From Dehalococcoidia bacterium (GTDB lineage: Bacteria; Chloroflexota; Dehalococcoidia; DSTF01; JACRBR01), in the NCBI GenBank assembly GCA_040902535.1, contig JBBDXD010000006.1:1-40496 (forward strand): DNA of 40,496 nt, written 5' to 3'. The notes beneath the pieces were generated by a model. It was not told the origin of the DNA and did not search any database. It was given only the letters and a program-made list of their open reading frames with translations. This document shows, in pieces, positions 1-40,496 of the stretch; position 1 is the first letter of the stretch, and the number at the start of each line of letters is the position of its first letter. Position numbers and translations under genes: made by a program.

Positions 1-1
1 C

Positions 2-115
2 GCCGAGCATTGCACGACCTTCGCAGACCACCGAGCGGACGCCGAAGCATGGGCGACGGTCCTCTTCGGTGACGCGGTGGTCGGGCTCGACGGCAGCGTC
101 GTGGCAGAGGGCTGA
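2..115 (+). CDS. C-terminal end of an unidentified protein (partial)
   Basis: An open frame enters from the left edge and stops with TGA at 113-115, giving 37 visible residues ending in VVAEG. The next gene in the same direction begins with GTG one base later, which is the spacing of translationally coupled genes and the main reason to believe this frame. No motif is visible and no function can be assigned. It lies on the strand opposite to the terminase and methyltransferase genes, so it belongs to a different transcription unit of the mobile element. Confidence 0.35.
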   Translation, partial: AEHCTTFADHRADAEAWATVLFGDAVVGLDGSVVAEG

Positions 116-116
116 G

Positions 117-497
117 GTGCCGATCGACGTCAACGGGATCGAGGCGGGCGCAATCATCCGCACGCGCGATGGCAACCGGGCACGCGTCCTCCGGCCAAGC
201 GAGGACGGCGCGTTCCTGCCGGTCGAGTACCTGCACGACGGGTCCAGCGACGTCTGCGGCGCCGACGAGATCATGAGCGTGGTCGCCCCGGACAACGACA
301 CACGCGATGTCCTCAAAGAGGTGCTGGCCATGATGGACGAGATCGCCGAGTTGCTGCGCTCGCTCGGCAACGCGCGCATCAACGCGTACTGCCTCGCGGC
401 GTTCGAGGGCGGAGGCGGCGGCTGGCTCGGCCAGTTCGAGCGCGACATCATCGAGCAGGAACTCCGATCGCTTGACGACGCCGAGGGCGAGGAATAG
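117..497 (+). CDS. Hypothetical protein, 126 aa
   Basis: The frame starts with GTG at 117, one base after the preceding stop; an in-frame GTG at 69 would overlap the upstream gene and is less likely. The N-terminal half has short beta-like stretches (GAIIRTRDGNRARVL, then PVEYLHDG) that could form an SH3-like barrel. The C-terminal half is acidic and helical, with a Gly-rich turn (EGGGGGW) and a final acidic run. I do not recognise the family. It converges on the minus-strand gene ending at 508, with a 10-base gap, so the two operons meet here. It probably belongs to the mobile element. Confidence 0.55.
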   Translation: MPIDVNGIEAGAIIRTRDGNRARVLRPSEDGAFLPVEYLHDGSSDVCGADEIMSVVAPDNDTRDVLKEVLAMMDEIAELLRSLGNARINAYCLAAFEGGGGGWLGQFERDIIEQELRSLDDAEGEE

Positions 498-507
498 ACC
501 CAACCAC

Positions 508-708
508 TCATCCCGCTACCATCGCCTTCCTAGCGGCCTCGACCTGAATGCCCTCTTCGGTCGGGGCCGCTACCTCTTCCTCGATCACCGCCCGCACGAC
601 TTCGTAGAGACCGGCCTCCATGCAGCCGACGCACGCGCCGGTGTCACGCCGCCGCACGTGTATCTGCGCGCCTCTCGCATCCTTGCGGATCACGAATGGC
701 CCAGGCAT
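508..708 (-). CDS. Small hypothetical protein, 66 aa, of the mobile element
   Basis: The ATG at 708 is preceded by a near-perfect Shine-Dalgarno sequence (AGGAGG, five bases upstream), and the frame overlaps the last 19 bases of the methyltransferase gene. The protein begins MPGPFVIRKDARGAQIHV and has two cysteines (CVGC) in the middle, followed by a helical acidic stretch (VVRAVIEEEVAA). The CVGC pair could be half of a small metal site, but nothing proves this. It is the last visible gene of the leftward operon and probably an accessory phage-type protein of unknown function. The strong ribosome binding site makes it likely to be real. Confidence 0.6.
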   Translation of the reverse strand: MPGPFVIRKDARGAQIHVRRRDTGACVGCMEAGLYEVVRAVIEEEVAAPTEEGIQVEAARKAMVAG

Positions 709-1925
709 TGCGCCTCCTGACCCGTGAACGACTCCCAGCGCGCGAGGACTACGCTCGCATAGTGCGGGTCGAGTTCCGTCCCGTAGCAGACTCTGCCGGT
801 GCGCTCGCAGGCGATCAGCGTCGAGCCTGATCCGAGGAAGAGATCCAGCACGACGTCGCCGCGCGAGCACGAGTTCTCGATCGCACGCTCGACGAGCGCT
901 AGGGGCTTCATCGTCGGATGCGCCTGGCTCTCGCTTGGACGATCGATCTCGAAGACGTCGCCCTGGTCGCGGCCGCCGTGCCACTCGTGTCGTGTTCCCT
1001 CGCGCCAGCCGTACCAGAGTGGTTCGTACTGTCGCTGGTAGTCAGCCCGGCCGAGCGTGAATCTGTCTTTGCGCCAGATGATCGTGTCGCTCCAGTGCCC
1101 GCCCTCCTCTTCGAGCACGCGCGAGACGAGTGGCAGTTCCTTGGACGACATGCAGCAGTAGATCGCGCCGTCCACGCTGGCGAGGAGGTTGCGCGCCCAG
1201 CCGCGGCAGAACGCGTCGAACTCCTGTGACGACATCGCGTCGTTCTGGATGCGTCTCTTCTTCTGCCCGCGCTGCTGGCCGCCATGATCTCCGTAAGCCA
1301 CGTTGTACGGCGGGTCCGTGAAGCACATCGGCGCCCGCTTGCCGTCGAGGAGCCGCTGTACGGCCGCCGTGTCGCCCGCGTCGCCCACCAGGAGCCGGTG
1401 GTCGCCCAACGCCCACAGATCGCCCGGCTTGGCGCGTGTGGCCGCACGTGCCGCCTCCAGCGCGGCGTCCACATCGAAGCTCTCGGGCTTGTCCTTCTTC
1501 TCGCGCAGGTCGAGCGACTTGAGCAGCGCATCGAGTTCGTCCTCGCTGAAGCCGGAGAGCGAGATGTCCAGGTCGTCTACGTCAGAAAGGTCCGCCACCA
1601 TCCGCGCCAGGAGTTCCTCGTCCCACGAGCCGGAGATCTTGTTGAGCGCGAGGTTCAACACCCTGCTTTGCTCTACCGTCAGGTCGAGGAAGATCACGGG
1701 CACGGTCTTGATGCCAAGCTTGCGCGCCGCGAGCAGTCGCTGGTGGCCGCCAATCACCGTCTTGTCCGCTGCGCGTGCGAGCACCGGCTGCACGAAGCCG
1801 TACTCGTTCAGGCTGCGCGTCAATGCCTCCAGCTCGGCGTCGCCGATCCGGCGCGGGTTCGCCGGGTCGGGCTTCAGCTCGTCGATTGCGACGTGTGCGA
1901 TCTGCATCTTCGTGTCCGTCGTCAT
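690..1925 (-). CDS. ParB-domain DNA methyltransferase (phage type)
   Basis: This 411-residue protein joins an N-terminal ParB/Srx-like domain (about residues 8-100, with VIGGHQRLLAARKLG) to a DNA methyltransferase. The catalytic motif DPPYN is at 204-208 and the SAM-binding motif FLGSGS at 363-368. This order, DPPY before FxGxG, is that of beta-class N6-adenine or N4-cytosine methylases. The family is common in phages and islands, often beside terminase genes, and probably protects DNA from host restriction or marks it for packaging. The ATG at 1925 overlaps the TGA of the upstream small terminase (ATGA), so the two are translationally coupled. The frame is open further upstream, but that part is out-of-frame reading of the terminase gene. 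The target site cannot be read from the sequence. Confidence 0.9.
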   Translation of the reverse strand: MTTDTKMQIAHVAIDELKPDPANPRRIGDAELEALTRSLNEYGFVQPVLARAADKTVIGGHQRLLAARKLGIKTVPVIFLDLTVEQSRVLNLALNKISGSWDEELLARMVADLSDVDDLDISLSGFSEDELDALLKSLDLREKKDKPESFDVDAALEAARAATRAKPGDLWALGDHRLLVGDAGDTAAVQRLLDGKRAPMCFTDPPYNVAYGDHGGQQRGQKKRRIQNDAMSSQEFDAFCRGWARNLLASVDGAIYCCMSSKELPLVSRVLEEEGGHWSDTIIWRKDRFTLGRADYQRQYEPLWYGWREGTRHEWHGGRDQGDVFEIDRPSESQAHPTMKPLALVERAIENSCSRGDVVLDLFLGSGSTLIACERTGRVCYGTELDPHYASVVLARWESFTGQEAQCLGHS

Positions 1926-2311
1926 GCCATCCCCAGCCTTCGCTTGTACTCCTCGATCACGGCGATGCTCTTCGCCTCCTTCGCCTCTTCGTCCACCGGC
2001 ACCTGGTGGGCGATGCCCGCCCTGAGCCTTGCGCCCGGCGACAGGCCCAGCTGCTTGCCCAGGTCGCTGAGCGTCGCCTCCAAGTCGTTGCGCACCATGA
2101 GCAATGGGTTTCTGACGGCGTTGCCTTTCTGTCCCTTGATCAGCTTCCCGGACTTCCGCAGCATCTCCTGGACCTCGACCCAGTCCGACCACGCGGTCAC
2201 GTAGCGGATGAGGACGCTGCGGTCGATCGTCGTAAGCGTGCCCGTCTGCTCCAGTTCGGGCACGACGCGTTTCCATTCGGCCTTCGCCTCGTCGGGGAGG
2301 TCGCGCGGCAT
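1922..2311 (-). CDS. Phage terminase small subunit, P27 family (second copy; N terminus frameshifted)
   Basis: The 129 residues from the ATG at 2311 match the P27-like small terminase pattern: EAKAEWKR, then a helical TTIDRSVLIRYVTAWSDWVE segment, NPLLMVRND, and LGLSPGARLRAG near the end. Small terminases recognise the packaging site and recruit the large subunit. The usual basic N terminus is missing from this frame, but it is encoded just upstream in another frame: ATG at 2406 gives MGERGPLPLPLQYA, while the present frame reads RRNKREIRGNAAVGRPA before the ATG. A one-base loss between about 2365 and 2404 would explain this. The upstream ATG has a plausible ribosome binding site (CGGAG). The stop overlaps the methyltransferase start by four bases. 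It is either a frameshifted gene or a sequencing error. Confidence 0.8.
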   Translation of the reverse strand: MPRDLPDEAKAEWKRVVPELEQTGTLTTIDRSVLIRYVTAWSDWVEVQEMLRKSGKLIKGQKGNAVRNPLLMVRNDLEATLSDLGKQLGLSPGARLRAGIAHQVPVDEEAKEAKSIAVIEEYKRRLGMA

Positions 2312-2510
2312 CGCCGGCCTGCCGACCGCGGCGTTGCCACGGATCTCGCGCTTGTTGCGCCTGGCGCATACTGCAACGGCAACGGCAACGGTCCCCTCTC
2401 ACCCATCAATCACGCTCCGGGATATTTCTTGGGGAAACCCGTACCGGGTCGGAGACGGGCCCGCAGCGGTTTCCACCCTCGGTATCGCCTGAATTTCTGG
2501 CGCCCCCCGG

Positions 2511-2987
2511 TCACTGGACCCTCCTCAACAACTCACGTGGGTCGGGCGCGTCGGGGTCGTACGGCGTCGGCTCGAACGTCGCGGCTGGTCGCGGCTTCGT
2601 CATCGCCACGCGCGTGCGTGAGGAAGGCGACATACCAAACTCCACCAGCAGCCGCGTCATCTGGCCCATCGCCTTGTTGGCGATCGCGAGGTACGGCGAC
2701 TGGATCGGGAAGCCCGACGGCGACTTCATGACCGTGCCGTACTTCACGAGGTTCGCCTCCGCCTCGATCCACCGGCTCCAGCTCTGGCAGTAGAGGGCGA
2801 GCGCCGCGCCGTCGATCTCCGTCATGAGCCCGCACTCGAGGAGCTTGCGGCCCATGCGCCGCCATTCCTTGCGCGCCTCGCCCTGCAGGTGCGACGGGCA
2901 AGCCGGGAGCCGCGGCTCCGGGCCGTTGCCATCGATGCGCGGGCGGCGCGTGCTCATGCCTTCCGGCTTCGGCCGGCGCCCTCTCAC
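2511..2987 (-). CDS. Phage terminase small subunit, P27 family (first copy)
   Basis: The 158-residue protein begins from GTG at 2987 with MRGRRPKP, the typical basic start of P27-family small terminases. It continues with HLQGEARKEWRRMG, a central GAALALYCQSWSRWIEAE helix, and SPYLAIANKAM. It ends with the FGMSPSSRTRV element. Length and motif order are normal for the family. The protein should bind the packaging site and hand DNA to a large terminase, which is not encoded in this window. It lies about 100 bases upstream of a second, divergent P27 homologue on the same strand. Having two small terminases and no visible large one fits a packaging-hijacking satellite, although an unseen large terminase further left remains possible. 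Confidence 0.9.
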   Translation of the reverse strand: MRGRRPKPEGMSTRRPRIDGNGPEPRLPACPSHLQGEARKEWRRMGRKLLECGLMTEIDGAALALYCQSWSRWIEAEANLVKYGTVMKSPSGFPIQSPYLAIANKAMGQMTRLLVEFGMSPSSRTRVAMTKPRPAATFEPTPYDPDAPDPRELLRRVQ

Positions 2988-3091
2988 CGGGATACCCCCC
3001 TACTCAATTTCGCGAATTGAAAAATGTTGGAGCGCCAGCGCTTTCCGTTGGCAGATGCGTTTGTTTTCACCCACCCCCGGCATGCAGCCGC

Positions 3092-3097
3092 TACCAT
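3092..3097 (+). promoter_or_regulatory. -10 box TACCAT, leaderless start for 3105 gene
   Basis: TACCAT lies seven bases before the ATG at 3105, so transcription should start at or next to the start codon. No good -35 is seen. The same arrangement recurs at other genes in the window. Confidence 0.4.
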
Positions 3098-3104
3098 CGG
3101 CGCG

Positions 3105-3275
3105 ATGGTGCATCTCGGCATCGGCTTCGTCGTCGTAGCGCTGACCTGCGTGGCACTCACGCTGGTGTCGTACTTCGCATCACCTGACGTGAGCACGTCG
3201 TTCGCGGTCGGATCGTTCGTCGCGCTCGCGACCTGCGGTGCGTTTCTTGCGTACGTCGTGCGGTACCGGATGTGA
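3105..3275 (+). CDS. Small two-helix membrane protein, 56 aa
   Basis: The protein MVHLGIGFVVVALTCV... contains two hydrophobic segments, about residues 3-22 and 32-52, separated by a short polar loop (ASPDVST), and ends VVRYRM. It should be a small inner-membrane protein with two passes. The start at 3105 is chosen because a TACCAT box lies seven bases upstream; the open frame reaches back to 3024 but that part is not hydrophobic. It sits on the plus strand between leftward phage-type genes, like a cargo gene with its own promoter. A holin-like or defence-effector role is imaginable from size and topology alone, but no family is recognised. Confidence 0.5.
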   Translation: MVHLGIGFVVVALTCVALTLVSYFASPDVSTSFAVGSFVALATCGAFLAYVVRYRM

Positions 3276-3290
3276 CCTGCACGGACGCGA

Positions 3291-3296
3291 TAGAAT
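3291..3296 (+). promoter_or_regulatory. -10 box TAGAAT before the 3302 gene
   Basis: TAGAAT ends five bases before the ATG at 3302. This matches the TANNNT-then-ATG spacing seen elsewhere in the window and suggests a leaderless transcript. No convincing -35 was found. Confidence 0.35.
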
Positions 3297-3301
3297 GAAT
3301 C

Positions 3302-3580
3302 ATGAACGTTGGCTCGTTGGCCTTCAGCGTCCTTCAGCGTGGCACCGCGCTCGCTCCTTGCGTCGTGGGTTGCGCACTCCTCATTGAGGCTGTCATGCCG
3401 ATCGCGCTGCCCCACGGCGGCCAACACTACGTCGGAGGCGCCGCTCTCGCTTCTCCGGCCGCGATCGAGCACGTTCGACGTGAGCACACGGAAACGAGCA
3501 CCTACCAGGACCATCCCTACATGAGCCCCACGCGCGGAACCGCCGAGATCGGGACGCGCTCGTTCAACCTGCCGCTGTAG
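3302..3580 (+). CDS. Hypothetical protein, 92 aa
   Basis: The reading frame gives MNVGSLAFSVLQRGTALAP followed by a hydrophobic stretch (CVVGCALLIEAVMPIAL), so it may have a signal peptide or one membrane segment. A polar, His-containing tail follows (VRREHTETSTYQDHPYMSP). I do not recognise it. The main support is the TAGAAT box five bases before the ATG and the position directly after another small plus-strand gene inside a leftward operon. The competing minus-strand frame over 2984-3631 has no recognisable protein character. The gene could be a cargo gene or spurious. Confidence 0.35.
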   Translation: MNVGSLAFSVLQRGTALAPCVVGCALLIEAVMPIALPHGGQHYVGGAALASPAAIEHVRREHTETSTYQDHPYMSPTRGTAEIGTRSFNLPL

Positions 3581-3614
3581 AGCTTCAGCCTCTGCCGCTC
3601 CTGCGCCTATCTGG

Positions 3615-3938
3615 TCATAGCGATACGTCATGGGAGACCTTCATGACCGCGCGGTCGAACGCCGCGATGATCGACCAGTTGACGAGAAGCATCAGGCGCT
3701 CGTCCGGCAGCTTGCGCAGGGCGGGTGGCAGGTGAGGGCGGATCTCGGCGAGAACCGAAGTGATTGCGGTGTTGAGCGGAGCACCGAGCGCAAGCATGAT
3801 CGCGACCTTCTCCTTGCCGACCGCCGCCACGAGATCCTCCGGCAAGGGAGCGGCCGCCTGTAACCGAAGGCCGCCTGGCTCCAGCAGGACACGACCACCG
3901 AGCGTCTCCACGCGCCGAATCACCTCCAGTGCGCTCAT
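3615..3938 (-). CDS. TubC N-terminal docking-domain-like protein, 107 aa
   Basis: The start MSALEVIRRVETLGGRVLLE, followed by PGGLRL and PLPEDLVAAV, matches the TubC N-terminal docking domain as I know it: an alpha-beta module first described at the ends of peptide synthetase subunits but also found in mobile elements. The C-terminal half (from about residue 55) is helical with no recognised motif. The ATG at 3938 shares a base with the TGA of the ATPase gene (TGATG), so translation is coupled; an ATG at 3956 would add six residues. Placed directly after a primase/helicase pair, it is more likely a replication accessory or protein-docking factor than part of a peptide synthetase. The actual role is unknown. 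Confidence 0.7.
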   Translation of the reverse strand: MSALEVIRRVETLGGRVLLEPGGLRLQAAAPLPEDLVAAVGKEKVAIMLALGAPLNTAITSVLAEIRPHLPPALRKLPDERLMLLVNWSIIAAFDRAVMKVSHDVSL

Positions 3939-5662
3939 CAGATCTTCATCTCCCATGGCTCGCCCTCTGAGGTGGGCAATTCAGCGTTGGTAGCGTCGGT
4001 GCCGTCGGTCGTGCGCTCGTCCATTCGGCGTCCGCCGTCGCTACCAACGCTGCCGACGCTACTTTCGCCGGTATCACCGGTGAGCCTCCGCACGATGATC
4101 GTCCGTTCGTCGCCGTGGGACTCGACGATCTCGATACCGAGGTCACGAAGGTTGCTGCGTATGTCGTTGATGCGCCTGCTCAGGATGTGCGGCGCACCCG
4201 GCCATCCCTTGGACTCGACCTTGCCGCTCGCGCTGCGGCGGAACAGCCGCGCGCTGTTCCCCGCTTCTTCCAGGTCCTCCAGGAACGCGGACGGTGTTCC
4301 CCGCCACTCGTCGTGCGTTTTCATCAGCTCCAAGATCGCGGCACCGACGATGTTCCCTTCGACCGCCTCTACGGTTTGGGCACCGATGTTGGACGCGTAG
4401 GCATCAAGGAACGCGCCCTCGCTATACCCGAGCGCCACTGCCACGGCGGCGCCGAATCGCGTGAAGTCAGCCATCCGTTCGAGTGCCGTTGGTTCCACCT
4501 CGGGGTAGATGCGAAGGGCTGCTGAGAGGGTGTCGAAGATACCTCCGAGGATGACCGGTCGGTCCATCTCAAAGGCCTGCCAGAACTCCTTTTCTGAACG
4601 CCTGGCCTGCTTGCTGATGCGTTCAAGTCGAAGCAGCAACGAGCGATCGAGCAGGTCGGCGCGGCGCGGCACGACATTGATGCCGTTCAACATCACCACG
4701 CGGCGGTAGGCGTAGATGACGTCGTCGTCGTCCGAGTAGAGTTCGCGCTTCGTGAATCCCTCCCCGGTCACGGCGCGACACAACACGTCCGAGAGCCATG
4801 GCGGCACGTTGTCCACGTTGTCATAGACGGGCGCGTAATGGTGCGAGAGCTGTTGCACGAGTTCCTTCATGTCCGAAGGGAATGACAAGGACTCGACAGA
4901 GGAAGGGTCGATCAGCTTTCGGAGCACGCGCTGACCGACGCTCTTCCCCGCCCCTTTCTCGCCATGGAAGTCCGGAATGGCATGCGGGATGTCTGGAACG
5001 AACGCCGTGACGAGCCAGGCGAGCAGTAGCAGATGGTCCTCGTCCTCGACGTTGAGGTACGAGAGCGCACGTCGAATATCACCTGTTCGACTCGGTTCGA
5101 CCTGGGATTGCTGGTGGGCATACCGACGGAAGAGGACCGTCGAAAGCGAGCGGACTTCCCATCCGTTCGCGTCGATCACTACCGTGCGCCAGTCCTTGTC
5201 GGCCAGGTCGTAGTGGATAACGCCGTCGCGTATCCCGACGCGATTGAACAGCTGTTCAGTCGGGCCGTCGTACACCGCGAGTCCTTCCAACGTTCCACCC
5301 GCCGCGTTGACCGCTTCCGCCCCGACGGCCTTGCCCGTCCGGCCGAAGAACATGCGGCGTAGCCATTGCTTGAAGCGCTTGGAGTTGAGGGGCCACACCT
5401 CGTGATGCCCGTCGACCGGCATCCGCGTGTAAGCGGTGCCGGTTGCATCGTGGAAGAGATCGCCGGCCTGGCCGATTGCAACCAGGATGTCGGCGTGCGT
5501 CCTGCCGGCGTCCGTCAGATCCTGTTCGTCGGACTCGTCGGGTGGCCGTCGGATCTCGGCCGTCGCCAACGACAACATGTCGTCGACAGAGTGGCCCCTA
5601 GCAAGGTAGTCGTCGGCACCCACCTTCTCGCCGTGCGGTCCCGAGGGGAGATAGATGAGCAT
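3938..5662 (-). CDS. Phage-type P-loop ATPase, probable replicative helicase partner of the primase
   Basis: The 574-residue protein has a clear Walker A motif, GEKGAGKS at 234-241, a probable Walker B (APVYDNVD at 277-284) and an arginine-rich sensor region (RRADLLDRSLLLRLERI, about 333-349). This resembles the D5/DUF927-type ATPases that follow DUF3854 primases in phages and islands. The first 25 residues (IYLPSGPHGEKVGADDYLARG) look like the tail of a TOPRIM/DUF3854 domain rather than a new protein start. It overlaps the upstream primase by four bases (ATGA). Either the two products are a natural split primase-helicase or the junction is frameshifted at a run of six G. The last 60 residues are low-complexity, rich in Gly, Ser, Asp and Thr. 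Confidence 0.85.
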   Translation of the reverse strand: MLIYLPSGPHGEKVGADDYLARGHSVDDMLSLATAEIRRPPDESDEQDLTDAGRTHADILVAIGQAGDLFHDATGTAYTRMPVDGHHEVWPLNSKRFKQWLRRMFFGRTGKAVGAEAVNAAGGTLEGLAVYDGPTEQLFNRVGIRDGVIHYDLADKDWRTVVIDANGWEVRSLSTVLFRRYAHQQSQVEPSRTGDIRRALSYLNVEDEDHLLLLAWLVTAFVPDIPHAIPDFHGEKGAGKSVGQRVLRKLIDPSSVESLSFPSDMKELVQQLSHHYAPVYDNVDNVPPWLSDVLCRAVTGEGFTKRELYSDDDDVIYAYRRVVMLNGINVVPRRADLLDRSLLLRLERISKQARRSEKEFWQAFEMDRPVILGGIFDTLSAALRIYPEVEPTALERMADFTRFGAAVAVALGYSEGAFLDAYASNIGAQTVEAVEGNIVGAAILELMKTHDEWRGTPSAFLEDLEEAGNSARLFRRSASGKVESKGWPGAPHILSRRINDIRSNLRDLGIEIVESHGDERTIIVRRLTGDTGESSVGSVGSDGGRRMDERTTDGTDATNAELPTSEGEPWEMKI

Positions 5663-6258
5663 CAGACTGCCCCCCGAAGATCCAGGAACGACTTGAGCCG
5701 CACGAGCGCGCCGTGCACCTGCGGGTTCTCCATGACATCGGAGTCAAAGACGATGAAAGTCCTGCGGCCGTTGAGCGCGACATACTCCCAGTCGGCAAGG
5801 ATGGTCTTCCCGCCGTGGTCGTTGGTCCCGCGGAAGTTCCACACGCCGAGCAACGCGATGGCACACGCGCCGCGCGACGCAAGCGCGTCGCCTTTCTTGA
5901 TGCCCTCGGTGATGAACAGCGGTACCGCGGGGTCGCCTAGCAGGTGGCGCACGGAGGGGTGGACGTCGAGCGCCATCGTTGCGCCCTTCATCGTTTCGTA
6001 CTTGATCACCTTCCCGTCCTTGATACGAGGTACGTCGGGTCGGGATTGGTACAGGACGACTTCGCCGCGGCAGTCGAAGACTGGGATCAGCAGCGCCGGG
6101 ACGTTCGTCTGCATGTGCCCGAATCCGAGCTGGTGCAGGCGGGACTTCGTCGTGATGGTCTCGTAGCCCCGTCCCGCGATGATGTCGTCGCTGAGTCCAG
6201 AGTCCTGCGTGAGCATCCGCCGATGTTCCGGGGAGAGCACAGGTTCATGAACTTTCAT
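5662..6258 (-). CDS. DUF3854/TOPRIM primase-like protein
   Basis: The 198 residues carry a TOPRIM-type catalytic core: the glutamate motif LFITEGIKKGDAL (E118) and the DxD motif VFDSD (D172, D174). The N terminus (LSPEHRRMLTQDSGLSDDIIAGRGY) is typical of DUF3854 proteins, which act as primases in island and phage replication. The ATG at 6258 has a good ribosome binding site (AAAGGAG) and overlaps the excisionase-like gene by 14 bases. The domain is cut short right after its last helix, and the missing final strand and GADDYLARG tail appear at the start of the next gene in another frame, at a run of six G. See the finding on the split. Confidence 0.85.
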   Translation of the reverse strand: MKVHEPVLSPEHRRMLTQDSGLSDDIIAGRGYETITTKSRLHQLGFGHMQTNVPALLIPVFDCRGEVVLYQSRPDVPRIKDGKVIKYETMKGATMALDVHPSVRHLLGDPAVPLFITEGIKKGDALASRGACAIALLGVWNFRGTNDHGGKTILADWEYVALNGRRTFIVFDSDVMENPQVHGALVRLKSFLDLRGAV

Positions 6259-6436
6259 CGTCTCTCTCCTTTAGAAGTGAGACGAACTCTTGAAGGTCCG
6301 CGACGAGGACCCTCCTCGCTCCGCCGACCTTCACGGATGGAAGGACGCCTCGCTGGATCAACACCCAGGTAGCGGAGCGGCCCAGCCCGAGACGCCTGCC
6401 GGCTTCCTTGACCGTGATGAGCAGCTCCTCGCCCAT
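6245..6436 (-). CDS. xis: Excisionase-like helix-turn-helix protein, 63 aa
   Basis: The small protein MGEELLITVKEAGRRLGLGR is a MerR/Xis-type winged helix: a ITVKEAGRRLGLGRSATWVLI recognition unit, then RGVLPSVKVGGARRVLVADLQEF. Such proteins bind near attachment sites to promote excision, or act as local regulators. Size and motif order are usual for the excisionase family. The ribosome binding site GGAGGAGG lies in the last codons of the preceding Cro-like gene, and the stop overlaps the primase start. The name is by family and position; excision activity is inferred. Confidence 0.8.
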   Translation of the reverse strand: MGEELLITVKEAGRRLGLGRSATWVLIQRGVLPSVKVGGARRVLVADLQEFVSLLKERDDESS

Positions 6437-6439
6437 CCG

Positions 6440-6670
6440 CTAGCCCTCCTCCAGCCGGAAGAGCCGGTCGAAGTCCTCGATGCGGAGCAGCCTCTGGAGC
6501 CGCTCGCGTACCTCCGGAGAAGGGCACCGCGTCCCTCGTAGGAGCTGTGAGACGTACCCCGGCGAGACCTTGAGTCCGCGGGCCAGCCCTTGGAGGGAGA
6601 TGTTTCGCCGGGCCAACTCAGTGGCCAGGAAGTCCTGCCGGACGTAGACCCTCACCTGAATACGCGTCAT
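6440..6670 (-). CDS. Cro-like XRE family regulator, 76 aa
   Basis: The protein contains a helix-turn-helix of the XRE/Cro type: LATELARRNISLQGLARGLK, then VSPGYVSQLLRGTRCPSPEVRERL. It is the first gene of the leftward operon and is divergent from the XRE repressor at 6775, the arrangement of lysogeny switches (cro/cI, or str/stl in PICIs). The start at 6670 is the first ATG after a TACAAT box at 6693-6698; the frame is open to 6757, but an upstream start would overlap the promoter region. No ribosome binding site is evident. It probably controls the leftward replication and excision genes. Confidence 0.8.
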   Translation of the reverse strand: MTRIQVRVYVRQDFLATELARRNISLQGLARGLKVSPGYVSQLLRGTRCPSPEVRERLQRLLRIEDFDRLFRLEEG

Positions 6671-6692
6671 AGCTAGAGGGAGGTTACCAGCG

Positions 6693-6698
6693 ATTGTA
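6693..6698 (-). promoter_or_regulatory. Probable -10 (TACAAT) for the leftward operon
   Basis: On the minus strand TACAAT lies 22 bases before the ATG at 6670. A short inverted repeat, CGAT(N6)ATCG at 6691-6704, spans it and could be an operator. The -35 is not clear. Confidence 0.4.
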
Positions 6699-6722
6699 GG
6701 ATCGTGGCAATCTTTCCGGCGT

Positions 6723-6736
6723 CTGATAGCGATCAG
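6723..6736. promoter_or_regulatory. Palindrome CTGAT-AGCG-ATCAG, candidate repressor operator
   Basis: A perfect inverted repeat with five-base arms lies between the divergent regulators, three bases upstream of the -35 of the repressor promoter. XRE repressors usually bind such sites between divergent promoters. The binding protein is inferred to be the product of 6775-7167. Confidence 0.45.
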
Positions 6737-6739
6737 ATG

Positions 6740-6768
6740 TTTACTTTTTGAACACACGGCTGTACAAT
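6740..6768 (+). promoter_or_regulatory. Promoter of the repressor-integrase operon, leaderless
   Basis: TTTACT (6740-6745) and TACAAT (6763-6768) are separated by 17 bases. The ATG at 6775 lies six bases after the -10, so the transcript should begin at or next to the start codon. Confidence 0.65.
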
Positions 6769-6774
6769 CGGGCC

Positions 6775-7167
6775 ATGACTGATATCGGCGACCTCCTAAA
6801 GGAACTCCGGCTCCTGAAACGACTAACCATTCGGGACGCGGCCCAAGCGGCCAACGTCAGCAACGCGTACCTCTCGCAGATCGAGACAGGGAAGAAGGGC
6901 GCCCCGAGCGCGAAGCATCTGCGGCGTCTGGCAGAGGTCTACGGAGTGCCAGCTCGGGAACTGTTTGAGATCGCCGGCTACCTGGACGAGCCCGAGATCC
7001 ATGAATCGGAGGACGACCAGATCAACAGGGCCTTCGACTTCGTCATGGCGGACAGCCGGTTCGCTGCGGGGACACGCATCAAGCAAGGACTCACGCTCGA
7101 TGCGAAGCGGTACATCGTCGAGACCTATGAGAAGGTCACCGGAGCAAGACTGCTGGGGTTGAAATGA
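6775..7167 (+). CDS. XRE family repressor, ImmR/CI-like
   Basis: The 130-residue protein has an N-terminal XRE helix-turn-helix (LTIRDAAQAANVSNAYLSQI, then ETGKKGAPS) and a helical C-terminal part without recognised motif. It starts at 6775, directly after a TACAAT box; an earlier in-frame ATG at 6748 lies inside the promoter. It overlaps the next gene, an ImmA/IrrE-like protein, by four bases. In ICEBs1 and related elements an XRE repressor (ImmR) is inactivated by its neighbouring metallopeptidase (ImmA), so this pair probably keeps the element quiescent. It is divergent from a Cro-like gene, with a palindromic operator candidate between them. Confidence 0.85.
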   Translation: MTDIGDLLKELRLLKRLTIRDAAQAANVSNAYLSQIETGKKGAPSAKHLRRLAEVYGVPARELFEIAGYLDEPEIHESEDDQINRAFDFVMADSRFAAGTRIKQGLTLDAKRYIVETYEKVTGARLLGLK

Positions 7168-8093
7168 AGGAACTAGCTAGTGCGCTGATCGACTACATGC
7201 TTGCGCAGTGGAGCGACCTCGCATTGGTGACGCCTGCCGGGTTTGCAACCGCTCTTCGCATCGTCGGTGGTGTTCCCGATGACGCGTCGCCATGGCATCT
7301 CGAAGCCTGGGTTCGACGATTCGGTGAGATCCGCGTGGGCGCCGCCTCGCCTGAACTCTCGGGTTGGGGATACCAGCAAGGCGACTCATTCGTGATCGAA
7401 ACGGGGAAGGGGCGCAGTGTCCAAGAACGGAACATCACGATCCCCCACGAATTCGGCGAACGCCTGCATGTCCTGATCAACGAGGAGTTACAGGCGCGCG
7501 GAGTGGCGTCCGTTGATTGGGGTGAGCGGTTCTGGGACGCGATGGGGGTTGAGCTTGTCGCCCCGCTCGCCAGCTTTCGCGCAAAAGCTCTTCGCAACGG
7601 TCTCGATCTGATCGAGCTCGCGGACCGGCTGTCATTCGAATCCGTCGTGTACCGCGCACAGGAGGCGTTCGAGTACGACGTGCCGCTCTTCGCCGTATAC
7701 GCCGGGAATGCTGGCAACTACGAGAAGGGGCGCGGGTACGACGGGGATGTATGGAGAGTGCGAGCGCGGGCCTATACCAAGAGATGGCTTTCGTTCGGGT
7801 ATCTCGATGGTCAGGAGCAGATCCACATCGCGGGTCGCGGCGCCTTCATAAGGGACGGTTCGCTTGTCCGCGAGGTCTGCGCTAAACGCCGTTCGATCCT
7901 TGCAAGAACGTGCGACGTGGTCGGCAGACGGGAAGTGGAGACGACCGTGCTGTTGCGGGCCAGGTTCTATGGGAAAGAGCCCGCCTGGGTGATGGCGGTG
8001 GGCGTTGAGCGACGCTACGACCATCTTCTCCGATCGCAGGTAGCGCTCGCCGACCCGATCGAACGATCGGGCACGCTCGGAGATCTCTTTTAG
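7164..8093 (+). CDS. ImmA/IrrE-like protein with a degenerate HExxH
   Basis: The 309-residue protein follows an XRE repressor with a 4-base overlap, the usual ImmR-ImmA arrangement. It contains the pattern of M78 peptidases: a basic run into a histidine-glutamate helix (ITIPHEFGERLHVLI, H95 E96), then GVELVAPLASF and LADRLSFESVVYRAQEAF, which correspond to the FAAELLMP and winged-helix regions. Family members have HExxH; here the second histidine position is E99 and the next His is at 102. It may therefore be a pseudo-protease or use altered metal ligands. The C-terminal 100 residues have no recognised motif. The family call is by motif order and context, and I cannot confirm it by alignment. 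Confidence 0.6.
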   Translation: MKELASALIDYMLAQWSDLALVTPAGFATALRIVGGVPDDASPWHLEAWVRRFGEIRVGAASPELSGWGYQQGDSFVIETGKGRSVQERNITIPHEFGERLHVLINEELQARGVASVDWGERFWDAMGVELVAPLASFRAKALRNGLDLIELADRLSFESVVYRAQEAFEYDVPLFAVYAGNAGNYEKGRGYDGDVWRVRARAYTKRWLSFGYLDGQEQIHIAGRGAFIRDGSLVREVCAKRRSILARTCDVVGRREVETTVLLRARFYGKEPAWVMAVGVERRYDHLLRSQVALADPIERSGTLGDLF

Positions 8094-8106
8094 AAGGGAG
8101 CGCGGA

Positions 8107-9231
8107 ATGGCTAAGCGAGCAAACGGCGACGGTTCCATCTACCAGCGTAAGAGCGATGGGCGCTGGTCAGCATCGATCTCGTTGCCCAACGGGAGACGAA
8201 AGCACTTTCTTGGCAAGGATCGCGACGAAGTCGTCCGTAAACAGCGAGCGGCGTTGAAGGGCCAGGACGATGGCTTACCCATCGTCAGCGAGCGGCAAAC
8301 CGTCGCGCAGTACCTCAAGCGATGGCTCGCCGGCGCCAAGCCGACGATCCGAGAACGGACGTGGGTGCGGTACGAGCAGTACGTTCGGCTTCATCTCGAG
8401 CCGAAGTTGGGGAAGCTCTCCCTGACGAAACTCTCCCCTCAACACCTACAGAATCTGTACGCGGACCGGCTGGAAGCCGGTCTGAGCCCAACGACGGTCC
8501 ATCACCTTCACGCGACGATCCACCGGGCACTCGAACAAGCGGTGAAGTGGGGGCTGGTGGCGCGCAACGTCGCCGACCTCGTTGACCCACCGCGCATCGC
8601 ACGACACGAGATCCGCACGCTGTCTCCTGAAGAGGCCAATGGTCTTATCGATGCAGCGCGCGGCGATCGCCTGGAAGCCCTCTACATCGTCGCCCTCACC
8701 ACCGGCCTTCGCGAGGGCGAGCTGCTTGGACTGCGGTGGCGTGACGTCGATCTGGATGCGGGAGGCGTTGAGGTACGTGGCAGCCTGCAGCGTGTACCGA
8801 GCGGATTCATCATCGCGGAGCCCAAGACCAGCAAGTCTCGACGTCGCGTAGGCCTGACAGAAGATGCGATCGCGGCGTTACGCCGGCACCGAACCCGCCA
8901 GTCGGAGGAGCGCTTGCGGCTAGGCCCGGCCTGGGAGAAAACGCACGACCTGGTCTTCACGGACGAGTCAGGTAAGCCAATTGATGCGACGAAGTTCCTG
9001 CGGAACTCGTTCGCCCCCCTGCTCAAGCGCGCGGGCTTGCCGCCGATGCGCTTCCATGACCTCCGTCACACCGCGGCGACTCTTCTACTCGGGCGCGGCA
9101 TCCACCCGAAGATCGTCTCCGAGATGCTCGGCCACAGCCAGATCGCGATCACGCTCGACCTCTACAGCCACGTCACGCCGACCATGCAGCGCGAGGCGAC
9201 CGAGGCGATGCAGGCGATTTTCAGTCGATGA
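8107..9231 (+). CDS. int: Tyrosine recombinase integrase
   Basis: The 374-residue integrase has all catalytic residues: R202 (TGLREGE), K240, H317 and R320 (HDLRHTAA), H343 (LGHSQIAIT) and the nucleophile Y353 (LYSHVTP). The first 50 residues are an arm-binding domain (GSIYQRKSDGRW) and a SAM-like core-binding domain follows (about 65-150). It should catalyse integration and excision of the element. A tRNA-Leu gene lies less than 900 bases downstream with its 3' end facing the integrase, so the tRNA is the likely attachment site. It has a good ribosome binding site (GGGAG) 13 bases after the ImmA-like gene and overlaps the next gene by four bases. Confidence 0.95.
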   Translation: MAKRANGDGSIYQRKSDGRWSASISLPNGRRKHFLGKDRDEVVRKQRAALKGQDDGLPIVSERQTVAQYLKRWLAGAKPTIRERTWVRYEQYVRLHLEPKLGKLSLTKLSPQHLQNLYADRLEAGLSPTTVHHLHATIHRALEQAVKWGLVARNVADLVDPPRIARHEIRTLSPEEANGLIDAARGDRLEALYIVALTTGLREGELLGLRWRDVDLDAGGVEVRGSLQRVPSGFIIAEPKTSKSRRRVGLTEDAIAALRRHRTRQSEERLRLGPAWEKTHDLVFTDESGKPIDATKFLRNSFAPLLKRAGLPPMRFHDLRHTAATLLLGRGIHPKIVSEMLGHSQIAITLDLYSHVTPTMQREATEAMQAIFSR

Positions 9232-9986
9232 CTTTCAAGTCTGTAGCGCGTGGCGGATACGACGGACTCAAGGATCGGATCATGGAGTTCGCGCGACAAG
9301 ACCTCGCGGCTTCCATGCCGGCCTACGTTGATGAGTTCCGACGCGTTCTGGACGAGGCGGATGGAGACGTCTATCGCGCGACTGAACAGACGGCGCGTCT
9401 GCTTGGAGACGGTCGTCCGGCGCTGCGCTCGCTCCTAACTGCGATCTTCGACACCGACTACGTCGCGTTGCAGGTACGGCACGCATATCAGCAACTCAAG
9501 ACGAGTGTGACATCGACGGATCCAGCCAGGGCACGCCAGTTCAACTATCACCTCGACCACTGGATCTTCCAGATGGACGCCTACCTGGAGCGTTGCGATA
9601 CGGCATTCACGAAGGTTGTCCGCACAATGGTACGTCCGCGCCTGCAAGAAGGCTGGACGAAGATCGAGGCCGACGTGAAGTCGGAGATTGCCGCCATGAA
9701 GCGCGTCATGGCCGAGCGTCGAGACCCACTCGCGCATGGGCTTGGCGGCGGCGTGTCAGCGGTGGCAGGGCACTGGGAACCGATCCTCGCTGCTCCCGAC
9801 CTGATCCCATTCGATCAGGTCTTTCTCGAGGCGACTCGTACGGCCGAGGGGGAGGCGCTTGACACTGCCCGGAGGCAGCGCCTTTTTGGCTACATCGAAC
9901 AGTCAAGCCTCATTGTCTTCGCGAAGATAGAAGCCGTTTCTCGGTGGCTGCTTGCGCGCCTCGATGAACTGGACGAAGCCGTTTGA
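9228..9986 (+). CDS. Hypothetical cargo protein with an HEPN-like RX4H motif
   Basis: The 252-residue protein is predicted to be almost entirely helical. It carries RDPLAH (R165-H170), which fits the RX4-6H signature of HEPN ribonucleases, a polar residue after the Arg included. The flanking helices (KIEADVKSEIAAMKRVMAE before, and a Gly-rich loop after) are compatible with that fold, but one motif is weak evidence. Its ATG overlaps the integrase stop (ATGA), so it is co-expressed with integrase and repressor, and it is the last gene before the attachment site. That position often holds defence or toxin cargo. No family is recognised with certainty. Confidence 0.65.
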   Translation: MTFKSVARGGYDGLKDRIMEFARQDLAASMPAYVDEFRRVLDEADGDVYRATEQTARLLGDGRPALRSLLTAIFDTDYVALQVRHAYQQLKTSVTSTDPARARQFNYHLDHWIFQMDAYLERCDTAFTKVVRTMVRPRLQEGWTKIEADVKSEIAAMKRVMAERRDPLAHGLGGGVSAVAGHWEPILAAPDLIPFDQVFLEATRTAEGEALDTARRQRLFGYIEQSSLIVFAKIEAVSRWLLARLDELDEAV

Positions 9987-10113
9987 TTCGCCTCCCCGAA
10001 GATCGTTCGTACCCGTCCATCCGCGTCCGGATCGGTTGCTGTCACCGTTGCTGTCACAACGAGTTTGCAACGACGCACGTCAGGCCCAAATCCGGCGAAA
10101 ACAGAATCGAAAT

Positions 10114-10140
10114 TGGTGCCGAAGGTGGGAGTCGAACCCA
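10114..10140. other. Putative attachment site at the tRNA-Leu 3' end
   Basis: The integrase operon ends 128 bases from the 3' end of the tRNA gene, the usual target of tyrosine integrases. The crossover should lie within the T arm and acceptor stem. The matching copy at the other end of the element is not in this window, so the exact bounds are unknown. Confidence 0.45.
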
Positions 10141-10201
10141 CACCCCGATTGCTCGGGAACGGTTTTTGAGACCGTCGCGTCTGCCATTCCGCCACTTCGG
10201 C
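10114..10201 (-). tRNA. tRNA-Leu (anticodon CAA)
   Basis: The minus strand folds as an 88-base tRNA with a seven-pair acceptor stem (GCCGAAG with CTTCGGC), discriminator A and an encoded CCA. The anticodon stem ACGGT/ACCGT closes the loop CTCAAAA, giving anticodon CAA, which reads TTG. The variable arm is long (a CCCGA...TCGGG stem), as expected of leucine tRNAs, and the T arm has GGTTCGACTCC. Its 3' end faces the integrase operon. Confidence 0.97.
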
Positions 10202-10254
10202 TCGCCCCAAGTGTAGCGAACGTCCCGCGCATCGCTGCCGGGTGATGTCGATCT

Positions 10255-12648
10255 TCACGCGACGGCGCCGCCGACCTCGACGGTGCTGCCGGCCGGTGAC
10301 TTGCGCACCATGATGCGGTGCTCGATGCGGTGGGTGAGTTCGGGGACGTGGGTGATGACGCCCACCATGCGCTCCTCGCTGCGGAGGCCTTCGAGCGCCT
10401 CGATCACGGTCTCCAGCGTCTCCGTGTCGAGCGTGCCGAAGCCTTCGTCGAGGATCAGGCTCTCGAGCGAGGATGCGGCGGCGCTGCGCAGTTGAGGCAG
10501 GCGTTCGGCGAGCGCGAGGGCAAGCGCGAGCGACGCGACGAATGTTTCGCCGCCGCTGAGCGTCTTCGCGGGGCGCACCTGTTCCGCGTGCCAGTGATCG
10601 ACGACGGCGAACTCTCCGCCATCGACGCGGATGCCGAAGCGGTCGAAGAGGGTGCGCAGGTGTTCCGTCGCCGCTTCGGCGAGCACCTGCATGGCTTCGA
10701 CGATGACGAATTGCTGGAAGTGGTTCGCCTGGAGGAGCACGGCGAGGTCGCGGCAGAGCTGGTGTCGTTCCTTCATGCCAGTCAGCTCGTCGCGCAGGTC
10801 TGCGGCCTTCCCGATCGCCTTTTCGATGGCCTGTGCCGCCGCATCGAGAGTGGCGATGCGACGGGCGAGATCTTCGGTCTCGCGCTGCGAGGTCGCGAGC
10901 ATGTCCTTGAGAAGGTCGGCGGGCGAGGTCTTCGCGTCGATGAGTTCGATCACGTCGCCCCACTGCCATGTGGACGCGATCTGCTTGAGTTGCGCGAGTG
11001 CGTCGTCGCCCTCTGTTCGATCGCTCGCGATCGACGCCGCGACCTGCGACAGCTCCGCCTTCAATGCGGCGATTGCGCGGCCGCTGCCCGCCGCCTGCTG
11101 GTGATGCTCGTGCAGCGCGGCGCGCACGCGTTCGAGGTTCGACGAGAGATCATCGTGCGAGGCGCGGGCCTGCTCCTGGTCGGCGAGTCGTTTCGTGATG
11201 TGCGTGATGTCCGCGGATTCGCCGCCGGGTAGGGCGCCGCGCAACTCCTCCTCCGACCGATCCCACTCTGCCTGTGCGATGACCGCCGCGTGCGTCGCGC
11301 CGTCGAACGCTTCCTGTGCGCGCGCGAACACCGCGGCGGCCTTCGACGCTGCGGTGTTTGCAGAGGATTCGGCGGCCCGGGCGTCCTTGACTGCTCGCTC
11401 TGTGGCGGCCAGCGCTGGTTTTTCGGCCTTTGGCAACTTGCCGATGACGCCGCCGCACACGGGGCATGGGTCGCCGGGCTTGAGCCCGCTGCGCAAATGC
11501 GCCGCCGCGTCGGCTCGTTGCGCTTCCCGCAGCACATCTTCTGCCGCCGCGATGGCTTCGCGGGCTGCGGCGTGCTTCGCCTGGGCGTCGGACGCAGCGA
11601 CCTCCGCAGCTTCGAGCGTGCTTCGGTCCGACGCGGCGGCGAGTGCAGATTCGGCGGCGGTGCGCGCGCGTGCTACCTGTCGCGCGCAGGACTCGGCGCG
11701 GACGAGCGCGGCGTGGAGCGTTCCGTCGTACGTGGTGCGCGCAAGCTCCGCTTCGGCAGCCGCAAGCGCGTCCGTGAGCGCGACGAGCGTCGTCTCGGCA
11801 TCCTTCGCGGTGATTTCTGCGACCTGTAACTCGCGGGTCTTTGCGTCGTGCGCATCTTCGTGCGTCTTTTGCTGGCGCCGCGCCATGAGGAAGGCGGACG
11901 TGTGCTCGGTCGCGCGTTGCAGCGCGTCGCGGCGCTGGTGTTCCGTATCGAGGAGCGGCTTGGCGGCCGCGAACTGTTCGCGCGTCGCGGCCAGCCGTTC
12001 TTCGGTGGCATCGGCGTAGTCTTCGGCAAGCCGCCGTTCGCGCTCGGCGATCTGCGGTGCGAGCGTCCCGGCGCGCCTGTTCGCCTCCTGCATGATCGCC
12101 TGGTAGATGCCCAGATCGAGCAGGTCGATGAGGATCTTGCGCCGCTCTTCGGGCTTCCCCGTGAGGAATTCGGCGAAACGGCCCTGGGGCAGCAGGACGC
12201 ACTTCGTGAAGCTGTCGAAGTCGAGGCCGACGACGCCTTCGATCGCCGCGTCGATGCGTTCGACGCGGTCTTCGAGCGGCTCCCACTCGTCACCGCCGAC
12301 GTGGCGTTCGAACTGCACCGGCGACGGGCCGCGCGATACCTGTTCGGCGCCGGTCTTCCTGTTGGTGGTGCGAGCGACGTTGACGCCTCGATGCACGCGG
12401 AACGTGCGGCCGCCGGAATCGAACTCGAGCTGCACCTTCATCTCGGTTGCGTCGCGGGCGATGAGATCGCGCACGGTCGTGCCGCGCGGGACCTTGCCGA
12501 AGAGCGCGTAGCAGATGGCGTCGACGATGGTCGTCTTGCCGGCGCCCGTCGGGCCGGCGATGACGAAGACGTCCATGCCTCGGAAGTCGATCTCGACGGG
12601 TTCGCGGAAGCAGGTGAATCCGGAGAGCTTGAGGTTACGCGGGCGCAT
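10255..12648 (-). CDS. sbcC: SbcC/Rad50-like SMC ATPase of the SbcCD nuclease
   Basis: The 797-residue protein has the Rad50/SbcC layout. Walker A is GPTGAGKT near residue 35, long alanine- and glutamate-rich coiled coils flank a zinc hook (CPVC, about residue 396), and the signature LSGGE (about 696) and Walker B LILDEGFGTLD (about 730) close the ATPase head. With SbcD it forms the complex that opens hairpins and processes DNA ends in an ATP-dependent way. It is shorter than E. coli SbcC (1048), mainly through shorter coiled coils. It overlaps sbcD by 14 bases and is the last gene of a nurA-herA-sbcD-sbcC operon. Confidence 0.95.
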   Translation of the reverse strand: MRPRNLKLSGFTCFREPVEIDFRGMDVFVIAGPTGAGKTTIVDAICYALFGKVPRGTTVRDLIARDATEMKVQLEFDSGGRTFRVHRGVNVARTTNRKTGAEQVSRGPSPVQFERHVGGDEWEPLEDRVERIDAAIEGVVGLDFDSFTKCVLLPQGRFAEFLTGKPEERRKILIDLLDLGIYQAIMQEANRRAGTLAPQIAERERRLAEDYADATEERLAATREQFAAAKPLLDTEHQRRDALQRATEHTSAFLMARRQQKTHEDAHDAKTRELQVAEITAKDAETTLVALTDALAAAEAELARTTYDGTLHAALVRAESCARQVARARTAAESALAAASDRSTLEAAEVAASDAQAKHAAAREAIAAAEDVLREAQRADAAAHLRSGLKPGDPCPVCGGVIGKLPKAEKPALAATERAVKDARAAESSANTAASKAAAVFARAQEAFDGATHAAVIAQAEWDRSEEELRGALPGGESADITHITKRLADQEQARASHDDLSSNLERVRAALHEHHQQAAGSGRAIAALKAELSQVAASIASDRTEGDDALAQLKQIASTWQWGDVIELIDAKTSPADLLKDMLATSQRETEDLARRIATLDAAAQAIEKAIGKAADLRDELTGMKERHQLCRDLAVLLQANHFQQFVIVEAMQVLAEAATEHLRTLFDRFGIRVDGGEFAVVDHWHAEQVRPAKTLSGGETFVASLALALALAERLPQLRSAAASSLESLILDEGFGTLDTETLETVIEALEGLRSEERMVGVITHVPELTHRIEHRIMVRKSPAGSTVEVGGAVA

Positions 12649-13807
12649 GGCCGGCTTCCGCTTCGTAGAGTTCGTTGAAGAGGGCGATCAGCGCTTCCGG
12701 CGCCTCTGCGCTGTGGCGTTCGCGATAGTAGCGCGCCAGCAGTTCGTACGGCGCCAGTCCGTGCTTGGATGCGTCCGACGCCGTCTGCGCGGACTCATCG
12801 GTGCGCTCGAAGGCGACGTCGAGCGCGTTGGGCAGCACTTCGCGGACCTGTTCGAAGAGTGACGGCAGCGGCCGGTCGGCGCGCACGATCACGCGCAGAT
12901 AGTCGTCGCCGTACTTGCCGGCGTGCGACGTGAGGTCGTCGAAGTCGAGCGTGACGGTCTGCAATCCGCGGCCGCCGGTGATCTCGATCGGGCGGATGTC
13001 GGCCGGCTGGCGCGGTTTCGCATCGACAACATTCACGTACTTTTTCTGTCCGCCCTCGCCGAAATCGAGTTGGAGCAGCGAGCCAGCGTAGAAGGTAGGG
13101 GACTGAGCGACGATGGCCTGGCGTTTGTGTACGTGACCGAGCGCGACATAGTGCGCCGTGGCAGGGATGCAACCGGCGTTTACGGCGAAGTTGTGGCCAA
13201 TGTGCAGTTTGCGCTCGCCGCCGCCTTCGCCGATCTCGCTGCCATCGATCAGCATGTGGCCGACGAAGACGTTGATGGTGTCGTCGGAGAATCGCGAGAA
13301 GCAGCGCGGGATCAGCGCTTCCATCACCTGCCGGTATTCCGTCCGGGCGTTGTCCGCGCCCTCGAAGAGTGTCTCGAACTGGAGCGCGATGCGCTCGGGC
13401 ACCCACGGCAGGGCGGCGAACGTCGCGGTCTCGCTGCGGTTGCGCGACGGTACCGCGATGATGGCGTCCTCCGCCTGCTCCGGCACGGAGCCGACGGTGT
13501 GCACGCCGACCATGCGCAGGATCGAGGTCAGGGCATCCATGTGATGCGGCGAGTCGTGGTTGCCGGCGATCATCACGACCTGGGCGCCATCGCGGACGAT
13601 CTCGCCGAGCGTTTCGTAGGCGAGCCGCTCGGCTTCGGCGCCCGGCGACAGCGAGTCGAACGTATCGCCGGCGATCACGACGACGTCGATGCTTTCGTCG
13701 CGGACGATGCGCGTGACTTCGGCGAGGACGCGCTCGCACTCCGGCTGTCGCGACTCGCGGCGAATCTTCCGTCCCAGGTGCCAGTCGCTGGTATGCAGCA
13801 GGCGCAC
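12635..13807 (-). CDS. sbcD: SbcD/Mre11-like nuclease subunit
   Basis: The 390-residue protein shows the metallophosphoesterase motifs in order: TSDWHLG (D8, H10), IAGDTFD, IAGNHDSPHH, VGHM and LGHVHKRQ. These bind two metal ions, usually manganese, in Mre11/SbcD nucleases. The C-terminal part (from about 290) is the capping and SbcC-contact region. It acts with SbcC in double-strand break and hairpin processing. The ATG lies two bases after the herA stop, so the genes are cotranscribed and probably coupled. The length is typical for SbcD. Confidence 0.95.
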   Translation of the reverse strand: MRLLHTSDWHLGRKIRRESRQPECERVLAEVTRIVRDESIDVVVIAGDTFDSLSPGAEAERLAYETLGEIVRDGAQVVMIAGNHDSPHHMDALTSILRMVGVHTVGSVPEQAEDAIIAVPSRNRSETATFAALPWVPERIALQFETLFEGADNARTEYRQVMEALIPRCFSRFSDDTINVFVGHMLIDGSEIGEGGGERKLHIGHNFAVNAGCIPATAHYVALGHVHKRQAIVAQSPTFYAGSLLQLDFGEGGQKKYVNVVDAKPRQPADIRPIEITGGRGLQTVTLDFDDLTSHAGKYGDDYLRVIVRADRPLPSLFEQVREVLPNALDVAFERTDESAQTASDASKHGLAPYELLARYYRERHSAEAPEALIALFNELYEAEAGHAPA

Positions 13808-13809
13808 CG

Positions 13810-15501
13810 CTACTGCATCCTGCCGCGCAGCCCCGGCGCCGGTGCTGCGGTGTCGTCTACTTCATTCTGGCGCGTTGCCCACGACGGGAAGGGGAACTGC
13901 GTCAGGAGCGGTACGGGAATCTCCGGCTGGTGCACGAACATGGTGCCCGGCTTGAGGATCGAAGCGCGGGCGCGCGCCGCATCGGTCAGGAAGCCATACT
14001 CGCCACGGGACGCTTCCGCCGAATCGAGCCTGCCGGCGACGCGGAACGATGCGTTCGCCGTGACGCGTCGCTCGATCTCGCTGGCGGTCTGCTGGGCGCC
14101 GACGAGGATCACGCCCAGGGAGCGCCCACGCTCGGCGATGTCCAGGATCACTTCCTTGATCGGGCTCCAACCTTCGCGCGGCGCGTACTTGTTCAGTTCG
14201 TCGAGGACCAGGAAGACGAGCGGGCGCGGGCGCCCTTCCTTCTGCTCGACAAGCCGCCGCACTACCGAGCCGACGACGAAGCGCTTCGCGCGATCGTGCA
14301 GATCGTTGATGTCGATGACGATCGCCTGCTTGTTCTCGCCGGCGTTGCCGCCATCGAGGATGCGGATCGTCTTGTCGTTCACTTCGTCGGGCGGGATCGC
14401 GCGGATCAGATGGCCCGTCGTGTAGACGGCGTCCCACAGGCGGCGCATGAATGCTTGCTGCGAGCCGCCCGCCTCGCCGTGTGCGGCTGCTTCGATGTTC
14501 GTGTCGATCGCGAGGACGAGGTCGTTGAAGTCGCGCACGGTCTGCCCGAGCACGTCGATGAAGCCGTTGGCATCGGGCGGGCCGACGACGTTCGCGTCGG
14601 CGAGCCAGCGCTCGACCATGCGGATGACGGACGACAGGCGGCTGGTCTCGCTGTCGGCTTCCGCGAAGAGGAAACCGATCATGCGCGAGCGGCAGAACTC
14701 GTCGAGCGACCACGCGTAGGGCTTTGCGTCCGGCCGCGTGTTCGAAGAGGGATGGAACGCCTCTTTTCGGGCCGGCGACCAGATCACGACGCTCTGGAAG
14801 GGCCCGGCATCGAGACCCATGGCGGCGTAGCGCGAGCGGGCGTCGTCATCGAGCTTGCGGTTGGGTTTGTCGAGGAAGAGCAGATCTTCGCCCTTGACGT
14901 TGAAGATGATGGCCTTGGTGTTCGCGGCGTCGCGTCCTAGTACGTCGGAGTGCAGCAGCGAGTACAGCAGGAACAGCGCGTAGCTTGTCTTCGTCGCGAC
15001 GCCGCTGATGCCGCTGATGTTCATGTGGGCGCCGCGCGTGCCATCGAGGAACTCGAGGTTGCCGTAGATCGGCTGGCCGTCGCGGGCGAAGCCGGCGCAG
15101 AACGCGGTTCCGGCTTCGCGCATCTTGTCGAAGTAGAGCGCCTTGTCGCGCGTCGCGCCGGTGCTCACGAACACGCGGGCGCCGGGGAACGGAGCGACGA
15201 AGATCTCGGGGTCGACGCGCGTCACGGCGACGTGTGCCGCGTTGGCGATGTCGACGGGCATGATCTCGTCGTTCGCGAGTTGCGAGTCTGAATCGAAGCG
15301 CGCGCCCTCGAAGCGCGAGCGCACCTTGTCGACGATGCCGTGAATCTCCACGCGCTTGCCATCGGGCAGTTCGATCGGCACGGTGACGACGTCGTCGAGC
15401 TGCAGGTAGCGCTCGGGGTACGTCCAGACCCAGAAGTCGAGCGCGAACGCGTCTTCGGTGCCGATCACGAGGCCGGCCGGGTGCTCGCTCAGAATGTCCA
15501 C
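13810..15501 (-). CDS. herA: HerA-like DNA translocase/helicase
   Basis: The 563-residue protein starts at GTG 15501, which has a strong ribosome binding site (GGGAGGA) and overlaps nurA by 13 bases; longer frames read into nurA out of frame. An N-terminal beta-barrel (HAS-like, about 1-110) precedes a FtsK/HerA ATPase core. The P-loop is unusual: SGISGVATKTS (about 162-172) instead of GxTGSGKS. Walker B is LVFLVLDELNKY (about 428-438). HerA hexamers feed DNA to the NurA nuclease for 5' end resection. In archaea herA sits with nurA, mre11 and rad50, as here. Similar ISGVATKTS loops are, from memory, found in bacterial relatives, so the deviation may be family-specific. Confidence 0.88.
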   Translation of the reverse strand: MDILSEHPAGLVIGTEDAFALDFWVWTYPERYLQLDDVVTVPIELPDGKRVEIHGIVDKVRSRFEGARFDSDSQLANDEIMPVDIANAAHVAVTRVDPEIFVAPFPGARVFVSTGATRDKALYFDKMREAGTAFCAGFARDGQPIYGNLEFLDGTRGAHMNISGISGVATKTSYALFLLYSLLHSDVLGRDAANTKAIIFNVKGEDLLFLDKPNRKLDDDARSRYAAMGLDAGPFQSVVIWSPARKEAFHPSSNTRPDAKPYAWSLDEFCRSRMIGFLFAEADSETSRLSSVIRMVERWLADANVVGPPDANGFIDVLGQTVRDFNDLVLAIDTNIEAAAHGEAGGSQQAFMRRLWDAVYTTGHLIRAIPPDEVNDKTIRILDGGNAGENKQAIVIDINDLHDRAKRFVVGSVVRRLVEQKEGRPRPLVFLVLDELNKYAPREGWSPIKEVILDIAERGRSLGVILVGAQQTASEIERRVTANASFRVAGRLDSAEASRGEYGFLTDAARARASILKPGTMFVHQPEIPVPLLTQFPFPSWATRQNEVDDTAAPAPGLRGRMQ

Positions 15502-16535
15502 GCGAAGTCCTCCCTCGCGAACGACTCGCGGATCAGGCGGGCGACGAACTCGCGCTGCCCCATGCGTCGCCGCAGATCGCGTTCCAACTGCCCGACGGGC
15601 AGCAGGTTCTGCGGCGCGCGCGGATCGCGGTGCGGCTTCGGCGCGTAGCGCGGCAGCGCGGAGGCGGTAAGGTCGGCGGCACGCGTCACTTCCTCGCGCG
15701 AGGCGGAGTCGTCCATCTCCATCATCGCGAGGCCTGACATCGCGAGGTCGTAGCGGCCGGGCGACGCGAGGCAGGTAAACCACGAGTAGTAGCGGCGGTC
15801 GGAGCGCCTCCGCACGAAGACCGGCGAGCGTTCGCCCCGGCGGAGCCCGCGCAACACGTTGATCTGCGTTTCGGACGTGACGGGCACGCGTTGCGGCGTC
15901 TTGATCAATCCGACGGCGCCGGACGCCTGCTGAGGCAGCCGTCCGTCGACGATGACGAGGCCGAAGCGTTCGCCGAGCAGGCGCCGGACGATGCTAGCTT
16001 CGACCTCGGCGCGAAGTTGATTGAGCTTCGATTCGAGTGCAGCCGGATCGTCGCCGGCGGCGGACTCGGGATGATAGCGGTGCAGCGTTTTCGACGTGCG
16101 GACGTCGATCGCGGCGGGGCGCGCGCCCCTGGTGAGGATCGCGGCGCGCTGGACGGTTACGTGGCACAGCGGGTCGTCGGATCCGGGGCACATGGCGCCT
16201 GCGGCGTACGTCGCGAGGACGCCCGGGATCGGCCAGCCATCACCTTCAGCGGAGAAGCGGGCGTCGTACTGTTGCACACCGTCGACGAACGCCAGCCTCG
16301 GCGAAGGTTCATCGGCGCACTCCGCGGGCGCGATAGGGCGCCAATCAGCCATCTCGAAAGCATCGTCGAGCATGGTGGTCGACTCGTCGTCGTCCCGGGT
16401 GGCGGCCGCGACGGAGTCGTACGCAGGTGGGCGCGGGTCGAGCTTGAGGAGCCGCAAGAATAGCCTCGCAAACGATAGCCCAAATGTTCGGGCGGGGTCA
16501 GGGCGATGGTAATGAGGGAGGGGGTGCGGCGTCAA
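15489..16535 (-). CDS. nurA: NurA-like nuclease
   Basis: The 348-residue frame contains NurA-type features: an early metal-binding aspartate in LAFVDGVQQYDA (D85) and a later FGLVIVDGRL (D197), followed by a basic SPVFVRRR region and a C-terminal helix that usually docks on HerA. NurA is a 5'-3' nuclease that works inside the HerA hexamer. The start is uncertain. TTG at 16535 lies eight bases after a GATAAT box, but the first 30 residues are not well conserved in character, so a later start is possible. It overlaps herA by 13 bases and heads the four-gene repair operon. Confidence 0.85.
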   Translation of the reverse strand: MTPHPLPHYHRPDPARTFGLSFARLFLRLLKLDPRPPAYDSVAAATRDDDESTTMLDDAFEMADWRPIAPAECADEPSPRLAFVDGVQQYDARFSAEGDGWPIPGVLATYAAGAMCPGSDDPLCHVTVQRAAILTRGARPAAIDVRTSKTLHRYHPESAAGDDPAALESKLNQLRAEVEASIVRRLLGERFGLVIVDGRLPQQASGAVGLIKTPQRVPVTSETQINVLRGLRRGERSPVFVRRRSDRRYYSWFTCLASPGRYDLAMSGLAMMEMDDSASREEVTRAADLTASALPRYAPKPHRDPRAPQNLLPVGQLERDLRRRMGQREFVARLIRESFAREDFAWTF

Positions 16536-16543
16536 CGCGACGG

Positions 16544-16549
16544 ATTATC
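16544..16549 (-). promoter_or_regulatory. Possible -10 (GATAAT) for the nurA operon
   Basis: GATAAT on the minus strand ends eight bases before the TTG at 16535. It is back-to-back with the promoter of the TPR gene. The assignment rests only on sequence and spacing. Confidence 0.3.
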
Positions 16550-16603
16550 TGAGGCAGCCGTGGGGGGAGCCGGAGACCGGAGATCGGGCATGTGAGCATC
16601 GCG

Positions 16604-16609
16604 TATCAT
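16604..16609 (+). promoter_or_regulatory. -10 box TATCAT, leaderless start for the TPR gene
   Basis: TATCAT ends seven bases before the ATG at 16617, which argues for that start over the ATG at 16608 that lies within the box itself. Confidence 0.5.
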
Positions 16610-16616
16610 GCCCGAC

Positions 16617-17945
16617 ATGTCTGATTCGACTGAGACGGGTACGCAGGCAGCGCTACGACCGGCCGAGGCTGCCGAGGCCGCATACGACTGGCGCGGCGCT
16701 ATCGAGACGTACGAACGCGTGCTTGCCGAGGCTGACGCCGCGCTTGATGAAGCGGCCGTGCTCACCGCGCTCGGGCGGTGCTACTGGAACCTGAGCGAGG
16801 CGCGGACGGCGTGGCGGGCGCTGCGGCGTGCGATCTCGCTGTACCAGCAGCGAGGCGACGGGGTAGGGCAGGCGCTGGCCACGCTGGAGATATCGCGCAT
16901 CTGGGGACCGCCGGAGCGTCACCGCCAGATGCTGGACGACGCCCTGGAGGCGCTGGGCGATGCCGATGAGGCGGCACGGGCGCGCCTTCTGCTGTGCTAC
17001 CGCTGGAGCGAGAACGACGTCGATGAGCGCTGGGACGAGGCGATGGCGATCGCGGAGCGCCTGGGACTCGACGACGTGCTCGCGTTCCGGGCGCAGCGGC
17101 AGGCATGGCAGACGATGGACGAGGGACGCGTCGAAGACGCGGTGGTCCTGTTCGAGCGCGCGCATGACACGTATGCGCGACTGGGCATGCACGACGTGGC
17201 GGCGGCGGTGCTGCGAAACATCGGGTTTCAGCTGATCGAAACCGGCGAACTTGACCGCGGATACGCGTACGCGGAACGGTGCTTCGAACACGCGTCGAAG
17301 GTGGGACTGCTCTTCACTGCGCAACTCGCACTGATGGACATGGCCGCGGTCCTCTACGCGCGCGGAGAGTTCGAGCGCTGCGAGGCGCTGCTCGGCCAGT
17401 CACCGGGTGAGACGGACTTTCGCGGCGACCTCTACCGGATGTGGATCGCCGAAGCGCGCGGCGACGTCGATGGGGCGCTGCGGTTGATGGTGAGTCCTGA
17501 CCGCGCGGGGAAAGCGCCGACGGCGAGCGGACAGATCCACGCAGCGGCGGCAGGCGTGTTGTTTCGCGCGGGTCGCGTCGATGCGGCGGCCGAGGCGATG
17601 CGCGCGTGGATGTCGGTTGAACGACCGCCGGAAGACGCGGACTTCGCGTGTTTCGAAGCATCGCCGATGCTCGAGTGCATCCTCGCGCTCGGCGATGAGT
17701 CGCTGCTGCGCGATGTCCGCGACGCGTTCCAACGCTTTGAAGAAGGACCGCGCCCGGCGATGCGCTTCTCGACGTTGCAGGGTCGCGCGGTGGCGCCGCT
17801 GCGTGCGGGCGTGGCGTTGAAGTTGGGGCTGAACGACGAAGCGGAGCGATTGTATCGAGAGGGCCTTGAGTGGTGCGTGCGCGAGCGGTGCGAGCGTGAT
17901 GCGGCGTTGTGCCGCGAGGGGTTGGCGGTGGTGGGCGTCGGGTGA
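16617..17945 (+). CDS. Tetratricopeptide repeat protein, 442 aa
   Basis: The protein is wholly helical with repeated 34-residue-like TPR units. Clear examples are AAYDWRGAIETYERVLAEA, GRCYWNLSEARTAWRALRRA, VEDAVVLFERAHDTYARLG, and ELDRGYAYAERCFEHASKVG. There is no signal peptide, membrane helix, or attached effector domain, so it is probably a cytoplasmic scaffold or binding protein. The start at 16617 follows a TATCAT box by seven bases; an ATG nine bases earlier overlaps that box. It is divergent from the nurA operon with about 80 bases between starts, so they may share control. No specific partner can be named. Confidence 0.8.
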   Translation: MSDSTETGTQAALRPAEAAEAAYDWRGAIETYERVLAEADAALDEAAVLTALGRCYWNLSEARTAWRALRRAISLYQQRGDGVGQALATLEISRIWGPPERHRQMLDDALEALGDADEAARARLLLCYRWSENDVDERWDEAMAIAERLGLDDVLAFRAQRQAWQTMDEGRVEDAVVLFERAHDTYARLGMHDVAAAVLRNIGFQLIETGELDRGYAYAERCFEHASKVGLLFTAQLALMDMAAVLYARGEFERCEALLGQSPGETDFRGDLYRMWIAEARGDVDGALRLMVSPDRAGKAPTASGQIHAAAAGVLFRAGRVDAAAEAMRAWMSVERPPEDADFACFEASPMLECILALGDESLLRDVRDAFQRFEEGPRPAMRFSTLQGRAVAPLRAGVALKLGLNDEAERLYREGLEWCVRERCERDAALCREGLAVVGVG

Positions 17946-18045
17946 TCCAGTTCGTATTTCTCGGCACGGGCGCTGAAGCTACGCAGCTACATTTGGGTGC
18001 TGCCGGCTGACGCGCGAGTGCGTTGCACGACGGGATCCTTCGCTT

Positions 18046-18082
18046 CGCTCAGGATGACGCATTGCGCCGCTCAGGATGACGC
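18046..18082. repeat. Two copies of a 15-base repeat (CGCTCAGGATGACGC)
   Basis: Identical copies lie at 18046-18060 and 18068-18082. The second contains the stop codon and last codons of the alpha/beta hydrolase. The surrounding text (GGATCCTTCGCTTCG) resembles interspersed intergenic repeats seen in many GC-rich genomes. Confidence 0.6.
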
Positions 18083-18859
18083 GGATGCGACGGGTGAATG
18101 TTTGGTGAGGAAGTCGAGGGTGGCGCGTTTGAGTTCGGGGGCGCCGACGGCGGTGAGGTGATCGCCAGGGACCTTCACCAGCGTTGCGCCGGGGATCGAT
18201 GCGGTGAGTTTGTCGCCGGAGCCGACGAGCGTGTCGTCTTCGCCGATCAGCACCATCACGGGCAGTGTCGTTTCGCCGAGCTTCGACGCGTCGAAGCTGT
18301 GGCGAGAGCGCGACTTCTGGAGCGCCGCGAGCGCACCGAGGTTGTTGCCGGTGCGCTCTGCGAAGATGCGGAATCCGCGTGCCGTGTCATTCTCGGAAGC
18401 TGCGCCGGGCGGCGCTTCCAACGCTGAAGCGATCGCGGCGGCGCGTTCGCTCATCGCGACGCCGGAGCGGTTGAGCACAGCATCGCCGACGCCGGCGAGG
18501 ATCACGCTGCGGAAGCGTTCGGGATGGTTGACCATGAGCGCGGAGGCGATGAAGCCGCCCATCGAGTAGCCCATGAGGTCTGCCGTGTCGATGTCCAGCA
18601 GGTCCATGAGGGCGATGACGTCATCGGGCATCTTTGACTCGCCATAGGCCTCGGAGTCATGCGGCTTGCCGCTGCGGCCGTGTCCGCGGCAGTCGAGCGC
18701 GACGGCCATGCGGCCGTCGTTGACGAGCGCATCGATGATGCCGGGAGCGCGCCAGTTGCCTTGCAGGCTGCTGGCGAACCCATGCACGAGCACGATCGCG
18801 GGGCCGTCACCGTCGACGGTGTAGTTGATCTGTACGCCGTTGGAGTCGAACGCCGGCAT
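18071..18859 (-). CDS. Alpha/beta hydrolase fold protein
   Basis: The 262-residue protein has a full alpha/beta hydrolase core: oxyanion-hole motif LVHGFASS (about 24-31), nucleophile elbow GYSMGG with S99, acid in IGEDD (D208 or D209), and base H234 in PGDHL. It lacks a signal peptide, so it acts in the cytoplasm on some small ester, amide or similar substrate that cannot be deduced. The ATG at 18859 has a GGAG ribosome binding site at seven bases; upstream in-frame codons to 18961 look like leader DNA. Its last codons (SASS and stop) lie in an interspersed repeat. The gene stands alone, flanked by an unusual intergenic stretch of about 320 bases on its 5' side. Confidence 0.9.
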   Translation of the reverse strand: MPAFDSNGVQINYTVDGDGPAIVLVHGFASSLQGNWRAPGIIDALVNDGRMAVALDCRGHGRSGKPHDSEAYGESKMPDDVIALMDLLDIDTADLMGYSMGGFIASALMVNHPERFRSVILAGVGDAVLNRSGVAMSERAAAIASALEAPPGAASENDTARGFRIFAERTGNNLGALAALQKSRSRHSFDASKLGETTLPVMVLIGEDDTLVGSGDKLTASIPGATLVKVPGDHLTAVGAPELKRATLDFLTKHSPVASASS

Positions 18860-18985
18860 TGTGTTCTCCGGGCGCATGCGCGCTCGATGTGCGGATATCA
18901 GTTTAGACGGGCGCGCCGGCCACGCGGAATGTCCCTCAATGCCTTTGCCCGCGCGGGGCACCAGTTAGCCGATCCCGCCGTCCCT

Positions 18986-19008
18986 CTAATCGACGGTCTA
19001 TCGATTAG
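18986..19008. promoter_or_regulatory. Perfect inverted repeat CTAATCGA-N7-TCGATTAG
   Basis: Eight-base arms are separated by CGGTCTA. It lies about 130 bases upstream of the hydrolase start and 32 bases upstream of a TTGACA box. Size and symmetry fit an operator for a dimeric regulator, which is not encoded next to it. Confidence 0.4.
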
Positions 19009-19039
19009 CAGCGGATTCGCGGCACGCAACATAAGAGCG

Positions 19040-19067
19040 TTGACACGCGGCCGCACGCGCATAGGAT
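19040..19067 (+). promoter_or_regulatory. Promoter-like site (TTGACA-16-TAGGAT)
   Basis: A consensus TTGACA at 19040-19045 and TAGGAT at 19062-19067 are spaced by 16 bases. No plus-strand protein gene follows, and the transcript would end at the hairpin at 19137-19164. Confidence 0.5.
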
Positions 19068-19073
19068 TGTCAC

Positions 19074-19170
19074 AGGCCGGAGGGCGCAGCGACGCCGGCC
19101 GTCTCATCGGAGCGTCGCGAAGGGAGTCGCAGCGCTAGAGGGCAGTCCTTCGGGGCTGCCCTCTATGTTT
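19074..19170 (+). ncRNA. Candidate small structured RNA
   Basis: Between a good promoter and a strong hairpin lies about 95 bases without a protein frame of substance. It can fold: GGCCGG (19075-19080) with CCGGCC (19095-19100), or, as an alternative, GCGACGC with GCGTCGC around 19089-19118. It ends in the UUCG-capped hairpin. The segment does not match the conserved core of SRP RNA as I know it. It may be a regulatory RNA, or simply a terminator region for rsmE on the other strand. Confidence 0.35.
19137..19170. terminator. Hairpin with UUCG tetraloop, likely terminator
   Basis: AGAGGGCAG pairs with CTGCCCTCT, and the stem continues through a wobble and two C-G pairs to a UUCG loop. On the plus strand ATGTTT follows, a weak U tract. 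It lies 20 bases after the rsmE stop on the minus strand, so it may end transcription from both sides. Confidence 0.6.
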
Positions 19171-19183
19171 GCGCAGCGGACCG

Positions 19184-19936
19184 TCAACCAAGTTCTCCGG
19201 CTGCTTGCATCACGAGCGTCGCTGCGATCAATCCTGCCGTCTCGGAGCGCAGGACGCGGCGTCCCATGGTGACGATCGTCGCGCCGGCGTCGCGCGCTGC
19301 CTGCACTTCTGCGTCCTCGTAGCCGCCCTCCGGGCCGATGAATATGCTGACTTCGGCCAGCGCGAATAGCGCATCGACCTCGGCGTCGAGCGCCGCTTGC
19401 ACGCTCGGGGTGCGCTCGTCGGCGGCTTCGTACGGGAGCAACAGCACGCCCGGCGCGCTCGCGAGGGCATCGGCGAATCCCTGCGGCGCTTCGATGTCGG
19501 GCACCGCGCCGCGGCCGCTCTGTTCGGCCGCCTCGACGACGATGCGCCGCCAGCGCTCGGCGCGGTTGGCCCCTGCCTCCGGCTTCACCACCGAGCGCGC
19601 GGTCAGCAGCGGCGCGAAACGCGTCACGCCGATCTCCGTCGCCTTCTCCAGCAGCCATTCGAAGCGGTCGCCCTTGGTAATCGATTGATAGAGGTTGACC
19701 TTCACGCGCGCTTCGGGCGGGCTTTCGATGCGCTCCAGCACGGTGGCGGTCAGGCGCCGGTCGTTGATCTCGTCGATGCGCAGGCGCAGGTCTCCGGTGG
19801 CGCCGTCGAACAGGATGATCTCCTCGCCGGAGCGCATGCGCAGCACCTTCGAGAGACGGTGCGCGAGTGCTCCGCCTATTTCGATGCGTCCGCCGGCATC
19901 TGCTGCGCCGTGGTCGCTGTAGAATCGCCGCGTCAC
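19184..19936 (-). CDS. rsmE: 16S rRNA m3U1498 methyltransferase RsmE
   Basis: The 250-residue protein starts with MTRRFYSDHG and has the RsmE features: an N-terminal PUA-like domain ending in RLSKVLRMRSGEEIILFDG, a TKGDRFEWLLEKATEIGV segment, and the knotted SPOUT C terminus with IFIGPEGGYEDAEV and LRSETAGLIAATLV. It methylates N3 of U1498 in 16S rRNA with SAM. The start GTG at 19936 overlaps the prmA stop (GTGA), and the pair prmA-rsmE is a common neighbourhood. It is the last gene of the mug-znr-prmA-rsmE operon, with a hairpin 20 bases downstream. Confidence 0.95.
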   Translation of the reverse strand: MTRRFYSDHGAADAGGRIEIGGALAHRLSKVLRMRSGEEIILFDGATGDLRLRIDEINDRRLTATVLERIESPPEARVKVNLYQSITKGDRFEWLLEKATEIGVTRFAPLLTARSVVKPEAGANRAERWRRIVVEAAEQSGRGAVPDIEAPQGFADALASAPGVLLLPYEAADERTPSVQAALDAEVDALFALAEVSIFIGPEGGYEDAEVQAARDAGATIVTMGRRVLRSETAGLIAATLVMQAAGELG

Positions 19937-20835
19937 GCGCGTGTTGCCTCGATGCAGCGCCACTCTGCCATGGCGCGCACAGCGTCGATGCGGGCGCCTG
20001 CCGCTTCGAGCGCAGCGCACGTTTCGCGTTCGCGCGCTGTGATGACGCCCGACACGATCAGCCGGCCAGCGGGCGCGAGCGCGGCAACGAGCGACGGCGC
20101 CAACTCGACGATGGCGCGTGCGATGATATTCGCGACGACAACGTCGAAGCCGTGCGCATCTGTGTCGAACGGCCAGGCAGCGGCCAGGCTACCCTCGTCC
20201 ACACGCGTGACCGGGTCGACGGCGTTCTTGCGCGCATTCTCACGCGCGATGCGCACGCAGTTCTCGTCGACGTCGGCAGCGAGCACGTCGGACGCGCCGA
20301 GTTTCGCAGCGGCGATGGCCAGGATGCCTGATCCGCAGCCGACATCGAGCACGCGCGCGCCCGGCCTCACCGCGCGCTCCAACGCTTCGAGACACATGCG
20401 CGTGGTCTCATGCTGGCCCGTGCCGAACGCCATGCCCGGGTCGAGGGTGACGACGACATCGTCCGGTTGGACGTCGTACGTACGCCAGGAAGGCACGACG
20501 ACGATCCGATCGCCGAAGCGTTCGACGTGGAAGTGCTCCTTCCACGACTCCGCCCAGTCTTCCTCATCAACCATGCACGTCGAGATCGCGGCGCTAATGC
20601 TCGCGCGCGTCATCGCTGCGAGCGCGCTTCGGGCGACGCTGTCGGCGCCTCCGGCGGACGCGTATGCGTGTACGACCGCCGGCGACGCGACATCGATGCG
20701 CGCGTCCGTTTCAAGGTCATCCTGCGAGAAGCGGCGCTCGATCCAAACGTCGGCGCCCGTCACGTCGCGCAGAGCATCGCAGACGGCCTCGGCATCGCCC
20801 GGCGCCACGCGCGCGACGATCTCGACGTACCGCAC
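19933..20835 (-). CDS. prmA: Ribosomal protein L11 methyltransferase PrmA
   Basis: The 300-residue protein has the PrmA signature LDPGMAFGTGQHETT (SAM and L11 recognition) followed by motif I VLDVGCGSGILAIAA and VVANIIARAI, the catalytic NI region. The first 100 residues form the substrate-binding domain, including WAESWKEHF. PrmA trimethylates L11. The GTG at 20835 begins four bases after the stop of the zinc-ribbon gene, and the stop overlaps rsmE. The frame extends to 20889, but that would overlap the upstream gene and is not needed. Confidence 0.95.
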   Translation of the reverse strand: MRYVEIVARVAPGDAEAVCDALRDVTGADVWIERRFSQDDLETDARIDVASPAVVHAYASAGGADSVARSALAAMTRASISAAISTCMVDEEDWAESWKEHFHVERFGDRIVVVPSWRTYDVQPDDVVVTLDPGMAFGTGQHETTRMCLEALERAVRPGARVLDVGCGSGILAIAAAKLGASDVLAADVDENCVRIARENARKNAVDPVTRVDEGSLAAAWPFDTDAHGFDVVVANIIARAIVELAPSLVAALAPAGRLIVSGVITARERETCAALEAAGARIDAVRAMAEWRCIEATRA

Positions 20836-20839
20836 CTGG

Positions 20840-21379
20840 TTAGCGCGCCTCGGCGCGGGCCTGCACGGACGTCGATCGGCCGCTGTCACGCTCGCGCTCG
20901 TAGTCGTGCCATTCGTTGACGAGCCGGCGATGCGCGAAGTCGTATCCGATCGAATCGCCGATCCAGCCGCCGAGCAGGCCGGCGAAGATGCGCCCGCCTA
21001 CGATGAACACAGCGGTGGCGCCGGCGAGCATCCACAGCGACTGCTCGTAGCGGTAGACGGCGAGGCCGGCGAGGAGGATGAAGAGCAGTAATCCGATGCC
21101 GAGACCGGCGAAGGCAAACGAATTGACGATCAGCGACTCGCGTTTGCGCATCCGCCGGTAGAGGTCGAAGAACGCCGAAGGGATTTTCTCCACCGGCGGG
21201 TAGTCGCGTGTGCTCGTGCCGCAGTGCGCGCACGCCTTGGCGCTCTTGCTGACGGGCGTGTAGCAGTGGCCGCAGAACCGTCCGACGTTGGGAATCTTGC
21301 CCTCGATCATCGCCGCCATGATCTCGTCGAGGCGATCGGAGAACACGGGGATGTCGACGTGGGCGGCGCGCTCGCTCAT
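20840..21379 (-). CDS. Zinc-ribbon membrane protein, 179 aa
   Basis: The protein has two CxxC knuckles (FCGHCY and ACAHCG, about residues 36-53), which form a zinc ribbon. Two membrane helices follow (about FAGLGIGLLLFILLAGLAV and WMLAGATAVFIVGGRIFAGLL), then a charged C-terminal tail. Such proteins are widespread with unknown roles; the ribbon would face the cytoplasm if the N terminus stays inside. The ATG at 21379 overlaps the mug stop (ATGA). It separates mug from prmA-rsmE in one operon. Confidence 0.8.
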   Translation of the reverse strand: MSERAAHVDIPVFSDRLDEIMAAMIEGKIPNVGRFCGHCYTPVSKSAKACAHCGTSTRDYPPVEKIPSAFFDLYRRMRKRESLIVNSFAFAGLGIGLLLFILLAGLAVYRYEQSLWMLAGATAVFIVGGRIFAGLLGGWIGDSIGYDFAHRRLVNEWHDYERERDSGRSTSVQARAEAR

Positions 21380-21906
21380 GATGCCGCCTTCGCCTTCGTC
21401 TGCTGCTGCGGGACGAGCGCGCGCAGTTCGAGGAAGAACTTCAACTTGTCGGCGCGCTGGTACGACGCCGTGCGCGCACTGGTCGATGGCATGACGAACA
21501 GGCGGATGCCATCGAGCGTTTCGTCCTGCAGCCCGAATCTGGTTGGATGCGCGGCGAACACTTCGTAGATGCGCTTGCCGTTGAAGCAGACGATGCCGGG
21601 GCGTGCGGCGAGCAACTTCTCGCGCAGGATCGCCGCGCCGGCCCGCAACTCATCGAGCGTCAGGTCCGTGAGCGAGCGCGAGGCGCGCGCGACCATGTTC
21701 GTAAGGCCGATGTTCCATTCGAGCACGCGCTCATCCTGTTCGTAGGTCAGCGGCTCGGTCACGAAGCCGGATTCGAATAACAACGGCCAGAAGTGGTTGC
21801 CCGGGCCGGCGTAATGATGGCCCGTCGCCTCGGAACGGAGCCCGGGGTTGATGCCTACGAACACGAGGTCGAGGCCGTTGCGAAGGTAATCGGGGAGCGG
21901 ACTCAC
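21376..21906 (-). CDS. mug: G/U mismatch-specific uracil-DNA glycosylase (Mug/TDG family)
   Basis: The 176-residue protein carries the Mug hallmarks: DLVFVGINPG (N20 in the water-binding motif), the HYAGPGNHFWPLL loop, TNMVARASRS, and the C-terminal LFVMPSTSART intercalation motif. It removes uracil or thymine from G:U and G:T mispairs and some alkylated bases. The start GTG at 21906 lies seven bases after a TACGTT box, consistent with a leaderless transcript; an upstream extension to 21960 has no support. It is the first gene of the operon with the zinc-ribbon protein, prmA, and rsmE. Confidence 0.93.
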   Translation of the reverse strand: MSPLPDYLRNGLDLVFVGINPGLRSEATGHHYAGPGNHFWPLLFESGFVTEPLTYEQDERVLEWNIGLTNMVARASRSLTDLTLDELRAGAAILREKLLAARPGIVCFNGKRIYEVFAAHPTRFGLQDETLDGIRLFVMPSTSARTASYQRADKLKFFLELRALVPQQQTKAKAAS

Positions 21907-21913
21907 GCTAGAA

Positions 21914-21919
21914 AACGTA
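21914..21919 (-). promoter_or_regulatory. -10 box TACGTT, leaderless start for mug
   Basis: On the minus strand TACGTT ends seven bases before the GTG at 21906. It would drive mug-znr-prmA-rsmE. Confidence 0.4.
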
Positions 21920-21972
21920 GCACACGGGAGGTGCGGCGGGAGGCGCTGGCGTACGCGCAAGGCGATGAAGCA

Positions 21973-22779
21973 TCACTCCTGGTCGTCGACGGGCACGATG
22001 ACGGTAGCTGGTTCGCCACGGCCGCCGGAGCCGCCGTCTCCTCGCTGCGCGCGGAGGATCGCCACCGTGATGGCGACGGCGAAGATCGCCAGGAATGCCA
22101 GCTCGAACAGCCGCACCATGCGCTTCGTATCGCCGAACTCGACGCCCGCAAGTCCCAGGACGACGCCCAGGCCGGTGAAGACCATCGCCCAGAGGATGCC
22201 GCCCATGTAGTCGAGCGGCGCCCATTTCCGGTACGGGATGCGGAAGAGGCCCGCTGCGGCCGGTCCTACCGCGCGTGAGTAGCCAGCGAAGTGATAGGCG
22301 AGGATGATCCACGTGCGATTCGACTCCATCGGCCCGCGCACGCGTTCGATCATGTGGTCGACGCCGGCAAGCTCAAGCGCGCGCTTGCCGCCGAGGCGGC
22401 CGATCACGTAGCTGATCGTGTCGCCGATGATCGTCGCGACGATCGCGAGCCCGATCACGTAGTAGACGTTGATGGCGCCGTTCTCCGCGGCGAGTCCGGC
22501 AAGTATGAGGATGATCGAACCCGGCACGAGCAAGCCGAGGAACATGCTGTTTTCGAGCAGGACGCCGAAGAACACCACCCAGTAGCCGTAATCGGCGAAC
22601 AGGCGCTCGAGCTGGCGGAGAGTCCACTCGCTAAAGCGCTGGAAGACGTTCAGGCCATCGAACGGGGTGACGTAGGGCAGGACGAAGATGGCGAACACGA
22701 GCGCCAGCACGATGAGGTTGAAGTTGCGCTTGATCCAGTCTTCAGCGGCGCTGCCGTTCGCCGGCGGCTCTTCTGCCAC
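21973..22779 (-). CDS. DedA/VTT family membrane protein
   Basis: The 268-residue protein has about six hydrophobic segments and the DedA (SNARE-associated, VTT) pattern: ENSMFLGLLVPGSIILILAG, a GDTISYVIGRLGGKRAL re-entrant region, and YHFAGYSRAVGPAAAGLF, which corresponds to the usual R-x-x-x-P-x-x-AG motif. DedA proteins help to flip lipids or maintain proton-motive force in the inner membrane. The start GTG at 22779 has an AGGA-type site upstream. The tail (RGDGGSGGRGEPATV) is polar and flexible. It stands alone, next to the mug operon on the same strand but 66 bases away. Confidence 0.9.
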   Translation of the reverse strand: MAEEPPANGSAAEDWIKRNFNLIVLALVFAIFVLPYVTPFDGLNVFQRFSEWTLRQLERLFADYGYWVVFFGVLLENSMFLGLLVPGSIILILAGLAAENGAINVYYVIGLAIVATIIGDTISYVIGRLGGKRALELAGVDHMIERVRGPMESNRTWIILAYHFAGYSRAVGPAAAGLFRIPYRKWAPLDYMGGILWAMVFTGLGVVLGLAGVEFGDTKRMVRLFELAFLAIFAVAITVAILRAQRGDGGSGGRGEPATVIVPVDDQE

Positions 22780-22820
22780 GTGGTCAGTCCTGTCCGGGTC
22801 GCGCCCCGCTGTTGATCCGT

Positions 22821-23111
22821 CTAACCTGCCGACGTTCCCGCCGCCTCATCGATCTTCACGGCGAGGTCGAAGTCCTTGTCCGTGACGCCGCCCTCGCTGT
22901 GCGTCGAGAGCGACATCTCCACCTTGTTGTAGCTGATCTCGATGTCCGGGTGATGGTCGGCGGCCTCGGCGGCGTCCGCGACCAGGTTCACGAACGCCAT
23001 GGCTTCCTTGAAGTCCTTGAACTCAAACTTCTTCTCGATCTCGTCGTCGTCGCGCTTCCAGCCCTGCAGGGACTTGAGACGGCCATCGATCTCGTCTTTA
23101 CCGAGGCGCAT
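22821..23111 (-). CDS. Pterin-4a-carbinolamine dehydratase-like protein
   Basis: The 96-residue protein has the family signature: DHHPDIEISYNKVEMSLSTH with H53, H54, P55, D56 and H71, followed by GGVTDKDFDLAVKID (D80). This family dehydrates 4a-hydroxytetrahydropterin and recycles pterin cofactor, or takes part in molybdopterin or transcription-related roles in other bacteria. The ATG at 23111 has an excellent ribosome binding site (AAAGGAGG) seven bases upstream. No pterin-dependent hydroxylase lies nearby. It is divergent from the methyltransferase at 23283. Confidence 0.92.
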   Translation of the reverse strand: MRLGKDEIDGRLKSLQGWKRDDDEIEKKFEFKDFKEAMAFVNLVADAAEAADHHPDIEISYNKVEMSLSTHSEGGVTDKDFDLAVKIDEAAGTSAG

Positions 23112-23270
23112 CGTGCGGCCTCCTTTCGTACCGCTTCCATTCTCAAGGAGGACGGACACCCTCGCAACCCGCGGGGGGTACAAGGCCGTGGGACGATCCT
23201 AATTCGCAATATACGTGGCGGGCGACAGCATCGCGGGCTGAAGACCGCGCTCCAATGGGTGGCGGGCCGC

Positions 23271-23276
23271 TACTAT
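23271..23276 (+). promoter_or_regulatory. -10 box TACTAT, leaderless start
   Basis: TACTAT ends six bases before the ATG at 23283, matching the leaderless pattern. No clear -35. Confidence 0.5.
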
Positions 23277-23282
23277 GGCCGC

Positions 23283-23930
23283 ATGGATGAGGATGAGTTC
23301 AAACCGGCGTATTTCGAACGGCAGGATCCGTCGCCGGACGCGCTCTTCTACGCCGAGCCTCGCCTGGTGACGCACATCGACGAGCATGCGATCGCCGCCG
23401 CCGGCAGGGTGTACGGCGAACTGCTCCCGAAGGGCGGCGCGATCCTCGACCTCATGTCGAGCTATCGATCGCACATGCCGCCGGAGCTGGCATGGACGCG
23501 GCTTGCGGGGCTCGGGCTGAATGAAGTCGAGTTGCGGGAGAACGATCAGCTCACGGACTACGTCGTGCACGACCTGAACGCCGATCCGCGGACGTCCTAC
23601 GGCGATGGCGAGTTCGACGGCGCCGTCGTGACCGTCTCCGTGCAGTACATGACGCGTCCGATCGAGATCTTCCAGGAGGTTGCCCGCGTCCTCAAACCCG
23701 CGGCGCCCTTCATCCTCACGTATTCCAACCGCATGTTTCCCACGAAGGCCGTCCGTATCTGGCGCGCGCTCGATGACCGCGAGCGCGCGGGGCTGATCGG
23801 GACGTACTTCAAGCGGTCGGGCGCATTCGGCGATGTGAGCGCAGCGCGCGCGAGCGCGGATGGTCCGCACGACCCGTTGTTCGCGGTATGGGCGTATACA
23901 CTCGACGGCGGGCCTCAGACTGTCGTTTGA
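23283..23930 (+). CDS. SAM-dependent methyltransferase-like protein (type 11)
   Basis: The 215-residue protein has a Rossmann methyltransferase core with ILDLMSSYRSHMP in the place of motif I, so the usual GxGxG glycines are replaced by SSYRS. Later segments are typical: FDGAVVTVSVQYMTRPIEIFQEVARVLKP and FILTYSNRMFPTKAVRIW. The substrate is unknown, and SAM binding is likely but altered. The start at 23283 follows a TACTAT box by six bases; the frame remains open far upstream but that overlaps the divergent dehydratase gene. It precedes another methyltransferase by about 75 bases, though the two are not alike. Confidence 0.85.
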   Translation: MDEDEFKPAYFERQDPSPDALFYAEPRLVTHIDEHAIAAAGRVYGELLPKGGAILDLMSSYRSHMPPELAWTRLAGLGLNEVELRENDQLTDYVVHDLNADPRTSYGDGEFDGAVVTVSVQYMTRPIEIFQEVARVLKPAAPFILTYSNRMFPTKAVRIWRALDDRERAGLIGTYFKRSGAFGDVSAARASADGPHDPLFAVWAYTLDGGPQTVV

Positions 23931-24005
23931 GGCCGAAATCGCATCTAATGTTGCGGCGCGGCTGTTATGTTACGCCGGGCGAGCGGACGTGATTGGCGAG
24001 GCAGC

Positions 24006-25091
24006 GTGATCCATCATGGCGAGACGGTGATCGAGCAGACGTACGTGACCAAGGACACCCAGGCGATGAAGATCTTCGCGTGGGCGGCGGGGGCGGCGAG
24101 CCTCCGGATGGCGTACTACGGCATCCGCATGGGTTTCTTCCAGGCGATCGTCGATGCGCCGGGCGGCGTCACCATCGAGGAGCTTGCCGAACACACGGGC
24201 AGGGATGACCGTTTCGTGCGCGCGTGGGCGAAGACGGCGCTCGCGGGCGAGCTGCTCGAGTATCGGCCTGCCACGTCGCGCTTCACGATGGCGCCGTTCA
24301 TGGACCAGCTCCTCCTCGACGACGACGACTTCCAATACTCGGCAGGGCTCGTCACGAACCATGCGGTGGAGTCTCGCCTCGCCGACCGCGTCGCCGCGTC
24401 GTTCGAGACCGGCGAGGGCATCCCGTTCGCCGAATACGGGCCGGAGATGGTGGAGACGATCCACGCGTTCAGCAAGGCGGCGTATGAGCTGTTCCTGCCG
24501 AGCGTGCTGATTCCGGAGCTGCCGGAACTCAAGGAACGGCTCTCGCACGGCGGCACCATTCTCGAGCTTGGGTGCGGCGCCGGCGCGGGCCTGGTATCAC
24601 TGGCGCGCACGTTTCCGGAGTGCACGGTGACCGGACTCGATCCCGACCCGACGTCGATCGCGCTGGCGCGCGAGAAGATCGAGACGGCGGGGCTCGGCGA
24701 GCATGTGCACGCCGAGGAGATGCGCGGCGAAGACCTCACCAGCGAAGACGCCTTCGACTTCATCTACGTGCAAATATCGCTGCATGAAATGGACGATGCG
24801 CGGATCGTGCTGGCAAACGCGCGTCGCGCTCTCAAAGAGGATGGCATCCTGCTGATCACGGAGATCCGTGGCCCCGACAACGTCGAAGACTGCCGCGGCA
24901 CGTACAACGCCGTGCTCGCGCACATCGACCTGTTCTACGAGATCCCGCAGGCAGTGGCGAAGGGCGGCCATGCCGTCGGCTTCTTCAACCGCGCGGAGAT
25001 CGAGCAGATGTGCGGCGACGTCGGGCTGCGCAACCTGCGCGAACTGGACCTCGAACAGCCGTTGTATGCGGCGTTCGTCGCGGAGAAGTAG
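24006..25091 (+). CDS. SAM-dependent methyltransferase with N-terminal winged helix
   Basis: The protein begins with a helical and winged-helix region (VTIEELAEHTGRDDRFVRAWAKTAL), as in O-methyltransferases that dimerise through that domain. The catalytic domain has motif I ILELGCGAGAGLVSLA, the acidic LDPDPTSIALAR loop, FDFIYVQISLHEM and ILLITEIRGPDNVED. The substrate cannot be deduced. The start is uncertain: GTG at 24006 has a GAGG-type site just upstream, ATG at 23967 adds 13 residues, and a later in-frame GTG is possible. It converges on lepB with only three bases between stops. Confidence 0.85.
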   Translation: MIHHGETVIEQTYVTKDTQAMKIFAWAAGAASLRMAYYGIRMGFFQAIVDAPGGVTIEELAEHTGRDDRFVRAWAKTALAGELLEYRPATSRFTMAPFMDQLLLDDDDFQYSAGLVTNHAVESRLADRVAASFETGEGIPFAEYGPEMVETIHAFSKAAYELFLPSVLIPELPELKERLSHGGTILELGCGAGAGLVSLARTFPECTVTGLDPDPTSIALAREKIETAGLGEHVHAEEMRGEDLTSEDAFDFIYVQISLHEMDDARIVLANARRALKEDGILLITEIRGPDNVEDCRGTYNAVLAHIDLFYEIPQAVAKGGHAVGFFNRAEIEQMCGDVGLRNLRELDLEQPLYAAFVAEK

Positions 25092-25094
25092 AAG

Positions 25095-26057
25095 CTACGG
25101 CGCCAGAGGTTTGATGATCTTGTTGTTGACGAAGCTCAGGTCTTCGAACGGCCAGTAGCGCAGCCATGCCTGGCCGATGATGTTCTCCTCCGGCACGAAA
25201 TCGCATTGCTGCTGCTCAGGGCATGAGTTCGCCCACTGGTGCGAATCGAAGCTGTTGCGCCTGTTGTCTCCCAGCACGAAGTAGTTTCCTTCGGGCACCG
25301 TCTTGGGGCCGTAGGTGTAATTTGGCGTCGCGAGAATGTAGTCCTCCTCCAGGCGCGCGCCGTTGATGAAGACGGCGCCATCCTTCACTTCGACCGTATC
25401 GCCGGGCACGCCGATCACGCGCTTGATGAAGTCGCGCGTGGGATCCTGCGGAAACTTGAAAACGACGACATCACCGCGGCGTGGCGAGCGGAACAGGTGG
25501 CGCTCGCCGCCGTCGATGGGCAGGAACGGCAGAAACGTCTTCACGCGGTCCATGTCCACCCGGACGTACAACGCCTTGTTGACCAGCAGGTACTCCGAGT
25601 CGTGCATCGAAGGCTCCATGCTCTGACCTTCGACGCGAAAGTTCTGCACGACGGCGCGTACGGCGAAGAAGATGAGCGCCGCCAGGATGACCGTCTCGAT
25701 CAGCTCGCGGCCGATGCGGCGCGCGCGCGCCCCGCTCGCCCGGCGGCGGCGCTTCTCGTACGGGAAGGCCCGCTCGTAAGCGCGCGGGCTCAGTCCGACG
25801 TCGGCGCTGGTGTAGGCCAACTCGAGCGACGCGGGCACATCGACGTAGCGCTCAGAGGCTTCCTCCCAGCCGTAGCGCGACGCTTCCGCCGGCCGATATG
25901 CCGGTTCCACGGAGGACGCTTCCGCGCTCGACACCGGAGATGGCCCATCGTCGTCGCGAGGCTCCGCCTCGCGGCTCGACGCGTCGGGGGGCAGTTCGTC
26001 GTCGGGGGGGAAGTTGCGGTCCGCCTCAGGCTGCGGACCGATCAAATCATCGGGCAT
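25095..26057 (-). CDS. lepB: Signal peptidase I
   Basis: The 320-residue protein has a single N-terminal membrane helix (about 119-135) after a long charged cytoplasmic region of about 110 residues. The catalytic Ser146 lies in VEGQSMEPS and the Lys212 general base in DFIKRVIGVPGD; VLGDNRRNSFDSH is the last conserved box. It cleaves signal peptides of exported proteins at the outer membrane face. The long acidic N-terminal extension is unusual for the family. The start at 26057 follows a TAGAAT box by nine bases. It is divergent from the sigma factor gene, with 67 bases between starts. Confidence 0.95.
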   Translation of the reverse strand: MPDDLIGPQPEADRNFPPDDELPPDASSREAEPRDDDGPSPVSSAEASSVEPAYRPAEASRYGWEEASERYVDVPASLELAYTSADVGLSPRAYERAFPYEKRRRRASGARARRIGRELIETVILAALIFFAVRAVVQNFRVEGQSMEPSMHDSEYLLVNKALYVRVDMDRVKTFLPFLPIDGGERHLFRSPRRGDVVVFKFPQDPTRDFIKRVIGVPGDTVEVKDGAVFINGARLEEDYILATPNYTYGPKTVPEGNYFVLGDNRRNSFDSHQWANSCPEQQQCDFVPEENIIGQAWLRYWPFEDLSFVNNKIIKPLAP

Positions 26058-26066
26058 AAGCGCCCC

Positions 26067-26072
26067 ATTCTA
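26067..26072 (-). promoter_or_regulatory. -10 box TAGAAT for lepB
   Basis: On the minus strand TAGAAT lies nine bases before the lepB ATG, giving a very short or absent leader. The -10 of the divergent sigma factor lies about 40 bases away. Confidence 0.5.
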
Positions 26073-26108
26073 GCACGCGCCGTCCGCCGCGCCGCCGTGT
26101 CGCTCTGT

Positions 26109-26114
26109 TAGAAT
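26109..26114 (+). promoter_or_regulatory. -10 box TAGAAT for the ECF sigma operon
   Basis: TAGAAT ends ten bases before the ATG at 26125. The same hexamer drives the divergent lepB. Confidence 0.45.
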
Positions 26115-26124
26115 CGCCCCGTCG

Positions 26125-26787
26125 ATGCTCAATCGCTCTAATGACGCCGGCCTCGCTCCCGATGCGGAGATTCGCCTTGTCGAGCGCGCCCGGCAGGGCG
26201 ACCTTGATGCGTTCAACAGCCTCGTCGAGATCCACCAGCGCGCGGTCTATAACCTCTGTCTCCGTATGATCGGGCATACCTCGGCGGCCGAGGATAGCGC
26301 CCAGGACGCGTTCATCTCGGCATGGCGGGGGCTCGCCGGCTTCAAGGGCGGCAGCTTCCGCTCCTGGCTGATGCGCATTGCCGCCAACGCCTGCACCGAC
26401 GAACTGCGCCGCCGCGGGCGACGGCCGTCCGTCTCGATCGATACGCCGCCGCCGGGCGTCGAAGAGCCGATCGATGTGCCGGATACGGCCGAGGGCCCCG
26501 AGACGCAGGCGCTGCGGAAGGAGCACCAGACTGCCATTCAGGCGGCGCTGCTGAAGCTGCCCGCCGACCAGCGTCTGGCCGTCATCATGTGCGACGTGCA
26601 GGGTTTCGCGTACGACGAGATCGCCGCTGCCATGAGCGTCTCGATCGGCACGGTGAAGTCGCGGATCAGCCGCGGGCGCGAGAAGCTGCGAACCGAGCTC
26701 ACGCGACAGGAACAATCGGGCGGTCAAGAGCGTCATATGATCACCGGCTCGAACCAAGATACGGCCGGGCATCGGACAAGAATGTGA
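26125..26787 (+). CDS. ECF RNA polymerase sigma factor (RpoE-like)
   Basis: The 220-residue protein has sigma region 2 (about 25-95, with AVYNLCLRMIGHTSAAEDSAQDAFISAW and the FRSWLMRIAANACTDELRRR core-binding helix). It also has region 4 (about 140-195, with KLPADQRLAVIMCDVQGFAYDEIA and GTVKSRISRGREKL as the helix-turn-helix). It directs RNA polymerase to stress-type promoters. The next gene, a zinc-finger anti-sigma, overlaps the stop (GTGA), the normal pairing. The region 3 linker is short, as in ECF factors. The tail of about 20 residues is poorly conserved in character. Confidence 0.95.
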   Translation: MLNRSNDAGLAPDAEIRLVERARQGDLDAFNSLVEIHQRAVYNLCLRMIGHTSAAEDSAQDAFISAWRGLAGFKGGSFRSWLMRIAANACTDELRRRGRRPSVSIDTPPPGVEEPIDVPDTAEGPETQALRKEHQTAIQAALLKLPADQRLAVIMCDVQGFAYDEIAAAMSVSIGTVKSRISRGREKLRTELTRQEQSGGQERHMITGSNQDTAGHRTRM

Positions 26788-27596
26788 AGAGACTGTTAGC
26801 GATCTTTACAGGTAGGCATCAACCCGACCGGGACGCCCTCTCCGCGTATCTCGACGGCGAACTCGCGTCCGAACGCGCCGCCGCCCTCGAAGCGCACGTG
26901 GCGGGGTGTGAAGCCTGCTCCACGATGCTCGAAGGCATGCGCGACGTGCGAACGATGCTTCGCGCGTTGCCGCAGGCGGATGCACCGCGCTCGTTCCGCG
27001 TGCGCCCCGAAGTTGCCGCAGAGCCGCGGCGCGGCATCCCGGCACCGCCGGCGCCGCTGCTGCGGGCGATGCCCGTGCTTAGTGCCGCGGCGGTGATCGT
27101 GTTTGCGATCACGGTGTCGCTGGACGTCGCCGGGGGCGGTAACGGCGACAACGGCTCATCCGCGGCGCGCGTCGCCATGTCTGACAGTGCCGGCACCGAG
27201 GCACTGGAGCAGGGTGGGCCGCCGGCGCCTGAAGATGAGTCCTTCAACGCGGACCGCGGCGCGACGCAGGATGCGCCGGCTGCGGGATCGCTGGCGCCCG
27301 CGGCGACCGCCACGACTGCCGCCGCAGCGCGGGCCGCTGCCGATGAGTCGGCGGGCGGCGCCGCGCCGGATGCCACCGCGATTGGCGCAACGGCGTACGC
27401 CGAATTGGCGCAGGGCGACTCAGCCACGGACGACGACGGCGAGCGAGATCTCGAAGCGACGTCTGTGGGACAGGATGATGACGACGGGAACAAACTGGCG
27501 CTGCGCATCGTCCAGATCGCATCGGCGGCGGTCGCGATCGTTGCCGCGGGCGTGGCGCTGCGGATGTGGCGAAAGCAAGGAGAAACAGTGGTATGA
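26784..27596 (+). CDS. Membrane anti-sigma factor with zinc-finger (zf-HC2)
   Basis: The 270-residue protein has an N-terminal HxxxCxxC motif (H38, C42, C45: EAHVAGCEACS), the zf-HC2 anti-sigma domain. A membrane helix follows (about PVLSAAAVIVFAITVSL), then a long Ala/Asp/Pro-rich region and a second hydrophobic helix near the C terminus (IVQIASAAVAIVAAGVALRM). Members hold the ECF sigma factor at the membrane and release it on a signal; the long region between the helices is the likely outside sensor. The GTG start at 26784 overlaps the sigma stop, and the stop overlaps the SIMPL gene. Confidence 0.9.
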   Translation: MKRLLAIFTGRHQPDRDALSAYLDGELASERAAALEAHVAGCEACSTMLEGMRDVRTMLRALPQADAPRSFRVRPEVAAEPRRGIPAPPAPLLRAMPVLSAAAVIVFAITVSLDVAGGGNGDNGSSAARVAMSDSAGTEALEQGGPPAPEDESFNADRGATQDAPAAGSLAPAATATTAAAARAAADESAGGAAPDATAIGATAYAELAQGDSATDDDGERDLEATSVGQDDDDGNKLALRIVQIASAAVAIVAAGVALRMWRKQGETVV

Positions 27597-28339
27597 ACCG
27601 CAGGCGATTATTCATTCTCGGCATGGCACTGGCGCCGCTCGCCCTTGTGGCCGCCGTCTGCGGCGACAGCACGACGCGCATCGAAAACAGCGGCGAAGGC
27701 GCGCCGACGGGCATCACCGTGACCGGCGAAGGCAAGGTGCAGGGCGCGCCGGACGTGGCAATGGTTCAACTGGGTGTTTCGACGTTGCGCCCGACGGTCG
27801 CGGAAGCGCGCCAGCAGGCCGCCACGGCGCTCGACGCGATGATCAACTCGATGAAGGCGAACGGCGTCGAGGACGACGACATTCAGACGGCGAACCTGTA
27901 CATCTCGCCGGAGTACGACTACCGCAATAACGAGACGATCCTACGCGGCTTCCGCGTCAGCAACACCGTTACGGTGAAGGTGCGCGAGATCGATACCACC
28001 AGCCAGGTGATCGACGATGCGGTGAGCGCCGGCGGCGACGACACGCGCCTCGAAGGCATCAACTTCACGATCGACGACCCGTCTGAGTTGCAGAAGCAGG
28101 CGCGTGAAGCCGCGGTGGCCGACGCACGCGCGAAGGCAGACACGCTCGCGGCTGCGGGCGGCATCAACGTCGGCGAGCCGATCATCATCAACGAAGGCAG
28201 TGTGTACGTGCCGCCGATCCCGTACGCCGCAGGACGCGCGGAGTTCGACGACTCGGCGCAGGCGGCGCCGGACACGCCGATCGAGCCGGGCCAGCTTGAT
28301 GTGATCGTGAACGTCACCGTGACGTGGACGATCGAGTAA
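27593..28339 (+). CDS. SIMPL (DUF541) domain protein, probable secreted or lipoprotein
   Basis: The 248-residue protein has a hydrophobic N terminus (LFILGMALAPLALVAAVCGDS) that could be a signal peptide with a poor lipobox (VAAVC has Val before Cys). The SIMPL domain follows from about residue 40: VTGEGKVQGAPDVAMVQLGV, RQQAATALDAMINSMKANGV, NTVTVKVREIDTTSQVIDDAV and KQAREAAVADARAKADTLA. It is known in Brucella and others as a periplasmic or surface protein of stress response, but its activity is unclear. It shares an ATGA overlap with the anti-sigma gene, so the three-gene operon couples it to the ECF regulon. A ribosome site AGGAG is nine bases upstream. Confidence 0.9.
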   Translation: MNRRRLFILGMALAPLALVAAVCGDSTTRIENSGEGAPTGITVTGEGKVQGAPDVAMVQLGVSTLRPTVAEARQQAATALDAMINSMKANGVEDDDIQTANLYISPEYDYRNNETILRGFRVSNTVTVKVREIDTTSQVIDDAVSAGGDDTRLEGINFTIDDPSELQKQAREAAVADARAKADTLAAAGGINVGEPIIINEGSVYVPPIPYAAGRAEFDDSAQAAPDTPIEPGQLDVIVNVTVTWTIE

Positions 28340-28373
28340 GTCGCCCGCGGGGCACACCGCCGTCATCGCAGAT

Positions 28374-28394
28374 GGACAGGCGGGGCGCCTGTCC
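28374..28394. terminator. Nine-base hairpin after the sigma operon
   Basis: GGACAGGCG and CGCCTGTCC form a perfect stem with a GGG loop, 35 bases after the SIMPL stop. No U tract follows, so it may be a factor-assisted terminator or an RNA-stabilising hairpin. Confidence 0.4.
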
Positions 28395-28581
28395 TCCACG
28401 CTTCGCGTCTCGCGATCGGCGCGCATGATTCGTTAGAGGGCAGGCCGCGGCGGTTGCGTCGTGCCATGCACAACCCGCGCGTAGAGGCTGCCGGTGCCGT
28501 TCGACCGAGCGGCGCAGAAACCCGGGTTGAGATCCGCCGCACTCCGGCATAACCCTCGTCATCATCGGCAGCCGCACCCGC

Positions 28582-28587
28582 TACAAT
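28582..28587 (+). promoter_or_regulatory. -10 box TACAAT upstream of dnaJ
   Basis: TACAAT lies about 90 bases before the dnaJ ATG. TCATCA (28559-28564) at 17 bases is a weak -35. Two short ATG frames begin within ten bases of the box. Confidence 0.45.
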
Positions 28588-28596
28588 GCATGGCCA

Positions 28597-28650
28597 ATGC
28601 GACGACGAGGATGCGGGCGAGTTCCCGGCGATCCGCGACGGGATGACTGA
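28597..28650 (+). CDS. Possible 17-residue leader peptide before dnaJ
   Basis: The frame begins nine bases after the TACAAT box with MRRRGCGRVPG and stops at 28650. It opens with three CGA arginine codons in a row. It is probably not a functional protein; a leader-peptide role is speculative and rests only on position. Confidence 0.2.
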   Translation: MRRRGCGRVPGDPRRDD

Positions 28651-28677
28651 CCGGCTGAAGGACTGACCGACTCACAC

Positions 28678-29811
28678 ATGACCACAGACCAGAAACAGGA
28701 CTATTACGACGCGCTCGGCTTGGCTCGCAACGCCAGCCAGGACGACATCAAGAAGGCGTACCGGCGCCTGGCGATGCAGTACCACCCCGACCGCAACAAG
28801 GACGACGGGGCGGAGGCGCGCTTCAAGCAGGTCACCGAGGCCTACGAAGTGCTCGCCGACCCCGAGCGTCGGGCGATGTACGACCGCTTCGGCCATGCAG
28901 GCGCCGCCGGCGAGAATCCGTTCGCGCGCGGTTTCGAGGGGTTCGGCGGCTTCGGCGGCCTGGGCGATATCTTCGATGCGTTCTTTGGCGGCCAGGGTGG
29001 GCGCACGCAGCGCGGCCCTCAGCGCGGCGCGGACATCCGGCGGTCGATCACGATTTCGTTCGAGGAGGCCGTGTTCGGCGCCGACAAGGAGTTCGACGTG
29101 CAGGCCGCCGAGGTCTGCTCGCGCTGCGGCGGCAAGCGCGCCGAACCGGGCACCGAGCCCGAGAAGTGCCCGACCTGCAGCGGCACCGGTGAATTGCGAC
29201 GCGTCCAGCAGAGCATTTTCGGCCAGTTCGTGAACGTCGCCATGTGCGATCGCTGTCGCGGCGAGGGACGCATCGTCACCTCACCGTGCACGCAATGCCG
29301 GGGCGTCGGGCGCGAGCGTCGCAAGCGGCGGCTGTCCGTGACGATCCCGGCAGGCGTCGATAACGGCTCGCAGATGCGCCTCAGCGGCGAGGGCGAGATC
29401 GGCAACGGCGGCGGCCCGCGCGGCAATCTGTACCTGCAACTGAACGTCAAGCCGCACCAGATCTTCCAGCGCGATGAAGACGACCTGATCTACGACCTGG
29501 AGTTGAACTTCGCGCAGGCGGGTCTCGGTGACGAGGTCGACCTCCCGACGATCGACGGCGAGCCGCACACGCTGCGGATCGTCAGTGGTACGCAGTCTGG
29601 CGAGGTGTTCGTCGTGAAGGGTAAGGGCGTGCCGCACCTGCGAGGCGGCGGCCGGGGCGACATGCTCGTTCGCGCGAACGTCGTGACGCCGAAGCAGCTC
29701 AGCAAGGAGCAGAAGGAACTGCTGCGTCAGCTCGCGGAGTCGATGGGGACCGAGGTCAAGCCGCAGGAAGACAAGGGCTTCATGGGCAAGATCAAGGACG
29801 CGCTCACCTAA
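28678..29811 (+). CDS. dnaJ: DnaJ-type co-chaperone
   Basis: The 377-residue protein has a J domain (about 9-73, with HPD at 36-38), a Gly/Phe-rich linker ([18 protein letters not shown]), a four-repeat zinc finger and the C-terminal substrate-binding domains. The zinc repeats are CSRCGGKR (first, degenerate), [16 protein letters not shown], and CTQCRGVG. It activates DnaK ATPase and delivers clients. No dnaK or grpE is nearby. A promoter-like TACAAT box lies about 90 bases upstream with no strong ribosome site near the ATG. Type I DnaJ length and order are normal apart from the first zinc repeat. Confidence 0.93.
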
Positions 29812-29960
29812 CTTCCACGGGGGTCGCCGGCAAAGCGTCAGCTACGCGATGGCCTGGCGATAGGCGTCGCCGTCAATTTCCATGCGAGAATCTCCGACGG
29901 CGGGACCGTCCGTGGTAGGCTAGTCGCCACTCATCGTATGCGCCCCGCCCGAGGAGATAC

Positions 29961-31448
29961 GTGCGCGCGTTTTCCGCTCCCTGGGCTCTGCTCGCCGCCG
30001 GGGCACTTCCTGCTTTGGCGGGCGTGGGGCTGCTCGCCATTCGCCTGCCCTCGAACGAGGCGACGTCCGCGCAACCACCGGTGCCGCCCGCGGCGGCACC
30101 GATCATCGCCGCGCGCGCGGTGTGTTCGTTCGCGAACGAAGATGCCGCGGCGGCGCTCGTAGACGGCGCTGATGGCGGCCAGAGCGTCGTCGTCGACGGG
30201 CGCAGCTACTGGCTGTTCGGCGACACGCTTTTCGCCGCCGCGTCCGGTAAGCAGATCGAGGCTAACACGCTCGCCTGGTCTGACACGCGCGACGAACACG
30301 GTTGTCCCGAACTGACGTATCACGCGCGCGGCGGCATCGCCGTGCCGTTTCTCGAAAAGGACGGATCGCTGACCGTCTGGCCGTCCGGCACGTTCGCGAA
30401 CGACGACGGCACGATCGACGTCTTCACGGTGTACATCTACGGATCGGGGCCGTGGGCGTACTGGACGGGCGAAGTCGGCGTCACCCGCGTCGACCCGGCG
30501 TCGATGCGGGTCGAGGTGACGGCGCGGCGCCTGTTCGATGCGGCGAGCGGCTTCCGGTCGCAGGTTATCGCCGCGCAGCCGGTCGATGAAGACGCGGACG
30601 AGCGGCTGCGCATCGTGCTTCAACTGCAAAGCGGCGAGAAGATCCTCGCGCGCGTCGCCAGTGCAAGCATCCACGAGTTCCTGGCGTACGAATACTGGGA
30701 CGGCGAAGCCTGGAGCGACGATCCGGGCGTCGCGGCACCGCTCTGGGACGTCGCGCAAGCTGATGATCCGACCGGCATGCTGGGCGCGTTTGAAGGCAGC
30801 ACGCACATCTCGTGGAGTGACGCGTTCGACGCGTACGTGGCGATCTCGAACGCCGGCTATGCGTCGGTCGGAGCGCGCTTCGCCGATCGCCTCGAGGGCC
30901 CGTGGAGCGACGCCGTCTCATGGCTCGACTGCAGCGCGTTCGCCGGACCGCGCGTGCCCGTGTGCTACACGCCGGCGCTGCACCCGCAGTTCTCCGAAGA
31001 CGGCTCGTTGTTCGTGACGGTCACGCGCTTCGGCGAGTACGACATCGTTGCCTATGAACTGACGCCGGGCGCGCCGGTACACGAGTATCGCCACGGCGAC
31101 GCGATTGTCTACGGCTTCGAGGCGCCAGGAGACGACTGGGAAGACCTCGGCGTGGCGTTTCACGCGTCGCGCACGCCGGCGGATGGGCTGGCGCCGATCT
31201 ATCGATGGCAGCGCGACGGTGAAGTCGCCTACGCGCCGCAAGCACCGGGCGCGGACTTCATACGTGACGACGCCGCGGCGTTCTACGCGTCGTTGGCGGC
31301 GCCTGCGGAGGATTCGCCGATCGTGCTGCGGCCCGTCTACGGCTGGAGCGACGGCACGGCGCACCTGCTTTCCACCATGGACTCAGGCCTCGAACGGTAC
31401 GGATTCGTGCGGGGCAAGGTCGCGTTCTACACGCCGCGCCGCTCCTGA
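29961..31448 (+). CDS. Secreted protein with a DUF4185-like domain
   Basis: The 495-residue protein begins with a hydrophobic signal (APWALLAAGALPALAGVGLL). Its main part (about 70-365) resembles DUF4185, a beta-propeller-like domain: GGQSVVVDGRSYWLFGDTLF, NTLAWSD, and ISWSDAFDAYVAISN. From about 370 there are repeats of the form YGFEAPGDDWEDLGVAFHAS and YGFVRGKVAFYTP, which look like DUF5648 repeats (a Tyr-rich sequence after an acidic stretch). Function is unknown; such proteins are probably extracellular binding proteins. The GTG at 29961 has a GAGGAG site. It precedes another secreted protein in the same direction by 39 bases. Confidence 0.7.
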   Translation: MRAFSAPWALLAAGALPALAGVGLLAIRLPSNEATSAQPPVPPAAAPIIAARAVCSFANEDAAAALVDGADGGQSVVVDGRSYWLFGDTLFAAASGKQIEANTLAWSDTRDEHGCPELTYHARGGIAVPFLEKDGSLTVWPSGTFANDDGTIDVFTVYIYGSGPWAYWTGEVGVTRVDPASMRVEVTARRLFDAASGFRSQVIAAQPVDEDADERLRIVLQLQSGEKILARVASASIHEFLAYEYWDGEAWSDDPGVAAPLWDVAQADDPTGMLGAFEGSTHISWSDAFDAYVAISNAGYASVGARFADRLEGPWSDAVSWLDCSAFAGPRVPVCYTPALHPQFSEDGSLFVTVTRFGEYDIVAYELTPGAPVHEYRHGDAIVYGFEAPGDDWEDLGVAFHASRTPADGLAPIYRWQRDGEVAYAPQAPGADFIRDDAAAFYASLAAPAEDSPIVLRPVYGWSDGTAHLLSTMDSGLERYGFVRGKVAFYTPRRS

Positions 31449-31487
31449 CGGCGTGACGGGCACACAATGTGCTGAGGGAGACTCGAG

Positions 31488-33593
31488 ATGGCGAAATATT
31501 GGCTGGGCACGATAGTGGGGATCGCGGTCCTTTCGTTGGCGCTGGGGTTGGTCACGAACGGGCCACGCGCCGGTGCCGAGGTCGACAATACGGTCGCGAT
31601 CAGTTGCCTCTTTCTTGCGGGCCCCATCGACGGTGATGGCGATGATCCCGTCGGGGCGGCCGACGCGAACGCCGCGTGCGATGGTCTCACCGCCGCCGAC
31701 GTCGGGCTTATTGCCGCCGCGGTCGGCGACGCCGACGGCGTGCTCGAACCGGGTGAACTCGCCGCGCTCGACCTCGACGCGAACCAGATCACCGTGCCGG
31801 GAAGTGCCCCCCTCGACAGTATCTACATAATCGCGCTGGTGGATGATGACGAACTCGTCACGTTCGACGCAGATTTCGGCGGGTCGGTCACGATCAACGA
31901 TGATGGCGCGCTGGGCGAAGCCACCCCCGGTGACGACGCTAACGTCGAGACGTGCGAAGGAGACGACGATGCCGACTGCGGGACGGAGATCTTTGGAAAC
32001 GGAGACGGCGTCGTGGTCGCGACGATCAGGGCAGTCACCGCGAGTGATGGGACTAACATCGATGTCGCCGTCACGCAGGAAGGTGTGAGCGAAACGCAGA
32101 CGCTGCTCGTCGTTGGTTCGCCGTTCAGGGTCGATCTCAACCTCGTCGAGACGACGGTATTTTCAGGGTCGTCGACGGAGTGCCGTGACGGGACGCTGGA
32201 TGTGTTCGACGACGCCGCGATCGGCGACGCCGCCTCGACGCTGGCACGCGCGGTGATCGTGGACAACGACGACCGCGCGCTGACACGCATCGTCGCAGAC
32301 TTCAGCTCAGCGGATGCCAACATCGCGATCGTCGGCGATACTAGCGAACTTTCGGTCGATGGCGGCACGCGGGGCATGGGCGCATTCGCGGTGATCTGCG
32401 GCGGCGATGTCGCGGGCGCAACGACGATCACGGCCGATATCGGTGCGGACGATGATTCGTTGCCGATCACGGTCGTCGCGGCAACACCCGGCATCACGCT
32501 TACTGCATCTCCAGCGCAAGTCGAGTGTGACGGCGTCGCGTCGTCGACACTAACTGCCACCGTATTCGACGAGTCCGGGCAGCGCGTCCCGGACGGCACG
32601 AACGTGAACTTCAGCGTGGTGGCGCTCGGCAGCGCCGATCCGGTGAACGCGCTCACCACCGGTGGCGTCGCCGCCAGCATCATCACGCCATTGGCCGGCG
32701 CGAGCGGCGTGACCGTGATCGTGACAGCCGGGGCCGCGCAAGCGCAGATCCGCATCGAGTGCGGCGGTCAGACGGAATTCGGTGCGCCGCGCGCGATTGA
32801 ATTGAAGGCGACGCCGCCGCTGATCACGTGCGACGCAAACCACGCATCGACGATCCGTGTGCGCTTGCGTGATGACAACGATCAGCCCATCGCCGATGGC
32901 ACCTACGTCGAGTTCTCCGTGGAGAATGCCGGCGACAACTACGGCTACCGGTTCTCCCAGGACCAGGCCGTGACATCCGGCGGCGAAGTCACGACCGACG
33001 TCTTCTTCCAGTCCGTCGACCCGCTGCCACCCTCCGCGTTCGACGTGCGTGCTACGTCGGGCATGATCAGCGGGACGATTCGCGTACGGTGCGACGGAGT
33101 GCTGTGTATGTCGCCGCCGCCGCACCCCATGAGTCCACCGTGCGTGCAGCCACCGCCATCCCCGCCCGGCTGCGTCGAAGAGCCAACGTCGCCGCCTGAA
33201 TCGGTGAGTCCGCCCTGCCCGACGGCAACGCCGTTTCCGCCGTCGCCGCCGCCGTGCGAGTGGCCGTTCTCCCCGCCCAACTGTGATCCCGGCGAATTGG
33301 CATCGCCGTCGTCCACGGCAACGCCTGCGGACACCGCCACAGCGAGATCAACGCGCACGAAGCAACCGCCTCGTACGCCACGTGCTACGCGCACACCGAA
33401 GCCGACGAAAACACCGCGGGCCCACGCGTGTGCCGACGTGACGGGCGACGGGGCAGTTTCGAGCGCCGATCTTGTCGCGATCAGCGCGAAGGCCGGGCGG
33501 GGATACGATGCCCGCTACGACATCAACGACGACGGCAAGGTGACATTCCGAGACGTGCTGGCGGCGGCGGCTCAGCTGAAGCGGAGGTGCTAA
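31488..33593 (+). CDS. Large secreted protein with Ig-like domains and a C-terminal dockerin-like domain
   Basis: The 701-residue protein has a signal peptide (GTIVGIAVLSLALGLVTNG), a calcium-loop-rich N terminus (GDGDDPVGAADANA), and Ig-like (invasin/Big_1-type) domains around 330-545. These have strands such as ITLTASPAQVECDGVASSTL and IELKATPPLITCDANHASTI. A Cys/Pro-rich segment (MSPPPHPMSPPCVQPPPSP) and a Thr/Pro-rich linker (RTPRATRTPKPTKTPR) lead to a C-terminal dockerin type I-like domain (VTGDGAVSSADLVAI and INDDGKVTFRDVLAA). The domain suggests attachment to a surface partner. The overlap with the DUF1028 gene's 3' end is four bases (convergent). Related Chloroflexota proteins carry similar linkers, but the exact partner is unknown. 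Confidence 0.75.
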   Translation: MAKYWLGTIVGIAVLSLALGLVTNGPRAGAEVDNTVAISCLFLAGPIDGDGDDPVGAADANAACDGLTAADVGLIAAAVGDADGVLEPGELAALDLDANQITVPGSAPLDSIYIIALVDDDELVTFDADFGGSVTINDDGALGEATPGDDANVETCEGDDDADCGTEIFGNGDGVVVATIRAVTASDGTNIDVAVTQEGVSETQTLLVVGSPFRVDLNLVETTVFSGSSTECRDGTLDVFDDAAIGDAASTLARAVIVDNDDRALTRIVADFSSADANIAIVGDTSELSVDGGTRGMGAFAVICGGDVAGATTITADIGADDDSLPITVVAATPGITLTASPAQVECDGVASSTLTATVFDESGQRVPDGTNVNFSVVALGSADPVNALTTGGVAASIITPLAGASGVTVIVTAGAAQAQIRIECGGQTEFGAPRAIELKATPPLITCDANHASTIRVRLRDDNDQPIADGTYVEFSVENAGDNYGYRFSQDQAVTSGGEVTTDVFFQSVDPLPPSAFDVRATSGMISGTIRVRCDGVLCMSPPPHPMSPPCVQPPPSPPGCVEEPTSPPESVSPPCPTATPFPPSPPPCEWPFSPPNCDPGELASPSSTATPADTATARSTRTKQPPRTPRATRTPKPTKTPRAHACADVTGDGAVSSADLVAISAKAGRGYDARYDINDDGKVTFRDVLAAAAQLKRRC

Positions 33594-34255
33594 TGATCGG
33601 CTGAGGGCTGTTCGCGGCCCATGCGCAGCATCAGGTCGAAGATGCGGCGCAACTCGGGCACCGGGTCGGCGTGCTCGTCGACGCGGATGTCGAGCCGATA
33701 TTCGCGCGGGTCGAAGTTGGGAGAGCCGCCGCGCGCGATCACCTGCGGCGTGACGACGAGCGCGGCTGATTGGCGGCCGCGCTTGTCACCGCCCGCCGCT
33801 TGACCCGCTTCGAGCGCCAGCACGAGGCGGATGCCCAGCCACTTGCCCGCGCTCGCCTCGAAGGCGTTGGCCATCGCCTCGACGACTTGCGCGCCGTCGA
33901 GCATGTTGCCCTGCGCCGAGTAGTCCTGCCCCTCGCGGCTGCCGAACCAATCGACGCAGTCCTTGCCGCTGTAGGCGAACGTGCGTCCCTGCGCGTCGAT
34001 GCCGGCGACCTGCCGCACGTCGCGGCCGCCGTCTTCGGCGAGGAGCGCTTCGAGCGCGGCGCGCGGGCTGATGCCGTGCTCGAGTAGCCGCAGCCCCTGC
34101 GTGCCGAGATCGACGTTCGTGTTCGACTGCGTCGCGATGGCGCCGACGCCCGACTTCGCGTGCGGCACGAGCGCACCGACGCACGGCACAGCGGTACACA
34201 CCGCAACGCCAAACGAGGCGCTGTTCGGATCTCGCGCGATGATGCTGAATGTCAT
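33590..34255 (-). CDS. DUF1028 family protein (Ntn-hydrolase-like)
   Basis: The 221-residue protein matches DUF1028 throughout: MTFSIIARDPNSASFGVAV, VPHAKSGVGAIATQSNTN, LRLLEHGISPRAALEALLAED and EGQDYSAQGNMLDGAQVVEA. The family is predicted to have an Ntn-hydrolase fold and to act on small amides or peptides, but no substrate is established. The start at 34255 has a GAGGAGG ribosome site four bases upstream. It is the last gene of the minus-strand cassette with a DUF35 protein and a thiolase-like protein. It converges on the large secreted protein, sharing four bases. Confidence 0.9.
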   Translation of the reverse strand: MTFSIIARDPNSASFGVAVCTAVPCVGALVPHAKSGVGAIATQSNTNVDLGTQGLRLLEHGISPRAALEALLAEDGGRDVRQVAGIDAQGRTFAYSGKDCVDWFGSREGQDYSAQGNMLDGAQVVEAMANAFEASAGKWLGIRLVLALEAGQAAGGDKRGRQSAALVVTPQVIARGGSPNFDPREYRLDIRVDEHADPVPELRRIFDLMLRMGREQPSADH

Positions 34256-34267
34256 GGACCTCCTCAG

Positions 34268-34300
34268 TCGTAAGTTGTCAGTTTAAGTTCTAAGTTGTAG
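34268..34300. repeat. AAGTT-type repeat A
   Basis: Contains AAGTTGTCAGTTT and TAAGTTCTAAGTTGTAG. It lies between DUF1028 and the small gene and supplies the stop codon and the last codons of that gene. Confidence 0.6.
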
Positions 34301-34544
34301 GCTCGCGGCTCATTCGATCGACTACGCCGAGCACTGACTCGACGAGCACGCGGTCGCCCGGGTGTGGGTCTTCGTAGATCATGTCAAACGACAGGCGCGC
34401 CTCACGCGGCGTTTCGGATGATGCGTCGAGGCGATACAGCACGGCGTAGTAGCGCGTGCCGTGCAGTTCGTACGGCCGCACGTCGACCACCTCGCCGGCC
34501 TGTGGCTTCGGACGCTCGCCGCCGCGGACCCATTTTGAAGTCAT
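34290..34544 (-). CDS. Small hypothetical protein, 84 aa
   Basis: The protein MTSKWVRGGERPKPQAGEVVD has predicted beta strands (VVDVRPYELHGTRYYAVLYRL, SFDMIYEDPHPGDRVLVES), perhaps a small barrel. I do not recognise it. It lies between the DUF35 and DUF1028 genes in the same direction. Its start codon and its stop codon both lie within or next to AAGTT-type repeats, so its true end may have been set by repeat insertion. A role in the thiolase/DUF35 pathway is possible by position only. Confidence 0.55.
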   Translation of the reverse strand: MTSKWVRGGERPKPQAGEVVDVRPYELHGTRYYAVLYRLDASSETPREARLSFDMIYEDPHPGDRVLVESVLGVVDRMSREPTT

Positions 34545-34592
34545 ACGTTGTCAGTCTTCAGTTGTAAGTTCCAAAGTCCGAAGTTCAAGGTT
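34545..34592. repeat. AAGTT-type repeat B
   Basis: Contains GTTGTCAGTCTTCAGTTGTAAGTT and CGAAGTTCAAGGTTCGG. It directly precedes the start of the 34290-34544 gene. Confidence 0.6.
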
Positions 34593-34647
34593 CGGCGTTC
34601 TACTAGCTCGGTTAGCTCTTCTCTGGACGGACTGAAATCATCAACGC

Positions 34648-34674
34648 ACTTACAACTGATAACTTACGACTTAT
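34648..34674. repeat. AAGTT-type repeat C (inverted)
   Basis: In reverse complement this reads GATAAGTCGTAAGTTATCAG and TTGTAAG. It provides the last codons (SDKS) and TAA stop of the DUF35 gene. Confidence 0.6.
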
Positions 34675-35077
34675 CACTCATGAAGCGCACGAGCGTCGTA
34701 TCGTCCGACACGTCGTCGAAGTAGGCGACGAGCGGCATGTCGACGCGGATCTCGTCGTCGGGCACGCCGACGACGTTCGATACGATGCGCGGGCCTTCTT
34801 CAAGCTCAACGATCGCGTAGTGGTAGGGGCCGTCCTCGCTGAAGCCGGGAAACTTCTGATGCATGACGCCGAACGAGTACAGCGTGCCGCGCCCGCTCGC
34901 CTTCTCCCACGCCGTGTCGGTCGACCAGCAGTCAGGGCAGCGCGGCCGCGACGGCAAGCGCCAGGCGCGGCAGTCCTTGCAGCGCATCAGCATGAGTTCG
35001 TGGCGTCGCGCGCCGTCGTAGAATTCGCGGGACTCTTCGTCCGCCTGCGGGATGGGCCGAGTGTAGGTGTCACTCAC
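34664..35077 (-). CDS. DUF35 OB-fold protein with zinc ribbon
   Basis: The 137-residue protein has an N-terminal rubredoxin-like zinc ribbon with C33, C36, C47, and C50 (RCKDC and RCPDC). An OB-fold follows (GRGTLYSFGVMHQKFPGF, YHYAIVELEEGPRIVSNVVG). DUF35 proteins bind acyl-CoA and partner with thiolase-superfamily enzymes, both in archaeal isoprenoid synthesis and in bacterial steroid degradation. It lies directly downstream of the thiolase-like gene, with 41 bases between. Its GTG start is at 35077. Its last four codons lie in a repeat. Confidence 0.9.
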   Translation of the reverse strand: MSDTYTRPIPQADEESREFYDGARRHELMLMRCKDCRAWRLPSRPRCPDCWSTDTAWEKASGRGTLYSFGVMHQKFPGFSEDGPYHYAIVELEEGPRIVSNVVGVPDDEIRVDMPLVAYFDDVSDDTTLVRFMSDKS

Positions 35078-35118
35078 GCATCACCATCGTCGTGTACTCC
35101 GACGTTCGATTTTCAGCC

Positions 35119-36315
35119 TCACGCATCATGGGGCGACAGGACGATCGTGCTGTGATGATCGAGGATGCCGCCGTTGCCGGTCACGAGCACAACGTCGTGC
35201 TTGTCGACCTGGCGGTCGCCGCCCTGGCCGCGCGCCTGGATGATGCCCTCCGAGAGCGGCGTCATGCCCCACATGTAGTAGGCGCTGAGTTGGCCGCCGC
35301 CGGTGTTCGTCGGCAGGGCGCCGCCCGGCGCGAGCTTGCCGTCGGCGACGAACGGGCCGCCCTCGCTTTTCGCGCAGAAACCGTAATCCTCGAGCGTGAC
35401 GAGCACGGTGTAGGTGTAGCAGTCGTACGCCTGCAGCACGTCCACATCGTCGATCCCTATGCCGGCCATCGCGAAGGCCTTCTCCTTCGACATGGGCGCG
35501 CCCGTCTGTGTCTCGACATCCCATCCTTTGCGACGCATGTCGCCGGGATGCCCCTGTCCCATGCCCCAGATGTACGCCGGCGGCTGCTTCATGTCCTTCG
35601 CCGCGTCCGCGCGCGAGACGATCACCGCCACGCCGCCGTTCGATACGAGGCAACAGTCCAGCAGGTGCAGCGGCTCGGCCACCCATCGCGATGCGTGGTA
35701 GTCCTCGAGCGTCATGGGTTCGCGGTGCTCGGCGATCGGATTCATCGCCGCCCATTGTCGCTCCGCCACGGCGATCGCGCCGAAGTGGTCGTTCGTGGTG
35801 CCGTACATCGCCATGTGGCGGCGCGCGGCGATAGCGTAGTGGGCGTTGATGCCCATGACGCCGAACGCCGGGTAGAGCCCGCCCATGCCGGACGGTCGCG
35901 TCGGGCGGCCCATGCCGGCATACGCGGCGCCACCGCCCTTGTTCGGCTGCAACGGCGCATCGGCGAAGACGCACACGACGTGATTCGCCATGCCGTGGAT
36001 GACGCTCATGGCGGCGTACTGCACCATGACGTTCGCCGTCGCGCCGCCGACGTTCATGCTCGACAGCAGGCGCAGGTTGGTGAGTCCCAGGTAGTTCTGC
36101 AGCCCGACGCCGCCCATGCCGCCGAGCGCACTGACGCCCGGGTTCACGAGCAGGCCGTCGATGTCCTCCTTGCGCAGGCCGGCGTCGGCGACGGCGCGCT
36201 GGATCGCTTCGGCGGCGAAGTGCTGGGCATCGTGGCCGTAGACGCGCCCCATCTCGGAGATGCCCAGCCCGGTGATCGCCGCCCTGGCCTTCAATTCCCG
36301 TCCGGTCGCGTCCAT
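35119..36315 (-). CDS. Thiolase-superfamily protein without the usual Cys/His residues (lipid-transfer/Ltp2-like)
   Basis: The 398-residue protein has the thiolase fold: an N-terminal helix and strand (AITGLGISEMGR), NPGVSAL, a central MNVGGATANVMVQYAAM, and a C-terminal GGGQLSAYYMWGMTPLSEG segment. The nucleophile Cys of thiolases would lie at N88-V89; the GHP histidine is replaced by Y346/Y347; the last Cys loop reads TGNGGILDHH. Canonical thiolysis is therefore unlikely. Ltp2-type aldolases, which cleave steroid side chains with a DUF35 partner, also lost these residues and use tyrosines, and a DUF35 gene lies directly downstream. The start at 36315 has a GAGGAGG site. The aldolase reading is inference. 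Confidence 0.8.
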   Translation of the reverse strand: MDATGRELKARAAITGLGISEMGRVYGHDAQHFAAEAIQRAVADAGLRKEDIDGLLVNPGVSALGGMGGVGLQNYLGLTNLRLLSSMNVGGATANVMVQYAAMSVIHGMANHVVCVFADAPLQPNKGGGAAYAGMGRPTRPSGMGGLYPAFGVMGINAHYAIAARRHMAMYGTTNDHFGAIAVAERQWAAMNPIAEHREPMTLEDYHASRWVAEPLHLLDCCLVSNGGVAVIVSRADAAKDMKQPPAYIWGMGQGHPGDMRRKGWDVETQTGAPMSKEKAFAMAGIGIDDVDVLQAYDCYTYTVLVTLEDYGFCAKSEGGPFVADGKLAPGGALPTNTGGGQLSAYYMWGMTPLSEGIIQARGQGGDRQVDKHDVVLVTGNGGILDHHSTIVLSPHDA

Positions 36316-36467
36316 CGTGGCCTCCTCGGCCAGAGTACGCAGATTCGCCCGAAGGGGGAACGGGGCCCGGATGCGGCGATTGGGGGCCGAGAGGCGTAAA
36401 TCGGGCGCGGGCCAGTGCCGATGCTACTTCGGAACCGATCGGGATCGAATCAGGACCGGAGCGCGCA

Positions 36468-39233
36468 ATGGCAGACCCGCTCTACACGCTTACCCGCATA
36501 GCGAACCGCCCGTCGCCGGGGATCGACGAGGTCCGCGAAGCCTGCACGCTGATCGCGGACGTCATCGGCGCGGCCGAGGTCTACGTCATCAAGGCCGGCG
36601 ACCCGGACTTCATCCGCATCGGCTGCGAGTGCCCGCCGCGCGAATACGAGATCAAGCAGAAGGGCTACTGGCTCTGCTGGCGTGACCTGGCGACGAATCC
36701 CGGCGTGCGTCTGGGCGCCTTCGACGTCGCCGAGCGGCTGATCACCGAAGCGTGGCCGTTCGAAGCCGGGCGTGCGATGACGCACCTGGCGGCGATCCTT
36801 CCGGGCGATGAAAGCAATTCCGAGTTGCTCGTCGCGCGCGGGCCGTGGCCCGCAGGCATCGACGAACAGCAACAGCAGTTCCTGGTGATCGCGCGCACGC
36901 TACTCGCGCATCTCGTGAGCAACGTGCTCGACTCACAACGCCGCGCCCGCCAGCGCGAGCAACTGGAGTCCCTGGCCAACGTCTCTCGCGCGTTTAACGA
37001 TGCAAGCGCTTCGGAGTCAGTGCTCAGTGACATCGCGACTGCGCTCGCGAAAGCGTCGGGCTTCGACTGGGTGACGCTCGTGCTGTACAACGACACGCTG
37101 GACGCGGTCATCGCCCGCGCGATGAACGTCGCGCGTTACTCTGGCACGGAGACGGCGGCGGTGTTTCGCGAGGGCCGCGGCCTCGTCGAACAGGGCGAGG
37201 TGGCGCTCGGGGTGGAGTTGACGCGCCTGCGCACGCAACTGCTCCTGCCCGACGTCTTTGCGCCCGACCTGCTCGAGCGTCCGAACATGCAGCTCATCGG
37301 CGAGGTGCTGCCGTTCCTGCAGAAGAACTTCGAGCGCGGGCACGTGCTGTCGCTGGCGATCCTGCCGCTCGTATTCCAGGACGGCGCGATCGGCATGGTG
37401 CACTTCTCGTCGTCGACGCGGCGCGAGTTCGCGCAGCACGAAGTCGACTTTCTGTCGGCGCTTGCCGCGCAGGCCTCGACGGCGCTCAAGGGCGTGCTGC
37501 TTTACGACGCGCTCGAACGGTCGCGCGACGAACTGCGGCAGAGCGAGGAACGCTTCCGCTCGCTCGTGCAGAACTCGTCTGACCTGATCACCGTGATCGA
37601 GAGCGACACGACGGTCACGTACCAGAGCCCGTCGATCGCGCGCGTCCTTGGCCACACGGCGGGCGACATCATCGGCAAGAAGCTGTCGGCGCTGGTACAC
37701 ATCGACGACGTCAGCCGCACCCTGGCGGCGTTGCACGACGCCATCAACAACGACGGCGTCGCCACGGCGGAAGCGCGCATGCGGCACGCCGACGGCTCCT
37801 GGCGCCACATCGAAATGATCGGCACGGATCAGCGTGCCACCGCCGCGATCGGCGGCTTTGTGCTGAACATGCGCGACGTCAGCGAACGCAAGAGTCTGGA
37901 GCAGCAGCTTCGCTACCAGGCGCTGCACGACCCGCTGACCAAGCTCGCGAACCGCACGCGCTTCGGCGACCGGCTGGACCACGCGCTGCTGCGCAATGAG
38001 CGCACCGGCCATCACGTCGCCGTGTTGTTCATGGACCTCGACAACTTCAAGGCCGTCAACGACAGCCTCGGCCACACGGCAGGCGACAAGCTGCTGACTG
38101 ATGTCGCCGAGCGCGTCGAGCGGTGCCTGCGGCCGGGCGATACCGTCGCGCGGCTCGGCGGCGACGAGTTCGCGATCCTGATCGATGACGTGGAGACGAT
38201 CGAGGCGCCGCTTGCGGTCACGGAGCGCGTCTTCGAAGCGTTGTCGGCGCCGTTCGAGCTTGAAGGCAAGGAACTGTCCGTCCGCGCCAGCATGGGCATC
38301 GCGCTGAGCAACGACGGACGCGAATCCGTCGATGCGGACTCGCTGCTGCGGGACGCCGACGTCGCGATGTACGTCGCGAAGTCGCGGGGCAAGGGGCGGT
38401 ACGAGGTGTTCGAGCAGAGCATGAAACAGTCGATCCTGGAACGGCTCGAACTGCTCGCCGACCTTCAGCGCGCCGTCGAGCGCGACGAGTTCGTGCTGCA
38501 GTACCAGCCGATCTTCCTGATCGAGTCGGGCACGCTTTTCGGGCTAGAGGCGCTCGTGCGCTGGAATCACCCGCGGCGTGGCCTGATACCGCCGACGGAG
38601 TTCATCACGCTTGCCGAGGACTCGGGCGCGATTCTCGAACTGGGCAAATGGGTGCTGCGCGAGGCTTGCCGGCAGGCACAGGCATGGCGCGACGCGCAGC
38701 CGCGCGCGACCGAGTGGACGATCAGCGTCAACGTTTCCGTCCGGCAGTTGCAGAACCCCCAGTTCGTCAGCGAAGTGGCGCAGGCGCTCGACGACTCGCG
38801 CCTCGAGCCGCAGCGACTGATTCTGGAGATCACGGAGAGCGTCATGATGCAGGACGTGCCTTCGATGATGGAGCGGCTGAACGAGCTGAAGTCGCTCGGG
38901 CTGCGGCTCGCCATCGACGACTTCGGCACGGGCTATTCGTCGCTCAGCTATCTGCGGGAGTTCCCTTTCGACCTGCTGAAGATCGACAAGGCGTTCATCG
39001 ACGACCTGGGCACCACGACGGAGCGCAAAGACCTGACGCGCGCGATCATCGAGCTGGGCAAGACGCTTGACCTGCAGTTGGTGGCGGAGGGCATCGAGAG
39101 CGGCGACCAGGTGTCGCGCCTGACGTCGCTGGACTGCAGCCTCGGCCAGGGGTTTTACTTCGCCGAGCCGCTGGACGCGTCTGCGGTGGAGGCGCTTCTC
39201 GGCGCGCCGGGCGAATCCGAAGCCGCGGCGTAA
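36468..39233 (+). CDS. GAF-PAS-GGDEF-EAL c-di-GMP protein
   Basis: The 921-residue protein has an N-terminal sensor region, a GAF domain (about 165-330), a PAS domain (about 350-475), a GGDEF cyclase (RLGGDEFAIL near 564) and an EAL phosphodiesterase (EALVRW near 695, EITES, DDFGTG near 818, KIDKAFI, VAEGIE). Key residues of both are intact. The inhibitory RxxD site (RPGD, five residues before GGDEF) is present, so the cyclase should be product-inhibited. It has no membrane segment. It can make or break c-di-GMP in the cytoplasm in response to a GAF/PAS ligand, and which wins cannot be read. The ribosome site GGAG lies seven bases from the ATG. Confidence 0.95.
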   Translation: MADPLYTLTRIANRPSPGIDEVREACTLIADVIGAAEVYVIKAGDPDFIRIGCECPPREYEIKQKGYWLCWRDLATNPGVRLGAFDVAERLITEAWPFEAGRAMTHLAAILPGDESNSELLVARGPWPAGIDEQQQQFLVIARTLLAHLVSNVLDSQRRARQREQLESLANVSRAFNDASASESVLSDIATALAKASGFDWVTLVLYNDTLDAVIARAMNVARYSGTETAAVFREGRGLVEQGEVALGVELTRLRTQLLLPDVFAPDLLERPNMQLIGEVLPFLQKNFERGHVLSLAILPLVFQDGAIGMVHFSSSTRREFAQHEVDFLSALAAQASTALKGVLLYDALERSRDELRQSEERFRSLVQNSSDLITVIESDTTVTYQSPSIARVLGHTAGDIIGKKLSALVHIDDVSRTLAALHDAINNDGVATAEARMRHADGSWRHIEMIGTDQRATAAIGGFVLNMRDVSERKSLEQQLRYQALHDPLTKLANRTRFGDRLDHALLRNERTGHHVAVLFMDLDNFKAVNDSLGHTAGDKLLTDVAERVERCLRPGDTVARLGGDEFAILIDDVETIEAPLAVTERVFEALSAPFELEGKELSVRASMGIALSNDGRESVDADSLLRDADVAMYVAKSRGKGRYEVFEQSMKQSILERLELLADLQRAVERDEFVLQYQPIFLIESGTLFGLEALVRWNHPRRGLIPPTEFITLAEDSGAILELGKWVLREACRQAQAWRDAQPRATEWTISVNVSVRQLQNPQFVSEVAQALDDSRLEPQRLILEITESVMMQDVPSMMERLNELKSLGLRLAIDDFGTGYSSLSYLREFPFDLLKIDKAFIDDLGTTTERKDLTRAIIELGKTLDLQLVAEGIESGDQVSRLTSLDCSLGQGFYFAEPLDASAVEALLGAPGESEAAA

Positions 39234-40104
39234 GCCGGGCAGCGCGGCGGGACAAACGGCCAGCATCAGTCCATGGGCGTGCCGCCGTTGACGTTGAGCG
39301 TCTGGCGGTGATCCAGGCTGCATCGTCCGATGCGAAGAACGCTACGGCGCCAGCGATGTCGCCGGGGCGTCCTTGCCGGCCCAGCGCGATCGACCGCACG
39401 ACCGCCTGCTTCATCGAGGCGGGCTCGCTGCCGAAGCGCGACGCCATGTGCTGAAACGTGCCGTCCATCATGTCCGTGTCGACTGAGCCGGGCGCGACGC
39501 AGTTGACGGTGATGTGATGCGGCGCCGCTTCCAACGCGAGCATCTGCGTGAAGCCGATGACGCCGGACTTCGTCGCGCAGTAGGCGCCGTACTGCGGCAC
39601 GCCCATGCGGCCTGCGGACGACGAGATGTTGATGATGCGGCCACCGTGGCCGGCTTCGACCATGCCGCGCAGCGCCCGGCTCGTGAGCAAGTACACGCCG
39701 TTCAGATTGACATCGACGACGCGATACCACTCATCGTCGGGGATCTCCCAGAGGTTCTTTTCGCCGCAGTACGCAAGCCCCGCGTTGTTGACGACGATGT
39801 CGACGCGGCCAAACGCGGCCAGCGTCTCCGCGACGATACGCTCCGCTTCGTCGGGTTGCGTGAGATCCGCATCGATGCCGAGACCCCGGCGCCCGAGCGC
39901 TTCGATCTCGGCGACGACCGACGCGACGCCCCGCCAGCCTGCGCGCCTTTCTTCATCGGGAAAGTCGTCGGGACTTCGCGGCGAGCCGGTAGCCACGACG
40001 TGCGCGCCGTCCTCGGCGAGGCGCACGGCGATGGCGCGCCCGATCCCGCGATGTCGTGCGGCGCCGGTCACGACTGCCACTTTGCCTTCGAGACCTACTG
40101 CCAT
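39046..40104 (-). CDS. Short-chain dehydrogenase/reductase with a C-terminal frameshift
   Basis: The first 260 residues are a normal SDR: the nucleotide-binding TGAARHRGIGRAIAVRL, NNAG, the catalytic Ser (ISSSAG) and Tyr-x-x-x-Lys (YGAYCATKSG), and the PGSVDT loop. It should oxidise or reduce an alcohol or ketone with NAD(P). Near residue 265 the frame changes: the plus strand reads CTGGCGGTGAT where CTGGCCGGTGAT would give ITGQTLNVNGG, and the correct ending (TLNVNGGTPMD, stop at 39266) is present in the other frame. As it stands the protein runs on about 90 residues into antisense of the EAL gene. The ATG at 40104 has a GAGGAGG site. Confidence 0.8.
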   Translation of the reverse strand: MAVGLEGKVAVVTGAARHRGIGRAIAVRLAEDGAHVVATGSPRSPDDFPDEERRAGWRGVASVVAEIEALGRRGLGIDADLTQPDEAERIVAETLAAFGRVDIVVNNAGLAYCGEKNLWEIPDDEWYRVVDVNLNGVYLLTSRALRGMVEAGHGGRIINISSSAGRMGVPQYGAYCATKSGVIGFTQMLALEAAPHHITVNCVAPGSVDTDMMDGTFQHMASRFGSEPASMKQAVVRSIALGRQGRPGDIAGAVAFFASDDAAWITARRSTSTAARPWTDAGRLSRRAARLTPRLRIRPARREAPPPQTRPAARRSKTPGRGCSPATSGATPGRRSRCPPPPTAGQASCPAR

Positions 40105-40268
40105 ATGCGTATCCTCCTCGTCGTTGCTTCGCTCACGCTAACAGGCTGGCCCACCGCAGTGGAACTGATGCAATCGTGCAATACCGCCGACCGGGCCGTA
40201 ACTTCCGAGCCACGGCGGCTCTGTTTTACTCACTAAAAGGCGGTACCGATAGCGACGGGAGGGTCACC

Positions 40269-40496
40269 GTGCGAGAGCGAGATCAAGACATCGTAGACAA
40301 CAGCCCTATGGCGCGCGGCGCCGAAGAACGCATCGAGCGGGCATCGGAAGAGGTGCAGCGCACGGGCACGCAGGGACGCCAGGACATGTCGCAGAAGGCC
40401 ACCGAGTTCACCGAGAAGGCGCGCGAGCGCACCGATGAAGGCATGCAGAAGGCTGCCGGCGGCATGGAAGATACGGCGCACAAACTGCGTGAGAAG
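40269..40496 (+). CDS. N-terminal part of a hydrophilic, LEA-like protein (runs off the end)
   Basis: The GTG at 40269 has a strong ribosome site (GGGAGGG) five bases upstream. The 76 visible codons encode a charged, hydrophilic protein rich in Glu, Lys, Arg, Gln, and Ala, with repeated amphipathic segments such as KATEFTEKARERTDEGMQKA. That character resembles LEA, CsbD-like or DUF883-type stress proteins. No membrane segment is seen. The gene is divergent from the dehydrogenase and continues beyond the window, so the family is not settled. Confidence 0.55.
   Translation, partial: MRERDQDIVDNSPMARGAEERIERASEEVQRTGTQGRQDMSQKATEFTEKARERTDEGMQKAAGGMEDTAHKLREK

Follow-up and report, generated by a model that had tools for sequence, protein, structure and literature searches.

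Two adjacent genes of the window, the 40,496-nucleotide stretch of Dehalococcoidia DNA analyzed here, probably encode the subunits of a DUF35-dependent acyl-CoA aldolase built on the thiolase fold, the likely chemistry of which is the retro-aldol cleavage of a β-hydroxyacyl-CoA. This assignment builds on the observed fold, residue conservation, gene pairing, and phylogeny of the pair. The initial annotation had already proposed a candidate aldolase at positions 34664-36315, coordinates that are confirmed from the open reading frames (ORFs), and the proposal is well supported by structural matches to the Ltp2 and Sal aldolases, the loss of the thiolase nucleophile, the presence of both tyrosines, and the adjacency of a DUF35 gene.

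The ORF for the thiolase-fold protein is separated from the DUF35 ORF by a gap of 41 bp (Table 1). The 398-aa product matches the Pfam family Thiolase_C_1 (5.7e-45), and the 137-aa product of the next gene, correctly identified from the outset as a DUF35 protein, matches zf-ChsH2 and OB_ChsH2_C, representing a zinc ribbon and an OB fold. The source genome (3.18 Mb, 96% complete), with Chloroflexota as its nearest relatives, contains no close copy of the 398-aa protein besides itself; its other thiolase-fold paralogs share at most 39% identity, and several of these adjoin a DUF35 gene of their own. The DUF1028 gene said to end the cassette is confirmed by Pfam, but a gene encoding an 84-aa conserved protein, located between the DUF35 and DUF1028 genes, had been overlooked. 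This 84-aa protein has no Pfam match, and its gene occupies the same position in near relatives (loci L011-L014 and L098). DUF1028 is encoded downstream of the pair in loci L012, L013, and L092-L095 and is absent near the other orthologs; because it adjoins the pair in only a few related lineages, it was dropped as a core component, and a literature search on DUF1028 returned no paper. The gaps flanking the 84-aa gene (34260-34298 and 34540-34671) are filled by an AT-rich repeat with a 7-bp period (ACTTACA/ACTGAAA type, e.g., ACTTACAACTGATAACTTACGACT), a 24-mer form of which occurs in 85 copies genome-wide, compared to 0 for a reversed control pattern.

Table 1. Positions in the window of the genes of the cassette and of the residues discussed in the text.
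Feature	Position	Strand	Size, start, or basis
Thiolase-fold gene, predicted CoA-thioester aldolase subunit, IpfD-related	35119-36315	(-)	398 aa, ATG start
Stand-alone DUF35 gene, predicted partner subunit, IpfE/ChsH2-DUF35-related	34664-35077	(-)	137 aa, GTG start
Gene for 84-aa conserved protein between the DUF35 and DUF1028 genes	34290-34544	(-)	
DUF1028 gene, last of the cassette	33590-34255	(-)	221 aa, Pfam 8.2e-72
Gly91 codon, site of the thiolase nucleophilic Cys, invariant	36043-36045	(-)	SCP2 thiolase alignment and orthologs
Tyr297 codon, predicted catalytic base (= TcLtp2 Tyr294, CtSal Tyr302)	35425-35427	(-)	Alignment, conservation, PMC12329534
Cys299 codon, candidate general acid (= CtSal Cys304)	35419-35421	(-)	Alignment, conservation, PMC12329534
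Tyr347 codon, candidate general acid (= TcLtp2 Tyr344; CtSal Gln352; thiolase GHP His)	35275-35277	(-)	Alignment, conservation
Zinc-ribbon cysteines C33, C36, C47, and C50 (CxxC-x10-CxxC) of DUF35	34928-34981	(-)	Direct reading and alignment

The three motifs to which the initial annotation drew attention, MNVGGAT, AYYM, and TGNGGILDHH, are all present in the 398-aa protein, where they occupy residues 87-93, 345-348, and 379-388, respectively. In an alignment with SCP2 thiolase, the nucleophilic Cys is replaced by Gly91 and the His of the GHP motif by Tyr347, while the HDCF motif of SCP2 thiolase corresponds to Y297-D-C299-Y300, with Cys299 aligned to the Cys of HDCF. The claim that the catalytic residues are lost thus holds for the nucleophile and the GHP His, but not for the acid/base-type Cys, which is retained in the YDCY motif; a Cys and a His are not both placed at the thiolase active site, and the one acid/base Cys is kept in the fashion of Sal. 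Gly91, Tyr297, Cys299, and Tyr347 are invariant in 88 of 88 distinct orthologs (at least 54% identity), a set that spans Chloroflexota, Actinomycetota, Pseudomonadota, and others. Chance is excluded as the source of this residue pattern because it is invariant throughout these orthologs and a DUF35 ORF is adjacent in most of them.

The equivalent residues have established roles in two related enzymes. The catalytic residues of TcLtp2 are Tyr294 and Tyr344, the latter replaced by Gln352 in Sal, while the YDCY motif of CtSal holds Tyr302 and Cys304, and the substitutions Y302F and C304A/S/H abolish activity (PMC12329534). At the positions of Tyr297, Cys299, and Tyr347, Ltp2 has Y/H/Y, Sal has Y/C/Q, IpfD has Y/A or P/Y, and the group of the Sphaerobacter thermophilus protein 4u4e has mostly Y/S/H; the window family has Y/C/Y. 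As read from the alignment, the window protein combines the Tyr and Cys of Sal with the second Tyr of Ltp2. The function implied by automatic annotation, that of an ordinary thiolase or acetyl-CoA acetyltransferase, follows the name of the nearest NCBIfam model (e.g., acetyl-CoA acetyltransferase), which the protein matches below its cut-off; it is barely credible for a protein that reaches the cut-off of no NCBIfam model and whose orthologs all carry Gly for the nucleophilic Cys and Tyr for the GHP His.

An AlphaFold2 model of the 398-aa protein (45 sequences) has a mean pLDDT of 85 and a pTM of 0.89. Residues 341-350 are weakly modeled (mean pLDDT about 48), so that Tyr347 is placed by sequence alignment and the geometry of its loop is unconfirmed. 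The best structural matches of the model are the complexes Ltp2-ChsH2(DUF35) (PDB 6ok1, Z 47.2) and Sal-Shy(DUF35) (PDB 9myr, Z 46.6), with which the uncharacterized 4u4e (Z 46.1) is tied within about one unit, compared to a Z of about 32 for classical thiolases; a phmmer comparison with the Ltp2 of 6ok1 gives 2.6e-65.

Ltp2-ChsH2, a C3 steroid side-chain aldolase, shares with the window pair the fold, both catalytic Tyr positions, and a C4 zinc-ribbon DUF35. It differs in having YDHF where the window protein has YDCY, in a sequence identity of 36%, in belonging to a different clade, and in a MaoC-fused DUF35, which is a separate protein in the window. Against the NCBIfam Ltp2 model NF005892, the window protein scores 274.7 bits, far under the 469-bit cut-off, whereas TcLtp2 scores 687, and the initial label of an Ltp2-type enzyme does not hold in the strict sense. 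Sal-Shy, a C5 bile-acid side-chain aldolase, likewise shares the fold and has an identical YDCY motif with the essential Tyr and Cys, but carries Gln in place of Ltp2 Tyr344 in four of four Sal sequences, where the window protein has Tyr347. It also contains a three-residue loop insertion that the window protein lacks, shares 34% identity with it, and falls into a different clade, and its partner Shy has a C3H1 zinc site and a MaoC fusion (PMC12329534), in contrast to the C4 site of the stand-alone window DUF35. A role as an Ltp2- or Sal-like steroid side-chain aldolase in sterol or bile-acid breakdown would fit the common fold, the type of partner, and the motif residues held in common with each enzyme; nonetheless, it is very improbable, because all five DUF35 frames in the genome are too short for a MaoC-DUF35 fusion and the protein lies clearly outside the steroid clades. 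The sterol or isoprenoid substrate put forward at first was dropped, as no such fusion turned up in the genome and no steroid gene was seen beside any ortholog.

The putative thiolase 4u4e of S. thermophilus and the window-genome paralogs L002 and L003 also adopt a thiolase fold without the nucleophilic Cys. They are unlike the window protein in having YDSF or YDAF, in keeping His at the GHP position, and in forming a separate clade; L002 and L003 are paired with DUF35 as well, but with the DUF35 gene upstream.

In a maximum-likelihood tree, the window family and the IpfD group form one clade (100/99) that excludes Ltp2, Sal, and the 4u4e group; the Ltp2 sequences form a clade of their own (99-100%). 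The joint clade retains a support of 99 when the active-site columns are left out. IpfD may branch from within the window family, which is either the sister or the parent of IpfD. At E ≤ 1e-135, a sample of 301 genomes of the phylum to which the window belongs yielded orthologs in 12; the ortholog is frequent among members of the same family and order as well as in Actinomadura. The window's branch is a new subfamily of a known enzyme kind, widespread and unstudied.

The nearest studied relative of the window protein, as judged by sequence comparison, is IpfD of ibuprofen catabolism, which tblastn located on the ibuprofen plasmids pIBU218 and pRW412a with 51% identity over 391 residues, i.e., full length. 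IpfD and IpfE, known from Rhizorhabdus wittichii MPO218 (pIBU218) and Sphingopyxis granuli RW412, have been assigned the retro-aldol step that converts dihydroxylated ibuprofenyl-CoA into 4-isobutylcatechol and propionyl-CoA, an assignment that comes from genetics and metabolites and includes an ipfD transposon mutant unable to grow on ibuprofen (PMC9195938). The active-site residues of IpfDE are not named in the literature, according to a recent paper (PMC11347016). On both plasmids, the genes are arranged in the order dioxygenase alpha, dioxygenase beta, IpfD, DUF35 (IpfE), and CoA ligase, and similar dioxygenase-linked operons are found on plasmids of Paraburkholderia, Variovorax, Rhodococcus, Streptomyces, and Nitratireductor.

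In addition to their common clade, the two systems are alike in the order of thiolase and DUF35 genes, the Tyr/Tyr pair, a GMTP loop, and the lack of the nucleophilic Cys. They differ in that IpfD-type enzymes have YDAF or YDPF (YDAF in IpfD), without Cys, where the window protein has YDCY, and in that the ring-dioxygenase alpha/beta and CoA-ligase genes of the ipf operon are absent at the window pair. The zinc-ribbon cysteine set kept by the window DUF35 has also been lost from IpfE (L118, 15195-15593) and from a Paraburkholderia relative (L119, 15183-15557). Given this kinship, and given that the examined members of the IpfD branch adjoin dioxygenase alpha/beta genes, the window pair might be expected to act on an ipso-dioxygenated aryl-acyl-CoA and release a catechol. 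Such an aromatic route is, however, quite unlikely in the window organism, because no match to a ring-hydroxylating dioxygenase alpha or beta subunit (Ring_hydroxyl_A, PF00848; Ring_hydroxyl_B, PF00866) was found in its 96%-complete genome; across 71 ortholog loci with flanks, both subunits are encoded near the pair only at L077, itself a member of the IpfD branch.

The DUF35 protein of the window matches the corresponding subunits of both steroid aldolase structures (9myr_B, 7.9e-23; 6ok1_B, 7e-21). A DUF35 ORF is located no more than about 100 bp downstream of the thiolase-fold gene in most orthologous loci, and DUF35 directly follows the aldolase gene in nearly all loci of Chloroflexota, Actinomycetota, and Pseudomonadota and in one Acidobacteriota metagenome-assembled genome. 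In the close relative G003, the pair is split over different contigs with both genes kept, the DUF35 proteins sharing 76% identity. In Comamonas (C. testosteroni), DUF35 is indispensable for the aldolase activity of Ltp2 (PMC12502768).

The neighborhoods of the orthologs vary between lineages. Mycolicibacterium orthologs adjoin aldehyde dehydrogenases, a double CoA transferase, and an enoyl-CoA hydratase, and orthologs on Rhodococcus plasmids lie near either a P450 with alcohol and aldehyde dehydrogenases or CoA ligases and transferases, surroundings that favor an aldolase. Conversely, the neighbors in Chloroflexota and Actinomadura form no obvious catabolic operon, and no CoA ligase or hydratase is seen next to the pair in the window genome. 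An NMO-type flavoprotein gene follows the pair in 34 of the 71 loci, all of the Actinomadura group (L029-L083). In Actinomadura, the pair also adjoins an ectoine operon; in Tepidiformia, it adjoins arginine-biosynthesis genes. The neighbors in Mycolicibacterium, Rhodococcus, and Actinomadura fit acyl-CoA catabolism without naming a substrate. The use of neighborhoods as a guide to the substrate was dropped, as no single theme runs through all lineages and the proximity to ectoine and arginine genes looks accidental. Two further arrangements were observed. In most of the loci L015-L034 and L078, from Tepidiformia and relatives, the pair lies between a metallo-β-lactamase-fold gene, upstream, and a VOC-like 131-aa gene, downstream. 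In Mycolicibacterium sp. CBMA 247 (L084, 5-10640), two thiolase/DUF35 pairs occur alongside a pair of aldehyde dehydrogenases, a double CoA-transferase III, an enoyl-CoA hydratase, and an SDR, a set that may make up an entire unassigned acyl-CoA pathway.

From homology to these enzymes we infer catalysis by the pair, formation of a complex, and the direction of the reaction. A β-hydroxyacyl-CoA would bind such that its thioester occupies the former thiolase pocket, and Tyr297 would act as the base that takes the proton of the β-hydroxyl, which the backbone around Gly91 would hold. Breakage of the Cα-Cβ bond would then yield an aldehyde or ketone and a CoA enolate, and reprotonation of the enolate by Cys299, Tyr347, or both would release acetyl-CoA or propionyl-CoA. 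The DUF35 subunit would pack on the thiolase subunit and shape the pocket. A literature search found no measured activity for any member of the window's branch, and the retro-aldol role of IpfD itself was assigned indirectly, as described above. As a first and speculative guess, drawn by analogy, the substrate may reasonably be taken to be branched, because Ltp2 and IpfD, which have the second Tyr as well, each cut adjacent to a fully substituted carbon to liberate propionyl-CoA. The aldehyde dehydrogenases encoded near some orthologs, by contrast, suggest that the product is an aldehyde.

The same active site could also serve a condensing or decarboxylating enzyme, catalyzing either a forward aldol or Claisen reaction or the decarboxylation of a malonyl-type CoA ester. 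Thiolase-fold enzymes without the nucleophilic Cys are capable of such reactions, aldol reactions are reversible, and a very slow decarboxylation of malonyl-CoA is known from TbSLP, a protein with a YDCF motif (PMC12329534). Sal, which has the same YDCY as the window protein, shows no malonyl-CoA decarboxylation (PMC12329534), and genes of related clades are found within catabolic clusters; this alternative is considered unlikely.

A broader proposal, which we hold to be evenly poised between true and false, is that the pair would belong to a fourth class of DUF35-dependent CoA aldolases possessing both alternative general acids, the Cys of Sal and the Tyr of Ltp2. This class would have a near-basal place in the branch that gave rise to the enzymes cleaving the ibuprofen side chain, which would have become part of dioxygenase operons and lost the Cys; the natural substrate of the class would be something other than a steroid or an arylpropionate. 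Aldolase is probably the true function of many proteins that carry a thiolase or acetyl-CoA acetyltransferase annotation, and pathway reconstructions in which they are treated as thiolases would therefore be wrong. The window family connects the two steroid aldolases, which are well studied, to IpfD, which is poorly understood, and suggests which active-site residues IpfD may use, the Tyr pair being kept and the Cys lost.
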